Assembly: GCA_016186945.1 (NCBI GenBank)
Contig: JACPKR010000072.1
Location: forward strand, 20,662-84,661
DNA from: Deltaproteobacteria bacterium
Lineage (GTDB): Bacteria > Bdellovibrionota_B > Oligoflexia > Oligoflexales > Bog-1112
Reading direction: 5' to 3'
DNA length: 64,000 nt
Shown piece by piece: positions 1 to 64,000 of this stretch. Both the position numbers and the translations under genes were made by a program. The notes beneath the pieces were generated by a model. That model ran no database searches. It was not told the DNA's origin and saw only the letters and a program-made list of their open reading frames with translations. Positions within the stretch are counted from its first letter, which is position 1. Each line of letters starts with the position of its first letter.

Positions 1-1654
1 GTGTGGAGTTGTTAAATCGATCGACATCGAAAATCTTGTTTTGAGGGTCGACTTTTACATAGAGCGGCTCAAAATCGGAAAGAAACTCAACTCGGGACCT
101 AGATTGCCTGTCGGGCAAAATCCCCGTTTGGATTTTCTGTTGCTGGCCGTTTTTGCCAAACACACCGATAGGAAAGGAAAGATCGCTTTCATTGTTAAAT
201 TGAAGGGCTGTGAGCCAGTGATGCTCGTCAATGGCTGTTGTTTTGACATCAAGAATAGAGGCGTTGAGCCAGTCCTTTGACACCCACCAACGAGTTAGGG
301 CTTTGCTAACTTCACGGTCCGCGAGTCGTTGTCGAGCGAAACGCTCTAGTGTATCGTGAAACTCCTTGGGATTGAGCGAATGAAGGATGTGATGCTGTGT
401 CAATTCCCGGGTGAAAGCAAAGAAATGCTCGTCTCCCATAAGTGTTTTCAAGTATCTCAGTGCCAGTGCATGTTTTATGTACGCTAATTTGTGTGTAGAA
501 ATGGATTCTAGGCTCGTGTTGGTAAGTCTAAGAAAGGGGTGATCTCGGTAAAGCAGTTGCGCTGTAAGATTCTGATACTGAAGATAGGTAAAATCGAGAA
601 ACGAATAGCCATGATCCCATGTGTTGAAAAGGTTAGACCTCCGAGGAGACTGCGATGTGGAGAGAAGGGTTGCAAATTCAATCATCCCTTCAATAAGCCA
701 GGCGTCAGAGGGACTAGCCGCGTCTATAGCATTCCCATACCACTGGTGGGCCAACATGGACGAAAGGATCCAGTACTTCCAATTGAGAACATCGTTCTGA
801 AGGCTTTCGAAGATTTTCTGCCTTGGCCGGTTGAGAATCAAAAGACCGGGACGGCTCAGCGTCGGAAGGGACACCGACTCAATCAAAGTCAGGGAGGGGA
901 ATGGGTAAGGTCCAAAAAGGTCAATATGTGAAGTCAGGAATCGGGAGAGGGTGGCAAAAACCTCCGGCTCTTGCCCTTGTGTGTAAAGTTTTGTAGGGAT
1001 CGGCTCCTTGTATTCTTTGGAAGTGTAGTTGATTTTTGTAAGGATGAACGATAGGTGTCCGGCACCGAATATGGACGCTTCCAGATGCCCGGGCTTGGTC
1101 CTTACGCTATGGGCGGACAGGGCCTGCCAAGTGATGGGCGTTTTTAGAACAAGTTTCTGAGCGTTGGGCCTTGTGATGGGCGATGACGGGGATGCACAGT
1201 CGTCCTTTAAGTATGGGTAGAAATGCTCGATGAACCACTCGTCTCTTGCCGCGGGAACCAAGCTTGTTTCAAAGAGAAGCGTAGCCTGCTCTTGGGCATG
1301 TTTGAATTCTATTCGAACAAGTGAGCGACCGATGGGAACCACTCTGTACGAAGGATCCTCAAAGATCCTAGTGGTCCCTTTGTTTGTGTTTCCTTCAATA
1401 CTTTTCTCGATGTCTTTGAGTCGAGTGGGAATGTAGTGCTTCGTTGAGAAACTCGGGTCGTTGAGGGGAAGGAAAACGCAGAGTGTGTCAGTAGGCGAAT
1501 CAAGTTGAATATGGAGAGACCCGGATATTTTCGAGGGCTGGCCGTTGTTGTCTTCTGTCAACTGTACGGTCAGGGCTATTTTCCCGCCGGAACTCGCACC
1601 GCACAGGGGTTTTGTTAAAAAAACCAGTATTAGAAATGTGAATGTGTGTTTCAT
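1..1654 (-). CDS. M1-aminopeptidase-like secreted protein with degenerate zinc site (3' end cut by window edge)
   Basis: Reading the minus strand from the ATG at 1654 gives 551 codons with no stop to the window edge, so the gene continues beyond position 1. The N-terminus (MKHTFTFLILVFLTKPLCGA) looks like a Sec signal peptide. Residues about 299-325 match the M1 gluzincin core: SMLAHQWYGN, then WLIEG, with the second zinc histidine (H303) and the third ligand (E322) at exactly the family spacing H-x18-E. A downstream YIKHAL...LMGDEHFF segment resembles the M1 tyrosine region. The first zinc histidine and the catalytic glutamate of HEXXH are replaced by Ser299 and Met300, so peptidase activity by the normal mechanism is unlikely. 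It is divergent from the glpD-like gene. The family call rests on motif reading; the altered HEXXH is directly visible. Confidence 0.75.
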   Translation of the reverse strand, partial: MKHTFTFLILVFLTKPLCGASSGGKIALTVQLTEDNNGQPSKISGSLHIQLDSPTDTLCVFLPLNDPSFSTKHYIPTRLKDIEKSIEGNTNKGTTRIFEDPSYRVVPIGRSLVRIEFKHAQEQATLLFETSLVPAARDEWFIEHFYPYLKDDCASPSSPITRPNAQKLVLKTPITWQALSAHSVRTKPGHLEASIFGAGHLSFILTKINYTSKEYKEPIPTKLYTQGQEPEVFATLSRFLTSHIDLFGPYPFPSLTLIESVSLPTLSRPGLLILNRPRQKIFESLQNDVLNWKYWILSSMLAHQWYGNAIDAASPSDAWLIEGMIEFATLLSTSQSPRRSNLFNTWDHGYSFLDFTYLQYQNLTAQLLYRDHPFLRLTNTSLESISTHKLAYIKHALALRYLKTLMGDEHFFAFTRELTQHHILHSLNPKEFHDTLERFARQRLADREVSKALTRWWVSKDWLNASILDVKTTAIDEHHWLTALQFNNESDLSFPIGVFGKNGQQQKIQTGILPDRQSRSRVEFLSDFEPLYVKVDPQNKIFDVDRFNNST

Positions 1655-1763
1655 TGTGCCTAGTTGTGTATTGCTAATAGAAACATTATTTCATACAAGG
1701 ATTTAATAGTAGAGGGCTTGTGGAAAGTTCCCTGATTTTAGAAGGGATTATGCGGAGTTGTAA

Positions 1764-3017
1764 ATGTTTCAGCATGCAGTGCCCAAGCGCGTTAGGGTCC
1801 TCGTTTTAGGCGGAGGTATTCATGGGGTGGGGGTCCTTCACGACCTTGTCAGCAGGGGCTGGAAGGATGTGCATCTTATTGAGAAAGCTGGCTTGGCAAA
1901 TGGAACGAGTTCGCGATCGACGAAATTAATCCATGGTGGGTTGCGCTACCTCAAGCGGATAAGTCAATTTGGGATGGTCTCCGAATCATTGCAGGAACGG
2001 AACTTTCTGCTTAAAGCGGTACCCGACATTGTTTATCCTGTTGAACTTATACTTCCCATAGAGCGGGGGCACTTGATCAACTCATTTATGATGCGCGCCG
2101 GACTTTCTCTTTACGATTTCCTGTCTGGTAAATACGGTATCCATAAGCACCAGACTTTGTCTGATGACGAAGCGAGACAAAAGGCCCCCATTTTGGCGAC
2201 GGACAAATTCTCCCACTTTTTCTCTTTCTGGGATGCACAGACGGATGACTTGGCCCTTGTACGACGCATTGCTTTTTCGGCCGTGGAACTGGGGGCGGGT
2301 GTGACCGAACAGTGTCGGGTCTTGTCGCTTAAGCATGATGCGGATGGTTGGCTTGCGGAAGTCGAGAACCGCGATGGGCAGACGAATGTGATCAGTGCCC
2401 TCTATGTTGTTAATTGCCTGGGACCTTGGGCAAACGATTTCTTGGAAGCAAGTAAAATTCGACCCGAAGTCAGGGGAGTAAAGGACAAAGGATCCCATCT
2501 TATTATCAGGGACTTGGGATTGAAAGCGGGTATGTTTCTTGAGGTTCCCGGGGATAAGAGAATAATGTTTGTCCTCCCGTGGCAGGGAGTCACACTGTTA
2601 GGAACCACCGAGGAGTCGTTCGAAAGCAGGCCTGATGAAGTTCGTGCCAGTGACAGCGAGATGGACTATCTCCTGATGGCGGCCAATTTCTACCTGAAGG
2701 AACCTCTGACACGCAAAGATATCCAAGCTACATTTGCGGGTGTGCGGTGGATGGTGGCTGAAGAGGGGAGCGACCTGTCATCTACCTCACGGGAATCGGC
2801 GTTAGGTGAGCACGTATCCAACCGAGGTTTGTTGATCACAGTCTACGGGGGGAAGCTGACAAGTTACCGGCTTCTTGCTGAAAAAATAGGGGATCGCATC
2901 ACTCATCACTTTGGACAGTTTCAAGCCACGGGCACGAAGGATCTTTCAGCATGGGCGAAAAAAGCTGACTCTGCAATCCCGGGGGCGCTTGAGCGCTTTC
3001 TCTCTACGGATTGCTGA
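1764..3017 (+). CDS. glpD: FAD-dependent glycerol-3-phosphate dehydrogenase, short form
   Basis: This is a 417-residue flavoprotein of the GlpD/GlpA family, which oxidises glycerol-3-phosphate to dihydroxyacetone phosphate at the membrane and passes electrons to quinone. The FAD dinucleotide motif GGGIHG lies at residues 16-21, followed by the family signature GTSSRSTKLIHGGLRYL. Near the C-terminus, YGGKLTSYRLLAEK matches the end of the DAO domain. Homologues such as E. coli GlpD are about 500 residues; here the roughly 100-residue C-terminal cap after the GGKLT motif is missing and the protein ends naturally at a TGA. The start is supported by GGAG six bases upstream. ileS follows 55 bases downstream. 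The family is clear; membrane association and full activity without the cap are not certain. Confidence 0.85.
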   Translation: MFQHAVPKRVRVLVLGGGIHGVGVLHDLVSRGWKDVHLIEKAGLANGTSSRSTKLIHGGLRYLKRISQFGMVSESLQERNFLLKAVPDIVYPVELILPIERGHLINSFMMRAGLSLYDFLSGKYGIHKHQTLSDDEARQKAPILATDKFSHFFSFWDAQTDDLALVRRIAFSAVELGAGVTEQCRVLSLKHDADGWLAEVENRDGQTNVISALYVVNCLGPWANDFLEASKIRPEVRGVKDKGSHLIIRDLGLKAGMFLEVPGDKRIMFVLPWQGVTLLGTTEESFESRPDEVRASDSEMDYLLMAANFYLKEPLTRKDIQATFAGVRWMVAEEGSDLSSTSRESALGEHVSNRGLLITVYGGKLTSYRLLAEKIGDRITHHFGQFQATGTKDLSAWAKKADSAIPGALERFLSTDC

Positions 3018-3072
3018 AGTATAACCGAAGCCACTGCGTCCCACTCGGGGTTGAACATTTGAGAGGTCAGAC

Positions 3073-6000
3073 ATGAAACCGGTCGGCGATATCGATTTTC
3101 CCAAGATGGAAGAAGCAATCCTCCAGTCTTGGCATGAAAAAGAGATTTTTCGCGCCCAGGATGAGCAAAGGAAGGATGCGCGGGAATTTTCCTTCTATGA
3201 CGGCCCACCGTTTGCTAACGGTTTGCCACACTACGGTCACCTTCTGGCTAACACCATTAAAGATACGGTCCCCCGTTACTGGATCATGAAAGGCTACAAG
3301 ATAAACCGCCGTTTTGGCTGGGACTGCCACGGTCTGCCGGTGGAATTCGAGATTGAAAAGAGGGAACAACTGAAGGGTCGGCCCGATATCCTTAAAATGG
3401 GGGTCGCGAAGTTTAACGACATCTGCAAGGAGTCCGTCCTTCACTACACTAACGAATGGCGAAGGACCATAACACGCTTGGGCCGTTGGGTAGATTGGAA
3501 CGACCAGTACAGAACCATGGATCGCGACTATATGGAGTCTGTCTGGTGGGTTTTTGGTGAGTTGTATCGAAAAGGACTTGTCTACAAAGGATTCAAGGTT
3601 GTCCCTTACTCTCCGCGAACAACATCGGTCGTGTCAAATTTCGAAGCCAATCAGAATTATAAGGACGTTTCAGATCCCTCTGTCTTCATCAAATTCAAGA
3701 TGAAAGGACGTGACGAATTTCTCGTAGGCTGGACGACGACACCCTGGACCCTTCCCTCGAACCTTGCCTTGGCCGTCAACGAGAAGGTGAACTACGTGCG
3801 TCTTTTGGAGAAGGCGACAGGTGATGTTTTAATCCTCGGAGAAGGGACGCAGAGGAACCTTTACAAGTATCCCGAAAACGAGCCACCTTTCGAAATTCTG
3901 GAAACCATCTCCGGGCAAAGCCTGCTGGGCCTTTCCTATGAACCACTGTTTGCCTATTTCAAAGATCAGCCCAATGCTTTCCGTGTTCTCCACGGAGACT
4001 ATGTAGACACACAGGAAGGGACAGGAATTGTTCATCAGGCTCCTGCTTTTGGTGAAGACGATTTCTTCAATTGTAAATCCAACGGAATTGACTTGGTCGA
4101 TCCCATCAACGAAACGGGTCACTTCACTAACGCTACTCCCGACTTGGAGAATCTGTACTTCAAGGATGCAGATAAGACCGTTTGCAAGATCTTGAAAGAC
4201 AAGGGTCTGCTCCTGAGGCAGACGACTCTAGTTCATAGTTACCCGTTCGATGAACGGACGGATACACCGCTCATGTATAAAGCGGTCCCTTCCTGGTATG
4301 TTGCGGTCGAGAAGTTTAGCGACCGGCTCCAGGCCAATAATGAAACGATTAACTGGGTCCCTTCCCACATCCGAAGCGGGCGTATGGGATCGTGGCTCGC
4401 CAACGCAAGGGATTGGGCCATCAGCCGCAATCGTTTCTGGGGAACCCCGCTCCCAGTTTGGGTATGTCGGAATCAGGCAGATCACGTGCAGGTGTTCTCT
4501 TCTATTGCAGAGCTGGAGAAAAAAGCAGGACGTTCCCTGGAAGACATCCACCTTCAGCACATCAGTAAGCTCACTTTAAAATGTGAGGAGTGTGCGGGAA
4601 CGATGCACAGTGAAAACCTCGTCTTTGACTGCTGGTTCGAGTCAGGCTCGATGCCTTACGCTCAACTGCATTATCCTTTTCAGGCAAAGGAAAGGTTTGC
4701 GAGTGTGTTTCCAGCGGACTTTGTGGCAGAGGGAATCGACCAAACACGCGGGTGGTTTTATGTGCTCAATGTGCTGTCCACCGCTCTCTTTGATAAGCCA
4801 GCGTTTAAGAATGTGATCGTCAACGGGGTCATTCTCGATAGTTCCGGTAAAAAAATGTCGAAGCGGCACCGTAACTACACGGCCCCAGACATGCTGTTTG
4901 AAAAGTATGGGGCCGACAGTGTGCGCCTTTACATGCTCAATTCTCAATTGCTCCGAGCGGAAGATCTGAGTTTCACCGATGACGGAGTCAAGGACGTCAC
5001 CCGCAAAGTATTGTTGCCTCTGTGGAATGCGTGCTCTTTCCTGACAACTTATGCTCATGCGGATGGATGGGGACCTGGAGCAGATCTTGAATCCGGGAAT
5101 ATTCCCAAGGTAACAAATGAGATGGATAGGTGGATACTTTCACGCCTTGAATCGCTTTTGACGTCTGTAGAAGAGCACATGGCAGCTTACAAGCTTTATC
5201 TTGTGGTTCCTGAGGTCGTGGAGTTTATCGACGATCTGACCAACTGGTATATTCGTTTGAGTCGCAGACGTTTTTGGGGAACGGATGTTCATGGTGCAAA
5301 GAACGACCAGGAACAGGCGTTTTCGACGCTATATTTTGTGTTGTTGGAGTTTTCAAAGATTTTTGCTCCCTTTGCTCCTTTCCTTTCTGACAGGGTGTTT
5401 CAAGTGTTAACTGAGGGTTTTGAAAAAGAGAAAATCTCGGTTCACCTCTGTACTTTGCCACACTATAAGGCAGAATTGCGCGATGAGAAGCTTGAGGAAC
5501 GGATGGAACTTTTGCGCAGGGTGGTGACGCAGGGGCGTTCTCTACGGCAGCAACATAAGGTTAAAATAAGGCAAGTTTTGCCTACCTTAACGGTGATCAC
5601 GAAGGATAAGGCTGATAAAAAAGTGATCGAAGACGGAACAGAGCTGCTTAAGGGTGAATTGAATGTGAAACGCATTGTGTTCACGACAGAGGAGAGTGAG
5701 CATGTACGCCTTTCGTTACGACCGAATTTGAGAAGCCTGGGCGTCCGCTTTGGTGCCAGGTTGAAGGACTTTGCGAAAACGATTGCAGAACTGAACAAAT
5801 CTCCTGAAAAAATCGAGGAGATGGTGAGCATTTTGGAAAGCGGAAAGTCCCTATCCATGCTTGGAGATGCTCTGAGTGAGGGAGATTTTCTGATTGATCG
5901 ACAGGCGAAAGATGAACGTTTGATAGCGACCGAAAAAGGAGTGACTATCCTTCTTGACACCCACCTGACGGATGAGCTGATTGCAGAGGGTTTTGCGAGG

Positions 6001-6255
6001 GAACTTGTCAATCGTATTCAGAATCTTCGCAAAAGCAGTGGGCTTTCTGTGTCTGATCGCATTGACCTGCAAATCGTGGCACCGAAAAAGATGGCCGAAG
6101 CTGTGAAATATCACAGACAGTACATACTGGAAGAGACTCTCGGGAAGCAGCTTGAAATCTTTTCCGATGGAGGCGACTGTTCCCTGAAATTTGTAGAGAG
6201 TTACCAGATCGACAATATTCCCTGTATAATTGCCTTAGAGGTTGTAAAAAGCTAG
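3073..6255 (+). CDS. ileS: isoleucyl-tRNA synthetase (type 2, eukaryote-like)
   Basis: This class I aminoacyl-tRNA synthetase charges tRNA-Ile in the cytoplasm. It has 1060 residues, longer than the ~940 of type 1 bacterial IleRS. The HIGH signature is HYGH at 53-56 in the context FANGLPHYGH. GWDCHGLPVE follows, then the CP1 editing domain with GWTTTPWTLPSNLA, and the KMSKR loop at 594-598. The HYGH form, the overall length and the lack of the type 1 C-terminal zinc finger point to type 2 IleRS, a form often linked with low mupirocin sensitivity. The ATG at 3073 is preceded by GAGAGG. The downstream COG4324 gene starts within about 100 bases and may be cotranscribed. Confidence 0.97.
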   Translation: MKPVGDIDFPKMEEAILQSWHEKEIFRAQDEQRKDAREFSFYDGPPFANGLPHYGHLLANTIKDTVPRYWIMKGYKINRRFGWDCHGLPVEFEIEKREQLKGRPDILKMGVAKFNDICKESVLHYTNEWRRTITRLGRWVDWNDQYRTMDRDYMESVWWVFGELYRKGLVYKGFKVVPYSPRTTSVVSNFEANQNYKDVSDPSVFIKFKMKGRDEFLVGWTTTPWTLPSNLALAVNEKVNYVRLLEKATGDVLILGEGTQRNLYKYPENEPPFEILETISGQSLLGLSYEPLFAYFKDQPNAFRVLHGDYVDTQEGTGIVHQAPAFGEDDFFNCKSNGIDLVDPINETGHFTNATPDLENLYFKDADKTVCKILKDKGLLLRQTTLVHSYPFDERTDTPLMYKAVPSWYVAVEKFSDRLQANNETINWVPSHIRSGRMGSWLANARDWAISRNRFWGTPLPVWVCRNQADHVQVFSSIAELEKKAGRSLEDIHLQHISKLTLKCEECAGTMHSENLVFDCWFESGSMPYAQLHYPFQAKERFASVFPADFVAEGIDQTRGWFYVLNVLSTALFDKPAFKNVIVNGVILDSSGKKMSKRHRNYTAPDMLFEKYGADSVRLYMLNSQLLRAEDLSFTDDGVKDVTRKVLLPLWNACSFLTTYAHADGWGPGADLESGNIPKVTNEMDRWILSRLESLLTSVEEHMAAYKLYLVVPEVVEFIDDLTNWYIRLSRRRFWGTDVHGAKNDQEQAFSTLYFVLLEFSKIFAPFAPFLSDRVFQVLTEGFEKEKISVHLCTLPHYKAELRDEKLEERMELLRRVVTQGRSLRQQHKVKIRQVLPTLTVITKDKADKKVIEDGTELLKGELNVKRIVFTTEESEHVRLSLRPNLRSLGVRFGARLKDFAKTIAELNKSPEKIEEMVSILESGKSLSMLGDALSEGDFLIDRQAKDERLIATEKGVTILLDTHLTDELIAEGFARELVNRIQNLRKSSGLSVSDRIDLQIVAPKKMAEAVKYHRQYILEETLGKQLEIFSDGGDCSLKFVESYQIDNIPCIIALEVVKS

Positions 6256-6310
6256 CAGCAGGGGACCATGCGTAATCCACGGGTCGCAAGGAGGTCGCTC
6301 CCTTTCATTG

Positions 6311-6337
6311 TCATCTCGCGGCTTGACCGCGGGATCC
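6311..6337. repeat. GC-rich palindrome (CGCGG-cttga-CCGCG)
   Basis: A short palindrome, CGCGG/CCGCG with a 5-base loop, lies between the ileS stop and the most likely start of the next gene. From memory it resembles short intergenic repeats dispersed in many proteobacterial genomes. Only one copy was noticed in this window. If read through, it would encode an unlikely N-terminal extension of the next protein, which argues for the internal start at 6349. Confidence 0.45.
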
Positions 6338-6348
6338 AAGTTTCCTCC

Positions 6349-7395
6349 ATGAGACCTCTTGGCCTGCGGGCGATTCGCGTGTTCCTTCTTTTTTCGGCAA
6401 CTTTTTTGTCGTCAGCCTGTTATGTTCTCAAGAATGCCTATCATTTCACGGAACTTTATAAATCTCGCCAGTCGATCGAAGATGTATTAGCGGATGAAAA
6501 AACATCTGAGCGCACTAAGGAAAAACTGCGCCTTGTTCAGGACATTCTGCTTTTTGCCAGACAGGAAGAGTTGAATACCAGTGGGTCCTACAGAGACTTT
6601 ATTGACCTTGGGGAACGTTCTGTGGTCAGTTATCTCGTGCAGGCAGCGGAAGTAGATCAGTTGAAGCTGGTGACCTGGTGGTTTCCTGTCGTGGGTGCAG
6701 TCCCTTACCTGGGGTATTTCCAGCAGGAGGAGCGGGACAGGAAGGTAGAGAAGCTAAAGGGGAAGGGCTATGATGTCTTCGCTTCGGAAGTCGATGCGTT
6801 TTCCGGTCTGGGTTGGTTCTCTGATCCGATTTTCAGCACTTTTCTTGAGAAGCGAGAGTCGTCTCTAGCCAATTTGTTATTTCACGAACTTACTCACGCG
6901 ACGCTTTGGGTTGCTGGGGATGTTACCTTTAATGAGAACCTGGCAAGTTACGTGGCCGATATTTTGACAATCCAGTATTTAGAGCGTAGAAGCTACGCTG
7001 AGGATCTGGTGTTCTATAGAAATAAGGAGGCAGACTTCACTCTTTTCTCAGCATGGCTCAGTACCTTACGCGCAGAACTTGAGGTGCTCTATGGGTCGAG
7101 AGGAGATATGTCTTTATCCCAGCTCTTAGTGAAGAAGGAAGAAGTATTCTCTTCCTTTCTAAAAGAAAGACGTCCGCGTTTTCGGACGATTGATTTTATT
7201 GGCGATGGGCCTTGGAATAATGCGACTGTTTTGGCAGTTAATTTATATACACCAGAGACGGAACGGTTTCAGAGAGCGCATGCCTGTGTAGGTAAGGTTA
7301 GCGTGGGTACCCTGCTGAGGGCGATCGAAAAAGCGCTGGACAAGGTGAAACAGCCCTTCGCGGCGTTGGACAGCCTCTGCTCGATTCGGAGTTGA
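6349..7395 (+). CDS. predicted aminopeptidase of the COG4324 family, lipoprotein
   Basis: The 348-residue protein has a hydrophobic leader ending FLSSAC, so it is probably a lipoprotein anchored at Cys24. The segment after the cysteine (YHFTELYKSRQSIEDVLAD) is typical of the COG4324/Aminopep family. A zinc-protease motif HELTH lies at 179-183 and a candidate third ligand is E196 in FNENLAS. Function is predicted only: a cell-envelope zinc metallopeptidase. The frame is also open from an upstream ATG at 6268, but that extension would translate the palindromic repeat at 6311 and would bury the signal peptide, so 6349 is preferred. Neither start has a convincing ribosome site. mgtE follows 4 bases after the stop, suggesting cotranscription. 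Confidence 0.8.
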   Translation: MRPLGLRAIRVFLLFSATFLSSACYVLKNAYHFTELYKSRQSIEDVLADEKTSERTKEKLRLVQDILLFARQEELNTSGSYRDFIDLGERSVVSYLVQAAEVDQLKLVTWWFPVVGAVPYLGYFQQEERDRKVEKLKGKGYDVFASEVDAFSGLGWFSDPIFSTFLEKRESSLANLLFHELTHATLWVAGDVTFNENLASYVADILTIQYLERRSYAEDLVFYRNKEADFTLFSAWLSTLRAELEVLYGSRGDMSLSQLLVKKEEVFSSFLKERRPRFRTIDFIGDGPWNNATVLAVNLYTPETERFQRAHACVGKVSVGTLLRAIEKALDKVKQPFAALDSLCSIRS

Positions 7396-7399
7396 AGCG

Positions 7400-8767
7400 A
7401 TGAGAACGGAACCACTTGAAATCTTGGATCCTTCACAGATTCGATCGTATTTGGAAATGCGTGACTTTCGCAAGCTTCGCTTACTATTTAAAGAGCACGA
7501 GATCGCTGACGTCGCAGAGCTGTTTTCTCAGCTTGAGTTAACCGAGTCTATTGCTTTGTTTCGACTGGTCCCTAGGGACAAACGGGCGGGTCTGTTTTCG
7601 GAACTTGAGTTTGAGAGACAGAAGGAACTGATTCAGGAGTTACCTGACATTATTGTGACTTCTTTTCTGGACGAGATGGACCCGGATGACCGCACGAGAT
7701 TATTTGAAGAGTTACCGGAGGAATTGCGGGATCTCATCCTGCAAAAACTTAGCCCTGAGGAAAGACGGGTTGCCAAGAAACTTCTCAGCTACCCTGAAGA
7801 TTCCGTTGGGCGGCTGATGACACCAGACTTCCTGACTCTCAAGGAAACTATGACAGTTTCTCAGGCTATGCAGTTCATCCACTGGAGCACAGCATTACCT
7901 GAGGAATTTTTGAATTACCTCTTCGTTACTGGGGACGATGGAACCCTGATCGGGGAAGTCAGTTTGGCATCTCTTGTCCTATGCGATCCACCTCGGATGC
8001 GCATTAATGAAATTATGAAAAAAAGCAGGATTTTCCTCAGTCCTTTCGATGAAGCTCAGCGAGCGGTTGACCTGTTCAGGAAATATGACAACCCCTATAT
8101 TCCCGTAGTGGATACGAACAAAAAAATCATAGGTATCGTTACGGCAGACGATGTTTTCGACGTTGCTGAAGAAGAAGCGACGGAAGATATCCATCAGTTC
8201 GGTGGTCAGGGGGCTTTAGAGGATTCCTACTTTAATACTCCTTTTTTTACGATGTTTCGCAAACGTGCCGGCGCGCTTGCGATCTTGTTTGTCAGCGGTT
8301 TTCTGACGTCAGAAACTCTGCAGGTCTATCACGATACTTTGACGCATTGGGGCTTTCTCTCATTCTTTATCCCGCTGATCATTGCGTCGGGTGGTAATTC
8401 GGGAACTCAGGCTGCCTCCCTCATCATACGGGGTTTGGCAATCAGCGAATTTGAAGACAAGGACAGTTGGCGAATCTTGCGGAATGAAATTTTGATAGGT
8501 CTGACTCTTGGCATTTTTCTAGCCGTGCTTTGGTACTTGCGTGCCTATTTTACGGAACTGAGTGCCGAGGTAACTTTTGTAGTGGGAGTTTCCATTATTG
8601 GTGTTGTCTTGTTCGGAGTCATTTCAGGCGCGATGCTCCCCTTTCTTTTTCGTCTGATGAAACTTGACCCCGCTGTTGTTTCCTCACCTTTCATTTCTAC
8701 TCTTGTGGATGTTATGGGCATCTTGATCTTCCTGAACATTGCCATCTGGGTATTCAAGATTCCTTAG
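7400..8767 (+). CDS. mgtE: magnesium transporter MgtE
   Basis: This 455-residue inner-membrane Mg2+ channel/transporter has the standard MgtE plan. An N-terminal helical superhelix occupies about residues 20-130, with repeated EELPEELRD-type helices. A CBS-domain pair spans about 130-255 and includes IPVVDTNKKIIGIVTADDV. Five transmembrane segments run from about 285 to the end. The family signature SGGNSGTQAASL is present in the first membrane section. In studied MgtE proteins the cytosolic N and CBS domains sense Mg2+ and gate the pore. The gene starts 4 bases after the peptidase gene. The 64-base gap to the convergent ATPase gene contains a fragment of the dispersed hairpin repeat. Confidence 0.95.
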   Translation: MRTEPLEILDPSQIRSYLEMRDFRKLRLLFKEHEIADVAELFSQLELTESIALFRLVPRDKRAGLFSELEFERQKELIQELPDIIVTSFLDEMDPDDRTRLFEELPEELRDLILQKLSPEERRVAKKLLSYPEDSVGRLMTPDFLTLKETMTVSQAMQFIHWSTALPEEFLNYLFVTGDDGTLIGEVSLASLVLCDPPRMRINEIMKKSRIFLSPFDEAQRAVDLFRKYDNPYIPVVDTNKKIIGIVTADDVFDVAEEEATEDIHQFGGQGALEDSYFNTPFFTMFRKRAGALAILFVSGFLTSETLQVYHDTLTHWGFLSFFIPLIIASGGNSGTQAASLIIRGLAISEFEDKDSWRILRNEILIGLTLGIFLAVLWYLRAYFTELSAEVTFVVGVSIIGVVLFGVISGAMLPFLFRLMKLDPAVVSSPFISTLVDVMGILIFLNIAIWVFKIP

Positions 8768-8802
8768 CGCTTGATTACAACACGTACGTATCTGGAGTTC
8801 AA

Positions 8803-8837
8803 CTTCCCCTCCACACCTCCCCCAAAAAACTTTAGAT
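8803..8837. repeat. partial copy of the dispersed hairpin repeat (copy C)
   Basis: This segment matches the right half of the 109-bp repeats at 18735 and 28661 (cttcccctccacacctcccc, then caaaaaactttagat). The left half of the hairpin is missing or diverged. The minus-strand stop codon of the adjacent AAA/DUF4143 gene, TAA at 8834-8832, falls inside the matching sequence. Confidence 0.7.
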
Positions 8838-10034
8838 TTTGCGTTCGACCAACAGCCCTTGCAAAAAACTTGCGGAATTTGAACTCCATCCGAGTGCTTC
8901 TTTTTCTCTTATCACTGGTCCCGAAGGGTAAAGTAAAAAAGCTGGAACCTTCAGTTTCTGTGCATAATATCTTAAGCCTACCGGCCAACTCTGCGGGCTT
9001 GACTTGCATTCGATGAGAGCCAGGGGCCGCAAATTTCGGGTGATAACGAAATCCACTTCGCGTCGGTCTTGATCTCTTAAAAAGCAAAGCTCGTAACGAC
9101 CATACCCTTGTTCAGACCATGCTGAACAGGCGAGAGCCAGTTGGATTGCCATGTAATTTTCAAAACAAGCCCCTTTATCTTCGCAAAAACTCCATTGTTC
9201 AAAATACCACTTTGCTTCCTTCTTAACAGCTCGGTGTATTTTCCGGTGGAAGGGATAAATACGCAAACCGAGAAACAATGTTTCGAAAAGCCGCAGCCAC
9301 GTTCTGACGGCAACCGGACTGACTTCAATATCTTCGGATAAAGCCTGAAGGGAGAGCGGTGATCCAACGCGTTCAGGAAGCAAACGTGCAAGCATCTCCA
9401 TTTTGTCTAGGCGTTGGACCAAACTGAAATCCCGAACATCTTCGCGTATCAAACGATCAAGATATTGATCTTGCCAGCGTCTGGCCTTTTGCTCACTAGC
9501 CCCTAAAAAAGGAATGGGGAAGCCACCAAGCTGAATGAGATCTTCATCGGAGATTTTAGACGAACTATCCGGCTCCCAGTGTTGCCAATCACGAGGTGCA
9601 GCAAGAATGTTTGAACCTAAAGATGACGTTTCGTCAAATGAAAACGGCCAGAGCTTAAAACTGTTGTAACGTCCTTGTAAACTGTCACCGCCTCTCTGGT
9701 ACTGGTCAAAACGCCCCGAACCTGTGACTATGAAATTTTCCTGCCGAGTGGACGAGTCATAATAACCTTTCAGAATTTTTTTCCAATCCTTGCGCTTATG
9801 AATTTCATCAAAAACGACCATCTTGTGTTCACTACGAAAAAAATATGGTTCTTTTACGTAGGACTTTTTGACTTCTACGGTATCCCAGTTGAAATATGCC
9901 GCTCCTGTTAGTTGGGTCGTCAACCAGGTTTTGCCGACTTGACGCGCCCCTGTTAGGAAAACCATGGGACGAGGAACGAAAATTTTTTCTCTTAACTCTT
10001 GAAAGGCTAAATTCTCTAAGGCCCTTTTAACCAT
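8832..10034 (-). CDS. AAA ATPase with C-terminal DUF4143 domain (copy 1)
   Basis: This 400-residue protein belongs to the AAA_14/DUF4143 family. The Walker A motif is GARQVGKT at 29-36 and the Walker B-like strand is MVVFDEIHK. The sensor region reads FIVTGSGRFD, and a DUF4143 half follows with REVDFVIT...LIECKSS. That last segment has the D...E-x-K pattern of PD-(D/E)XK-like folds. Biological roles in this family are largely unknown. It is a paralogue of the ATPase at 16272. The ATG at 10034 has GAGGATT upstream; an alternative ATG at 10064 would overlap the upstream palindrome. A nested palindrome sits 11-44 bases upstream and may autoregulate the gene. Its last codons lie in the repeat fragment at 8803. 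Confidence 0.85.
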   Translation of the reverse strand: MVKRALENLAFQELREKIFVPRPMVFLTGARQVGKTWLTTQLTGAAYFNWDTVEVKKSYVKEPYFFRSEHKMVVFDEIHKRKDWKKILKGYYDSSTRQENFIVTGSGRFDQYQRGGDSLQGRYNSFKLWPFSFDETSSLGSNILAAPRDWQHWEPDSSSKISDEDLIQLGGFPIPFLGASEQKARRWQDQYLDRLIREDVRDFSLVQRLDKMEMLARLLPERVGSPLSLQALSEDIEVSPVAVRTWLRLFETLFLGLRIYPFHRKIHRAVKKEAKWYFEQWSFCEDKGACFENYMAIQLALACSAWSEQGYGRYELCFLRDQDRREVDFVITRNLRPLALIECKSSPQSWPVGLRYYAQKLKVPAFLLYPSGPVIREKEALGWSSNSASFLQGLLVERKI

Positions 10035-10044
10035 GGATAATCCT

Positions 10045-10078
10045 CGCGTAAAACAGATGTTCATATCTATTTTACGCG
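10045..10078. promoter_or_regulatory. nested palindrome upstream of the AAA/DUF4143 gene, probable operator
   Basis: A perfect 9-bp inverted repeat, CGCGTAAAA / TTTTACGCG, has a 16-base centre that itself holds AGAT/ATCT arms. On the minus strand it ends about 10 bases before the start codon and overlaps any likely -10 region. The dyad shape suits a dimeric repressor. Operator function is inferred from position and symmetry. Confidence 0.5.
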
Positions 10079-10118
10079 CGTAGAACCAATATGTACATCG
10101 TTTTCACGACACATTGGT

Positions 10119-10260
10119 AATGCGTAAGCCACTTGGGGCAAGGAGGTGGTTTGGAGGAAACTGCGCAGCTGGTTCCTCCAAGAAATCCCTTGGTGGAGCG
10201 ACGGTTCCCTCGCCCCCCCAAAACCCCCCCCCCCCATTTTCCCCAAGTGGCTTACGCATT
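10119..10260. repeat. 142-bp element with 20-bp perfect terminal inverted repeats (MITE-like)
   Basis: The ends, aatgcgtaagccacttgggg at 10119-10138 and its exact complement at 10241-10260, form a perfect 20-bp inverted repeat. Inside is a second 9-bp hairpin (ttggaggaa/ttcctccaa, 10151-10181) and two C-rich tracts, the longer a run of 12 C at 10224-10235. It encodes no credible protein. The architecture suggests a non-autonomous mobile element or a large folded RNA/DNA structure. No target-site duplication was recognised and no second copy was seen in the window. Confidence 0.6.
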
Positions 10261-10292
10261 GAGAAGCAATCCCCCGAAGCTCGACCGGAATA

Positions 10293-10946
10293 TTAATATG
10301 CTAGGATTCCCATTCCTAACTGTAGGGCACCGAGTACGAGAGCGACCGAAGTCATCGCTAGTGCTTTTGCGTTGTATTTTTTAATGGCATCACCTGTATC
10401 AAGAATAACCCCTCTTAAGGAATAACCCATGGCCACACTATTAGAAAGAGCTGCGACAATAGTCACGGGCAGTTTCGCCAAGAGTAGAGCCTCTCTTTCG
10501 GGGGGAGTTCTACACTCCGGGTTGGAAAAAGAAGAAAAAGGCCCAATGGATGGTAACACACTTAAGGTATTGAAAAGTAGATTAAAACCCAGGATAAAGG
10601 CCAGAGGAGCATTAGGGAAAACGATGGAATGCGTGGCAAAAGCAGCACTGACTGCCAACAATGTAGCTCCCACTGCACAACCATCGAAGACGCTTGAGAT
10701 GATTTGAGGCGTCATCCAACACTCAGTAGGCCACTCAGAATAAGCATCCAAGGGCGGACAAAAGTGTACGCCTGGATTTTGTTCTTTCAACTTCGTACCT
10801 GCACAAGTCGGACTATCCCCGCATTCTTGACACATCACGGTACAATTATAATTACCCGGTTGAGAAACTTGAGCACCGTCACTTGCAAAGGCAACGGCGC
10901 CAAACTGAAAAAATGCGCTTATGATAAGTGTTTTATGCATTGCCAT
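10293..10946 (-). CDS. hypothetical membrane protein with Cys-rich exported N-terminus
   Basis: I do not recognise this 217-residue protein. It starts with a signal peptide (MAMHKTLIISAFFQFGAVAFA). An exported stretch of roughly 60 residues with seven cysteines follows (NCTVMCQECGDSPTCAG...FCPP...ECW), then about four predicted membrane segments to the C-terminus. The cysteine pattern suggests disulfides or metal binding outside the inner membrane. The ATG at 10946 is chosen because GGAG lies five bases upstream; a start nine bases earlier is also open. It is divergent from another orphan exported gene at 11105, with about 160 bases between them. No function can be assigned. Confidence 0.65.
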   Translation of the reverse strand: MAMHKTLIISAFFQFGAVAFASDGAQVSQPGNYNCTVMCQECGDSPTCAGTKLKEQNPGVHFCPPLDAYSEWPTECWMTPQIISSVFDGCAVGATLLAVSAAFATHSIVFPNAPLAFILGFNLLFNTLSVLPSIGPFSSFSNPECRTPPEREALLLAKLPVTIVAALSNSVAMGYSLRGVILDTGDAIKKYNAKALAMTSVALVLGALQLGMGILAY

Positions 10947-11039
10947 TATCTCCATTTCTTAAATCAGTTCGGGTTGAATATAAGAAAATAAAAGTAATTT
11001 ACAAGGAATTAGTGAAACTGTTGAGCGTTTGGTTTTGAG

Positions 11040-11068
11040 TTGACGTCCTTCTATCTCTGATCTAAAAC
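11040..11068 (+). promoter_or_regulatory. sigma70-type promoter for the 11105 gene
   Basis: TTGACG (11040-11045) and TAAAAC (11063-11068) are separated by 17 bases. They lie 37 bases upstream of the ATG at 11105. Confidence 0.5.
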
Positions 11069-11104
11069 GGGGAACACCACGGATGATTTTTCACGGTAGG
11101 GTTT

Positions 11105-11824
11105 ATGAAATTCTTAATTTTAAGCCTCTTCTTTATTGTGTTATTCTCTCTTACTTCTCTTGGACAATCAAAGGTGCCTGAAAGTTTTGACAGGTTTCAC
11201 ACCAATTTTTTCTTTTGTTTCGACGGATATTGCCCCATTCTCGGAGGGTTTGAAGCGCAGCCTGACGATGCGAATGCAGTGAGAAATTACTTGCGAGAGA
11301 CTTTAGGGCCGGAATGTGATTTTGGCGTTGTCGTTGCACCTGGAACATTGACCAATGGCTATCGTTTGAGTTGGAGTGAATTGGGGGTTGACGACAATAC
11401 GCCAATCAAGGCATCCCCGCTCTGGAGGATCGACAGCGGAAAAGTCATTGTCAAATACGATGCGCACGGTATCGGTACGGTTCAGGAGAGGATGGAAGGA
11501 ATACAGCAATGCTTGGCGAAACCCGAAAATGAAAAAAAGGTTAGCTTGTTTTTGAAGGATAGGGCAGCGGGAGCTTTATGGGGAAGAATGGCAGCGATTG
11601 GAGGACTTGTTGTCGCGTCTTTAGCTAGCTTTTATATCGTTTTTCAGATGTTTTGTGACCTTCAATTCAACCTCATTCGCCGCTGCGGAAGTTATTGCAC
11701 TAATTGTTTAGGGCGCAGTTCTCGCCGAATTGACGTCGTTCCTCCGTCCGCTCCTCCGCCCTATCTAGCCCCCGCAGGCGTTGTGCCTGCGGCCTCGCTG
11801 GAGATGTTGGAAAAGATGCCGTAA
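11105..11824 (+). CDS. hypothetical exported protein with one membrane anchor
   Basis: This 239-residue protein is not recognised. Residues 1-20 form a signal peptide ending SLGQS. The middle domain of about 135 residues has two close cysteines (FFFCFDGYC) and is probably exported. A transmembrane helix follows at about 158-180 (MAAIGGLVVASLASFYIVF). The short tail contains a C-x3-C-x2-C cluster (RRCGSYCTNC), arginines and then a proline/alanine-rich end. A TTGACG-17-TAAAAC promoter lies upstream and an AGGG ribosome site precedes the ATG. A stem of six base pairs (11842-11865) lies just downstream and may be a weak terminator. The layout suggests an envelope protein with a basic cytosolic tail; function is unknown. 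Confidence 0.6.
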   Translation: MKFLILSLFFIVLFSLTSLGQSKVPESFDRFHTNFFFCFDGYCPILGGFEAQPDDANAVRNYLRETLGPECDFGVVVAPGTLTNGYRLSWSELGVDDNTPIKASPLWRIDSGKVIVKYDAHGIGTVQERMEGIQQCLAKPENEKKVSLFLKDRAAGALWGRMAAIGGLVVASLASFYIVFQMFCDLQFNLIRRCGSYCTNCLGRSSRRIDVVPPSAPPPYLAPAGVVPAASLEMLEKMP

Positions 11825-11871
11825 TTATAAGCGAATCTTTGTCACCGAAAGATATTTGATCGGTGATCGGC

Positions 11872-11900
11872 TTGATTTTTCAGAGACGACTAGATATAAT
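11872..11900 (+). promoter_or_regulatory. sigma70-type promoter for the 11945 gene
   Basis: TTGATT (11872-11877) and a perfect TATAAT (11895-11900) have exact 17-base spacing. They lie 44 bases before the ATG at 11945, which also has an AAAAAGGAAA ribosome site. Confidence 0.65.
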
Positions 11901-11944
11901 TTTACCTACATCATACATAAGGACATAATAAAAAGGAAAATGAA

Positions 11945-13564
11945 ATGCACAAAAAATATGCATTGATTTTAGCCATGATTGTATCACAGTTTCCAATTGG
12001 ATTATATGGTACAGCTACCATAAAATGGTGTAATACAATACAGGGTGAAATAAGAGAAGGAGGTGCCTTTGGAGACGCAACTGGACTTCTGGTGTTGACT
12101 TCCGGTAATTTAAAGGGTTTAGCATGTTGGCTAGAGCGCTTCCCAGATGGAGCAACAATCGGTACAGATATTTTCCTACGTGATAGTGCCGGTGTAAAAT
12201 ATGAACTTTCTGGCCACGGTAGCGATATAGCGACCGGATGGTACCTTAAGAGTCTTGTAGAGCTGCCCGGTCTGGCAGGGAGACAGGTAAACTTCTGCAC
12301 AGAAAACACGGCGCCTGAAAAACGCTATCTTATTACTAGGTTGTTTATCGGAGGAAAAACGGTTGCACACGTAAAACCGGGTGCAATTGTCATTAATTAT
12401 GAATACCCTCAGGGTAAGAAGCATAAGTTTAATTTCTCCGTTCAAGATGGCGAAAATATTCTCATCACGCCAACAAATTTATCCGGAGGTATTGCTGTTT
12501 ATTTAACAAAAACATCTCTCAAAAAGGCTTCGTGTTTTGATAAGGATCTTTTAAAGGACGCAAAAATTCGTTTTGTGAATTATATCACGGTAAAGAACCA
12601 GACACATCAGAACTTGACTATTAAATTCGCTCCTAGTGGCGTTACAAAGGAGCTAAAAATTGATCCTGCACCTCATGATGGACTTACAACGAATAAAGAA
12701 ATCGAGCTATCTAAACCGCCGACATCAATCAGTTGGGCATCTGATGATGAAAAAATTCAAGGCACCAGTTCAATTGATGATCGCTTCTATGAAAAATCCA
12801 AAGGCATTGTCACCATTGCGGGTAAAGGAATGACGATTGGCGAAGAACCATCAAAAACAGAATTGGTCACCATCTCAAATGCAACATTTGAACCGCTTAA
12901 TATAGTTCTTACAACGGATTCAATTATTCGTCCATTTCAACTCAAACCACTAGATACAACAACGGTTAAGTATATTGGTGTACCGCAACTCATAGCTTGG
13001 GCAACACCATCAGGTAAAACCAAGGGTGAGAGACAATGGGAACACGAGGAAGATGTCACAATAGGTTTTGGAAATCTCATTACATATGATAAACCACTTA
13101 AGTTAACGTCACAACTAATATTCAACAGTAACAACCAAGGGATTGTAGTCACCTTAAAAACTCAACTGGGACAAGAGTATGAATCCGCTATTCCGGCTCA
13201 AAAAACAATCATGATAAAAGCGTCTACCACCGATCAAATCACAAGTTTTGAGTGGCGCGCTGATGACAATAGCTTCACGGGAAAGCTCAATGAAGAACAA
13301 CTTCAAAAACCAAAAATCGATATCCGGGATTCAACAGTCACCACACCATTAATTACTCAACTTACAGCAGATGAAATTATGGCGCTGGCCCCTGCTGGAC
13401 GATCCTGTTCAGCAAGACTAAGCGGAACATTACTTTGGGGGTACTGCGATAAAAGGATGCCAGATAATATATTTTATAGCCTTTATACATCAATTGATAT
13501 AGCTCAATGCCCGGAGCCAGCTGCAATTGAAAATAGGAACGGAACCTTAACGTGTCTTAAATAA
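11945..13564 (+). CDS. hypothetical secreted protein with three internal repeats
   Basis: This 539-residue protein is not recognised. It has a signal peptide (MHKKYALILAMIVSQFPIGL) and no later membrane segment, so it is probably periplasmic or secreted. Residues about 213-460 hold three diverged beta-rich repeats of some 70-90 residues. Each has an N-terminal strand (ITVKNQTHQNLTI; VTISNATFEPLNI; LIFNSNNQGIVV) and a later Trp-Ala/Arg-Ala motif before a Gly (ISWASDDEKIQG; IAWATPSGKTKG; FEWRADDNSFTG). The C-terminus has three cysteines. Its A/T-rich codon use (many AAA, ATT and ACA codons) differs from neighbouring genes and suggests transfer. It has its own strong promoter. A convergent hairpin terminator lies just downstream. 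Confidence 0.65.
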   Translation: MHKKYALILAMIVSQFPIGLYGTATIKWCNTIQGEIREGGAFGDATGLLVLTSGNLKGLACWLERFPDGATIGTDIFLRDSAGVKYELSGHGSDIATGWYLKSLVELPGLAGRQVNFCTENTAPEKRYLITRLFIGGKTVAHVKPGAIVINYEYPQGKKHKFNFSVQDGENILITPTNLSGGIAVYLTKTSLKKASCFDKDLLKDAKIRFVNYITVKNQTHQNLTIKFAPSGVTKELKIDPAPHDGLTTNKEIELSKPPTSISWASDDEKIQGTSSIDDRFYEKSKGIVTIAGKGMTIGEEPSKTELVTISNATFEPLNIVLTTDSIIRPFQLKPLDTTTVKYIGVPQLIAWATPSGKTKGERQWEHEEDVTIGFGNLITYDKPLKLTSQLIFNSNNQGIVVTLKTQLGQEYESAIPAQKTIMIKASTTDQITSFEWRADDNSFTGKLNEEQLQKPKIDIRDSTVTTPLITQLTADEIMALAPAGRSCSARLSGTLLWGYCDKRMPDNIFYSLYTSIDIAQCPEPAAIENRNGTLTCLK

Positions 13565-13605
13565 ACTAACCCATAAAACAAAAACATCCAATTGTTTGAA
13601 TTGAA

Positions 13606-13635
13606 ACAGGTCATGAATCAACATTTGTGACCTGT
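13606..13635. terminator. hairpin between convergent genes
   Basis: ACAGGTCA / TGACCTGT form a perfect 8-bp stem with a 14-base loop in the 83-base gap between two convergent genes. Short T-rich or A-rich runs flank it on either side. It may terminate both transcripts. Confidence 0.5.
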
Positions 13636-13647
13636 CTTGTTTGATCC

Positions 13648-15999
13648 CTACTTAGTCTTGAACATGGAAGTGAAGGAAGAAGTCATCGGGTTGCTCGCAA
13701 GATCCTTGACCCCTTGTGTCACGGTAACTGTATAGGTGCTATTCCTTTTTAATGCAGAAAGTGGGGTGAACGTTGCTACTTTGTTAGTATAGCCTACTGT
13801 TCCAGAAATAGAAGTGTTTGCAAGTTTAAGCTGGATCGTCCCGGTATTGATCGTGTTTGGATTCATGTCTTCAGAAAATGCAATGAGAATTTTAGTTGAA
13901 GTCGCAACAGACACAGTATTGTCAGCTGGGGAGATAGATTGTACAAAAGGAGGCGTCGTATCAGCCTCTACCCCTGTTGTGAACGTCCAACTATAGTCGT
14001 TGAGCATTGAGTTCCCTGATAAATCACGAACCGTATTGCGAATACTTGCGGTATAGGTTACTGAAAAATTTAGATTCGCCGAAGGGGTAAATATAGCAGT
14101 TCGACTTGAGTAGCTAACTATGCCACTGATGGCATTTGAATTCAGATCTTTCAGGGTAAAGCTTAAAGTATTTACAGTCGACGGCGCCATATCTTCGGAA
14201 AACACTGCTAATATTTTTGTATTCACATCGACATTGCTTTGATTTCCAAGGGGAACTGTCGATACGAGTTCGGGACGGGTGGTGTCCGGAGCTGCCCCTG
14301 TGGTAAAACTCCAAACAAAGTCGTTGGCTAAGGCATTCCCGGAAAGATCTAAAATTCCCTCCTTTAAAGTGCACTCATAAGTTGTTGAGTAGGAAAGTGC
14401 TTCGGAGGGCGTGAAAATTGCACTTCGGCCGAAAGCTGAGACGACGCCATTAACCGTTTTCTGATTAGATTTTTCTTTCAAATAGAACGTAATGGGAGTC
14501 ACGGAAGTTGGTGTAATATTTTCGCTAAACGTGGCAGTTACCTTCGTAATGGTGGAAACTTGCAAGGCGTCAGGTTCAGGAGCCGTTAGACTCACTTCTG
14601 GTGGAGTACTGTCAACCGTCGATGCCGTTGTAAATGACCAACTATAGTCCGACTCTAGTTCATTGCCGTTTAAATCTTTAACGCTTCTTAGAATGGTTAC
14701 CTTGTATTTTGTTTCCGGATCCAAGTTGAAAAGAGGTGAAAACACCGAAGTCCGTCCTGTATTTGTAATTGTTCCTATAACGAGAACGCCGTTGGCTTTT
14801 TCAACTAGAAAGCTTGCCGATGTTAAAGACGACGCCAACATAGGTTCTGTAAACGTGACGGAAAATTTGCTGCTGATAGAAACATCTGTCGCTGAGATAC
14901 CTGGTGCATGATTAGATACTTGAGGAGCGGTCAAATCTTGTTGAGCACTCGTCGTAAATTCCCAAATGTAGTCAGACTCGAGAGTATTCCCCGCAAGATC
15001 ACTGACCGAACTTAGGATATGGGCAGTTATACGGCTATCTTCAGGAAGTAAGTCCAACGGTGTAAACGTAGCGACTCTTCCTAAAACACTGACGTTACCC
15101 ACAAGTCGACGTGATGAGGAATCTGTTAGAAAAAACTCGTAGGTCGTCAGAGTTCTTATATCGACGACTTCGGAAAATGTCACGGAGACCTTTCCATTGA
15201 TCGGAACATCTTTACTTTGCGGAAGCGGGGTCACGGAACTAACAACGGGGCGCGTGGTATCAGACTCACTTTGGGTTGTAAAACTCCACTGATAAGAACC
15301 GACCATAGCGTTTCCCCGCAAGTCTTTAACTCGAGAAATGCTTGCAGTATATGTAACACCAATTTGTAAGACTGAAGTTGGTGTAAAAATAACCGTTCTT
15401 CCCAGTTGTTCTGTTTGACCACTGATCAAACTACCGTCGGCGGATACCAGGTTTACAACACCAGAACTAATTGAAAATGGGTCAATCGACTCTGTAAATA
15501 CGACAGAGATCTTTGTGTTAGTAGCAACGTTTTTGGCTTGATTGATTGGTGTTACGGAGCTGACCTTAGGGGGTGTAGTGTCACTCTGTTCTCCCGTTGT
15601 AAATTTCCAAGTATAGTCCTTAACCAAAGTCTTGCCGGAAAGGTTCCTTACTGACTTTTTGACTAGGGCATGAAATTCTCGTGAAGGAGTGAGTCCAAAA
15701 GAAGGAGAAAAGAGTGCAGTATTTCCACTGGAACTCACTTGACCAGCAATTTGTAGCTGAGTCTTGGTATCAAATAAGGTAAACGAGGTACTTGAAATCG
15801 TAGTCGAGACGATCCTTGTCGAGAACACAATCGACAGCTTAGTATTGGTGGCAATATTCGTTGAATTATTTCCTGGGCTGGTTGAAGACACATAAAGTGT
15901 ACGTAAGTCCTCTATAGCGCCATCCCCGTCTTTTGCCCCACAGGCACTGAGGGCTAATAGCCCTAGTGTGAAGCCTGCCCAACTTAGCTTGATCGTCAA
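13648..15999 (-). CDS. lipoprotein with seven Ig-like (Big_5) repeats
   Basis: The 783-residue protein begins with a lipoprotein signal ending in ALSAC, so Cys20 is probably lipidated. The rest is seven tandem repeats of about 105 residues. Each opens with a D-T-T-P-P-x-V-x-S motif (the first repeat lacks it), has NVATNTKISVVFSE in the middle and closes with VKDLSGN...YSWTFTT. This is the bacterial Ig-like domain 5 pattern seen in surface adhesins and structural proteins. No enzymatic domain is visible. The start is a TTG at 15999 that overlaps the stop of a small upstream frame (TTGA); GGAGG lies 11 bases upstream, further than usual. A role as a cell-surface or outer-membrane-associated spacer or adhesin is inferred from the architecture. 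Confidence 0.9.
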   Translation of the reverse strand: MTIKLSWAGFTLGLLALSACGAKDGDGAIEDLRTLYVSSTSPGNNSTNIATNTKLSIVFSTRIVSTTISSTSFTLFDTKTQLQIAGQVSSSGNTALFSPSFGLTPSREFHALVKKSVRNLSGKTLVKDYTWKFTTGEQSDTTPPKVSSVTPINQAKNVATNTKISVVFTESIDPFSISSGVVNLVSADGSLISGQTEQLGRTVIFTPTSVLQIGVTYTASISRVKDLRGNAMVGSYQWSFTTQSESDTTRPVVSSVTPLPQSKDVPINGKVSVTFSEVVDIRTLTTYEFFLTDSSSRRLVGNVSVLGRVATFTPLDLLPEDSRITAHILSSVSDLAGNTLESDYIWEFTTSAQQDLTAPQVSNHAPGISATDVSISSKFSVTFTEPMLASSLTSASFLVEKANGVLVIGTITNTGRTSVFSPLFNLDPETKYKVTILRSVKDLNGNELESDYSWSFTTASTVDSTPPEVSLTAPEPDALQVSTITKVTATFSENITPTSVTPITFYLKEKSNQKTVNGVVSAFGRSAIFTPSEALSYSTTYECTLKEGILDLSGNALANDFVWSFTTGAAPDTTRPELVSTVPLGNQSNVDVNTKILAVFSEDMAPSTVNTLSFTLKDLNSNAISGIVSYSSRTAIFTPSANLNFSVTYTASIRNTVRDLSGNSMLNDYSWTFTTGVEADTTPPFVQSISPADNTVSVATSTKILIAFSEDMNPNTINTGTIQLKLANTSISGTVGYTNKVATFTPLSALKRNSTYTVTVTQGVKDLASNPMTSSFTSMFKTK

Positions 16000-16250
16000 A
16001 GTCCGATGATCCTCCGCGATTCCATCTTTCGGATCGGAGGAACGAACCTAAAACTTAAAGGACATGGGCGTTGTTGCATAATCAAGGCATAGAGCAATAA
16101 GCGCTCCAGGTCGTCGGGCTGTCGTAGAGAGATACCGCTGATACAGCTCACCTCTATTTGTGGGTCGATTTCAGTACAAAAGTAATTTAGTTTGGCAAGG
16201 TTAGAAAAGACGGCGGCCCTGATGGTCGTGGCGTGGGATTTTATAAACAC
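15996..16250 (-). CDS. small ORF overlapping the Big_5 lipoprotein start (uncertain)
   Basis: An 84-codon frame ends in TGA sharing bases with the TTG start of the Big_5 gene, the overlap typical of translational coupling. It also contains the GGAGG that would serve that gene. The predicted peptide has no signal or membrane segment and no family I recognise; it contains a helical stretch DDLERLLLYALIMQQ. No clear ribosome site precedes its ATG. It may be a genuine leader gene, a remnant or chance. It occupies most of the 272-base gap between the lipoprotein and ATPase genes, where nothing else was seen. Confidence 0.25.
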   Translation of the reverse strand: MFIKSHATTIRAAVFSNLAKLNYFCTEIDPQIEVSCISGISLRQPDDLERLLLYALIMQQRPCPLSFRFVPPIRKMESRRIIGL

Positions 16251-16271
16251 AGCGACAATTCACATAAGAAC

Positions 16272-17393
16272 TTACAAAAATAATCCTGACAAAAATCTTG
16301 TTACGTCTAATATTTTTATTCCATTTTTTTCGTGTTCATGTCGCACCAATTTGACCAATTGAATTGCCGGATATTGATATTTTTCATGAAAATGAATGAG
16401 TGCTCGGCTGGGTGTACTGTCAGACAATTTTACTTCTATGATACTCTCGATTTTTTCTTGGCGAGTTAACGCAAAATCCACTTCCATCCCGTCCTTTGTG
16501 CGCAAGTAGTGTAAGGCAGTTTCTTCAGCCTGATAATCGGTTAGGGCGTACGAGTGTTTGAGCAAGCTTACCGCAACGAGGTTTTCAAGCTTTGCCCCAT
16601 CATCCCCTTGCACAAGTCCGGTGTCAAAAAAATATAACTTTGGCTCTTTTAATAAGCTGCGTGCAATATTTTTTGAGTAAGGGGTCACCCTAAAAATAAC
16701 GAATAGGGCTTCTAAAACTTGAATATATTTTTTTATTGTTGTTGGCGATACAATAACATCCTCAGCCAGGGATTGGTAAGAAACTGGTGTGCCGACCCGA
16801 CTTCTCAATAAATTGAAAACGAGTTGCATTGCTTTAAAATTGTAGATTTTGTCCATCTCAAAAACATCGGTGCTTAAAATACTATTGATGTATTGCAATC
16901 GCCACCTATTGGCTTCCACTTCATTTTCTGCCAAATAAGGTTCAGGAAAGCCGCTACGTGAAATCAATCGGTCAAGAGCAAGAACCTCTGGTATCTGTGT
17001 AAGCTCTGCCAAAGAAAGGGGCAGCAATCGGTGACGAAAATATCGTCCCGCCAGAGAATCCCCTAGTTGATCGTAGATATCCAATCGTGCACTTCCGGTC
17101 ACCAAGATGCGCATGGATTGGGACTTTGTGTCATAAACCCCTTTAAGATAATTTTTCCAATTTTCCATCTTATGGAGTTCATCAAGGATCAAGAGATCCG
17201 TTGTCGGAAGCCAGGATTGTGCATTAATAATTTCGCGATCTAGAATTTGGTCATAATTAAGGTAAACGCTATTTTTGAACGCCAATGCAAGATCCTTAGC
17301 TAGCCAAGTTTTTCCTGCTTGGCGTGGCCCCACGAGAAGCACAATTTTCTTTTCCAAATCCTTAAGGATGGCCTGTTTTTGAATTCTCTTCAT
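16272..17393 (-). CDS. AAA ATPase with C-terminal DUF4143 domain (copy 2)
   Basis: This 373-residue homologue of the ATPase at 8832 has Walker A GPRQAGKT at 22-29, Walker B LLILDELHK and the ILVTGSARLD strand. The DUF4143 half ends with MEVDFALTR...IIEVKLS, a PD-(D/E)XK-like E...D...E-x-K pattern. The cellular role of this family is not established. The ATG at 17393 is preferred because the conserved protein begins there. No ribosome site is visible; TTGACT-16-TATTTT on the minus strand would start transcription close to this ATG, so the message may be leaderless. Frames from 17411 are also open. A 28-bp palindrome overlaps the -35 region. Confidence 0.85.
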   Translation of the reverse strand: MKRIQKQAILKDLEKKIVLLVGPRQAGKTWLAKDLALAFKNSVYLNYDQILDREIINAQSWLPTTDLLILDELHKMENWKNYLKGVYDTKSQSMRILVTGSARLDIYDQLGDSLAGRYFRHRLLPLSLAELTQIPEVLALDRLISRSGFPEPYLAENEVEANRWRLQYINSILSTDVFEMDKIYNFKAMQLVFNLLRSRVGTPVSYQSLAEDVIVSPTTIKKYIQVLEALFVIFRVTPYSKNIARSLLKEPKLYFFDTGLVQGDDGAKLENLVAVSLLKHSYALTDYQAEETALHYLRTKDGMEVDFALTRQEKIESIIEVKLSDSTPSRALIHFHEKYQYPAIQLVKLVRHEHEKNGIKILDVTRFLSGLFL

Positions 17394-17412
17394 TAGACTA
17401 AAATACATCATA

Positions 17413-17440
17413 TTGGAGTAAAGTCAAGACTTTTCTCCAA
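17413..17440. promoter_or_regulatory. 28-bp palindrome over the ATPase (copy 2) promoter, probable operator
   Basis: Arms ttggagtaaagtc and gacttttctccaa are inverted repeats of 13 bases with one mismatch and a 2-base centre. The palindrome overlaps the minus-strand TTGACT -35 element, which suits repression. The factor is unknown. Nothing else was identified in the next 100 bases towards the fic operators. Confidence 0.5.
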
Positions 17441-17548
17441 TTACGTGACGTTTAGTCGTAAACTTAGAAGTGAAATGATATTCCCTTTGGGCTTGCTGAT
17501 GATCACCTTCAATCAAAAATACAAAAATAATAGCGACTTAGCGTCTGT

Positions 17549-17618
17549 GAGCCGAATATCCACAGTATTCGGCTCAGAATATCTGTATTTTTGAGCCGAA
17601 TAGGGTTACAATCGGCTC
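17549..17618. promoter_or_regulatory. two GAGCCGA palindromes upstream of fic, probable tandem operators
   Basis: Site 1 is GAGCCGAATA-7-TATTCGGCTC (17549-17575), perfect over 10 bp. Site 2 is GAGCCGA-12-TCGGCTC (17593-17618), perfect over 7 bp. The four half-sites share one sequence and end 20 bases before the fic start. A TACAAT at 17607-17612 inside site 2 could be a -10 element. Operator function is inferred. Confidence 0.6.
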
Positions 17619-17637
17619 AACAAGAAAAAGGGCGGCA

Positions 17638-18738
17638 ATGACGTACATATGGGAGAGAGATGATTGGCCGGAATTCAGGTGGGACTCTACATTAGTAGAA
17701 AAGCAGGTTTATGCTTATGTGAAGGAAGCGAGTTCTTTAATTGGTCAGGCTTCTCTTTTCACGAGTGAAAGAACAACAGAAGCGTTGGTCGATCTGATGG
17801 TCTCGGAGGCTGTTAAAACCTCTCAAATAGAAGGAGAGTTTTTCAGCAGGAAAGATGTACGGTCGTCCATACTCAATCAATTGGGAATTAGAAAGACGAT
17901 TGAACGCGTGCGTGATCCTGGCGCAGAAGGAGTTGCATCTCTTATGATTGCTGTTCGAGATCAATTTCGGGAGCCTTTGACGGAACAACGATTATTCGAG
18001 TGGCATAGTTTGCTTATGTCAAGACCCATTGATAGAAAGCGCTTAGCTGTTGGGAAATGGAGGACATCAACGAAGTCCATGCGGATTATTTCGGGACCTA
18101 TGGGTCGGAAAAAGGTCCACTATGAAGCACCGCCATCGCATCGGGTGCCGCGGGAGATGGAAACATTCATAGGCTGGTTTAACGAAAGTAAGGACTTGAA
18201 AGGCCCTATACGAGCTGGAGTCGCCCACCTTTATTTTGAATGCATCCATCCCTTCGATGATGGTAATGGACGCATTGGACGTGCCTTATCTGAGACGGCT
18301 TTGTCTCAAGATTTAGGTTCCCCCGTGCTCCTTAGTCTATCCACAACGATCCAAGCACACCGGCGGAGTTATTATGATGAACTGTCTAAGGCAAGTCGAG
18401 GGGATCTCGATATTACCGAGTGGCTGGTCTGGTTTACCCAAGTGATCTTGGACTCACAGTTGCAGGCTAAGGGACAGATTGAATTTGTTCTCAAGAAGGC
18501 TCGTTTTTGGGATCATCATGCTGAGCATATCAATAAGAGACAGGTCAAAGTGTTGCAAAGGATGTTCAAGGAGGGACCAAAGGGATTCTCTGGTGGCATC
18601 ACCGCGCAAAAATATATGAAAATTGCCGCTTGCTCAAAAGCCACCGCTACGCGCGACTTAAGCGATTTGAATACAAAAGGCTGTTTGAAAAGACTTGCAA
18701 GCGGTGGTCGAAGTACGCATTATGAAATTAATCTATAG
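17638..18738 (+). CDS. Fic-domain protein (class II-type) with DUF4172 N-terminus and wHTH-like C-terminus
   Basis: This 366-residue protein starts with a DUF4172 segment (YIWERDDWPEFRWD). A class II inhibitory-helix motif (S/T)xxxE(G/N) follows as TSQIEG at 61-66. The Fic core is HPFDDGNGR at 204-212 with catalytic His204 and the ATP-binding Arg212. Fic proteins usually transfer AMP from ATP to hydroxyl side chains of target proteins and are held inactive by the inhibitory glutamate. The last ~80 residues (KVLQRMFKEG...KATATRDLSDL) read as a winged helix-turn-helix, common in this subfamily. All key residues are intact. The ATG has AAGGG upstream. Paired palindromes lie just before the gene. 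Its TAG stop coincides with the left end of a dispersed repeat. Confidence 0.92.
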   Translation: MTYIWERDDWPEFRWDSTLVEKQVYAYVKEASSLIGQASLFTSERTTEALVDLMVSEAVKTSQIEGEFFSRKDVRSSILNQLGIRKTIERVRDPGAEGVASLMIAVRDQFREPLTEQRLFEWHSLLMSRPIDRKRLAVGKWRTSTKSMRIISGPMGRKKVHYEAPPSHRVPREMETFIGWFNESKDLKGPIRAGVAHLYFECIHPFDDGNGRIGRALSETALSQDLGSPVLLSLSTTIQAHRRSYYDELSKASRGDLDITEWLVWFTQVILDSQLQAKGQIEFVLKKARFWDHHAEHINKRQVKVLQRMFKEGPKGFSGGITAQKYMKIAACSKATATRDLSDLNTKGCLKRLASGGRSTHYEINL

Positions 18739-18843
18739 TATTTGAGAAAAAGAATTCGTGGAGAGGACCTTTTTTGAAAAAAAGTTCCCCTCCACACCTC
18801 CCCCCAAAAAACTTTAGATATTGAAGTTTTTGAAAAGGGGCTT
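18735..18843. repeat. 109-bp dispersed hairpin repeat (copy A)
   Basis: The segment differs from copy B at 28661-28769 at only two bases. It contains a long near-perfect stem (GTGGAG...CTCCAC, 18758-18795; 16 of 18 positions pair) whose apex is T6-G-A7, followed by a C-rich tract. It begins at the TATAG that supplies the fic stop codon and ends against the stop codon of the convergent lipoprotein gene. The shape could act as a bidirectional terminator or a small mobile element. Confidence 0.85.
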
Positions 18844-20755
18844 ACTGCTGTAGTTTCTGGTATTCGATCTTCAGTTCCTCGTGCTCGATCTTCCTTGTAT
18901 CCCAGTCCGCCCTCTTGGGGGGGAGAAAAACGTCAGCAGCATAGGCATCTAAATCTCCCTTATAGTCGGTCTGAAATCGCCGCCATTCTTCCAAGTCTTT
19001 CACAAAAACCATTGTTTCTGCTTCGCTGCCCCGAGTCTTTTCAAGCCACCTATCGAGTTCACTCTTCCGTGCAGGTGGTAATGCGAACCCTGAGAAGTCC
19101 TTATTCGCTAGCTTAGCTTGCAGATAGGCAAGCTCTTCATTCACCACATTGGGTTCACCCTTGACCCTCTCGGAGAATATCCCAGCTCCCTTCAATCTGT
19201 CCTCAAGGGGCCCAAATTTTTTCATTAAGTTAAAGCGAAAGGAATCACCGATAGACAACTCAAGCCCATTCCTAACAGCTTCTATATCCTTCGAGAAGAG
19301 GACTCCTCCGTTTTTATAGTAGGCTTCCAAACCCATGCTCAGTCTCGTATTTCTTTGGAGGTGATACGCAGAAAGCTGGGAAAAACTATCCACAGTGAGA
19401 GCTTCCCCATCACCGGTTCTTCCTGCATAGGCAGCACTCTCCTTCGAGACCGGTCCGTCTTTATCGAAGAAATTTCTGAAAGACCGATATTGCCTAAGCT
19501 CTTGTTCGGCAATGCGAACTGCATCCCCAAGCGTAGTCAACTGAGCCTGAAGATTGACGATCTCTTTCCATTTAACGGAATCCATCCTCTTTGAAAGAGC
19601 GATCATGAAAGCATCCGCATCGCCCAATGATAATTTTGCATCTTTTTGCCTAAGCTGCGTGGTCAAATCTCCAAGTCTTCTTCCATCAGGCAAAAGTAGG
19701 GTTTCGTTGAACTTGGCAAGTCTGACACCCAATTCTTCTTGGATTCTCAAATAGTTTTCCAGTACGTCTAATTGCCGTGTCGGGGTGCCCGTAGGGAAGT
19801 TTAACCACTGCTGCTTGAACTTCTCAAATGCAACTCTAAAAGGGTTTGTTGGGCCGCAATATGCAGCATAATTTTCCAAACGTTGGGCAAGGGGCTTAAC
19901 TTCACTGTTTACCATTCCTTCAAAGGATGAACCTAAACTGCGTGCCTTCTCAGCGAGGGGTTTTTCTAGAAGAAGAATTCCTGCGCCCACGCTAGGTTTG
20001 CTGCTTCGGACCTCCACCTGTTTTGCTGTTTTGGGATCGGGGGCCTCTTTCGCCGGAGCTGGGGATTCGCTTGCCGGTGTTCGCTTCGGTGCTGGGACAA
20101 TCACGCCTTGCGGAGGAACCCCGCCCTCAAAACGCACAGGCTCGTAGTTTGTGTCCAAATCTCTGAACCCTTGGGGAACGGGAAACTCTTCAGGAGCTAA
20201 CTCCACAGTTCTTGTCCCCAGGTTTGAATTCTGCCGTACCCTTGGTAAATTAGGCGCTGATGAAATAACCCGTGGGCTTTCCCACATTCGACGCAGCTCA
20301 TCTACGCGCACCCTGGCGGTAGTTTGGGGCTCAACACGTGGCGTAGGACTAGCAGGTCCTTCTTCGAACGCACGCGCCAAAGTTTTTACATTACCAAGAA
20401 GACCCAAGCCGGAACCTCCTTCCCATTCCCCTTCACCCTTTAACTCATCGCTGTAAACGTAGTATCGAATGAAACCGTCCTCCCCTACGTACTCCTTCAT
20501 CGAATCGTCCATAGTCAAGTTAAGCACTGGTAGATAAATTTGCGTCAGGGGACGAGTGAAATCAAAAGCTTCCGCATTCTCTCTTGGATGAAGCGACCCT
20601 TCAAAGGGCTCCAACAAAAGCAAATCATTGCCCGGACTTGATGAGTTTGTTTGTGCTGCCTGGGTCAATTCTTGACTCGGGCTACGGTCATGTTTCTTGC
20701 AGGCTAAAATATTCAAAAGGACAATCGAGACCAAAAACTTCACCCAAGTATTCAT
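18842..20755 (-). CDS. hypothetical lipoprotein, Pro-rich then helical
   Basis: This 637-residue protein is not recognised. The start at 20755 has GGAG six bases upstream. It gives a lipoprotein leader (WVKFLVSIVLLNILAC) with Cys19 as the likely lipidation site; the frame is open 16 codons further upstream without a signal. Residues about 120-270 are low-complexity and rich in Pro, Ala and Glu. The C-terminal ~350 residues are charged and helical, possibly coiled coil (for example AQLTTLGDAVRIAEQELRQY). No catalytic motif was seen. It lies downstream of sdhB in the same direction with a 57-base gap, but has its own ribosome site. A surface or periplasmic structural role is possible; function is unknown. 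Confidence 0.7.
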   Translation of the reverse strand: MNTWVKFLVSIVLLNILACKKHDRSPSQELTQAAQTNSSSPGNDLLLLEPFEGSLHPRENAEAFDFTRPLTQIYLPVLNLTMDDSMKEYVGEDGFIRYYVYSDELKGEGEWEGGSGLGLLGNVKTLARAFEEGPASPTPRVEPQTTARVRVDELRRMWESPRVISSAPNLPRVRQNSNLGTRTVELAPEEFPVPQGFRDLDTNYEPVRFEGGVPPQGVIVPAPKRTPASESPAPAKEAPDPKTAKQVEVRSSKPSVGAGILLLEKPLAEKARSLGSSFEGMVNSEVKPLAQRLENYAAYCGPTNPFRVAFEKFKQQWLNFPTGTPTRQLDVLENYLRIQEELGVRLAKFNETLLLPDGRRLGDLTTQLRQKDAKLSLGDADAFMIALSKRMDSVKWKEIVNLQAQLTTLGDAVRIAEQELRQYRSFRNFFDKDGPVSKESAAYAGRTGDGEALTVDSFSQLSAYHLQRNTRLSMGLEAYYKNGGVLFSKDIEAVRNGLELSIGDSFRFNLMKKFGPLEDRLKGAGIFSERVKGEPNVVNEELAYLQAKLANKDFSGFALPPARKSELDRWLEKTRGSEAETMVFVKDLEEWRRFQTDYKGDLDAYAADVFLPPKRADWDTRKIEHEELKIEYQKLQQ

Positions 20756-20812
20756 TTTCAATCTCCAGATCGAGGGTGATCGTCGGGGCTGATGCAAGGT
20801 CATGGCCTCGTT

Positions 20813-21565
20813 TTAGCCCTCTTCGCTCACCAATGCTGCAGAGGCAAATTCCCTATTAAGCCGCGCGATGTGCTCCACACTGATTTCCTTTGGGCAAACA
20901 GCTTCGCATTCCAGAGTGTTTGTACAGCCGCCAAAACTCTCGTTTTCCATCTGGCGCAGCATGTTAAGCACCCTACGAGCACGCTCCGGTTGACCTTGAG
21001 GGAGAAGGGAGAGCTGCGAGACTTTGGCAGAAACAAAAAGCATAGCTGATGCGTTCTTGCACGCTGCCACACAAGCTCCACAACCGATGCAGGCAGCGGC
21101 ATCCATCGCCTTGTCGGCGCATTGTTTCGGTACGGGTAAACAATTTGCGTCCTGAGCCCCCCCCGCATTGACCGACACAAACCCACCCGCCTGCATGATC
21201 CGATCAAAAGCACTCCTGTCCGTTACCAAGTCACGGATGACAGGAAAACCTTTCGCTCGCCAAGGCTCTATGTAAATCTCTTCCCCATCACGAAACGACC
21301 GCATGTGCAATTGACACACCGTCGTCCCTCTCTGAGGACCGTGAGCTGTCCCATTGATTACCAGTGAACAGGCGCCACAGATCCCCTCTCGACAATCATG
21401 ATCGAACGCTATCGGATCCTTTCCCTGTGTGATCAACTCTTCATTAACCACATCAAGCATTTCAAGAAAAGACATCGAAGAACTAATATTCTGCGGAGTG
21501 TAGGTTTCAAATCTGCCGGTATCATCCTTACTCTTCTGTCGCCAAACTTTTAAGGTAACTCTCAT
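20813..21565 (-). CDS. sdhB: succinate dehydrogenase/fumarate reductase iron-sulfur subunit
   Basis: The 250-residue protein carries electrons from the flavin of SdhA to the membrane quinone site through three Fe-S clusters. The [2Fe-2S] ligands are C58, C63, C66 and C84 in [10 protein letters not shown]...C. The [4Fe-4S] ligands lie in [11 protein letters not shown] (159-169). The [3Fe-4S] region is [12 protein letters not shown] (214-224). The form of these motifs is that of the Bacillus/epsilonproteobacterial enzyme rather than E. coli. The ATG overlaps the sdhA stop by four bases, indicating coupled translation. It is the last gene of sdhCAB. Whether the complex works mainly as succinate dehydrogenase or fumarate reductase cannot be told from sequence. 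Confidence 0.96.
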
Positions 21566-23472
21566 TTATAGCTCCTCGTGGCGAGCTGCACGGTTTCAAA
21601 CTCCAAGGCTTCCTGATGTCGCACTGGCTTTTCATCCCCCTTGTATTCCCACACTGCAACGTGCTTGAAACGCTCATCGTTGCGACGCGCCTCACCATCA
21701 TCCGTCTGAAACTCTTCGCGGAAATGACCTCCGCAAGACTCTTCACGCTCCAACGCATCCATACACATCAACTCTGCAAATTCGAAGTAATCTTCGACAC
21801 GCCCCGCTCGCTCTAACTGCTGATTGAACTCCTCATTACCACCTTTCACCAACAAGTTCTTATAAAACTCCTCACGAAGCTCGGGAATCTTACGCAAAGC
21901 CTTCATCAGACCATCCTTGTTACGCGCCATCCCACAGTGCTCCCACATGATGCTTCCCAACTCCCGGTGGAAGGAAGCAGGTGAGCGCTTGCCTTTTATA
22001 GAAAGCAGGCGATACATACGGTCCCGAACCGACTTTTCAAGCTCCGCAAATTCAGCGCTGTCAACCGATACCTGCTCGCGAGGAGTCGAGGCCAAATAGT
22101 TTGCCAGTGTGTACGGTAGAACGAAGTAACCGTCCGCTAAACCTTGCATCAATGCGCTGGCACCCAAGCGATTCGCTCCATGATCGGAAAAGTTAGCTTC
22201 GCCAATCACAAAAAGACCAGGAATCGTGCTCTGTAAATCATAATCCACCCACAACCCACCCATCGTATAGTGGACCGCAGGATAGATTCTCATCGGAACA
22301 TTGTACGGATTTTCGTCCGTGATCTTCTGATACATGTGAAACAAGTTGCCATAACGCTCGCGAATCTTGTCTTCTCCCAACCTAGCTATGGCATCAGAAA
22401 AATCAAGGTAAACACCCAACCCCGACTCACCTATACCCCTTCCTTCATCACATACTTGCTTGGCACTTCGTGAGGCAATATCCCTAGGAGCGAGATTGCC
22501 AAAACTGGGGTACTTGCGCTCCAAATAATAGTCTCGTTCATTTTCGGGAATCTCCACAGGTATACGCTTGTCACCCTTTTTCTTGGGAACCCAAACGCGC
22601 CCATCATTTCGCAAAGACTCCGACATCAAGGTAAGCTTCGACTGATAGTCCCCACTGACAGGAATACAAGTGGGATGAATTTGCGTAAAACATGGGTTAG
22701 CAAACCCAGCACCCCGCCTGTAAGCTCGAAACGTCGCTGTGACGTTGCATCCAATCGCGTTGGTCGAAAGATAGAAGACATTCCCATACCCACCTGTCGC
22801 CAAAACAACAGCGTCAGCAAGATGGCGTCGAATGACACCCGTTTTTAAGTTACGAGTGATGATGCCCTTTGCTCGACCATTCACAACAACCACGTCGAGC
22901 ATTTCCGTGCGTTCATGCATGTTGACCATGCCTAGCCCGATTTGCCGACTCAGGGATGAATATGCCCCCAACAATAACTGCTGTCCCGTCTGCCCCCGTG
23001 CATAGAAGGTCCGCGAAACCTGTGCGCCACCAAATGAGCGATTGGCAAGAAGCCCCCCATACTCTCGAGCAAAGGGGACTCCCTGAGCAACCGCCTGGTC
23101 AATAATCTGTGCCGAAACCTGTGCAAGACGATATACATTCGCCTCTCGCGAACGGAAATCTCCACCTTTCACCGTATCGTAAAAAAGACGGTAAATGCTG
23201 TCTCCATCCCCCTGATAATTCTTTGCAGCGTTTATCCCCCCCTGAGCCGCAATACTGTGCGCCCTTCTGGAACTGTCCTGAAAACAAAACGCATCGACAA
23301 AATACCCAAGCTCGGCGAGCGTTGCCGCTGCTGACGCCCCCGCTAAACCCGTACCTACAACAATGATGCGATACTTGCGTTTGTTGGCAGGTGCCACTAG
23401 CTTCATCTCAAATTTTCGCCGATCCCACTTTTCCGCTAACGGCCCCGAAGGAATCTTTGCATCAAGTTTCAT
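21562..23472 (-). CDS. sdhA: succinate dehydrogenase/fumarate reductase flavoprotein subunit
   Basis: The catalytic subunit (636 residues) interconverts succinate and fumarate with covalently bound FAD. The Rossmann motif GTGLAGAS is at 40-47. HSIAAQGG at 72-79 contains the histidine that links FAD in this family. Further down are [16 protein letters not shown] and [12 protein letters not shown], which shape the active and FAD sites. The length agrees with Bacillus- or Wolinella-type SdhA/FrdA. It sits 7 bases after sdhC and overlaps sdhB, so the three form one operon encoding a membrane-bound complex on the cytoplasmic face. Confidence 0.97.
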
Positions 23473-23479
23473 AACAGTC

Positions 23480-24148
23480 CTAGCTTACAAATCCAAAATA
23501 TATAGAAATAGGTAAGGAGATAAACCCAAGCGCCAATATTATGCTCAACAAAATGCTCAAGCTTTTTACGACACCGTTGTACTTTGAATGGTTAACACCC
23601 AAAGTTTGAAAAAAACTCACCAGCCCATGATTCAAATGCATCATAAGCAACACAATCGAGAGAACATAAAAAGAACTCACCACGGAAGACTGAAAACTAA
23701 GTACCATCATCGCATGAACATCGAAATCCCCTAGCCCCGCAAACTCCTCTTTATGCGTCCACCTGAATGTAAAATGAGCTAAGTGGTAAAGTGTAAAAGA
23801 AAGTACTACCGCACCACTTAGTAACATCGTTTGGGACGGAAGAGTCGCCTTAACCCTCTTGGTAACCGCATACGCATGAGGTCTTGCTCGCTTGTTAAGA
23901 ACGGAAAGCTTGACACCGGAATATATGTGAACAAAAACTGCAATGATAAGGAATATCCTTGTCGTCCATAACACTACCGGAAACTTTTTTAAGACTTCCG
24001 CATACTGGTTGATCGCGTCCGGCCCTGCATAGAGGAGCATGTTTCCCGACAAGTGCCCCACCAGAAACCCAACGAGAATAAACCCCGACACCGCCATAAG
24101 AAACTTCAAGCCAACCGTCATTGTAAATATGCGACCGAGTCCGTTCAT
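23480..24148 (-). CDS. sdhC: succinate dehydrogenase cytochrome b subunit (single-subunit, Bacillus/Wolinella type)
   Basis: The 222-residue integral membrane protein anchors SdhAB and carries haem b and the quinone site. Five hydrophobic segments can be seen. Histidines within or next to them ([26 protein letters not shown]) are candidate haem ligands, as in the di-haem B. subtilis SdhC and Wolinella FrdC. One large subunit replaces the SdhC/SdhD pair of gammaproteobacteria. The ATG at 24148 has AGGA seven bases upstream; a TTG three bases earlier is a weaker choice. It is the first gene of sdhCAB and has a promoter-like sequence just upstream. Confidence 0.93.
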
Positions 24149-24187
24149 CAAAAGGTCCTATGTTCCAAGTTACAAAAACATTTGCTC

Positions 24188-24215
24188 ATCATAGTACCTG
24201 AACCTTTCATGACAA
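24188..24215 (-). promoter_or_regulatory. sigma70-type promoter for sdhCAB
   Basis: On the minus strand TTGTCA and TATGAT are separated by 16 bases. They lie 40 bases upstream of the sdhC start, in the gap after the stop of the upstream beta-barrel gene. Confidence 0.5.
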
Positions 24216-24231
24216 CAGAAATTTTGATTGT

Positions 24232-25206
24232 TTACATATTGAGCTGTACAGCAAGGTTGACAGCCTGATGGATAGGCTCTTCATCCAGATACGGCTTGCT
24301 TAAGAGGTAGGAGAGGGAAAAAGATTGATTGACCAAGGCAAGACCACCGGACAACGTGCTTCGTCGTCCTCCAATTTCTACGCCATAACCACCAAGCACC
24401 CGTAAAAGATCCTGTATGCGAACAGAACAAGAAAGTATCCCTAAGCGTTCAAACCCACTCTTTCCGTCAAACTCAACAAGGTAGTCGTCTTCGACAATGA
24501 GTAATTCTTGCTTAACCCGCTGTCTCTGGCGGTAATCGAGGTGGGCTGTCAGGTTGCCGTTCAGCAAGGTATAAGCCAATCCACCTCGATACGTCAGCGG
24601 TGCTATGTCCCTGACTTTCTTATTGCCTGCATTTTCCACAGAAAGACCGAAGCGGAGAGCCGGATTTAAGAGAGCGGCCAAACCGAAACCGAAGGTCACC
24701 CCTCGTTTTGCATCCTCCTCGTTTTCAACACGATTGACGACTTGAACACCGAGACCGGCTGCAAAATTGGAAAAAGCCTGCCCAAAACCTAACGATACCC
24801 TGTTTTTAAGTGGGGAGTCATAATAGTGCTGCCGTCTCCTTTCAACAGGGATAGGCTCATTTGTTTTGTATTCATCCACGAAAGACGTATAGGTAACACC
24901 AGCTGCTATGCTTGAAGTCTTGGAATCTACAATCCCTGCCTGATAGAACTCTCTGCCAAACGTAGGCCAATGATAGCCGGCAGAAAGCTGATACTGCTTT
25001 TCAAACACTAACATCGCTGGATTGGACTTAACCGAATTTTGACCGGAAATAGCAGACATCCCCCCCATGCCTGTCCCGAGAATGTGCCCCCCATCACTTT
25101 CCAGCTCGTCGGGAATACGGCCAGGATATTCCTCACTTTTCGCTAAAAGCTTCGAGGGAAGACAAAAGAGTAAGAAGAACAGAACTTGAACACGCGTTGG
25201 ATTCAT
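24232..25206 (-). CDS. putative outer-membrane beta-barrel protein
   Basis: The 324-residue protein has a signal peptide (VQVLFFLLFCLPSKLLA). Many alternating-hydrophobicity strands of 8-12 residues follow, with Gly/aromatic girdles (QLSAGYHWP, SSIAAGVTYTSF, RVSLGFGQAF, LTAHLDYRQR) and a last strand ending in a hydrophobic residue (AVNLAVQLNM). The early motif GMGGMSAISGQNSVKSNPAML recalls FadL/PorV-like proteins, in which an N-terminal region precedes the barrel. A transport or secretion-accessory role is possible but not shown. The start at 25206 gives the cleanest signal peptide; 25218 is also in frame. It lies between yajC and sdhC in the same direction. Confidence 0.7.
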   Translation of the reverse strand: MNPTRVQVLFFLLFCLPSKLLAKSEEYPGRIPDELESDGGHILGTGMGGMSAISGQNSVKSNPAMLVFEKQYQLSAGYHWPTFGREFYQAGIVDSKTSSIAAGVTYTSFVDEYKTNEPIPVERRRQHYYDSPLKNRVSLGFGQAFSNFAAGLGVQVVNRVENEEDAKRGVTFGFGLAALLNPALRFGLSVENAGNKKVRDIAPLTYRGGLAYTLLNGNLTAHLDYRQRQRVKQELLIVEDDYLVEFDGKSGFERLGILSCSVRIQDLLRVLGGYGVEIGGRRSTLSGGLALVNQSFSLSYLLSKPYLDEEPIHQAVNLAVQLNM

Positions 25207-25276
25207 AAACCCACCCATGGAGTTAGCAGAAGTTCTTTCCTCGATTATCCCGCAAACCAGCGTTATTTCAAATGTC

Positions 25277-25660
25277 CTATTTTTCTTTGGCCGGAACTTT
25301 CGAAACAGGAGCTTCCTGTTTCGGATGTGTCAGGCGCGTGATGTTCTCCTTGAGGATCTTAACCGTGGTCGATCCTAGGTCGAGGACGATGAACGCATCC
25401 GAAATACTTTTGATCCGCCCGATAATGCCCCCACTCGTCACCACCTCATCCCCCACCTGGAGCGAACCAAGAAGATTCGAATGCTCCTTTGATTTTTTCA
25501 CCTGTGGTCTTATTAGAAGAAAATACATTAAGACAAGAATGATCAGAAAAGGAATCATACTCTCAAACATTGACGGCTGGGTGTTTGCTCCCGACGTCGC
25601 AGCTTCCTGCGCCATGGCAACGGTGGAACCGAAAAAAAATGAAAATAGAAAAGCTCTCAT
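25277..25660 (-). CDS. yajC: preprotein translocase subunit YajC
   Basis: This 127-residue protein is the small accessory subunit of the SecDF-YajC complex, which assists Sec-dependent export. A single membrane helix (MIPFLIILVLMYFLLIRPQ) is followed by the diagnostic cytosolic segment KKSKEHSNLLGSLQVGDEVV and the TSGGIIGRI hairpin. An extra N-terminal hydrophobic segment (RAFLFSFFFGSTVAMA) precedes the usual start and looks like a signal peptide. The ATG at 25660 has GGAG six bases upstream; the frame continues further upstream but without support. secD and secF, common neighbours, are not present in the window. Confidence 0.93.
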   Translation of the reverse strand: MRAFLFSFFFGSTVAMAQEAATSGANTQPSMFESMIPFLIILVLMYFLLIRPQVKKSKEHSNLLGSLQVGDEVVTSGGIIGRIKSISDAFIVLDLGSTTVKILKENITRLTHPKQEAPVSKVPAKEK

Positions 25661-25786
25661 TAAAAACTCCATTAATTTACTTGAATTCCTGAATAAAAAT
25701 GAAAAGTTGACTATACAAAGTGAGCTCCCAGCAATCAATTGCAAAACGAGCTGCTTAGCTAGCCAGAACAGCCAGTAAGCAAGGAG

Positions 25787-26683
25787 TTAAATATCCAAGG
25801 TCCCCTTTTCTTGAACAAAGTTCCTTAATTTCTGGATAATTCGTGTTTCGACCTGCCTGACACGCTCACGGGAAATTTTGTACTTCTCGCCAATCTCCTG
25901 CAGCGTCAACGGATGCTCACTGGTCAGGCGAAGCTCGAAAATCTCCTTTTCTCGCCCTTTCAAAACCTTCTTGAAGTCTTGCAAATACTGAGAAAAAATC
26001 AGCCGCACCTGCCGCTCAGCAAGCATATCGTCAATCGACTGCTCCTCCTTATCGACCAGGAAATCCTCCCGATCGGAAGACGACTCCCCAAAACGTAATG
26101 GTGCGTTCAAAGAAAGATCCGGACCCATCAACCTCTTCTGCATCTCTAAAACGTCCTTCTCTGGAACCTTTAGTCGCGCCGCTATCTGCTTCGGGTCAGC
26201 CGTGTCATACTCAGCCAGAAGACGATCCGTCTCTTTCTGAAGATTGTAGTACAATTTGCGTTGCGCAGCTGTCGTCGCGATTTTCACCTGACTGCGATGA
26301 TCCATTAGATATTTCAATATGTAGGCACGGATCCACCACGCAGCATAACTGGCTAGCTTTACACCTTTGTAAGGGTTAAATTTCTTTACGGCCTGCATCA
26401 GACCGTAGTTACCTTCCTGAATGAGGTCGAGTAGATTTGCTTGCGCACGACAAAATTCGTTGGCTATTTTAACAACTAGGCGCAAGTTCGCTGTAATAAG
26501 ACGATGGGCTGCTTTAATATCACTTTCTTCGTAATGCTGTTTGGCTAGCTCAAACTCTTCCTCAGGCGTCAGAAGAGGATATTTCGCGATCTCCTGAAGG
26601 TAGAGTTGTAACGGCGATATTTTAGCAGGGACTCTCGAACCCGCTAGGACAGGAAGTTTACTCACTGGCTTCAATTCCATCAT
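25787..26683 (-). CDS. rpoH: RNA polymerase sigma-32 (RpoH-type) factor
   Basis: The 298-residue sigma factor has all regions of the sigma32 group. Region 1.2/2.1 is PLQLYLQEIAKYPLLTPEEE. Region 2.2-2.4 includes DLIQEGNYGLMQAVKKFNP and YAAWWIRAYILKYLMD. The RpoH box QRKLYYNLQK lies between regions 2 and 3. Region 4.2 is LTLQEIGEKYKISRERVRQVE. The factor directs RNA polymerase to heat-shock promoters in proteobacteria. The RpoH box distinguishes it from RpoD and RpoS. It is divergent from the lipid kinase gene with only 36 bases between the start codons. Confidence 0.93.
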   Translation of the reverse strand: MMELKPVSKLPVLAGSRVPAKISPLQLYLQEIAKYPLLTPEEEFELAKQHYEESDIKAAHRLITANLRLVVKIANEFCRAQANLLDLIQEGNYGLMQAVKKFNPYKGVKLASYAAWWIRAYILKYLMDHRSQVKIATTAAQRKLYYNLQKETDRLLAEYDTADPKQIAARLKVPEKDVLEMQKRLMGPDLSLNAPLRFGESSSDREDFLVDKEEQSIDDMLAERQVRLIFSQYLQDFKKVLKGREKEIFELRLTSEHPLTLQEIGEKYKISRERVRQVETRIIQKLRNFVQEKGTLDI

Positions 26684-26719
26684 TGGTTTGCAAGCAGGCT
26701 AACATTAAAGGATTCCACC

Positions 26720-27655
26720 ATGGCTGGAATTGGCATAATAACAAATCCACATGCTAAATTAAATAAACGAAATCCAGAGCGTTCCAAGCTTCTAAGCTAT
26801 ATTGCAGGTTCCCGTGGAAACCTTGAAATCACTAATAATTTGGAAGACTTAAGAAAGGTCGCCAAACGGTTTTCAGAGCAGAAAATAGACACTCTCGCCA
26901 TAAATGGCGGAGATGGAACCATCAGCCGTACTATAACCGCCTTTATCCACGAATACGGAAATGAAAAACTGCCCGATATCGCTGTCTTACGCGGCGGCAC
27001 TGTGAATGTACTCGCTGATAACCTCAATATAAAAGGTAGCCCTGAACAAATCCTCTACCGCCTCGTCGAAGCTCACTCCCTGCCTTCATACTTGGGCATA
27101 ACGGAACTAAGCACTCTCAAAGTAAATAGCCACTATGGATTCATCTACGGCAATGCAACAAGTTATCGTTTCCTGGAAGCCTTTTATATGAGAAAGACAA
27201 ACCAACTGGGCGTCCTTCTTCTCCTCGCTAGGGTGATCCTCTCATCCATCTATGGAGGAAACCTTTTCAGAAAAACAATCATATCTGAGCCAGTCACCTT
27301 AGAATCTGACAACTCTGCACTTATCTCGCTCGTTGCCCCTTTTCTTTTTTGCTCAACCGTCGAATTTCTGCCACTTAAAATCAGAATGTTCTCCCAAGCT
27401 CAAAAAAACCCTGACAAGTTTCAATGCCTCGCCATCCTTGTTCCACCCCGAAAGGTTCCTCTTCGTCTGCCTGAATTTGCCCTTAACTTATCCAGTACAA
27501 AAAAACATAAGACAGAATTTCTAACGAATAAGCTCGTCATTACAGCAGATTCTCCATCCGCGGCTGCTTATACTCTTGATGGAGAACTCTTCACCCCTCA
27601 AGATAGAAATGTAGAGATTTCTCTAGGCCCGAGGTTAAGATTTATCATCGTCTAG
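26720..27655 (+). CDS. diacylglycerol/lipid kinase family protein
   Basis: This 311-residue protein has the DAGK catalytic fold. GIGIITNPHAKLNKRNPE at the start binds phosphates, and GGDGT at 63-67 is the ATP-binding signature. LRGGTVNVLADNL follows, with the second strand set towards the C-terminus (AYTLDGELF). Members phosphorylate diacylglycerol, sphingoid bases or other lipids at the inner membrane; the substrate cannot be told here. The ATG has AAGGA upstream. The phosphotransferase gene follows 7 bases after the stop, suggesting an operon with the amgK-murU pair and hinting at an envelope role. Confidence 0.85.
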   Translation: MAGIGIITNPHAKLNKRNPERSKLLSYIAGSRGNLEITNNLEDLRKVAKRFSEQKIDTLAINGGDGTISRTITAFIHEYGNEKLPDIAVLRGGTVNVLADNLNIKGSPEQILYRLVEAHSLPSYLGITELSTLKVNSHYGFIYGNATSYRFLEAFYMRKTNQLGVLLLLARVILSSIYGGNLFRKTIISEPVTLESDNSALISLVAPFLFCSTVEFLPLKIRMFSQAQKNPDKFQCLAILVPPRKVPLRLPEFALNLSSTKKHKTEFLTNKLVITADSPSAAAYTLDGELFTPQDRNVEISLGPRLRFIIV

Positions 27656-27662
27656 GTTTCTT

Positions 27663-28664
27663 ATGAATCAAACACCAGTGCCCCACGACGTGCTGTGTGG
27701 CCTTCTGAAAAGTCAAGATGTTCGCTGTAGCCCCCTATCGGGCGATGGATCGGACCGTACATACTTTCGTGTTAGCTCTTCCGAGCGGGGGGAAACTTAC
27801 CTGCTCATGAAACTGACGGGCAAAGACGCTAAAGCACTGCGCAATGGCTCTTACCCCTGGATAGCATTGGGAAAAACTCTTAAGAACGTAGAAATCTGCG
27901 TTCCCCGTGTTCATTCGATCCTTCCGGAATACGGAACGCTCATGATCGACGACCTTGGCAAAACTATGCTGGAAAAACGCATCCAATCCATCAAAGGCAA
28001 TACAAAGAAACTGTACGCACTCTACGATCAAGGGTTTTCAATTATTTCTAAATTCATGAAAATCGCTCCTGAAAACGATGATTTTTGGAGTTCCAAAACG
28101 TTTGACCACAAATTTCTACAGGACGAGCTTCTGTTTTTTCAAATCCAATACCTGAACTTCTTCCCAACTTTCAATAACAGAAGAGACGCCCTGCTGTTTC
28201 GCCATGAGACGAACTCACTTTGCCACTTTATAGCAAAGCTATCTCGGCATTTCGTCCATCGAGACTTCCATTCACGGAACCTTATGTGCGTAGGATCAGA
28301 GCTAGGGGTGCTCGACTTTCAAGACGCCCGATGGGGACCCGCTGCTTATGATGTCGTGTCACTTTGCTTTGACGCGTATGTCCCGCTTTCCCCGGAAAAA
28401 CGCGAGGAAGTTTTAAACCGCGGCCTCGAATTTTTCGCTAAGAACAATAATCCGGAACTTTCCGAAGAAATCTCGCAATCATGGCGAGCAGTGCTGCTTC
28501 AAAGACAACTGAAAGCAATCGGAAGCTTCGCCTATCTGACGAGGAAAACTAAACGAGATTACGCGCAGTACATAAGCCCCGCACTGAAGATCCTGAACCA
28601 GATAGGCATGGCGGAAGACAAATGGCCCTACCTTGTGAATGACATGGTTCCAAGACTTGTATAG
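27663..28664 (+). CDS. amgK: aminosugar kinase of the APH family, AmgK-like
   Basis: The 333-residue phosphotransferase has the aminoglycoside-kinase fold. HRDFHSRN at 199-206 supplies the catalytic aspartate (D201), and LDFQDARWGPAAYD from 217 holds the metal-binding aspartate D218. This sequence form and the neighbouring MurU-like nucleotidyltransferase match AmgK, which phosphorylates N-acetylmuramate/N-acetylglucosamine at the anomeric carbon in the peptidoglycan salvage route that bypasses de novo UDP-MurNAc synthesis. The symbol is therefore context-supported rather than proved. It follows a lipid kinase by 7 bases. Its TAG stop is supplied by the left end of repeat copy B, which then separates it from murU. 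Confidence 0.82.
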   Translation: MNQTPVPHDVLCGLLKSQDVRCSPLSGDGSDRTYFRVSSSERGETYLLMKLTGKDAKALRNGSYPWIALGKTLKNVEICVPRVHSILPEYGTLMIDDLGKTMLEKRIQSIKGNTKKLYALYDQGFSIISKFMKIAPENDDFWSSKTFDHKFLQDELLFFQIQYLNFFPTFNNRRDALLFRHETNSLCHFIAKLSRHFVHRDFHSRNLMCVGSELGVLDFQDARWGPAAYDVVSLCFDAYVPLSPEKREEVLNRGLEFFAKNNNPELSEEISQSWRAVLLQRQLKAIGSFAYLTRKTKRDYAQYISPALKILNQIGMAEDKWPYLVNDMVPRLV

Positions 28665-28769
28665 TATTTGGGAAAAAGAATTTGTGGAGAGGACCTTTTT
28701 TGAAAAAAAGTTCCCCTCCACACCTCCCCCCAAAAAACTTTAGATATTGAAGTTTTTGAAAAGGGGCTT
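28661..28769. repeat. 109-bp dispersed hairpin repeat (copy B)
   Basis: It matches copy A at 18735 over the full 109 bases with two substitutions. The long hairpin spans 28684-28721. It begins at the TATAG that provides the amgK stop codon. Confidence 0.85.
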
Positions 28770-28802
28770 GGGGAAATAACTTTTTTCAAAAAGTTTGTCC
28801 CC
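28770..28802. terminator. hairpin directly after repeat copy B
   Basis: GGGGA...AACTTTTT and AAAAAGTT...TCCCC form an imperfect stem with A/T-rich centre immediately downstream of the repeat and upstream of murU. It may end or attenuate the amgK transcript. Confidence 0.4.
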
Positions 28803-28851
28803 AAATTGATTATCTTGAACACTATAGATCTGGCAGAAATAGGGAATTCCT

Positions 28852-29700
28852 TTGCCACAACCACTTAAAGCTATGATTCTTGCCGCAGGGTTTGGCACAA
28901 GGCTGCGCCCCATCACCAACGCTCTTCCCAAGCCACTTGTTCCTATTTCGGGAATCCCCCTCATCTATGTAACCATCAAACGTCTCGCTTTAATGCAAGT
29001 TGATGAAATTTTTGTGAATGGCCATTATCTTTGGGAAAAACTAAAAGCTGCACTCGAGACAATTCCCTTCCCCCATCCCCCCATCACCTTCTCACGGGAG
29101 ACCCCCGAGATTCTGGGGACTGCTGGGGGCATTGGAGCTATCCGGGAATTCTTGAACGGAGAGGACCTTCTCGTTCTTTCGAGCGACATCATTACCGACT
29201 TTGACATTGAAGGTCTCATAGACTGTCACAAAAGATCTAAAGCGTTCGCTACAATGGGTTTACTGAAACCTCGTAGACAAGGGAAAACACCGGTATGGTG
29301 CCTGGAAGACAAGATCATTGGCTTTGGGGAGGATATTGGGTCCCTTGCATGTGGAGAACCAGGAAGTTTTTCTGTAATTCAAATGCTGAGCAATGAATTT
29401 ATCAAGGAAATCCCCGAAAGGGAATATTCCGAAATCATCCCCTTCTATAAGCGTTTTCTTTCCGAAGGGAAAACGATCAAGGCATTTTTCACAGACCCAC
29501 TCTGGTACGACATCGGAGAACCGGCACAGCTCCAAAAGGCAAACCAACACATTCGACAACTCCTCGAGTCCGGAAAGTTACCGCCTCAAATTCCTATTGT
29601 GGAAATTTTAAGTGATTTGCCTAAGTGGAAAGCTGAAGAGGTGACTAAACAACCCGCTTATACAACTGATCATGACGATCAGGAAATTTCTTCTACTTAA
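28852..29700 (+). CDS. murU: nucleotidyltransferase, MurU-like (MurNAc-1-P uridylyltransferase)
   Basis: The 282-residue sugar-1-phosphate nucleotidyltransferase starts with the family signature LAAGFGTRLRP (10-20), then PKPLVPISGIPL. The metal-binding aspartate lies in VLSSDIITDFD and the product-side region is WYDIGEPAQLQKAN. Next to an AmgK-like kinase it is best read as MurU, which makes UDP-MurNAc from MurNAc-1-phosphate in peptidoglycan recycling. A general sugar nucleotidyltransferase is the alternative. The start is a TTG at 28852 with AGGGAA upstream; an ATG seven codons later is possible. A hairpin repeat separates it from amgK. It converges on the LysM lipoprotein gene. Confidence 0.8.
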   Translation: MPQPLKAMILAAGFGTRLRPITNALPKPLVPISGIPLIYVTIKRLALMQVDEIFVNGHYLWEKLKAALETIPFPHPPITFSRETPEILGTAGGIGAIREFLNGEDLLVLSSDIITDFDIEGLIDCHKRSKAFATMGLLKPRRQGKTPVWCLEDKIIGFGEDIGSLACGEPGSFSVIQMLSNEFIKEIPEREYSEIIPFYKRFLSEGKTIKAFFTDPLWYDIGEPAQLQKANQHIRQLLESGKLPPQIPIVEILSDLPKWKAEEVTKQPAYTTDHDDQEISST

Positions 29701-29817
29701 ACCCGCTCCAGTTTTTTAAGCGTTAATAACCTCTGTCGGTATTTACACTTTAAAAACTGCGCCATTCATTAGGTTCATTCAATCTTGCTTTTCAAATTTA
29801 CTCGTAACACAAAAACA

Positions 29818-30639
29818 CTAACTAACGCTTTTTCTATTTTTTAAAAGCACAAAATCTAGTGATTTAACCAAAGGTTCTTTCGTCGAATCTACCAAGACTT
29901 TTGAGTAAAGATCGCTAGAAACAACATAGTAAACAAGTGTTCCGGCCACTAATTTGTTGGGGTTACTAATATGATCGTTGTGTCTCCATAGTAACTTCCA
30001 GTTATCAGCGTTACCGTAAAGTCGCTTGGAAACTTCAGCAAGGTTTTCTCCCTCTTTGACTTCCGTCAAATTTCGTTGTAGGTTTTCATATTTTTTTGCA
30101 AACGCCAAACTTTGCTGGTTGAGTTGGTAGTAAACAAGGTCACCTGGGAAAATTCTGTTTGGGTTTTTTATCTGGGAAATCTCAGCAAGCTCCTTCCAAC
30201 GGCCTAAATCGTTAAAAATGCGCTTGGCAATCCTGCTTAACGTGTCCCCTTTTTGGACAATATAGACCATCTTCGAGCCTTCTTCTGGAAGTCCAGGGGC
30301 CATTCCTATCCCCGCTTTACCCCCAACAAAAACTTCCGTCACGGGACTTGCGGGCACAGCCTCGGGTACTTGGTCTTCCTCGGGTGTTCCCAGATCGTTC
30401 TGGCCAATCTCCTCAACAACGTCGAGAAGCTGGTCCTGTTCTTGTCCTTCTTCGCCTGGCTGCTCAGTCCCAAGCTCTTCCCCTTGAAGACCTTCCTCCT
30501 CCAAAGGTTCGGAGCCTTCTGTTACTTCGAGGCCAGCCTTTTCCTCAGCAGGCTCGGAGGTGGTACACCCCCAAGTCGCTAAAATTGTGAATAGCAGCAG
30601 GGTAAAAAGCCCTTTACCCCACCAGAGACAGTTCTTCAT
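29818..30639 (-). CDS. LysM-domain lipoprotein with acidic linker
   Basis: This 273-residue protein has a lipoprotein-like leader (LFTLLLFTILATWGC). A Glu/Gly-rich acidic linker of about 70 residues follows, then two LysM modules: YIVQKGDTLSRIAKRIFND...IFPGDLVYY and TEVKEGENLAEVSKRLYGN...LVAGTLVYY. LysM binds N-acetylglucosamine-containing glycans, so this is likely a peptidoglycan-associated lipoprotein. There is no catalytic domain. The start at 30639 has GGGAGGG upstream and the correct leader; the frame is open to 30765. It is divergent from rsmH and the cell-wall cluster, which fits a wall-related role. Confidence 0.85.
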   Translation of the reverse strand: MKNCLWWGKGLFTLLLFTILATWGCTTSEPAEEKAGLEVTEGSEPLEEEGLQGEELGTEQPGEEGQEQDQLLDVVEEIGQNDLGTPEEDQVPEAVPASPVTEVFVGGKAGIGMAPGLPEEGSKMVYIVQKGDTLSRIAKRIFNDLGRWKELAEISQIKNPNRIFPGDLVYYQLNQQSLAFAKKYENLQRNLTEVKEGENLAEVSKRLYGNADNWKLLWRHNDHISNPNKLVAGTLVYYVVSSDLYSKVLVDSTKEPLVKSLDFVLLKNRKSVS

Positions 30640-30851
30640 AAGCCCTCCCTTGCTCAAATGGATGAGTGATCGACTTGTGATAGAGATCTCGGTTCCAAAG
30701 ACAATCTCCTTTAGGTACAACGATAGCCCCCTGCCCCCGTTCGCCACAACGGGCATCCTTTTCACTAAACTTGCCTAGCCAACGTGAGAAGGGACGTCTA
30801 TAACTTGTCTGAACATGAAATTTCCGCCTAGTCACACGAGAGGAGTCACCC

Positions 30852-31838
30852 TTGGTTAACAAGGACTTCCAACATCAAAGCGTTCTCGTAGAAGAATCCA
30901 TCGAGGCTTTATCCCTCAGAAAAGGCGATATTGTTGTGGATTGTACCGCTGGAGGTGGCGGTCATGCAGAAAAGATATGGGAACGCATTGCTCCCAACGG
31001 ACTTCTTGTCTGTATAGATAGGGACCCGACCGCTATTGAGTACCTACAAACTCGTTTTTCCAGCCTGATCGAAGAAAAGAAAGTCGTCGTTATCAAAAAC
31101 CGATTCTCACAACTCGAAACTATTAGCAAAATGTTAAACATTTCCGGAAGAGTCGGAGCCATACTTGCGGACCTCGGTGTTTCCTCAGTCCAACTTGACC
31201 AAGGTGAGCGAGGTTTTTCGTTTCTGAAGGATGCCCCCCTAGATATGCGCATGGACCCTTCATCTCATGCACAGTCAGCGGCAGATGTCCTTGCATCCCT
31301 TGATGAAAAGGAACTTGCTGCCATTTTTTTCAAATTGGGAGAAGAAACTCAGGCCCGACAAATTGCTCGAGCAATCGTCAGGGAACGTGAAAAAAATCCT
31401 ATTAAGACAACTCAACAGCTGGTTAACATTGTTACTGCGGTGAAAGGAGTACAAAAGAAAAAAAAACATCCGGCAACACTTGTGTTTCAAGCATTGCGAA
31501 TTTTTGTAAACGAAGAGCTGGAAGAACTTCAGGCTCTCCTGACTCACTCTTTCTCCGTATTAAAACCCCACGGACGCCTGGCTATTATCAGCTTCCAATC
31601 ACTGGAAGACAGGATCGTCAAAACTTTTTTTAAAGAAAAATCAGACAAACTCTCTAATAATATGAATCTCAAGTATCTTCCGGTTAGGGAAGATGACATC
31701 ATCCTTCGCGCTGAAGGACGCATCATCAAACCATTCCCATTGCTTCCCGAAAACGAGGAAATCATATCCAATAAACGCTCCCGGAGTGCTAAACTTAGAG
31801 TAATTGAAAAACTCGGGACAAATGAACCCAAAACGTAA
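30852..31838 (+). CDS. rsmH: 16S rRNA m4C1402 methyltransferase RsmH (MraW)
   Basis: The 328-residue SAM-dependent enzyme methylates N4 of C1402 in 16S rRNA. The N-terminus HQSVLVEESIEAL and the SAM site VDCTAGGGGHAEKI are typical. ADLGVSSVQLDQGERGFSF, RIFVNEEL and the C-terminal RSRSAKLRVIEK complete the family pattern. The start is TTG with AGGAG six bases upstream. It opens the dcw cluster, as in most bacteria, though the usual preceding mraZ is absent; the LysM gene lies upstream on the other strand. It overlaps the FtsL-like gene by 17 bases. Confidence 0.96.
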   Translation: MVNKDFQHQSVLVEESIEALSLRKGDIVVDCTAGGGGHAEKIWERIAPNGLLVCIDRDPTAIEYLQTRFSSLIEEKKVVVIKNRFSQLETISKMLNISGRVGAILADLGVSSVQLDQGERGFSFLKDAPLDMRMDPSSHAQSAADVLASLDEKELAAIFFKLGEETQARQIARAIVREREKNPIKTTQQLVNIVTAVKGVQKKKKHPATLVFQALRIFVNEELEELQALLTHSFSVLKPHGRLAIISFQSLEDRIVKTFFKEKSDKLSNNMNLKYLPVREDDIILRAEGRIIKPFPLLPENEEIISNKRSRSAKLRVIEKLGTNEPKT

Positions 31839-32055
31839 AAAGTTATCTGCTGTCCTCGCCACTATATTAATCAGCCTTGCTTTGGCCAATTTCATTAAAA
31901 TACACACAAAACTACAAGCTACTCTCCTTGGTTACGAGATAGGCCGTCTTAAACACCAGGAAGCACTGTATTTAAAAAAAAGAAGTCTTTTAACCATGGA
32001 GCTTGCCAAACTTACAACCAAAGCAAGTCTTTCTGAACTTATAAGGAAGCCATAA
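31822..32055 (+). CDS. ftsL: FtsL-like small division protein
   Basis: The 77-residue bitopic protein has a short basic N-terminus (MNPKRKK), one membrane helix (AVLATILISLALANFI) and a periplasmic coiled-coil-like stretch (LGYEIGRLKHQEALYLKKRSLLTMELAKLT). Size, topology and position between rsmH and ftsI are those of FtsL, a partner of FtsB and FtsQ in activating FtsWI. Sequence identity in this family is low, so the name rests mainly on context. The ATG at 31822 is chosen; a TTG at 31804 would extend it by six residues. Confidence 0.75.
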   Translation: MNPKRKKLSAVLATILISLALANFIKIHTKLQATLLGYEIGRLKHQEALYLKKRSLLTMELAKLTTKASLSELIRKP

Positions 32056-32058
32056 TTT

Positions 32059-33855
32059 TTGATTTACAAAAAAATAAGACGAAGACTTTTCATTTTCTTT
32101 TCCCAAAGGCTCCCATCCCCACGTTTCTATTTCCACCGCGCTCGTATTGTTCATACAGGTTTCATTTGCGTTTTTTTTGTTCTTTTAGCGCGTGGCTTGT
32201 GGCTGCACCTTTTTCCCGCCTCGGAACTTCTGGACACGATTGCCAAGCAACATTATGAACGCAACATCGAACTTTCCCCATACCGTGGGACAATCTATGA
32301 CCATCGCTATGTTCCCCTAGCCATAAGTATCAAGTCACCCTCTCTTGCTGTAAACCCCCGCGTTTTCAACCCTACAAATGATGAAATTAAGAAACTCTCA
32401 AAACTACTGAAAATTTCCCCGGGGAAAATTAAAGAATTGAGGCACAAGAAGAATTATTTTGCCTGGTTAAAACGGAAGGTAGGATTTGAATCCTCCGAAA
32501 AAGTAAGCTCCATGAACATCAAAGGCCTGCATAAATTAACCGAACCTGCACGCTTCTACCCCCAAGGTACCTACGGTGCCCATCTGATCGGATTTGTAGG
32601 TACCGACGACACCGGGCTGTTCGGACTAGAACGAGCACATGAAAAGAAACTCAGCGGTGCAAGCATAAACTCACTTAGACTTAAGGATGCTAAAGGACAA
32701 CCTATTTTCCTAAGCGCCGATTCCGCCCTCCCTCAACAGTCTGGGTTAAACATCGTGCTCACACTAGATAGTGTCGTGCAGGAAATTGCTGAAAAAGCAC
32801 TTGCCAAGTGGACACGACTCGCTCGAGCAAAACATGGCTTTGCCATCGTGTCGGACCCACATACCGGAAGAATCCTCGCACTAGCCAACCAACCTGAGTT
32901 TGATCCCAATAAACCCGTCGGTCTCGATGTCCAGAAAACGATTAACTTTGCCGTTACAGGACTCTTCGAACCTGGCTCAGTCGTTAAACCAATCGTGATC
33001 GCGACAGCGATAGAAAAGAAACTTGTGGGAGAAAATGACGTCCACACCTGTGAGAAAAATGGGAGGCTCAAGATCGATTCCAATAACTTCATCCACGACG
33101 ATCACCCTAAGGAATTCTTGACAACAACAGAAATCATAGTCAACTCCAGCAACATTTGTGCCTACAAGATTGCCAAAAGGTTAGGGAAAAAAGCCCTCTG
33201 GGAAACATACCGATCCTTCGGTTTTGACAGTGGCAACACCATATTAGACCTTCCAGGTGCCACAGCCGGCCGAATTTCCCGTCCCGAAAGCTGGGGCGAG
33301 CTGCGATTTGCCAACATAGCCTTCGGACAAGGGCTTCTCGTCACCGGACTGGAAATGGTCCAAGCGTTCGCTGTTTTTGCGAACGGTGGCAACCTCATCA
33401 AACCCTACCTGATCGAACGTATCGAAAGCGACGACGGAAACATTCTGTTCAGCTACAACACCCTCCAGAAGACGAAGGTGCTTTCCCCAAAAACTGTCAA
33501 CTTTATGCGTAAAGCCCTGGTACGAGTCGTAACGGAGGGAACAGGTACCCTCGCTCAGTCAGACTGGTATACAACGGCAGGAAAAACAGGAACGGCCGAA
33601 AAAGTAGACTCGTCTACCAGACGCTATTCCGCCGAAAAAAGAATCCCCAATTTTGTCGGCTTTGCTCCCGTCAGCGATCCCCATATTCTTGTCTATATTG
33701 CCCTCGACGAACCCAGAGAAAAACCATACTATGGTGGGAAATGGGCTGCCCCTGCCTTTAGTGAAATCGTCACAAAAACTTTAAAATACCTTAATGTTGC
33801 GCCAGATAAGGCCAATCAAGAAAATGAAAAAGAACGTTTAAGCATAAACCAATGA
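32059..33855 (+). CDS. ftsI: division-specific transpeptidase, penicillin-binding protein 3
   Basis: The 598-residue class B PBP cross-links septal peptidoglycan. One N-terminal membrane helix (IVHTGFICVFFVLLARGLWL) is followed by the PBP dimerisation domain from about residue 60. The transpeptidase domain has SVVK at 307-310 (active Ser307), SSN at 363-365 and KTG at 509-511. No PASTA domains are present. The start is a TTG at 32059 with AAGGAAG eleven bases upstream, and the gene follows ftsL by 3 bases. It overlaps murE by 4 bases. It should act with FtsW in the periplasm. Confidence 0.95.
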   Translation: MIYKKIRRRLFIFFSQRLPSPRFYFHRARIVHTGFICVFFVLLARGLWLHLFPASELLDTIAKQHYERNIELSPYRGTIYDHRYVPLAISIKSPSLAVNPRVFNPTNDEIKKLSKLLKISPGKIKELRHKKNYFAWLKRKVGFESSEKVSSMNIKGLHKLTEPARFYPQGTYGAHLIGFVGTDDTGLFGLERAHEKKLSGASINSLRLKDAKGQPIFLSADSALPQQSGLNIVLTLDSVVQEIAEKALAKWTRLARAKHGFAIVSDPHTGRILALANQPEFDPNKPVGLDVQKTINFAVTGLFEPGSVVKPIVIATAIEKKLVGENDVHTCEKNGRLKIDSNNFIHDDHPKEFLTTTEIIVNSSNICAYKIAKRLGKKALWETYRSFGFDSGNTILDLPGATAGRISRPESWGELRFANIAFGQGLLVTGLEMVQAFAVFANGGNLIKPYLIERIESDDGNILFSYNTLQKTKVLSPKTVNFMRKALVRVVTEGTGTLAQSDWYTTAGKTGTAEKVDSSTRRYSAEKRIPNFVGFAPVSDPHILVYIALDEPREKPYYGGKWAAPAFSEIVTKTLKYLNVAPDKANQENEKERLSINQ

Positions 33856-35396
33856 AAGCCATGAATCCCATTTCCTACCAATCCATCTTCCCAACACTAG
33901 ATACATGGGGTCTACTAAAACGAAGCCATCTCAGTAGGCCAGGGCAAGGTTCTCTGCAAATCAATTCCCAATCCATCACCCGTGGTGATGTTTTCATAGC
34001 AATGCAGGGAACTTCCACCAACTCCCACGCGTTCATTCCTCAAGCAATCGAATCCGGAGCACATTTCCTAATATTCGACCAGACCGACACACTCACCTTC
34101 CCACTACCCGAACAAGTCAGCTGGGCCGAAGTTACAAACAGCCGCGCTGCATGGGCCGCCCTCTCTGCCCAAGCTTATGGAAATCCGCAAAACAAACTCT
34201 CATTATATGGCGTTACAGGCACTAATGGGAAAACATCTACAACCCAGATGGCAGGTCAACTGATACGTCTCTGCGGTTCTAAATGCCTGACAATAGGCAC
34301 CCTGGGCGCAAGCGACGGAACCAAGCACTGGCCCAGCCCCCATACGACCCCTGATCCGCCAGAACTCTTCGCCCTGCTCAATCACTGCGTGGAAAATCAT
34401 ATCCCCACTGTCATCATGGAAGTCTCCTCCCACGCAATGGAGCAACAAAAAGTCTTTCCTCTAAAATTCTCAGGAGGCGCTTTCACCAGCTTCTCCCAAG
34501 ACCACCTTGATTTCCATAAAACCATGGGCGCATACTGGGAAGCAAAACTGGCCTTTTTCACAACAAAACTGGAAGAAAACGCCCTTGTACTTGTAAACGA
34601 AACTATAAAAAATTTCCCCATGCACCAATTTAAGAATGGGATGACCTACGGTGGTCTAGCAGGAAGTCATCACCCCCCGTCTCTGAAAATTCTTTTGAAT
34701 GAGTCTAGTTCCGAAAATCAAATTATAACCATCCAATACACAGAAAAAGAATTCAAAGGTGAATTTCCCTTTTCTGGTTTTCATAACGCGGAAAACTTTA
34801 CCGCAGCTTGGGCTATCGCAAGAGATGCAATCGGAAAAGACCCCGACCCCAGTCTATGGAAGCAAGTAAAACCTATCCCCGGTCGTTGCGAAGTCGTCAA
34901 CCCCAATAGAAAGAATGAACCAACGGTTATTATCGACTTTGCACACACACCAGATGCCCTTAAAACTGTTCTGCTCTCCCTCAAGAAAACCACCGAACAA
35001 AGACTATGGTTAGTGTTTGGATGCGGGGGCGATCGAGACAAAGGCAAACGCCCCAAAATGGCAAAAATCGGCGAAGACTATGCAAACTTCCTGGTGCTCA
35101 CTAGCGACAACCCCCGTAGTGAAAATCCAGAAACCATTATTGAAGACATGAAGGCAGGACTTTGCAAAAACAGAAACACTTTCGTGGAAATCAACCGAGA
35201 AGATGCCATTTCTTTCGCCATACGAAAAGCTATTCAAGATGACATCGTCCTAATCGCTGGAAAAGGTCACGAAAATTACCAAATTTTTAAGGATAAAAAA
35301 ATTCCGTTCAGCGATCACGAAATAGCCATGCATTGCTTAGAAACCTTCTGGAGAAACCATGACGATAGCTTGGACATCTTACAAACAATGGCTTGA
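33852..35396 (+). CDS. murE: UDP-MurNAc-L-Ala-D-Glu:meso-DAP ligase
   Basis: The 514-residue Mur ligase adds the third stem-peptide residue in the cytoplasm. The ATP site is TGTNGKTSTT in the central domain. DNPR at 419-422 is the motif that selects meso-diaminopimelate over lysine, consistent with a Gram-negative wall. The C-terminal GKGHENYQ is also typical. The ATG overlaps the ftsI stop by four bases. It overlaps murF by 38 bases, and the gene continues the same transcription unit. Confidence 0.96.
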   Translation: MKAMNPISYQSIFPTLDTWGLLKRSHLSRPGQGSLQINSQSITRGDVFIAMQGTSTNSHAFIPQAIESGAHFLIFDQTDTLTFPLPEQVSWAEVTNSRAAWAALSAQAYGNPQNKLSLYGVTGTNGKTSTTQMAGQLIRLCGSKCLTIGTLGASDGTKHWPSPHTTPDPPELFALLNHCVENHIPTVIMEVSSHAMEQQKVFPLKFSGGAFTSFSQDHLDFHKTMGAYWEAKLAFFTTKLEENALVLVNETIKNFPMHQFKNGMTYGGLAGSHHPPSLKILLNESSSENQIITIQYTEKEFKGEFPFSGFHNAENFTAAWAIARDAIGKDPDPSLWKQVKPIPGRCEVVNPNRKNEPTVIIDFAHTPDALKTVLLSLKKTTEQRLWLVFGCGGDRDKGKRPKMAKIGEDYANFLVLTSDNPRSENPETIIEDMKAGLCKNRNTFVEINREDAISFAIRKAIQDDIVLIAGKGHENYQIFKDKKIPFSDHEIAMHCLETFWRNHDDSLDILQTMA

Positions 35397-36735
35397 AAGT
35401 ACTCTACTTTCACCTCTACCAGAAAATCAACCGTGCCCACTGCCAGGGGACCTCTCCACCAATAGTAGAACCCTTCAGTCTGGTCAGTGGTTCCTTCCGC
35501 TTAAAGGAACACAATTCGATGGACATGACTATATCGAGGAAGCCATCAAGAATGGAGCTGCAGGTACTTTCTCAGAACGACAAGTCTCATCCACCGTTCC
35601 TATGATACTTGTCAAAAATACTCTGGACACTTACCACAGCATTGCAGGAGGATGGCGTTCGACACTTCCTTCCATAAAAACAGTTGCCCTTACGGGATCC
35701 CTCGGGAAAACGACCGTCAAAACAATGACAAGCCTCATGCTCGCCACACAAGGAGAAACCTTCAGTACCCCAGGAAACCAAAATAACGAGTTCGGAATTC
35801 CCAAATCTGTCCTTAATTTGAAAGCAGACCATAAGTTTTCTGTTTTTGAATTAGGAGCACGACACCCAAACGACATCTCAACCCTCGTAAAGATCGTTCA
35901 ACCAAACGTCTCTGCTTGTCTAAATATCGCTTCCCCACACCAAGAGATTTTTGGCTGCCGAGAAATGACAATGAATACAAAGTTGGAAATCCTTAAAGAT
36001 GCTCCCCCTCAATGCAAAGGGGTAGTCCTCTACGACGACCCAACGCTTCTTGAAAAAGCAAAGAAAATAAAGAAAGATCTCATAACATTTGGCTTTGACA
36101 AAAGAGCCGCCATTTTCATTCAATCGCACCATATTGAAAATGAAATGCTTCTAGTAGGTCTAAATATTTTTGGGAAAAACCTCGAAGTGTCCCTGAGCCT
36201 CTATCACGAATCTTTCCCTATAAACCTTGCCGCCGCTTTCGCAATCACAGAAGCTTTGGGCGTTTCCTCGGAAACGTGCGTAAAAGGCCTGGAACACTTC
36301 AAAGGTCTGCCAGGGCGCTTTAAAATTCACAGGCGACCTAGCTACACGGTCGTCGATGATTCCTACAACGCAAGTCCCGAAAGCATGAAAGCAGGGATAA
36401 AGAGTCTTTTCAAACTGTTTCCCAAAAGAAAAAAGGTACTCATTCTTGGTGAAATGTTTGAACTTGGCCCAAGTTCTGATAAAAAACACCGCGAAATCGG
36501 TTCCTTCTGTGCACAAGAAAAACCAGACTTCCTCGTCACCGTTGGAAACCACGCACGATTACTTGCTGATGAAGCTGAAAAGAGAGGTTTTCCTAAAAAA
36601 TCAGTACAAAGATTCGACGATGTCTCGGAACTTCTTGACTCGATTCACTCCATCAACAATAAAGGCGATCTTTTCTATGTAAAAGGGTCAAGAAAAGTAC
36701 AACTTGATCTCGTAGTTGCGCAACTGATTTCCTAA
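35359..36735 (+). CDS. murF: UDP-MurNAc-tripeptide:D-Ala-D-Ala ligase
   Basis: The 458-residue ligase adds D-Ala-D-Ala to complete the UDP-MurNAc pentapeptide. The substrate domain contains STNSRTLQSGQWFLPLKG, the ATP loop is TGSLGKTTVKTM, and the C-terminal domain carries VVDDSYNASPESM and ILGEMFELG, all family marks. The start codon lies 38 bases inside murE. The D-Ala-D-Ala ligase gene itself (ddl), often in this cluster, is not seen in the window. Confidence 0.96.
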   Translation: MTIAWTSYKQWLESTLLSPLPENQPCPLPGDLSTNSRTLQSGQWFLPLKGTQFDGHDYIEEAIKNGAAGTFSERQVSSTVPMILVKNTLDTYHSIAGGWRSTLPSIKTVALTGSLGKTTVKTMTSLMLATQGETFSTPGNQNNEFGIPKSVLNLKADHKFSVFELGARHPNDISTLVKIVQPNVSACLNIASPHQEIFGCREMTMNTKLEILKDAPPQCKGVVLYDDPTLLEKAKKIKKDLITFGFDKRAAIFIQSHHIENEMLLVGLNIFGKNLEVSLSLYHESFPINLAAAFAITEALGVSSETCVKGLEHFKGLPGRFKIHRRPSYTVVDDSYNASPESMKAGIKSLFKLFPKRKKVLILGEMFELGPSSDKKHREIGSFCAQEKPDFLVTVGNHARLLADEAEKRGFPKKSVQRFDDVSELLDSIHSINNKGDLFYVKGSRKVQLDLVVAQLIS

Positions 36736-36748
36736 ATAGGAGCCTTAC

Positions 36749-37825
36749 TTGCTATACCATTTGCTTTTCCAACTTTCTGCAAACATAAGTGCTTTGAACG
36801 TTACCCGATATATTTCCTTCAGGTCTATTGTTTCGTTACTTACGGCTCTGTTTATCAGCGTGCTCGTTTCCCCATGGTTTATTCGGAAGCTAAAACTTAA
36901 ACAACTTGGACAAGTGATAAGAGAAGATGGACCTAAAAGCCACTTTAGCAAAGCCGGAGTTCCTACCATGGGAGGAGCCCTTATACTTCTCTCAGTCATC
37001 GTCCCAGCTTTATTGTGGATGAATTGGCTTAACCCGTACTTATGGTATTGTATGGCAATATTCGCTGGTTATGGAATTCTTGGTTTTGTTGACGATTACA
37101 GGAAAATTCGGAAAAAAAACTCACGAGGGGTCCCGGGGAAAATCAAACTTTTCTGGCAAACCTCTATTGCTTTAGCTGTTTGCCTGTTTTTCTACTTCTC
37201 CGAAGATCATATGGGGCTAATTACGATCCCTTTTTTCAAACACCTGAGCGTTGATCTTGGAATGTTCTACATCCCAGCGGCTGCTTTTATTATTGTGGGA
37301 TCCAGCAACGCCGTGAATCTAACCGATGGCCTTGACGGACTTGCCATTGGTCCCGTGCTTGTCGCCTCCGCTTGCTTTGCAGTCCTATCGTATGTTTCAG
37401 GACACCAAGTTATAGCTAGCTACCTCAATTTTCCCTTCATCCGACATGCTGGAGAACTTACAATCTTCGCTTCCTGCCTCGTGGGCGCGGGTATGGGATT
37501 CCTTTGGTACAATACATACCCTGCTCAAGTTTTCATGGGCGACGTCGGGTCGCTTCCACTAGGCGGAGCACTCGGAGCACTCGCTATCCTGTCGAAACAT
37601 GAAATTCTTCTTGCCATAATAGGAGGCGTCTTTGTACTCGAGGCTGTGTCGGTCATTACACAAGTCGCCTCTTTCAAACTCACCGGGCGCCGTGTTTTTC
37701 GTATGGCTCCCATTCACCACCATTTCGAATTGAAAGGCTGGCCAGAGCCTAAGATTATCGTCCGCTTCTGGATCATTTCCGCAGTGCTTGCCCTCATTGG
37801 GCTGCTAAGCTTGAAGATTCGATAG
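36749..37825 (+). CDS. mraY: phospho-MurNAc-pentapeptide translocase MraY
   Basis: The 358-residue polytopic enzyme transfers phospho-MurNAc-pentapeptide to undecaprenyl phosphate, making lipid I at the inner membrane. About ten membrane helices can be traced. FVDDYRKI, NAVNLTDGLDGLA and the metal/substrate loop PIHHHFELKGWPE are diagnostic. The start is TTG with AGGAG six bases upstream, and the gene begins 13 bases after murF. Confidence 0.97.
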   Translation: MLYHLLFQLSANISALNVTRYISFRSIVSLLTALFISVLVSPWFIRKLKLKQLGQVIREDGPKSHFSKAGVPTMGGALILLSVIVPALLWMNWLNPYLWYCMAIFAGYGILGFVDDYRKIRKKNSRGVPGKIKLFWQTSIALAVCLFFYFSEDHMGLITIPFFKHLSVDLGMFYIPAAAFIIVGSSNAVNLTDGLDGLAIGPVLVASACFAVLSYVSGHQVIASYLNFPFIRHAGELTIFASCLVGAGMGFLWYNTYPAQVFMGDVGSLPLGGALGALAILSKHEILLAIIGGVFVLEAVSVITQVASFKLTGRRVFRMAPIHHHFELKGWPEPKIIVRFWIISAVLALIGLLSLKIR

Positions 37826-37833
37826 GACAGAAT

Positions 37834-39090
37834 ATGAGTTGGTTGATACTAGGCGCAGGACGCTCAGGAATGGGAGCAAAAAAACTACTGGAATCATCCG
37901 GGCAGAGCGCATTTCTTTATGACGAAAACACAAAATATGGCAGCATGCCAAACCTTATTTTCCACCCCGATCATCCTATTTTTAATGAAAAAGATTTGAC
38001 ATTTGTAGTAAGCCCCGGATTCCCTCCTCAACACACGATTCTAAAAAGAGCAAAAGACCTAGGGTTAAAAGTAATAACTGAAATCGATCTTGCGCTTGAA
38101 CATTTTAGAGGCACCCTAATTGCGGTCACAGGAACCAACGGCAAATCAACTACTGTTATGATGATCTCTCACCTCCTCAAATCAAAAACTATCGATCACA
38201 GTGTCGGAGGTAACATTGGCATTGCAGCGTCCTCTCTCATGATCGAAAAGCCAAGCCTCCTTGTACTGGAACTCTCGAGCTACCAGCTTGAATCCTCTCA
38301 CAAGATTGCTCCCCACGTCGCGGTTATCACAGGAATTGCACCCGACCACCAAAGCCGACATGGCACCATGGAAGCTTATCTTGCCAGCAAATGGCGCATC
38401 TTTGAAAAACAATCTTCTTCAGACTTTGCTATAATCGAGAAGAATGCCTATAACATGGCACTCTCAATGAATCTAAAAAAACCTGAAGCAAACGTGATAC
38501 TTTTGGATAAACATCATGTAAATTTCCCAAGAATCAGAAACTTCTCGTGGAAACACGATTGTCTGAACGCCCTATTTTCTGCACATGCTGTGTCAAAACT
38601 TCTTAAGATAGATGCCGAGAGCCTACTTGTTTCTTTCGAAAATTTCGTTGGCCTTCCCCATCGATGCCAGATCATCGGCAGGCGAAATGGATACAGAATT
38701 ATCAACGACAGCAAGTCTACTACAATGGATTCAACCATTCATGCCCTGTCGGATCTTAATGGGCAAGTAACTCTGTTCCTTGGTGGACTTAGTAAAGGTG
38801 AGGAATTTAAGCAAATCGCAGAGTTTAGACACACGATAGCGAGTATCGTGGCCTTTGGACCGACCTCTGCACAAATCGCCCGGGACCTCGCTAGTTATGT
38901 TCCCGTCTTTTGCTTTACGAATTTGAAGGCTGCGACGGAAGCCTTGCCAAATATTATGGAGACACTCAGGGGCGACCTTCTTTTTTCTCCAGCCTGCCCC
39001 AGCCAGGACGAATTTAGCGATTTTGAAGAAAGAGGAACTTTCTTCACAAACGCATGTAGCCCCTTCCTGGAAAACTTAGGATGTCTATGA
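37834..39090 (+). CDS. murD: UDP-MurNAc-L-alanine:D-glutamate ligase
   Basis: The 418-residue Mur ligase adds D-Glu in the cytoplasm. Domain 1 begins with the Rossmann-like SWLILGAGRSGMGAK. The ATP loop is TGTNGKSTTV, and VLELSSYQLESS and NDSKSTTMDST are characteristic MurD segments. It is somewhat shorter than E. coli MurD (438), mainly in loops. It follows mraY by 8 bases and overlaps ftsW by 10 bases. Confidence 0.96.
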   Translation: MSWLILGAGRSGMGAKKLLESSGQSAFLYDENTKYGSMPNLIFHPDHPIFNEKDLTFVVSPGFPPQHTILKRAKDLGLKVITEIDLALEHFRGTLIAVTGTNGKSTTVMMISHLLKSKTIDHSVGGNIGIAASSLMIEKPSLLVLELSSYQLESSHKIAPHVAVITGIAPDHQSRHGTMEAYLASKWRIFEKQSSSDFAIIEKNAYNMALSMNLKKPEANVILLDKHHVNFPRIRNFSWKHDCLNALFSAHAVSKLLKIDAESLLVSFENFVGLPHRCQIIGRRNGYRIINDSKSTTMDSTIHALSDLNGQVTLFLGGLSKGEEFKQIAEFRHTIASIVAFGPTSAQIARDLASYVPVFCFTNLKAATEALPNIMETLRGDLLFSPACPSQDEFSDFEERGTFFTNACSPFLENLGCL

Positions 39091-40205
39091 AAAGCTCCCC
39101 CTCCCTACGGATCGATTTCATCATCCTTTACGTGACTGGACTATTGACAGTTTACGGCTTACTTGCCATTTATGCTTCTTCCGCATTGAAGAGCCTCGAG
39201 CTGTACCACCAAGCCCATTACTTTTTCCAAAAGCAAGCTCTTGCTGTTTTAATAGGATTTTTTATTATCTTTTTACTTTACAAAATTCCCTTTGCCTGGA
39301 TTTCTCATCTCGCATTACCGATAGTGCTCCTCTCTCTTATATTACTTGGACTTGTCTTCGTCCCAGGACTTTACCCAAAAGTTGGGGGGGCGATGCGGTG
39401 GTTGGACATCGGTGGCTTGCGGATTCAACCAGGCGAATTAGCTAAACTAGCGACCGTGTTTTTTCTCGCTAAAAACCTCTCACGAGAAAAGAGTGACCTC
39501 AACCGATTCACAAGTGGTCTCCTTCCCAATATTCTATTCATTGCGCTTGTCTGCTCGCTTCTTATCATTCAACCGGATTTCGGTACTGCAGTTCTATTAA
39601 TGTTAGTCGCATTCCTGATGCTTTTCATCGCTGGCCTATCCAGAAAAACAATTTTATTCTCTTTCGCTATTGGTTTTACGGTACTTACAGCAGGTATATT
39701 CGCAGCTCCCTACAGGGTCAAGCGGCTACTGAGTTTTCTTGACCCTTGGAGTACCCTTCACACGGAAGGTTTTCAAATCATCCAAAGCTTTCTAGCCTTC
39801 CAAAACGGAGGCATGATGGGTGTTGGAGTGGGAGCGTCGAAACAGAAACTGTTTTTTCTTCCCGAAGCGCATACGGATTTTATACTTTCCGTCATAGCTG
39901 AGGAAAGCGGCTTTCTTGGCACTGCCTTTGTAATCCTTTCGTTCTTGCTCCTAGTGGTTTGTGGAATCCAAACCACCCTGCAACAAAACATCCGCTATAG
40001 ACAAGTTCTTTCTTTTGGCTTCACCTCACTCATCGCTCTTCAGTCCCTTTTCAACATCGGGGTAGTGATGGGTGTTCTCCCTACAAAGGGAATTCCTCTC
40101 CCTCTAATCAGCAGTGGAATCGCATCGTTGCTTGTCTTCCTCTTCGTGATTGGCATCATAGCCCGACTAGCGAAGGAAAGTAATCTGGATGAACAAAGAA
40201 GATGA
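39081..40205 (+). CDS. ftsW: septal SEDS glycosyltransferase FtsW
   Basis: The 374-residue polytopic SEDS protein polymerises glycan strands at the septum together with FtsI. About ten membrane helices are visible. Family signatures include GGAMRWLDIGGLRIQPGELAKLA and the region HTDFILSVIAEESGFLG, with the conserved Asp/Glu residues, and KGIPLPLISSGIASLL near the C-terminus. The dcw position after murD identifies it as FtsW rather than RodA. In most dcw clusters murG and murC follow; here 231 bases without a gene separate it from ftsQ. Confidence 0.95.
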   Translation: MSMKSSPSLRIDFIILYVTGLLTVYGLLAIYASSALKSLELYHQAHYFFQKQALAVLIGFFIIFLLYKIPFAWISHLALPIVLLSLILLGLVFVPGLYPKVGGAMRWLDIGGLRIQPGELAKLATVFFLAKNLSREKSDLNRFTSGLLPNILFIALVCSLLIIQPDFGTAVLLMLVAFLMLFIAGLSRKTILFSFAIGFTVLTAGIFAAPYRVKRLLSFLDPWSTLHTEGFQIIQSFLAFQNGGMMGVGVGASKQKLFFLPEAHTDFILSVIAEESGFLGTAFVILSFLLLVVCGIQTTLQQNIRYRQVLSFGFTSLIALQSLFNIGVVMGVLPTKGIPLPLISSGIASLLVFLFVIGIIARLAKESNLDEQRR

Positions 40206-40249
40206 GAGGGGATCGTCTCTCTAGTGTTTCATCAAGTCTATTCAGTTGC

Positions 40250-40278
40250 CTGACAAAATATGAACTGATTTTTACGAT
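40250..40278 (+). promoter_or_regulatory. possible promoter for ftsQ-ftsA
   Basis: CTGACA and TACGAT are separated by 17 bases in the 231-base gap between ftsW and ftsQ. The gap otherwise holds no ORF or RNA I recognise. The -10 match is modest. Confidence 0.35.
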
Positions 40279-40436
40279 GCCATCTCCACAGACGAAAAAC
40301 GTTGTACAATAATATTAAGGGTCGTTCAGCCCCGACAGATCAATCTTGAAAATGTAGTGTTTTTCATTCTACTTTTTACAGACTCATATTAACTGTCTAT
40401 CCGTTCAATCTCCATGCTTTTGCGAGATGTGAAGAT

Positions 40437-41282
40437 ATGATGTCATTTGGAAAACAAAAAAATAGTGCTGCAAGTTCCAACGTTTTGATTAGCCAAAAAG
40501 TCTATAAAAAAAAGCGTCACAAATTCCTAAATCTAAAGCCCAAAAAAATAAGGCAGACTTTTCTTTCATGCTCAACACTGATTGTTTTTATCATTGCGAC
40601 CTCAATGACGATCGTGACCTTTCGCACGTACTCAAATAACTCGAAATGCAGTGCAATTGAACTACTCGACAAAAATGATAGTGCAGTCGAATCTTATATA
40701 AAGGCATCATGCAACGATAGGGAAAACAGCATCTACGAGGTATCAGCCGAGGCACAAAAACGTTTTGGGTTACTTTCAATGACCATTTTCAGGACACCTG
40801 ATGACCATTGGCTCCTCTCCTGGGCACAAAGGGTCCCGGCAATGTTGATTGAAGCAGACAAGATTCGTATCTTGTCACGAAACGGGGATGTTTATGGCTC
40901 TGCTGACCTGTACAAACCCGAGATTCAGACGATTCTTACAGGTGTATTTTCGCGAGAATCCAAGCAGTTCTTGCTGAATAATGATAATACAATCATCGTT
41001 TCAAAAGACGAGAGAGATGTCATTACATCCGCACTAACTCTACTTTCAGAATCAAGTGAAAGATCGCTAAGAATTGAAAAGATTACATACCAGCAACACC
41101 GAGGCTTCGTCGCCAAATTACGTGAACAAAACATCCTCGTTTCGTTCGGTAACCCGCCGTTTGAAAAGAAATTCAAGAGACTTTTTAACGTTTTGAAGTC
41201 TATGAAAGATGGAACCAGCGAAATAAAATCTATCGAACTTGATTACAGTGACAAAGCTTTTTTGACTTTCAAACAATCTTGA
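40437..41282 (+). CDS. ftsQ: FtsQ-like division protein
   Basis: The 281-residue bitopic protein has a basic cytosolic N-terminus of about 40 residues, a single membrane helix (STLIVFIIATSMTIVTF) and a periplasmic domain. The order ftsQ-ftsA-ftsZ and the topology identify it as FtsQ. The POTRA-like region (SIYEVSAEAQKRFGLLSMTIFRTPDDHWLLSWAQRVPAM) fits the FtsQ pattern but is quite divergent; the family call would be weak without context. FtsQ scaffolds FtsBL at the septum. It ends 10 bases before ftsA. Confidence 0.78.
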   Translation: MMSFGKQKNSAASSNVLISQKVYKKKRHKFLNLKPKKIRQTFLSCSTLIVFIIATSMTIVTFRTYSNNSKCSAIELLDKNDSAVESYIKASCNDRENSIYEVSAEAQKRFGLLSMTIFRTPDDHWLLSWAQRVPAMLIEADKIRILSRNGDVYGSADLYKPEIQTILTGVFSRESKQFLLNNDNTIIVSKDERDVITSALTLLSESSERSLRIEKITYQQHRGFVAKLREQNILVSFGNPPFEKKFKRLFNVLKSMKDGTSEIKSIELDYSDKAFLTFKQS

Positions 41283-41292
41283 AAGCTACCCT

Positions 41293-42507
41293 ATGAGTAA
41301 CATTTTTGCTATCGACCTGGGAACGACAAAATTCTGCTTGGCCAGCATTACGTATGACAAAACTTTTGAAAAGGCTAAACTCGACACCGTGTCAGTTCTA
41401 TCAGCCGGAATGAAGCGAGGCATGCTGTCTGACTTTTTTGCCGCACAAAAATCCCTTTCTAGTCTCATTGAGCTTGCCGAGAAAGAATTCGATTTCGACA
41501 TAAATACAGCAACTCTAGGCGTTTCCGGAACACACTTGAAAAGCAAATTTGTAACATGCCAGATTCCTATTGATTCGGACCATCTTGTAAATTCAAGACT
41601 CCTGGATAAAATCCAAACTCAAATTAAGATCGAAAACCAGGTGGACGGTAGGGAGTTTATCCACATATCACCCTACAGTTACCAAATCGACAGTAGAGAG
41701 TGGATCGTCAACCCACTTGGATTCTCAGGATCTTCTTTGAAGTCAAAACATTTTATCATCGAGGCAGACAAATATTACCTCGCTGACCTCGTTAGACTCT
41801 GTAACAGTTGCGGCATATCGGTATCAAGCTTGATTTCCGAACAGTACGCCTCCTCGCAAGTCACAATCCCTCCACTCAAAAAGGAATTGGGCGTTGTCCT
41901 TCTCGATATCGGCGGTGGCACAACGGACGGAATGGTGTTCCTTAATGGAAAGCCAAGCAAAGTGTTCACAGTCAACATCGGTGGGCAGCTGATGACCAAC
42001 GACCTGTCTATCGGTTTCGGTATCCCTTTCGATGAAGCGGAAAGAATAAAAATATTGGGAGGAATCTCCAGTGATCACGAATTGACCTGCCATGCGGTCG
42101 ATTTTCGCGGATCCACCGTCAACATCGATCCAAGGAAAGCGTCGCAAATACTCAAAGCACGTATTGAAGAGCTTGCTATCCATGTAAATAAGGAAATAGA
42201 GCCATTCAAAGGGTTACTCCAAGGAGGAATTATTTTAACCGGGGGAGGATCTGAGCTTCCTGGCATGGTGAGCCTCTTTGCTAACGTTATGCACGATGTG
42301 GTTGTTGCCAAGGCAGACCCTGTTTTTGGCGGAAACGAGAATACTGGAAAGATTGAAGCATCGAAGTTTGCAAGCAAATACGCGACCGTTTTGGGATTGC
42401 TCTATTATGAATTTATCAGACAAAGAAATAATGGAAAAACCGTTAGATTCAAAAACCTTAACTCTTTTTTTTCATCATTCGCTTCATGGCTAAAAGAGCT
42501 GACATGA
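41293..42507 (+). CDS. ftsA: cell division actin-like protein FtsA
   Basis: The 404-residue actin-fold ATPase tethers FtsZ to the membrane and recruits later division proteins. Phosphate-1 is AIDLGTTKFCLA at the N-terminus. Phosphate-2 is VVLLDIGGGTTDGMVF and the adenosine loop is IILTGGGSELPGM. The C-terminal segment (LNSFFSSFASWLKEL) is an amphipathic helix that serves as the membrane-targeting sequence. It is shorter than E. coli FtsA (420) but complete. Confidence 0.95.
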   Translation: MSNIFAIDLGTTKFCLASITYDKTFEKAKLDTVSVLSAGMKRGMLSDFFAAQKSLSSLIELAEKEFDFDINTATLGVSGTHLKSKFVTCQIPIDSDHLVNSRLLDKIQTQIKIENQVDGREFIHISPYSYQIDSREWIVNPLGFSGSSLKSKHFIIEADKYYLADLVRLCNSCGISVSSLISEQYASSQVTIPPLKKELGVVLLDIGGGTTDGMVFLNGKPSKVFTVNIGGQLMTNDLSIGFGIPFDEAERIKILGGISSDHELTCHAVDFRGSTVNIDPRKASQILKARIEELAIHVNKEIEPFKGLLQGGIILTGGGSELPGMVSLFANVMHDVVVAKADPVFGGNENTGKIEASKFASKYATVLGLLYYEFIRQRNNGKTVRFKNLNSFFSSFASWLKELT

Positions 42508-42552
42508 GAGACCATCCTTTCATACCTACCTAAAGAATAAAATGTCAAAGCA

Positions 42553-42582
42553 TTGACACCCTTGAAAGGTCTTCCCTATAAT
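42553..42582 (+). promoter_or_regulatory. consensus sigma70 promoter for ftsZ
   Basis: TTGACA (42553-42558) and TATAAT (42577-42582) are both perfect and separated by 18 bases. They lie 35 bases upstream of the ftsZ ATG, in the ftsA-ftsZ gap, so ftsZ can be transcribed independently. Confidence 0.8.
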
Positions 42583-42616
42583 TTTAATGAAACAAATCTT
42601 TTAAGTGGGAGATCTT

Positions 42617-44023
42617 ATGAGCTTTGAAACCACCGACATGCAAACACCTGGTGCGAAAATCAAAGTGATCGGTATCGGTGGAGGTGGCACAAATGCCGTC
42701 AGCACAATGATCAGAGGGGGAATTGATGGCGTCGGCTTCATTGCTGTGAATACTGATTTACAGTCTCTCAAGTCGGCCTTGGCCCCTATAAAAATTCAAA
42801 TTGGAAAGGAACTCACTAAAGGTTTGGGGGCAGGATCAGACCCTAGTGTCGGTCGGGACGCTGCCCTCGAGGATCGACACGAGCTTCAGGAGGCACTCGA
42901 CGGTGCTGATATGGTTTTTATAACTGCTGGAATGGGGGGTGGCACAGGGACGGGAGGTGCTTCCATTGTCGCTCAAATTGCAAGAGATATGGGAGCACTC
43001 ACGGTTGCAGTCGTGACGAAACCATTTCTCTTTGAAGGAAAAAGACGACGTACTCACGCTGAAGTAGGAATCGAGAAACTAAGAGAAGCCGTCGATACAC
43101 TCATAGTTATTCCCAATGAACGTTTGCTGGAAATTGCCACTGCTGACCTCAGTCTTATCGGAGCCTTTAAACTCGCCGACAACGTACTCGTCAATGCGGT
43201 AAAAGGTATCAGTGACATCATCAATATACCAGGGACCATCAATGTCGACTTCGCAGATGTCAAGACGGTTATGTCATGCAAGGGACAAGCTCTAATGGGA
43301 ATCGGTGTGGCCTCCGGTAAAAATAGAGCCATCGAGGCCGCCAATCAAGCTGTATCGTCACCCCTTCTCGATGATATAGACATTGAAGGGGCGTCGGGAA
43401 TTCTCATTAATATTACTGCGGGGGAAAATGTATCCCTACTCGAAGTCAACGAGGCCTGCACTATTATACAGGAGTCCGCACATGAAGATGCCAATATTAT
43501 TTTTGGTGCTGTTATAGACCCAAATCTGACAGACGAAATAAGGGTCACAGTCATCGCTACCGGGTTTTCCAGTGACAAAGAAATAAAGGAACCCGCTAGG
43601 ATTCCCCAGTCATCCTATCTACAGCAGGACATCTATAAGATTTCGGGCGGATCCAAATTCCCAAATAACGACAGACGCAAACATTTGGAAACGGACAAAG
43701 AGGCTTCCATTCAAAAAACATCTAATTATCATGACCAGGTGATAATGGACGAGACTTTTTCGGAACGATCTGAAGTCACGATCGACGAAAAACGATTCAC
43801 AATTGAGAACTCCGAAAAAGTAATTTCGACTGGCTCACAGCACGAGTCATGGAAAGCCCATTCATTCGAAATGGATGATCAAGATCCAGAAAAAATAAAA
43901 GAGGAAATTGACAAACGAATAGACGAAGCACTTGAACTTGCTGATCGGGTCATACAGGACGACAAGGAAGACTCTCTGGATATTCCAACGTTTTTGCGTA
44001 AAGGCGACTCGCCCCAACTTTAG
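42617..44023 (+). CDS. ftsZ: cell division GTPase FtsZ
   Basis: The 468-residue tubulin homologue forms the Z-ring. The nucleotide site includes GGGGTNAV and the tubulin signature GGGTGTGGA. The T7 loop region is NVDFADVKTVM, with the catalytic Asp. After the globular core (to about residue 320) there is an acidic variable linker of about 130 residues. The conserved C-terminal peptide DIPTFLRKG binds FtsA. The ATG at 42617 has GGGAG six bases upstream; an upstream GTG at 42605 is in frame but less likely. It has a consensus promoter of its own. Confidence 0.97.
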   Translation: MSFETTDMQTPGAKIKVIGIGGGGTNAVSTMIRGGIDGVGFIAVNTDLQSLKSALAPIKIQIGKELTKGLGAGSDPSVGRDAALEDRHELQEALDGADMVFITAGMGGGTGTGGASIVAQIARDMGALTVAVVTKPFLFEGKRRRTHAEVGIEKLREAVDTLIVIPNERLLEIATADLSLIGAFKLADNVLVNAVKGISDIINIPGTINVDFADVKTVMSCKGQALMGIGVASGKNRAIEAANQAVSSPLLDDIDIEGASGILINITAGENVSLLEVNEACTIIQESAHEDANIIFGAVIDPNLTDEIRVTVIATGFSSDKEIKEPARIPQSSYLQQDIYKISGGSKFPNNDRRKHLETDKEASIQKTSNYHDQVIMDETFSERSEVTIDEKRFTIENSEKVISTGSQHESWKAHSFEMDDQDPEKIKEEIDKRIDEALELADRVIQDDKEDSLDIPTFLRKGDSPQL

Positions 44024-44034
44024 GAACCGGCAGA

Positions 44035-44979
44035 CTAAGCCTTCGAAAGAGACATAAACCCATCCTTAAAAGATCGCATCTGAGAAGGAATCTGCTTAAG
44101 GAGAGGGTTTTTATCACGAATTCTTTTTTCGACAAAACTTCCAACTGAAAGAAAATGCTTGAGCCTTGGGGCACCCTCTTCAATTTGTCTCTCGAAAAAG
44201 TTCACAAGAGCGTTCCCCAGCAATGGACTCAGAGGAACTCTTCTCCCCTGAGAAAAGTGCTGAGACACTATCCTGAAGAGATCCGCCAGCCTGTACGCCT
44301 CTCCCCCAGCAAGATCCATAATTGCACAAGAATCATACATTTTAACATCGCACAGATTGGAGATAACCCCCGTCAGGTCGTCAATATGAACCGGATTGAT
44401 CTTGACTCCTCCCGCAGCAGGAAGAGGATAAAAGATGGGGATTTTCATAACCCGTTTAATTGACTGAACAAAACAATCATGCTGCCCCCCATAGACAATG
44501 GAGCTTCTTAAGATTACCTTTTCGCGAACCTTTGAGTTTATAATCAGATGCTCCGCATCGTATTTTTCCCTTAAAAATCCTTCGGATGATTCACGTCGGG
44601 CCCCAATCACACTTAGAAAAATGATCCTTCGCGTCCCCACTTTCTCCATCGCATCGAGCAAATTAGAAAGGACTCGCAAATTTGTTGACTCAGAGGAAGT
44701 GTCTTTGGGGCCGACAAAATTACGCTCCCAAGCAAGATGAACAACAGTGTGGACCCCACGTAATGGAGCAGGAAGCAGTTCTTTGGAGCCTAGGTCCGCA
44801 TAAATAGGATAGATATTATCTTGAGGCTGCGGAATCTTACGACGATAAAGAGGAATGACCACCTCTTTTTTTATAGAAATTGTTTCGATTAGCTTTTGCC
44901 CTATATAGCCAGAACCACCAGTGATCAAAACGGCTTCCTTCTGCATGGGGCTATCTTTTTCCACAGAATGCTTCCCCAT
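44035..44979 (-). CDS. NAD(P)-dependent SDR epimerase/dehydratase family protein
   Basis: This 314-residue protein has an atypical/extended SDR fold. The N-terminal cofactor motif is ITGGSGYIGQKL (GxxGxxG). Further pieces are VVHLAWERN, the strand RIIFLSVIGA and a YDAEHLI region in place of the usual YxxxK. ILRSSIVYGG follows. It resembles the NDUFA9/NmrA-like sugar-nucleotide or regulatory SDRs, so the substrate cannot be named. The start is supported by GGAGGAG upstream. It lies 35 bases after the glycosyltransferase at the tail of the atp operon and converges on ftsZ with only 11 bases between the stops. Confidence 0.82.
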   Translation of the reverse strand: MGKHSVEKDSPMQKEAVLITGGSGYIGQKLIETISIKKEVVIPLYRRKIPQPQDNIYPIYADLGSKELLPAPLRGVHTVVHLAWERNFVGPKDTSSESTNLRVLSNLLDAMEKVGTRRIIFLSVIGARRESSEGFLREKYDAEHLIINSKVREKVILRSSIVYGGQHDCFVQSIKRVMKIPIFYPLPAAGGVKINPVHIDDLTGVISNLCDVKMYDSCAIMDLAGGEAYRLADLFRIVSQHFSQGRRVPLSPLLGNALVNFFERQIEEGAPRLKHFLSVGSFVEKRIRDKNPLLKQIPSQMRSFKDGFMSLSKA

Positions 44980-45014
44980 ACTTGAACTCCTCCGCTTGGG
45001 TTTGAATAGAGAGC

Positions 45015-46109
45015 TTACAAACTATTATACAGTTCTTTCAGTTGAAAAGCAGACTCGCGCCAGGTAGGTTTTGATGAGACAAGAGTTTTTACCTTCTCAA
45101 AGAACTTGCTTGTGTATCTTAACTTACAAGCACTTATGACACCTTCAGCCCACATCTCATAGGAAGCTTCCCGATCCAAACTTATTCCACAATATTGCAC
45201 CGTTTCTCCAATACCACTCCCCGCACAATAAACAACGGGAATACCATGACCAAGAGCCTCAGATGCCGGAAGACAATGACCCTCCCAAAGACTGGGGTGG
45301 ACAAGCACGTCAGCTTGGGAATACAAAGAGTTCAAAGAGGCTGAGTCCAGATCACCTATCACCTGAAGTTTGCCAGTTGACAAAAACCCTGCGTGATTTT
45401 TTTTAAAAAACTCTCTGCCTCTTTTATCTGTTACAATGGTTAATTTCACATTCGGCAAAATTTTTAATACTTCCGGAAGAATCCATAATCGCTTGTACTT
45501 TTCCCACCTAGATACACATAATAATGAATAAAAGTCGCTAGAACTTGCTTTCCCATAATCGACAAATTGATTCTTTTCAAATCCATTTGAAATGACCGTT
45601 GTTTTTTCTGTTACCTTCGGGAATTTCTCGACTAAAGTCTCTCGTGTCCAATTAGAGACACAGACAACTCTATCAGCGATGTCGAGAATCCGCGGCAAGA
45701 GTAGTGAAAACTGTAAAAAATACGAGAAGCTTACCGTTTCTCTGGCTATCAAAGGGATAATGTCGTGGACCGTTAAAACTGTTACAACATTTTTGGGTAG
45801 TTTAACCAAAGGAAGGTTGAGATTTGAAAGGCCATGAAAAACCACTTTCTCATTGTATGGGATTTCTTTCAGCCAGTTACGCAAAGTAAAACCAGTCTGT
45901 AAATTCCAAGCCAGCTTGGTTCTTCCCAAAGGAAATGAGCATGCTAAGAGTTGGCTAGCAGGAAATCGCGAGGAATCAATTTCAGAACTCAAAATACTCG
46001 GTGAAATTCCCATTTCACGAAGTTGAGCGAACAAAGAACAGGCGTACTTGGAAACTCCAGAGTGGAAATTTTCAAGACCATACCCGTCCCAGATTAAACG
46101 AAAATTCAA
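45015..46109 (-). CDS. GT4-type glycosyltransferase
   Basis: The 364-residue protein is a family 4 glycosyltransferase. The N-terminus LNFRLIWDGYGLENFHSGVSKYA is the usual acceptor-side opening. VVCVSNWTRETL and SRWEKYKRLW follow, and the donor-binding motif is HPSLWEGHCLPASEALGHGIPVVYC with the EX7E glutamates. The sugar and acceptor are unknown; an envelope polysaccharide is likely. I place the start at a TTG (46109) that overlaps the atpC stop, because homologous proteins begin here; a longer frame from ATG 46142 would overlap atpC by 37 bases. It appears to be cotranscribed with the ATP synthase genes, which is unusual. Confidence 0.85.
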   Translation of the reverse strand: MNFRLIWDGYGLENFHSGVSKYACSLFAQLREMGISPSILSSEIDSSRFPASQLLACSFPLGRTKLAWNLQTGFTLRNWLKEIPYNEKVVFHGLSNLNLPLVKLPKNVVTVLTVHDIIPLIARETVSFSYFLQFSLLLPRILDIADRVVCVSNWTRETLVEKFPKVTEKTTVISNGFEKNQFVDYGKASSSDFYSLLCVSRWEKYKRLWILPEVLKILPNVKLTIVTDKRGREFFKKNHAGFLSTGKLQVIGDLDSASLNSLYSQADVLVHPSLWEGHCLPASEALGHGIPVVYCAGSGIGETVQYCGISLDREASYEMWAEGVISACKLRYTSKFFEKVKTLVSSKPTWRESAFQLKELYNSL

Positions 46110-46528
46110 ATCTTGCGCTCTTTCAGCTTTTCGATAAACCATATCCGGCTTCGGGCTCGTTCCAAGGCAGCTAAAGCACGATCTATATCCACAGGTTCTG
46201 TGAGGTCTCGCCGGTGCAGGCGTTCTAAAGCCCTTTTCTCAGCTGCTTCTGCACGATCACGATCTATCTCGGAAAAACTCTCAGCATCTTCCACAAGAAC
46301 GTCTGCGACATTATTGGCGACCTGCACTAAGCCGCCAGAAACATAGTAGTCTTTACGTTCTTTTTTTTCCGTATTAAAACCAAGAATGCCAGGCCTTAAA
46401 CGGGTAACGAAAGGCGCATGATTTAAACCTATCCCAATATAACCACCGTCCGCAGGAGTATGAATATGCGAAACCGAAAAAGATCCTATCAAAGCGCGAG
46501 GTGTGCATAGATTTAATTTAAAAAACAC
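46106..46528 (-). CDS. atpC: ATP synthase epsilon subunit
   Basis: The 140-residue central-stalk subunit couples rotor movement to catalysis and can inhibit ATP hydrolysis. The N-terminal beta-sandwich includes GYIGIGLNHAPFVTRLRPG and a YYVSGGLVQVANN strand. Two C-terminal helices follow (AEAAEKRALERL; DRALAALERARSRI), the inhibitory helical hairpin. It is the last ATP synthase gene of the operon, 12 bases after atpD, and its stop overlaps the likely TTG start of the glycosyltransferase. Confidence 0.93.
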   Translation of the reverse strand: MFFKLNLCTPRALIGSFSVSHIHTPADGGYIGIGLNHAPFVTRLRPGILGFNTEKKERKDYYVSGGLVQVANNVADVLVEDAESFSEIDRDRAEAAEKRALERLHRRDLTEPVDIDRALAALERARSRIWFIEKLKERKI

Positions 46529-46540
46529 AACACTTCCTAT

Positions 46541-48828
<2,288 letters not shown>

Positions 48829-48842
<14 letters not shown>

Positions 48843-50349
48843 TAGCTGCAAACTCCTTCCTGTGTTCCTGAACAGCCTGCTTTAAACTTGTTTCTACGTC
48901 CTTGAATTTAGCTCCGGCCCTTATCTTCTCAAGTGTGCCTTCATACTTTTGCTGCAAAAATTTATAGAAGTCTCTCTCCCACCTACGAATCTTACTCTTG
49001 TCAAGGTCATCTAAAAAACCATTCGTTGCTGCGTAAATTGAAGCAACCTGTAAGGCAACATCCAGTGGTTCATATTGTGCTTGCTTTAATACTTCAACCA
49101 AAACCGAACCACGTAATAAAGTCTTCTGTGTCGCTTCGTCTAGATCAGAACCAAACTGCGCAAATGCCTTCAATTCATTATATTGAGCTAGCTCAAGCCG
49201 CAGTTTGCCGGCGACTCCCTTCATGGCAGGGAGTTGAGCAGCACCGCCCACCCGGGACACTGACAAACCAACATTCATGGCCGGCCTTATCCCCGAGAAA
49301 AACAAATCCGACTCTAAAAAGATCTGCCCGTCAGTAATAGAAATTACGTTGGTAGGAATGTAAGCGGAAATATCTCCTGCTTGAGTCTCGATAATAGGAA
49401 AAGCGGTGATAGACCCCCCACCCGATTTATCGTTCAATTTGCAAGCCCTCTCCAACAGCCTGCTGTGTAAATAGAAAATATCTCCCGGAAACGCTTCCCT
49501 TCCAGGGGGACGTCTTAGAAGTAACGAAAGCTCCCGATATGCAGCAGCCTGCTTCGACAGATCGTCATAAATGATACAAACACTTTGACCATTATCACGA
49601 AAATATTCCGCCATCCGACAGCCAGAATAAGGAGCTAAAAATTGCATGGGAGCTGGGTCCAAAGCCGTCGCAGACACTACAATGCAATACTCCATCGCCC
49701 CCGCTTCTCGCAGCCTATTTACTATCTGTGCGACTGTGGAAGCTTTCTGACCAATGGCGACGTATATGCAAAGAACCCCCTTGCCCTTTTGATTGATGAT
49801 AGTATCAACAGCAATGGCTGTCTTACCCGTTTGTCGATCTCCAATGATCAACTCACGCTGTCCTCTCCCTATGGGAGTCATCGTATCAATGCATTTGATT
49901 CCTGTCTGAAGAGGCTCATTGACAGGTTTTCTCGAAATAATACCAGGAGCTTTAACTTCAACGGCACCTTTTCCTTCCGAAACGAGTTCGCCTAATCCAT
50001 CTAAAGGCTGCCCAAGAGCATCGACTACCCTACCTAGGAGATTTTTGCCTATGGGAACCGCATTGATTTCCTTAAGTCGCTTTACAGTGTCGCCTTCCTG
50101 AATTTTTAGACAAGTCCCAAGAACACAAACCCCGACGTTGTCTTCCTCAAGATTCAGTACTACACCCTTTTCTCCGCTGGAAAACTCTACTAACTCCCCT
50201 GCCATTGCTCCTTCTAACCCGTAAATCCGAGCAATTCCATCTCCTACTGTAATAACGCTGCCCGTCTCCTCCAGCTCTACTTTATCCCCAAAGTGCTTAA
50301 TCTTTTCACTGATGATTCTTGTGACCTCTTCAACTCGAATCTTTTGCAT
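48829..50349 (-). CDS. atpA: ATP synthase alpha subunit
   Basis: The 506-residue non-catalytic F1 subunit has the Walker A motif [13 protein letters not shown], the strand [16 protein letters not shown] with the [22 protein letters not shown] segment, and [10 protein letters not shown] including the arginine finger region. The N-terminal segment [15 protein letters not shown] is standard. It lies 11 bases after atpH. Length matches the usual ~505-513. Confidence 0.97.
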
Positions 50350-50360
50350 GTCCGATTTCC

Positions 50361-50894
50361 TTAAAATTTAGCGATCATTCTGTCGATTTTGGTCCTCAAA
50401 CTCTGATCCAGTCGAAAATTTCCAACCTTAACAACAAACCCACCCAGAATCGAGGAATCTACCTTTGATTTCAATATGATTTTTTTCTTAAATAGCGATT
50501 CCAGCGTTGACGTCAAGTTTTGTTGCAAGGTTGTACTAAGCTCGCGTGCCATAAACACATTTGCAATTACTTCATTGCGAGATTCCAACACCAAACTGTC
50601 ATATGAATCCGCAATCCTCGGAAATTCCTGAACACGACCAGCATATAAAACCGCCTTTACCAAATTCCGAAACTGCATGTCCGCGCCTGATTCGTCTAAG
50701 GCCAAACTAAGTAAATCCGATTTTAATCGCTCCGGCATGATCGGACTCTTCAGAATCTGAAGAGCTTCCGGGATTTCAAACAATTTCTTGATCGCCAAAA
50801 ATACTTTTTGATATTTATCTGCTTTTTCAACACTCGTGACCTTCAATAAAGATCTTGCATAACGAGATGCAATTAGGTTTGATCCTTTTCCCAT
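50361..50894 (-). CDS. atpH: ATP synthase delta subunit
   Basis: The 177-residue protein links F1 to the peripheral stalk. Its N-terminal helical domain starts [14 protein letters not shown], the usual AtpH opening. The C-terminal domain ends with [31 protein letters not shown], the conserved GGxxxxxGxxxxDxS pattern. The ATG at 50894 shares a base with the b-subunit TGA and is preceded by GGGGGA, so translation is probably coupled. Confidence 0.93.
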
Positions 50895-51394
50895 CAGGTC
50901 CCCCTCACCTCTTCCCATTCGCTCAGTTCAGCAATTTTTAAAGATGAGAAAATTTCATCCTGTTTTTCCGTAAATTCACTTTGTAACCTGCTTACTAAAA
51001 CCTCTTTTGCTGTCTTGGCGATTTCCTCTTTGAGCCTTTGACGCAAAAAAAGAACTTCGGCGTCTCCGCTTCTCTTAGCGTCCTCAAGCATCTGCTGAGC
51101 GATCAGTCTTCCTTTCCCGATAATTACTGATGCCTCTTTCTTGGCTTCCGCAATCGCATTTTTTTTCAGATTCTCGATCTCGGCGTCCAAATTTTCCAAG
51201 CGTCTTTGAACATCCTCAAGCCGAGATTCTGCCTCCTTTTTAGCAGCCAAAGCCTTAGCTCGAAAGCTCTCGAAGGAGTCATTTCGCTTCCGCGCTAATT
51301 CCCTTAAAGGGTTTTTCGCAAAATAAACTAATATCGCCACGAACACTAAAAAATTTAGATACGGCAAGAACATATCGCCAAACCAGTTTCCCAC
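50894..51394 (-). CDS. atpF: ATP synthase b subunit
   Basis: The 166-residue peripheral-stalk protein has one N-terminal membrane helix (LPYLNFLVFVAILVYFA) followed by a long charged coiled coil (KEAESRLEDVQRRLENLDAEIENL) reaching F1. It is the second of two b-type genes; the preceding one encodes b'. Two different b genes occur in alpha- and deltaproteobacteria, cyanobacteria and chloroplasts, where b and b' form a heterodimer. Confidence 0.92.
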   Translation of the reverse strand: MGNWFGDMFLPYLNFLVFVAILVYFAKNPLRELARKRNDSFESFRAKALAAKKEAESRLEDVQRRLENLDAEIENLKKNAIAEAKKEASVIIGKGRLIAQQMLEDAKRSGDAEVLFLRQRLKEEIAKTAKEVLVSRLQSEFTEKQDEIFSSLKIAELSEWEEVRGT

Positions 51395-51397
51395 TTT

Positions 51398-51829
51398 TTA
51401 CCTCAAAAGATCGGCATAGATCTGACCCATCAACCCAACAGTATTCTGTCTGATTTTCCCCTTTTCCTCTTCAAAGTTACGAGCAAGCTCAGCTCGCATT
51501 TCACTGAGCAGTTTCTCCACTTCCTTTTGTGCTGTGCTAATGTTCTGCTCTTTTTCTTTTTTTGCCATTAAAATATGATTATCCCTGTCTTGCCGCACAT
51601 CGTCACTGACTGACTTTAGTCGCTTCTCTACTTCGAGCAAGTTCACTGATAGTTCTTGTTCCATTTGCCTGGCACCATGTTCAGCGTCAATAGTCTGTTG
51701 CTCCCTAGCCGTCTTCAACTGCAAAAACGGCTCTATCATCATTTTTTTTACAACGTAAATATTAGAAAGAAAGATAACGGTGTGAGTTGCCATTGACTGC
51801 GGGTCGGGAATCAAATTTAGCCCTGACAA
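51398..51829 (-). CDS. ATP synthase b' subunit
   Basis: The 143-residue protein has an N-terminal hydrophobic segment (PQSMATHTVIFLSNIYVVKKMM), followed by KPFLQLK-like residues (IEPFLQLKTAREQQT) and a coiled coil to the end (VEKRLKSVSDDVRQDRD; EKEQNISTAQKEVEKLLSEM). Size, topology and position directly before atpF identify it as b', though the membrane segment is less hydrophobic than usual. The start is TTG with GGAGG four bases upstream. It lies 87 bases downstream of parB in the same direction. Confidence 0.82.
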   Translation of the reverse strand: MSGLNLIPDPQSMATHTVIFLSNIYVVKKMMIEPFLQLKTAREQQTIDAEHGARQMEQELSVNLLEVEKRLKSVSDDVRQDRDNHILMAKKEKEQNISTAQKEVEKLLSEMRAELARNFEEEKGKIRQNTVGLMGQIYADLLR

Positions 51830-51916
51830 GATGCCTCCATCACTTTCGCATAGGATAAGCCAAGGAATTCAGAAATTGATATATTAATTCTTCCAAAGAG
51901 ACAAGACGAGAGTTAT

Positions 51917-52717
51917 CTAAATACGGCATCCCATGGCGTCCAAAATTCGTTCAAATTCAGACGGAGAAAAATAGTAAATTTCTATCCTTCCGTTTTTTCC
52001 TCTCCCTTTTATCTTCACTTTGGTACGCAAAAGTGTGCGAAGAGTATCGGCTACATAGTCCAAGTTGGGATCCTGACGCAACGTATCCTTACCACTTTGC
52101 TCCCTCAGCTTCTTACACAATTCCTCCGCGTCCCTAACATTTAATCCGTTGTTGAGAATCTTATCTCTTGCTTCCAACATTCGCTTTTTATCACCCGCTC
52201 CCGCTATCGCACGAGCATGACCACCGGACAATCGCCCTGTGATGACATCTAATTGGATCTCCCTCGGCAACGTCAGAAGTCTAAGGGCATGCGTGATCGA
52301 TGGCCGCTCTTTCCCAACTCTCAAGGCACACTCTTCTTGAGTATAACCAAACTGATCTATCAAACATTTGTATGCCTCAGCCTCCTCAATGGCATTCAAA
52401 TTCCGCCGCTGGATGTTCTCAATGAGTGCCAGCCGCAGTTGGTCATCTGACTTGAGATCGTCTCTGAAAACGACGGGTACAGATTCCAACCCGGCAATTT
52501 TTGCCGCCCGCAGTCGGCGTTCTCCTGCGACAAGAACATACCTACCTGGATTGGCTTTGTTTTTTGAAACAACCAGCGGTTGCAAGACACCATCCTGCGT
52601 CAAGCTTCTCGCCAGCTCAAGTAGGTACTTTTCACTAAAGCCCTTTCTCGGCTGCCAGGGATTGGGGTCAATAAGTTCAACAGGAATTTGGTTGGATCGA
52701 CCTTCAATGGACTCCAT
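51917..52717 (-). CDS. parB: chromosome partitioning protein ParB
   Basis: The 266-residue CTPase/DNA clamp protein loads on parS sites near the origin. The N-terminal CTP-binding domain holds DPNPWQPRK and the GERRLRAA box. ENIQRRNLNAIEEAEAY follows, and the helix-turn-helix domain reads YTQEECALRVGKERPSITHALRLL. The C-terminal dimerisation domain is short and basic. The ATG has AAAGGTGG upstream. parA, its usual upstream partner, is not in the window; instead atpE and atpB precede it, and the b' gene follows. Position next to oriC is as expected. Confidence 0.95.
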   Translation of the reverse strand: MESIEGRSNQIPVELIDPNPWQPRKGFSEKYLLELARSLTQDGVLQPLVVSKNKANPGRYVLVAGERRLRAAKIAGLESVPVVFRDDLKSDDQLRLALIENIQRRNLNAIEEAEAYKCLIDQFGYTQEECALRVGKERPSITHALRLLTLPREIQLDVITGRLSGGHARAIAGAGDKKRMLEARDKILNNGLNVRDAEELCKKLREQSGKDTLRQDPNLDYVADTLRTLLRTKVKIKGRGKNGRIEIYYFSPSEFERILDAMGCRI

Positions 52718-52844
52718 ACGCCACCTTTCAAAATTTCGTGGGACCGATCTACTTGATATCTAATTAAGCCATTAATGGAACGGTCAGCCAAGCGACATCT
52801 ATGGGGAGGCGGGAGAAAATTTTCCCCCTTAAGATAGGTTCGTT

Positions 52845-52860
52845 TGTGCCACGGGAAACT
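52845..52860. promoter_or_regulatory. degenerate parS-like site
   Basis: TGTGCCACGGGAAACT matches 12 of 16 bases of the parS consensus TGTTTCACGTGAAACA, including the CACG core and GAAAC. It lies between atpE and parB, about 130 bases before the parB start. No better parS was noticed in the window. Confidence 0.3.
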
Positions 52861-52888
52861 TCGGGGTTATCCACCCGAGGGAAGAAAA

Positions 52889-53200
52889 CTAACCGACAAG
52901 CATGAGGGCTACGATGAAACTGAGAAGGGCTTGGAATTCCATGAAGGCAAGCGCGATAATAAGAGGAACAAAAACATCGCCCCTTGAAGTCGGATTTCGC
53001 GCAATCCCTTCCATGGCCGCACTGGAAGCACGCCCCTGACCTGTAGCGGCGCCAAAAGTACCCAAGCCAATAGCAATCGCTGCTCCAAGTTTAGCCAAGC
53101 CTACCCAAGACTCATTACCGGTCGTGCTTGCCTCTGCAAGAGCAATCGAACTGGCTGAAAGGCCCGCCATTACCAAACTACTCGCAAGATATTTCCTCAT
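52889..53200 (-). CDS. atpE: ATP synthase c subunit (with N-terminal leader)
   Basis: The 103-residue proteolipid forms the rotor ring. A signal-like leader (MRKYLASSLVMAGLSASSIALA) makes it longer than the common 70-90 residues. Helix 1 has GTFGAATGQG, and the polar loop is ARNP before helix 2. The ion-carrying carboxylate is E88 in FMEFQALLSF. Gln55 aligns with the Gln of Na+-type rings, but the residues after the glutamate are Phe-Gln rather than the Ser-Thr of known Na+ rings, so H+ coupling is more likely. It follows atpB by 21 bases; parB comes next in the same direction. Confidence 0.93.
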   Translation of the reverse strand: MRKYLASSLVMAGLSASSIALAEASTTGNESWVGLAKLGAAIAIGLGTFGAATGQGRASSAAMEGIARNPTSRGDVFVPLIIALAFMEFQALLSFIVALMLVG

Positions 53201-53221
53201 AACTCCATCCTCTCCTTTGAA

Positions 53222-54007
53222 TCAATGATCATGAGAAACAGCCATATTGATATAGATGCTCGTGAGCATCGTAAATACGAAACTTTGAATGACTGCTACT
53301 AGCAACCCAAAAAATAGCAGAAATGACGGGACTAAGAAAGGCACTAACCCACTAAAGATACCGAGCAAGAGGTGGTCACCGAAAATATTTGCGGTTAACC
53401 GAAAAGACAAAGACAGGGGGCGAGCAAGATGGCTAATGGTCTCCAAAATGAGAAATAGTGGAGCCAGGACCAAAAATGGGCCTGTAAATTGCTTAATATA
53501 ATCTCCGCCATGCTCTTTAAGACCCGCCCAGTTATAACTTAGAAAGACAATTATCCCCATCACAAGATTCGAGCTGAAATTTTCTGTAGGAGGAGGGAAC
53601 CCAGGAAAAAGGCCTATTAAATTGCTGACCAATATAAAAACAAACAATCCAGAGATCAGGGGAAGGTAGCTTTTATAGAATTTTCCGCATTGCTCGTGAG
53701 TAAGGTCATGGAGGAATGAAATGACAAGCTCAATGGCTGTTAAAAGTGAAAAACGACTATCTGGAGCAATGTTATTAGCTTGTACCCGTGCGTTAACGGC
53801 TCCTCTGAAATAAATTCCGAGGGTTAAACAGGCAACGAGAGTGAGAAGCGCAGCAACGACGGAAGCCAAATCCTCTCTGACTCCAATGGCTTTCAGTAAC
53901 GACTTATAGATATTTAGACTGGACTCGCCAACGTCGCTAGCTTGGGTAGTTTCTGCGAATAGGTACAGACCCGATAACCAAAAAGCTTTTTTTATCATTT
54001 CTACCAC
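53222..54007 (-). CDS. atpB: ATP synthase a subunit
   Basis: The 261-residue membrane stator subunit forms the ion half-channels. It has the signature ARPLSLSFRLTANIFGDHLLL, where R203 is the essential arginine facing the c-ring, and the conserved strand VSNLIGLFPG. Five to six membrane segments can be traced. The N-terminus has an extra hydrophobic, signal-like stretch (AFWLSGLYLFAETTQA). It lies between the AtpI-like gene and atpE. Confidence 0.95.
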   Translation of the reverse strand: MVEMIKKAFWLSGLYLFAETTQASDVGESSLNIYKSLLKAIGVREDLASVVAALLTLVACLTLGIYFRGAVNARVQANNIAPDSRFSLLTAIELVISFLHDLTHEQCGKFYKSYLPLISGLFVFILVSNLIGLFPGFPPPTENFSSNLVMGIIVFLSYNWAGLKEHGGDYIKQFTGPFLVLAPLFLILETISHLARPLSLSFRLTANIFGDHLLLGIFSGLVPFLVPSFLLFFGLLVAVIQSFVFTMLTSIYINMAVSHDH

Positions 54008-54051
54008 TCCGCAAGTATGATCGCGGTATCTTCAACCCGGCCTACAGCCGA

Positions 54052-54417
54052 CTATTTGCTTAATAACACTTCTCTTTGCCCACTGGAAAGCAGCATTAAT
54101 ACAACGTTCAACGCCAGACCTACTGCTGCCCCAATTACAACCAACAACGGATCAAATTCAAGGAATTTCAATCCGACATAAATGAGAGCTAAAAGGTTAA
54201 TTATCTTAATAAAGATTGCAAGGAAAAGAATTGATCGCCGTCCAAAAAATTTTCGCCCGCTGAAAAAACGGCTATAGGCAGCTATCAAAAGCAGAAAAGT
54301 GTTGATAGAGAATATCAGGCTCCCGAATATCAAAGCTGCGACTTTCGGAGAATCCCATGTCAGTATTTGCCCCGCTGTCAAAATGAATAAAAAAAAGACA
54401 AATCGTTTGAGCAGCAT
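54052..54417 (-). CDS. atpI: AtpI-like ATP synthase assembly protein
   Basis: This 121-residue protein has four predicted membrane helices (FVFFLFILTAGQIL; VAALIFGSLIFSINTFLLLIAAY; ILFLAIFIKIINLLALIYVG; LLVVIGAAVGLALNVVLML). The hydropathy, size and position just before atpB are those of the ATP synthase protein I family, which assists c-ring or Mg2+-dependent assembly. Sequence motifs are weak, so the symbol rests largely on context. Confidence 0.65.
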   Translation of the reverse strand: MLLKRFVFFLFILTAGQILTWDSPKVAALIFGSLIFSINTFLLLIAAYSRFFSGRKFFGRRSILFLAIFIKIINLLALIYVGLKFLEFDPLLVVIGAAVGLALNVVLMLLSSGQREVLLSK

Positions 54418-54427
54418 TTTTTCAACC

Positions 54428-54661
54428 TTACTTCTTATTTTTCATATCTCTTTCGATCTGTAGTAACCTACGCATGACCACATAATAGGTATGGCTTACG
54501 GCGACGATGCAAAGAGGCCAGATAATATACCCCCAGGAAAAGGATTGCGGATAGTGTTCTTCCAAAATTGGCACAAAAAAGTAAGCTGCCAAAATAAAAG
54601 CAACTGCTTGGGTATTGGCTGCCAAAAAATATGCGAATGCCTTAACTATCTCGCGATTCAA
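54428..54661 (-). CDS. AtpZ-like small membrane protein (atp operon leader)
   Basis: The 77-residue protein has two membrane helices (AVAFILAAYFFVPILEE; YIIWPLCIVAVSHTYYVVM) and a basic tail (QIERDMKNKK). Two-helix proteins of this size commonly precede atpI in atp operons as AtpZ, an AtpI partner. The assignment is by topology and place only. The start appears to be TTG with no strong ribosome site. It is divergent from dnaA, and a 158-base gap between them must hold both promoters. Confidence 0.5.
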   Translation of the reverse strand: MNREIVKAFAYFLAANTQAVAFILAAYFFVPILEEHYPQSFSWGYIIWPLCIVAVSHTYYVVMRRLLQIERDMKNKK

Positions 54662-54776
54662 GGTTTTCTAGCCCTTCTTAATGTCTTGCACCCAATCTCT
54701 TCGGATGTTAATTTCAGTTCATCTAGAGCCTTTACTCTCAAATACAACAAATCGTCTACAAACAAACAGCTATTCT

Positions 54777-54782
54777 ATAATG
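54777..54782 (+). promoter_or_regulatory. -10 element of a probable dnaA promoter
   Basis: A perfect TATAAT lies 38 bases before the dnaA ATG in the atp-dnaA intergenic region. No good -35 hexamer is present at the usual distance. Confidence 0.4.
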
Positions 54783-54819
54783 TAGCGGTGGTTTTATCTT
54801 GCGCTGAATTACTCTCATT

Positions 54820-56307
54820 ATGGCGACAGAATTGTTCACTAAAGAAAATCATGATCCAGTTTCTTCTGGTGAAGTTCTTATCACCAAAGAAACGGTCGTC
54901 CAACCATCTTCTGATGCAAGCAAGGTCTGGGAGTATATACGAAATGAGATCAGGTCTCACATAGACGATCATCAGTATATTAAATTCATTCATCCTGTGA
55001 AAGTACTCCCTAGCAACAAAGATGAACTTGTTTTAGTTGTACCTTCAATGAATTTCTATCAAATCCTCCTAAATGATTTTTTGGAACTAATTGAGCGATG
55101 TAAAAACAGACTCGGATTCGAACATCTATCTATCATTATCGATTTGGAAGGAAACAAAGAATCGAATTCATCTCAAAACGCGCTTCAACCTTCGAAAGGA
55201 TCAGAAAACGAAGTCCCGTCAGACGAAATTGCGGATACTGATCTTCTCTTTTCAGAAACTTTATCTAGAAAAACAAGACTAAATCCAAACTATTGCTTTG
55301 AAACTTATGTTCGGGGTCCTTCCAATCAGTTTGCGTTAGCGGCCTGCAACAGTGTAGCGGATCATCCTGGTTCGTCCTACAACCCTTTATTTATCTTTGG
55401 TGCAACAGGTTTGGGAAAAACGCATCTCTTGCATGCAGTTGGTAACAAAATTGCAAAGCAACACCCAGAGAAGACAATAACCTACATTAGCAGCGAAAGG
55501 TTCATGAATGAACTTATTTATTGCCTGCGGCACAATAAGATAATTGATTTCCGTCAAAAATATCGTCTATGTGACCTTTTCCTGATGGATGATATTCAGT
55601 TTATTTCTGGAAACAAAACCGCAACCCAAGAGGAGTTCTTTCATACTTTCAACACACTCTATGAGAGGAAAAAGCAAATAATCATTACCTCTGATCTTTT
55701 TCCTCAAGACATTCCTGACATAGAAGAGAGGCTGCGCAATCGATTCCAATGGGGCCTCATAGCCGATATTCAGCCACCAGAGATTGAACATCGAATTGCC
55801 ATTTTGTATTCGAAAGCGCACCAGCTGGGGATAACTCTCAGTGCGGAAGTTGCTGAATATATCGCTGGAATAGTAAAGAGAAATGTTCGAGAACTTGAAG
55901 GGGCATTGCACAGATTGGCTGCATTTGCGGCTCTTCAAGGGCGGGTGCTTAACATGCATCTAGCGATTGAAACCTTTTCGAACATGGTAAGGGTGGATGA
56001 GCAGTCAAAACCAGAAATGATCATGGACGCTGTTCAAAAAGCTGTTGCCGAGCATTTTCAAATAAAGGTTTCTGATCTTCGATCACGACGTAGGCAGAAA
56101 GCTTTTACATTACCAAGACAAGTTGCTATGTACTTGTGTCGGCAATTCGCCAACATGTCTTTCACTGAAATTGGGGAAAGATTTGGCGGCAAAGATCATT
56201 CGACGGTAATGCATGCCGTGCGCAAAATAACTCTTGAAAGAAAGCGTAGTACCGGTCTTACGGGACATCTCGAAGCACTTGAAAGATGTTTAGGTCGAAT
56301 CAAATAA
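54820..56307 (+). CDS. dnaA: chromosomal replication initiator DnaA
   Basis: The 495-residue initiator binds DnaA boxes at oriC and unwinds it. Domain I occupies about 1-100 and domain II is a poorly conserved linker. The AAA+ core begins NPNYCFETYVRGPSNQFA, with Walker A GATGLGKT at 194-201 and Walker B LFLMDDIQF. Domain IV ends with the DNA-binding signature FGGKDHSTVMHAV. No clear ribosome site precedes the ATG at 54820, which may limit translation. The origin lies directly downstream. Confidence 0.97.
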   Translation: MATELFTKENHDPVSSGEVLITKETVVQPSSDASKVWEYIRNEIRSHIDDHQYIKFIHPVKVLPSNKDELVLVVPSMNFYQILLNDFLELIERCKNRLGFEHLSIIIDLEGNKESNSSQNALQPSKGSENEVPSDEIADTDLLFSETLSRKTRLNPNYCFETYVRGPSNQFALAACNSVADHPGSSYNPLFIFGATGLGKTHLLHAVGNKIAKQHPEKTITYISSERFMNELIYCLRHNKIIDFRQKYRLCDLFLMDDIQFISGNKTATQEEFFHTFNTLYERKKQIIITSDLFPQDIPDIEERLRNRFQWGLIADIQPPEIEHRIAILYSKAHQLGITLSAEVAEYIAGIVKRNVRELEGALHRLAAFAALQGRVLNMHLAIETFSNMVRVDEQSKPEMIMDAVQKAVAEHFQIKVSDLRSRRRQKAFTLPRQVAMYLCRQFANMSFTEIGERFGGKDHSTVMHAVRKITLERKRSTGLTGHLEALERCLGRIK

Positions 56308-56671
56308 CTCCTAGATAAGACCATACTATAATATGGACAAATGACTGAAAATCTGTATCAATTTATGGTGGCATACTACTGTATGGTTATTTTAATATGT
56401 TGATATCATTTAAAAAGTTATCCACAGGTTTTTTCGTGATTTTTTGTAACCTGCTAATATTGCTTAAAAAGTTATCCACAGAGTTATCCACAGGTTGTAA
56501 ATTTTTTATGGTCTAATATCAGAATGTTAGAAGCGTTTGCACAAAAATTATGCACGAGACTAATTCTATTAATTCTAGTATTAGTAAATCTAAAAAAAAA
56601 AATAAAAATCGAATCAGTAGTCGAAAAAAAATATATGGTGGTGCCAAAAACTAACTGCCTAAGGATTGAGC
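56308..56671. other. replication origin oriC
   Basis: This 364-base gap between dnaA and dnaN is AT-rich and holds three perfect DnaA boxes TTATCCACA (56418-56426, 56472-56480, 56484-56492), all in one orientation. The first two lie in an 18-base direct repeat, ttaaaaagttatccacag, spaced 54 bases apart. To the right, 56493-56640 is very AT-rich and includes TAG-TAT-TAG-TAA at 56576-56587, resembling a DnaA-trio, and is the likely unwinding element. The gap holds no ORF of its own. Confidence 0.85.
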
Positions 56672-57811
56672 ATGAGAGTGGTAATTGACAAGCAAGCGTT
56701 GGCGACAATGACGAGTCGGGTTCAGGGGGCATTGGGGGATAAAAATTTCGCCCACATCGTAATGGAAGCAAATCAGACGACAGACGGAGGTCAATTGCAA
56801 CTTGTGGTGAGGGATCGTGTTATGGCTATTTACTGCGAAGAATCGTGTCAAGTTGAAAGGGAAGGAAAATCTTTTGTACCTGCAAAACTTTTTTCCGACA
56901 TGGTTCGCGAGTTACCTGCCGGCTCGGTAACACTATTCGTTGAAGGGTCTAAACTAGTCGTATCAGCTGGTGGGAAAAATGAATTTCTCATGAAACTGCC
57001 TTTGCTCGATAATGTCGAGGATCTGAGAGGGCCTAAACACGGAGCGACGCAAGAAAGTCTTGAAATTCCCAGTGCAAAGCTTGCTTATATGATTGATCAG
57101 ATACAGTTTTGCGTTAGTCAGGAATCACCGCGAAATTATGGGACTGTAGCTTTTTTGCACAGACCAAGTGGGAATAAGCTGCGTATTGTGGGTACAGACG
57201 GCTTTCGGCTGTCTTTTTGTGAAGCAGACATCGAGATGCCAGCTGGGTTCCTTGTGGGGAGTGGAATTTGTATTTCAAAGCGAGGCGTGACTGAATTAGG
57301 CCGAATGTGCAACGAGGGGTATGAAACCATTAGCCTAACCATTTCAGACGATAGAAACACCCTTGTGGCTATTGTGAGAGGGTATAAATTGATCAGCCTT
57401 CTCTCAACCTTAAACTTTCCCAACTATCAGGGCGTTGTTCCGGATTTCGAACCGTCCATGATCAATGTCCATTGTCAGTCTTTGCAAAGTGTCGCAAAGA
57501 GGGTTCTTTTAGCCGCTGATAAGACCAAAACCTTGAAATTAAATTTGAAGAAAGGGTCTATGACCCTATCCTCGCGTGATGTTGGAAATTCAGAGGGGTA
57601 TGAAACGATTCCGCTGGAAGAGTATTCCGGTCCGGCTGGAGCGTTTTCTATCAACGGTAAATTTCTGACAGATGTTATTTCAGCTACCATGAGTGAAATG
57701 ATTAACATAAGATTTAATGATGATAATAGTCCTGTGTTAATGATTCCCACTGCTGAGCCAGCTGAGTGCCGATCTCAGCATGTTTTAGTGCCTATAAAAG
57801 AAAGTAATTAG
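56672..57811 (+). CDS. dnaN: DNA polymerase III beta sliding clamp
   Basis: The 379-residue clamp dimer encircles DNA and tethers polymerase III. The three-fold domain layout is visible: domain 1 (VVIDKQALATMTSRVQGALGD), domain 2 (LAYMIDQIQFCVSQESPRNYG with RIVGTDGFRLSF) and domain 3, ending in MIPTAEPAE...HVLVPI instead of the common VVMPMR end. The ATG at 56672 has AAGGA six bases upstream; a TTG two codons earlier is weaker. oriC lies upstream. recF, usually next, is absent and gyrB follows after 28 bases. Confidence 0.93.
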   Translation: MRVVIDKQALATMTSRVQGALGDKNFAHIVMEANQTTDGGQLQLVVRDRVMAIYCEESCQVEREGKSFVPAKLFSDMVRELPAGSVTLFVEGSKLVVSAGGKNEFLMKLPLLDNVEDLRGPKHGATQESLEIPSAKLAYMIDQIQFCVSQESPRNYGTVAFLHRPSGNKLRIVGTDGFRLSFCEADIEMPAGFLVGSGICISKRGVTELGRMCNEGYETISLTISDDRNTLVAIVRGYKLISLLSTLNFPNYQGVVPDFEPSMINVHCQSLQSVAKRVLLAADKTKTLKLNLKKGSMTLSSRDVGNSEGYETIPLEEYSGPAGAFSINGKFLTDVISATMSEMINIRFNDDNSPVLMIPTAEPAECRSQHVLVPIKESN

Positions 57812-57827
57812 TGTTTAATTATTCTAG

Positions 57828-60329
<2,502 letters not shown>

Positions 60330-60337
60330 AGGGTCAA

Positions 60338-62797
60338 ATGGAACAAATTACAATTATGCCTATCAATATAGAGAGTGAATTAAAAACTTCCTTTCTTGAC
60401 TACTCTATGAGCGTTATAGTTTCTCGCGCTTTACCTGATGTCCGAGACGGTTTAAAGCCTGTCCATCGACGTATCCTCTATGCGATGGACAATTTGAAAA
60501 ACTATCATAATCGGCCCTATCTGAAGTCCGCTCGTATCGTGGGTGATGTGATCGGTAAGTATCATCCTCATGGTGATTCTCCTGTCTATGAAGCCATGGT
60601 GCGAATGGCTCAAGACTTTTCATTGCGTTATCCTTTGGTAGACGGTCAGGGAAATTTCGGATCTATCGACGGCGATAGTGCTGCTGCGATGCGTTATACC
60701 GAGTCTCGGATGGAAGAATTAAGCGAATTTCTTCTCTCTGATCTTGACAAGGAGACCGTCGACTTTGTTCCCAATTACGACAATAAAGAGCATGAACCAA
60801 CGGTGCTTCCTGCCAGGGTTCCACAGCTTTTAATAAACGGCAGTTCTGGTATTGCTGTGGGAATGGCAACAAATATTCCACCCCATAATCTTGGTGAAAT
60901 TCTTACGGCATTGGAAGCTTACATTAAAGATCCGTCCATTTCAATTGAGGGACTCTTGGATTTAGTCAAAGGTCCTGATTTTCCAACGGCGGGTGAAATC
61001 CATGGCGTTCAAGGCATTCGTGAGGCATACCGTACTGGTCGTGGTGCGATTCTAGTTAGAGCGAAAGCTGACATTGAAAGCTCATCCTCGGGCAAAGAAA
61101 AAATAATCATCCGTGAAATTCCCTTCCAGGTGAATAAGGCAAAGCTGATTGAGAAAATTGCTGACCTTGTGCGAAATAGAAAACTAGAAGGGGTTTCAGA
61201 CATTAGAGATGAATCCGCTCGTAAAGAAATTCGGGTCGTAGTTGATGTAAAAAGGGGGGAGTCGTCTGAAGTTCTTCTAAACAACCTTTTCAAACTTACA
61301 CCGATGCAGTCTTCTTTTGGTGTAAATCTAGTTGCCTTGGTTCGGGGGATTCCAAAGATTCTCAATCTGAAAGAAATGATTGCAGAATTTTATCAACATC
61401 GACGTGAAGTTGTGCTGCGGCGAACAGCTTTTTTGCTGCGTAAAAGTGAAGAGCGAGCCCATATTTTACTCGGTTTAAAAATAGCAGTTGAAAATGCAGA
61501 AGACGTTATTGCTCTCATAAGAAGCTCTAAAGATACGGCTGTCGCTCAGGAAAGTCTTGTGAAACGGTTTGAGCTTTCGGAACTTCAGGCAAAAGCTATT
61601 CTGGATATGAGATTGGCAAGGTTGACTGGGTTAGAAATGAGTAAAATCGTTTCTGACTATCAGGATCTGTTAACTGAGATAGTCAAATTGAAAAACATTT
61701 TGAGAGAAGACAACGAAGTAACTCGGATTGTTTTGGAGGAGCTTGTTGAAATTAGAGAAAAATTTGCTGACGAGCGACGGACAAAAATTTTTCCAAAAGC
61801 CGCAGATGAATTTACCATGGAAAGTCTGATTGCAGACGAAAATGTTGCTGTGACGATCACACATGGTGGATATGTAAAAAGAACAGCCTTAACTGAAATT
61901 AGTTCTCAAAAAAGGGGCGGGCGTGGCAAAAGCGGCATGCTCATGAAGGAAGAGGACTTTATTCACGATGTCTTTATCACGAGCAATCACCAGGACCTCC
62001 TGTGTTTCACAAATACCGGGAAAGTTTATAACTTGAAAGTTTATGAACTTCCTGAAGCGGGTTTAAGATCCCGGGGGACTCATTTCGCCAATCTTATTAA
62101 CTTTGAAAAAGACGAGCGAATTGTGTCGACTCTTCCGATTGAGGAATACAAAAAAGACAGTTTTGTTTTTTCAGTAACGAAAAAGGGTTACATCAAAAAA
62201 ACGGAACTTATGGCTTATTCCAATGTGCGTTCCACTGGGATTATTGGGTTGAAACTTGACGAAGGGGATTCGCTTGTTGGATGCGAGTTTGGGAAGAAAG
62301 GCGATGAAATCCTAATTGCTACTCGTTTAGGGAAGGCCATTCGCTTTACGGAAGAAGAGGTTAGAGCTGTCGGGCGAGCCTCTCGTGGGGTTACGGCAAT
62401 CCGTTTTTCAGATAAAGAGGATTGCGTCATTGGAATTGAAATTCTTCGATCGGGGGAGAAGTCAACCATCCTGTCGGCATGCGAAAATGGCTTTGGCAAA
62501 CGCACGGGTTTGGAAGAGTATCGCCTTCAAACGCGAGGCGGGAAGGGCACTTTTACTATCAAGGTTACGGAAAGAAATGGGCCTGTAGTTGGGATTTGTC
62601 AGGTTCACGATGATGATCAGATTGTGATGATGACTTCAGCTGGGAAGCTGATGCGGTTTAATGCGAGCGAGATCAGCATTATTGGCAGGCATACACAAGG
62701 AGTCCGACTCATGCATTTGTCAGAAGGAGAAAAAGTTATTGGAATCGAAAAAGTAGCGAGTGAAGATGGAGAGGGGACTGAAGATGGAGAGGAGTGA
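60338..62797 (+). CDS. gyrA: DNA gyrase subunit A
   Basis: The 819-residue breakage-reunion subunit has the catalytic tyrosine Y120 in [11 protein letters not shown]. The quinolone-pocket region is [12 protein letters not shown], with the usual Ser and an acidic residue (Glu) at the two key positions. The C-terminal beta-pinwheel contains a GyrA box, [10 protein letters not shown], which marks gyrase and not topoisomerase IV. It follows gyrB by 8 bases. The acidic tail ends [11 protein letters not shown]. Its stop overlaps the start region of the next gene. Confidence 0.97.
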
Positions 62798-63858
62798 GTA
62801 AATTGATAGTGGCGAAGGATGAGTCGGATTTTAGAAAACTCCTGGAGCCCTATTTGATTTCGAAAAAGATGACTCATGCCTGGGGGTCCGTAGGGCGCCT
62901 TCAAGAAGTAACCACCGCGCTGTTTACAGTTTCCGAACCGCAAGGGAATTATATTTTTGACCTTGCTAGTTTGACAAAAGTTCTCGTCACTTTGCCTTTG
63001 TGGTTGTCCGAGATTTTCAGAGGCTCATTACCGTTGGATATGACATTGGGGGCGTGGCTTGGTGCTCAGGAAGAGTTATTCACCCCCAATTTACGAAATT
63101 TACCCCTCGCTTTTTTGTTCAGACATTGTGCTGGTCTTCCGGCTTGGCGGAATTTTTGGATGAATAGGCTTGTTAAGCCTCCTGTGTCAGAGGCAGAACA
63201 GCATAGTTTTGTAATCGAAAAGCTAAATCGGCTGTCATCAGACATATCTTTAAATTCCGGTTATGTTTATAGCGACGTTGGGTTTATCCTTTTAGGCGTT
63301 CTCTTGGAGCTTAGGAAGAAACGCACACTTTCGTGCTTATTCGATGAATATTGCGGGACGGAGTTAGGTGTTTCTTTTCCTTGTCTTGGATTTGGGGACA
63401 AGATTAGACAGGTTGACAGGAAATTCATTGTGCCCACATCGTATTGTCCTATAAGACAGCGGATTTTGTGTGGCGAAGTGCATGATGAAAATGCCGCAGC
63501 TTTGAATGGAATTGCTGGCCATGCAGGTTTGTTTGGTGATGGCGAGAGTATGGGACGATTTCTGACTTCGTTTTTTTGTAGCGATGTTGGGAAAGGTCTT
63601 CTTGATCGAAATGTGAAACTTGCCGAGACAGAGGCTTCTGTGAATCTTTATGGATGGAGGAGGCGAGAGTTTTCCTTTCTAAAAGGGGAGCTTGTTTTTG
63701 AGCATTTGGGATTTACGGGTACGGGGGTTTGGTTATTTCCACGTTCAGGTCTCTATATAATATTCTTGACGAATCGTGTGGTCAGTTCACGTACATCGCA
63801 GTGGATTCAGCCGCTTCGGGAACAGGTGTGTGCATTTCTGGCTGAGCGTTTCATTTAG
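62794..63858 (+). CDS. serine beta-lactamase-family hydrolase (class C/AmpH-like)
   Basis: The 354-residue protein belongs to the beta-lactamase/PBP4*-like serine hydrolase family. The active-site SxxK is SLTK at 59-62 and the second motif is YSD within [23 protein letters not shown] is a common family segment. HAGLFG is seen near residue 240, as in esterase- and DD-peptidase-like members. No signal peptide is visible, so it may be cytoplasmic; its substrate is unknown and it need not confer resistance. A GTG at 62794 overlaps the gyrA stop (GTGA); a TTG at 62803 is better spaced from GGAG. It is probably cotranscribed with gyrA. Confidence 0.85.
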
Positions 63859-63865
63859 ATGTTGG

Positions 63866-64000
63866 CTAAAACCGAAAAAAGGCACCAAGGACTACATCTA
63901 GCGCGAATGAATTTTTCTTATGGGCTGCTGCTGCGATAAGATCAGCTTCGGGATCGTCGACCGCTGTTGTTGCTGGGGTTTCGGGAAGCCCGACGGTAGA
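63866..64000 (-). CDS. C-terminal end of a gene cut by the right edge
   Basis: On the minus strand an open frame enters from the right edge and ends at TAG (63868-63866), giving 44 residues, STVGLPETPATTAVDDPEAD through LGAFFRF. It converges on the beta-lactamase-family gene with seven bases between the stops. Only the tail is visible, so no function can be given and it may not be coding. Confidence 0.4.
   Translation of the reverse strand, partial: STVGLPETPATTAVDDPEADLIAAAAHKKNSFALDVVLGAFFRF

What the first reader, a model, noticed from the sequence alone, without database searches (positions are those of the whole stretch)
17549..17637. Paired GAGCCGA dyads controlling a Fic protein with a C-terminal wHTH
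Four identical half-sites in two dyads lie within 90 bases of the start of a Fic protein that has its own winged-helix-like end and an intact inhibitory glutamate motif. This suggests an autorepressing AMP-transferase switch in a single gene.
Basis: partly seen in the sequence, partly recalled or inferred. Interest (0 to 1): 0.65.

Follow-up and report, generated by a model that had tools for sequence, protein, structure and literature searches.

The report
Self-repressing Fic enzyme with four-part operator
A bacterial enzyme that tags proteins with AMP carries its own DNA-binding tail, and that tail very probably reads a four-part DNA sign over the enzyme's own promoter; the layout of the sign is kept across many phyla while its letters change together with the tail, which turns an open question about these enzymes into a simple binding test.

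Summary
Two dyads (17548-17576 and 17592-17619) carry four TGAGCCGA half-sites within 90 bp of a DUF4172-Fic gene (17638-18738). They are the only such dyads in the 2.66-Mb genome. The protein is a full-length relative of the solved, DNA-binding (de)AMPylase CbFic2 (E 6e-90), with intact Fic motif, inhibitory glutamate and a confidently modelled C-terminal winged helix.

Orthologues in many phyla carry the same array: 107 of 159 exceed every one of 953 control segments. Spacing inside a dyad is nearly fixed; spacing between dyads comes in steps of about one helical turn (5, 15-16, 23-28 bp). Half-site letters differ between clades and follow the protein's recognition helix. Residue 335 predicts half-site base 3 in 98 of 98 proteins and in 9 of 9 readable held-out paralogues. 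On a tree built without the winged helix, half-site changes fall on the branches where recognition-helix residues change.

So the protein very probably binds its own promoter and represses itself, as shown for Yersinia CccR. New are the operator architecture, the recognition code and a candidate cognate operator for CbFic2-type enzymes, whose native DNA target is unreported. Whether operator binding also switches the enzyme is untested.

The parts
17548..17558 (+). half-site 1, TGAGCCGAATA (dyad 1, left arm)
   Evidence: direct reading; 11-bp perfect inverted repeat I4
17566..17576 (-). half-site 2, TGAGCCGAATA on the minus strand (dyad 1, right arm)
17592..17602 (+). half-site 3, TGAGCCGAATA (dyad 2, left arm)
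17609..17619 (-). half-site 4, TGAGCCGATTG on the minus strand (dyad 2, right arm); its deviation overlaps the proposed -10
17607..17612 (+). proposed -10 element TACAAT inside dyad 2; in relatives L035, L034 and L037 the same place reads tgaTATAAT, tggTATGAT and tgtTACAAT
   Evidence: consensus match only, and the strict sigma-70 scan listed no plus-strand promoter here
17638..18738 (+). DUF4172-Fic protein with C-terminal winged helix, 366 aa
17644..17889 (+). DUF4172 domain (residues 3-84); helix 17-39 corresponds to the dimer helix of CbFic2
   Evidence: PMC10628234
17818..17835 (+). N-terminal inhibitory motif TSQIEG (residues 61-66, glutamate 65); I64, E65 and G66 invariant in 49 relatives
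18247..18282 (+). Fic motif HPFDDGNGRIGR (residues 204-215); H204 invariant
18535..18729 (+). winged helix (residues 300-364): helices 300-310, 323-330, 334-346; wing strands 350-353 and 361-364
   Evidence: AlphaFold2 model, pLDDT 92 overall; Foldseek to 8cil
18634..18645 (+). specificity residues S333, K334, A335, T336 at the start of the recognition helix
   Evidence: changes coincide with half-site changes on the tree; residue 335 predicts half-site base 3

Best explanation
The gene encodes a class II Fic AMP-transferase (CbFic2-like) that is its own transcriptional repressor. Each convergent dyad (two 10-bp half-sites with centres about 19 bp apart) is the site of one homodimer, whose two winged helices read the two half-sites. 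Two dimers sit side by side on the same face of the DNA, dyad centres about 44 bp (four helical turns) apart here and one turn fewer or more in other clades. They cover the -10 region of the fic promoter, so that RNA polymerase is excluded once enough protein has been made. Shown here: the array, its conservation and geometry, the fold, and the co-variation of half-site letters with the protein's recognition helix. Inferred: binding, repression, and one dimer per dyad. By analogy only: that the DNA-bound dimer is in the deAMPylating or quiet state while free monomer AMPylates (CbFic2), and that the output is toxic or anti-phage (Sofic).
For: Array present and unique in the genome. In 159 orthologues, 107 arrays score 42 or more against 0 of 953 control segments. 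Gap inside the dyad 9 (8-10); gap between dyads quantised 5 / 15-16 / 23-28, period 10.0-10.5. Residue 335 against half-site base 3: A/P/S/E to A 65/65, D to C 30/30, R to G 3/3; on a tree from residues 1-297, half-site-core changes coincide with changes at 323 (4e-6), 334 (7e-6), 333, 335 and 338, all among the nine best columns, and residues 332-340 average -log10 p 2.0 against 0.6-1.1 elsewhere. Eleven paralogues fetched afterwards: 9 of 9 with a readable array and helix obey the residue-335 rule, and SKATATR again goes with TGAGCCGAAT and SHDTALR with TGCGTAGA. Winged-helix model; 8cil is the best structural match. Published: CccR represses itself through palindromes (PMC9755527); CbFic2 binds DNA by this domain and needs about 20 bp to dimerise (PMC10628234).
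Against: No binding or expression data. The promoter assignment is weak. About a third of orthologues do not pass the strict four-site threshold; some of these show one dyad or three half-sites (L033, L079, L005), and a few show none by eye (L054, and the broken L004). A few clear arrays stand without a fic gene (L228, L241, L243, L248, L249, L251), so the match between site and gene is not exclusive. Some columns outside the HTH also correlate with half-sites (residues 88-100), as clade markers would.
Confidence: 0.85

Rival explanations
1. The dyads are the operator of a different regulator, and the C-terminal winged helix only tethers the enzyme to DNA or regulates catalysis.
For: No binding data here. 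CbFic2 binds random DNA with nanomolar affinity (PMC10628234). A few arrays stand away from fic genes.
Against: Half-site letters follow the Fic protein's own recognition-helix residues, also on held-out paralogues and on a tree built from the rest of the protein. Paralogues in one genome carry different half-sites matching their own helices, e.g. G315, G370, G257, G696. No neighbour family recurs in more than 5 loci.
Confidence: 0.07
2. The dyads act in RNA: hairpins in the 5' leader that hide the ribosome site and start codon (translational control), or an attenuator.
For: Where the last half-site runs into the ATG, the leader folds into a strong hairpin with the purine-rich ribosome site in the loop (L068, L046, L064: z -3.2 to -4.6).
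Against: In the window the proposed -10 lies inside dyad 2, so the dyads are not transcribed as a unit, and the leader from half-site 4 on is unstructured (z +0.5). Helical-turn steps of the inter-dyad gap and covariation with an HTH point to DNA. No terminator-like site in the region.
Confidence: 0.05
3. The array is a repeat of mobile-element origin (a recombination or insertion site) that travels with fic genes.
For: Orphan arrays occur next to genes that elsewhere lie downstream of fic (L243, L248), and one genome has a duplicated array about 100 bp behind the gene (L132 at 2825).
Against: Conserved position over the promoter and start codon, letters co-varying with the recognition helix, and no recombinase shared by more than a few loci.
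Confidence: 0.03

Closest known systems
CbFic2 of Coxiella burnetii (PDB 8cil; PMC10628234)
   Same: Full-length homology (E 6e-90), same DUF4172-Fic-wHTH order, same Fic motif HPFDDGNGRIGR, N-terminal inhibitory glutamate, model TM 0.88-0.92. DNA of about 20 bp induces its dimer, which fits a dyad with half-site centres 19 bp apart.
   Different: Its native DNA site is unreported (random DNA was used) and it is studied as a suspected host-directed effector. Nothing seen here suggests secretion of the window protein, though this was not tested.
CccR of Yersinia pseudotuberculosis (PMC9755527)
   Same: Class II Fic with C-terminal HTH that binds palindromes in its own promoter and represses itself.
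   Different: Footprint AGATAATCAT-N26-ATGATAATCT: other letters, one divergent pair with a long spacer (close to the inner pair of the 23-28 class here), no four-site array reported. CccR is delivered by type VI secretion; that was not tested here.
Sofic anti-phage defence protein (PADLOC SoFic; PMC12249575)
   Same: Fic with C-terminal domain; the PADLOC SoFic profile matches over residues 20-362, E 1.5e-47.
   Different: Far below the NCBIfam SoFic cut-off (57.7 against 550 bits). No small antitoxin-like (AS1) ORF behind the gene. Self-regulation of transcription was not described in the passages read.

Membership tests
CbFic2-like class II Fic (DUF4172-Fic-wHTH) | DUF4172 domain followed by Fic domain | tested here: met
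   PF13776 86.8 bits (cut-off 25), PF02661 63 bits (cut-off 24)
CbFic2-like class II Fic (DUF4172-Fic-wHTH) | Fic motif HxFx(D/E)GN(G/K)R and N-terminal (S/T)xxxE(G/N) | tested here: met
   HPFDDGNGRIGR 204-215; TSQIEG 61-66
CbFic2-like class II Fic (DUF4172-Fic-wHTH) | C-terminal winged helix-turn-helix | tested here: met
   AlphaFold2 model, helices 300-310, 323-330, 334-346 and wing; Foldseek 8cil
CbFic2-like class II Fic (DUF4172-Fic-wHTH) | DNA binding induces dimer and deAMPylation | not testable with these tools
   needs biochemistry
CccR-type self-repressing Fic | palindromic sites in the gene's own promoter, read by its own HTH | tested here: met
   array over the promoter; half-site/recognition-helix covariation; binding itself not measured
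CccR-type self-repressing Fic | CccR operator letters and N26 spacing | tested here: not met
   TGAGCCGAATA array with gaps 9/15/8 against AGATAATCAT-N26-ATGATAATCT
CccR-type self-repressing Fic | delivery by type VI secretion | not tested
   no secretion test was made
Sofic anti-phage defence | match to the defence profile | tested here: inconclusive
   PADLOC SoFic E 1.5e-47, but NCBIfam SoFic 57.7 of 550 bits
Sofic anti-phage defence | AS1 small antitoxin gene downstream | tested here: not met
   only 103 bp to the next convergent gene; no plus-strand ORF of 20 aa or more lies wholly in that gap
Sofic anti-phage defence | protects against phage | not testable with these tools
   needs plaque assays
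Type II toxin-antitoxin (Fic with separate antitoxin) | separate antitoxin gene carries the inhibitory helix and DNA-binding domain | tested here: not met
   both are in one polypeptide; no partner ORF

The most novel reading that the evidence does not exclude
The operator is also the enzyme's allosteric ligand: while bound to its four-site promoter array the protein is held as paired dimers in the deAMPylating or quiet state, and loss of the operator (destruction or shut-down of host DNA during phage infection, or plasmid loss) frees AMPylating protein. A single gene would then be toxin, repressor and, through its promoter DNA, its own antidote.
Probability: 0.15. Interest if true: 0.85.

Novelty: new variant of a known kind. 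Interest (0 to 1): 0.6.

Why it matters
The CbFic2 study (PMC10628234) names the specific DNA site as a missing piece for understanding DNA-controlled (de)AMPylation. This work proposes the form of that site for the whole subfamily, with geometry and an amino-acid-to-base rule that one binding assay can test. It suggests that self-repression by a four-half-site operator is the ordinary control of these widespread single-gene Fic proteins (chromosomes of many phyla and 428 plasmid records), and it provides a natural series of orthogonal operator/repressor pairs, several of them coexisting in one genome.

Tried and rejected
A first regulon pattern had the wrong spacer and found nothing; it was corrected. 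A first array search with free gaps gave ambiguous registers and was replaced. A bare mutual-information ranking was confounded by clades (residues 88-100 also rank), so a tree test was added. Wing residues (357, 359) correlate with half-site bases 8 and 10, but on few independent branches, so no claim is made for them. RNA hairpin control was rejected for the window. Type II toxin-antitoxin was rejected (no partner gene). Phage origin: no relative in 50,697 phage records at 1e-30. Non-DUF4172 Fic genes as a negative control turned out impure: L024 and L029 have arrays of their own with other letters, so self-repression may extend beyond this subfamily.

Full report
OBSERVATION. The sequence 17548-17576 is TGAGCCGAATA-N7-TATTCGGCTCA, and 17592-17619 is TGAGCCGAATAGGGTTACAATCGGCTCA. 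Both precede the ATG at 17638 of a 366-aa Fic protein. As a four-half-site array the place scores 57 of 60 matches; the runner-up elsewhere in 64 kb scores 40. The genome (2.66 Mb) holds no other such dyad, and the backwards pattern gives zero.

PROTEIN. DUF4172 and Fic domains, inhibitory motif TSQIEG, catalytic HPFDDGNGRIGR. The closest solved protein is CbFic2, 8cil, over residues 3-365 (E 6e-90). AlphaFold2 with 49 sequences gives pLDDT 92 and a C-terminal winged helix with recognition helix 334-346. Foldseek ranks 8cil first with TM 0.88-0.92.

CONSERVATION. Orthologues were gathered from species-representative genomes and from samples of the window's phylum, of Alphaproteobacteria, of Gammaproteobacteria, and of the phyla of a Cytophagia and an Acidobacteria locus. 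Of 159 with enough upstream DNA, 107 (67%) have an array scoring 42 or more; none of 953 equally long segments taken from inside or behind the same genes does (maximum 41). Many of the remainder show a dyad or three half-sites by eye. In most members with the 15-16 spacing the last half-site runs straight into the start codon (TATCGCTC-ATG), at -9 in 49 of 68; in the window it sits 19 bp higher.

GEOMETRY. With 10-bp words beginning TG, the gap inside a dyad is 9 (8-10) almost everywhere, so half-site centres are about 19 bp apart. The gap between dyads takes the values 5 (7 loci), 15-16 (62), 23-28 (36) and once 45; the best period is 10.0-10.5 bp (R 0.88). The classes go largely with the half-site type (TGA: 15-16 or 5; TGC: 23-28), so these are few evolutionary events rather than 106 independent ones, but no class lies out of phase. 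I infer that the fixed dyad is the site of one dimer and that two dimers need the same face of the DNA. Published work fits: CbFic2 is brought to dimerise by 20-bp DNA and not by 10-bp DNA (PMC10628234).

RECOGNITION CODE. Half-sites vary: TGAGCCGAAT, TGAGCGATAG, TGAGYTATAG, TGATCGATAG, TGAGGCGATT, TGCGGAGAAT, TGCGTAGATT, TGGCGTGATT and others. Of all protein columns, K334 carries most information on the half-site core, and A335 most on base 3. Residue 335 and base 3: A 58/58, P 3/3, S 2/2, E 2/2 to A; D 30/30 to C; R 3/3 to G. Because relatedness alone can give such tables, I built a tree from residues 1-297 only and asked whether branches on which the half-site core changes are those on which a residue changes: residue 323 p 4e-6, 334 p 7e-6, 333 p 3e-4, 335 p 3e-3, 338 p 3e-3, all among the best nine columns; residues 332-340 average -log10 p 2.0, other regions 0.6-1.1. 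The p-values ignore branch length; the contrast between regions of the same protein is the safer reading. As a held-out check, eleven second copies in genomes with two such genes were fetched afterwards. The nine with a readable array and helix all follow the residue-335 rule (my reading of the printed sequences). L253, from the gammaproteobacterial sample, pairs SKATATR with TGAGCCGAAT, exactly as in the window; L256 pairs SHDTALR with TGCGTAGA. Copies in one genome mostly use different half-sites (G315, G370, G352, G257, G696, G082, G014), though not always (G258, G394).

SITE-TO-GENE TEST. Scanning 28 genomes for the dyad found it mainly at the fic gene, with zero hits for the reversed pattern. 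In 247 genomes of the Acidobacteria phylum, 8 of 13 matches of a degenerate dyad are at the fic gene; four of the other five look like chance (two control matches), and the fifth, L228, is a clear array before an unrelated gene. In 274 gammaproteobacterial genomes, 10 of 16 TGCGGWGAWT dyads are at a fic gene, with zero control matches. The orphans may be relics or a few targets in trans.

PROMOTER. In the window the best -10 (TACAAT, 17607-17612) lies within dyad 2, its last bases being part of half-site 4; near relatives have better -10 elements at the same place (tgaTATAAT in L035). This would explain why half-site 4 departs from the other three. In the start-codon class the -10 commonly abuts half-site 3. 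Either way the array covers the core promoter. The strict promoter scan did not list this site, so the assignment is an inference.

FUNCTION AND PRECEDENT. Self-repression by a class II Fic with C-terminal HTH is established for CccR (PMC9755527). Stimulation and dimerisation of CbFic2 by DNA is established, but its native site is not (PMC10628234). Sofic proteins, whose PADLOC profile matches this one, cause abortive infection (PMC12249575). The window gene has no AS1-like partner. Relatives occur on 428 plasmid records but on no phage record at the limit used.

VERDICT. The window locus is one member of a widespread, very probably self-repressing Fic subfamily. Self-repression as such is known from CccR; the tetra-half-site operator, its helical-turn steps and the residue-to-base code were not found in the papers searched. 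That search covers open-licence papers only.

Noticed in passing
window 16272-17411 (-): Divergent AAA_14/DUF4143 ATPase next to the fic gene; a related protein lies beside fic in Dadabacteria loci L056 and L060. It shares the 226-bp intergenic region.
   Followed up: partly
L068, L046, L064 (fic start regions): Where the last half-site meets the ATG, the mRNA leader folds into a stable hairpin with the ribosome site in the loop, so a second, translational layer of control is possible in those clades.
   Followed up: partly
L132 1540-1568 and 2825-2853: A stretch including the first dyad is repeated word for word about 100 bp behind the fic gene, with part of a further half-site, as if a second copy of the gene had been lost.
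   Followed up: no
L243, L248 (and neighbours of L154, L160, L161): TGCGG-type arrays stand before a small HTH-like gene that elsewhere lies just downstream of fic: either lost fic genes or targets in trans.
   Followed up: partly
L228 about 1480-1530 and L133 2487-2560: Arrays of TGATCGATAG-type half-sites (four in L133) before non-Fic genes (a 367-aa protein; a Sel1-repeat-like protein).
   Followed up: no
L024, L029: Fic genes outside the DUF4172 subfamily have their own repeated half-site (CGTTACTTA-like) upstream, suggesting that self-operators extend to other Fic proteins.
   Followed up: no
L004 and L008: In the window's family two orthologues look broken (stops or frame break); L008's genome keeps both dyads (TGAGCCGATTA) while L004 shows no array.
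   Followed up: partly
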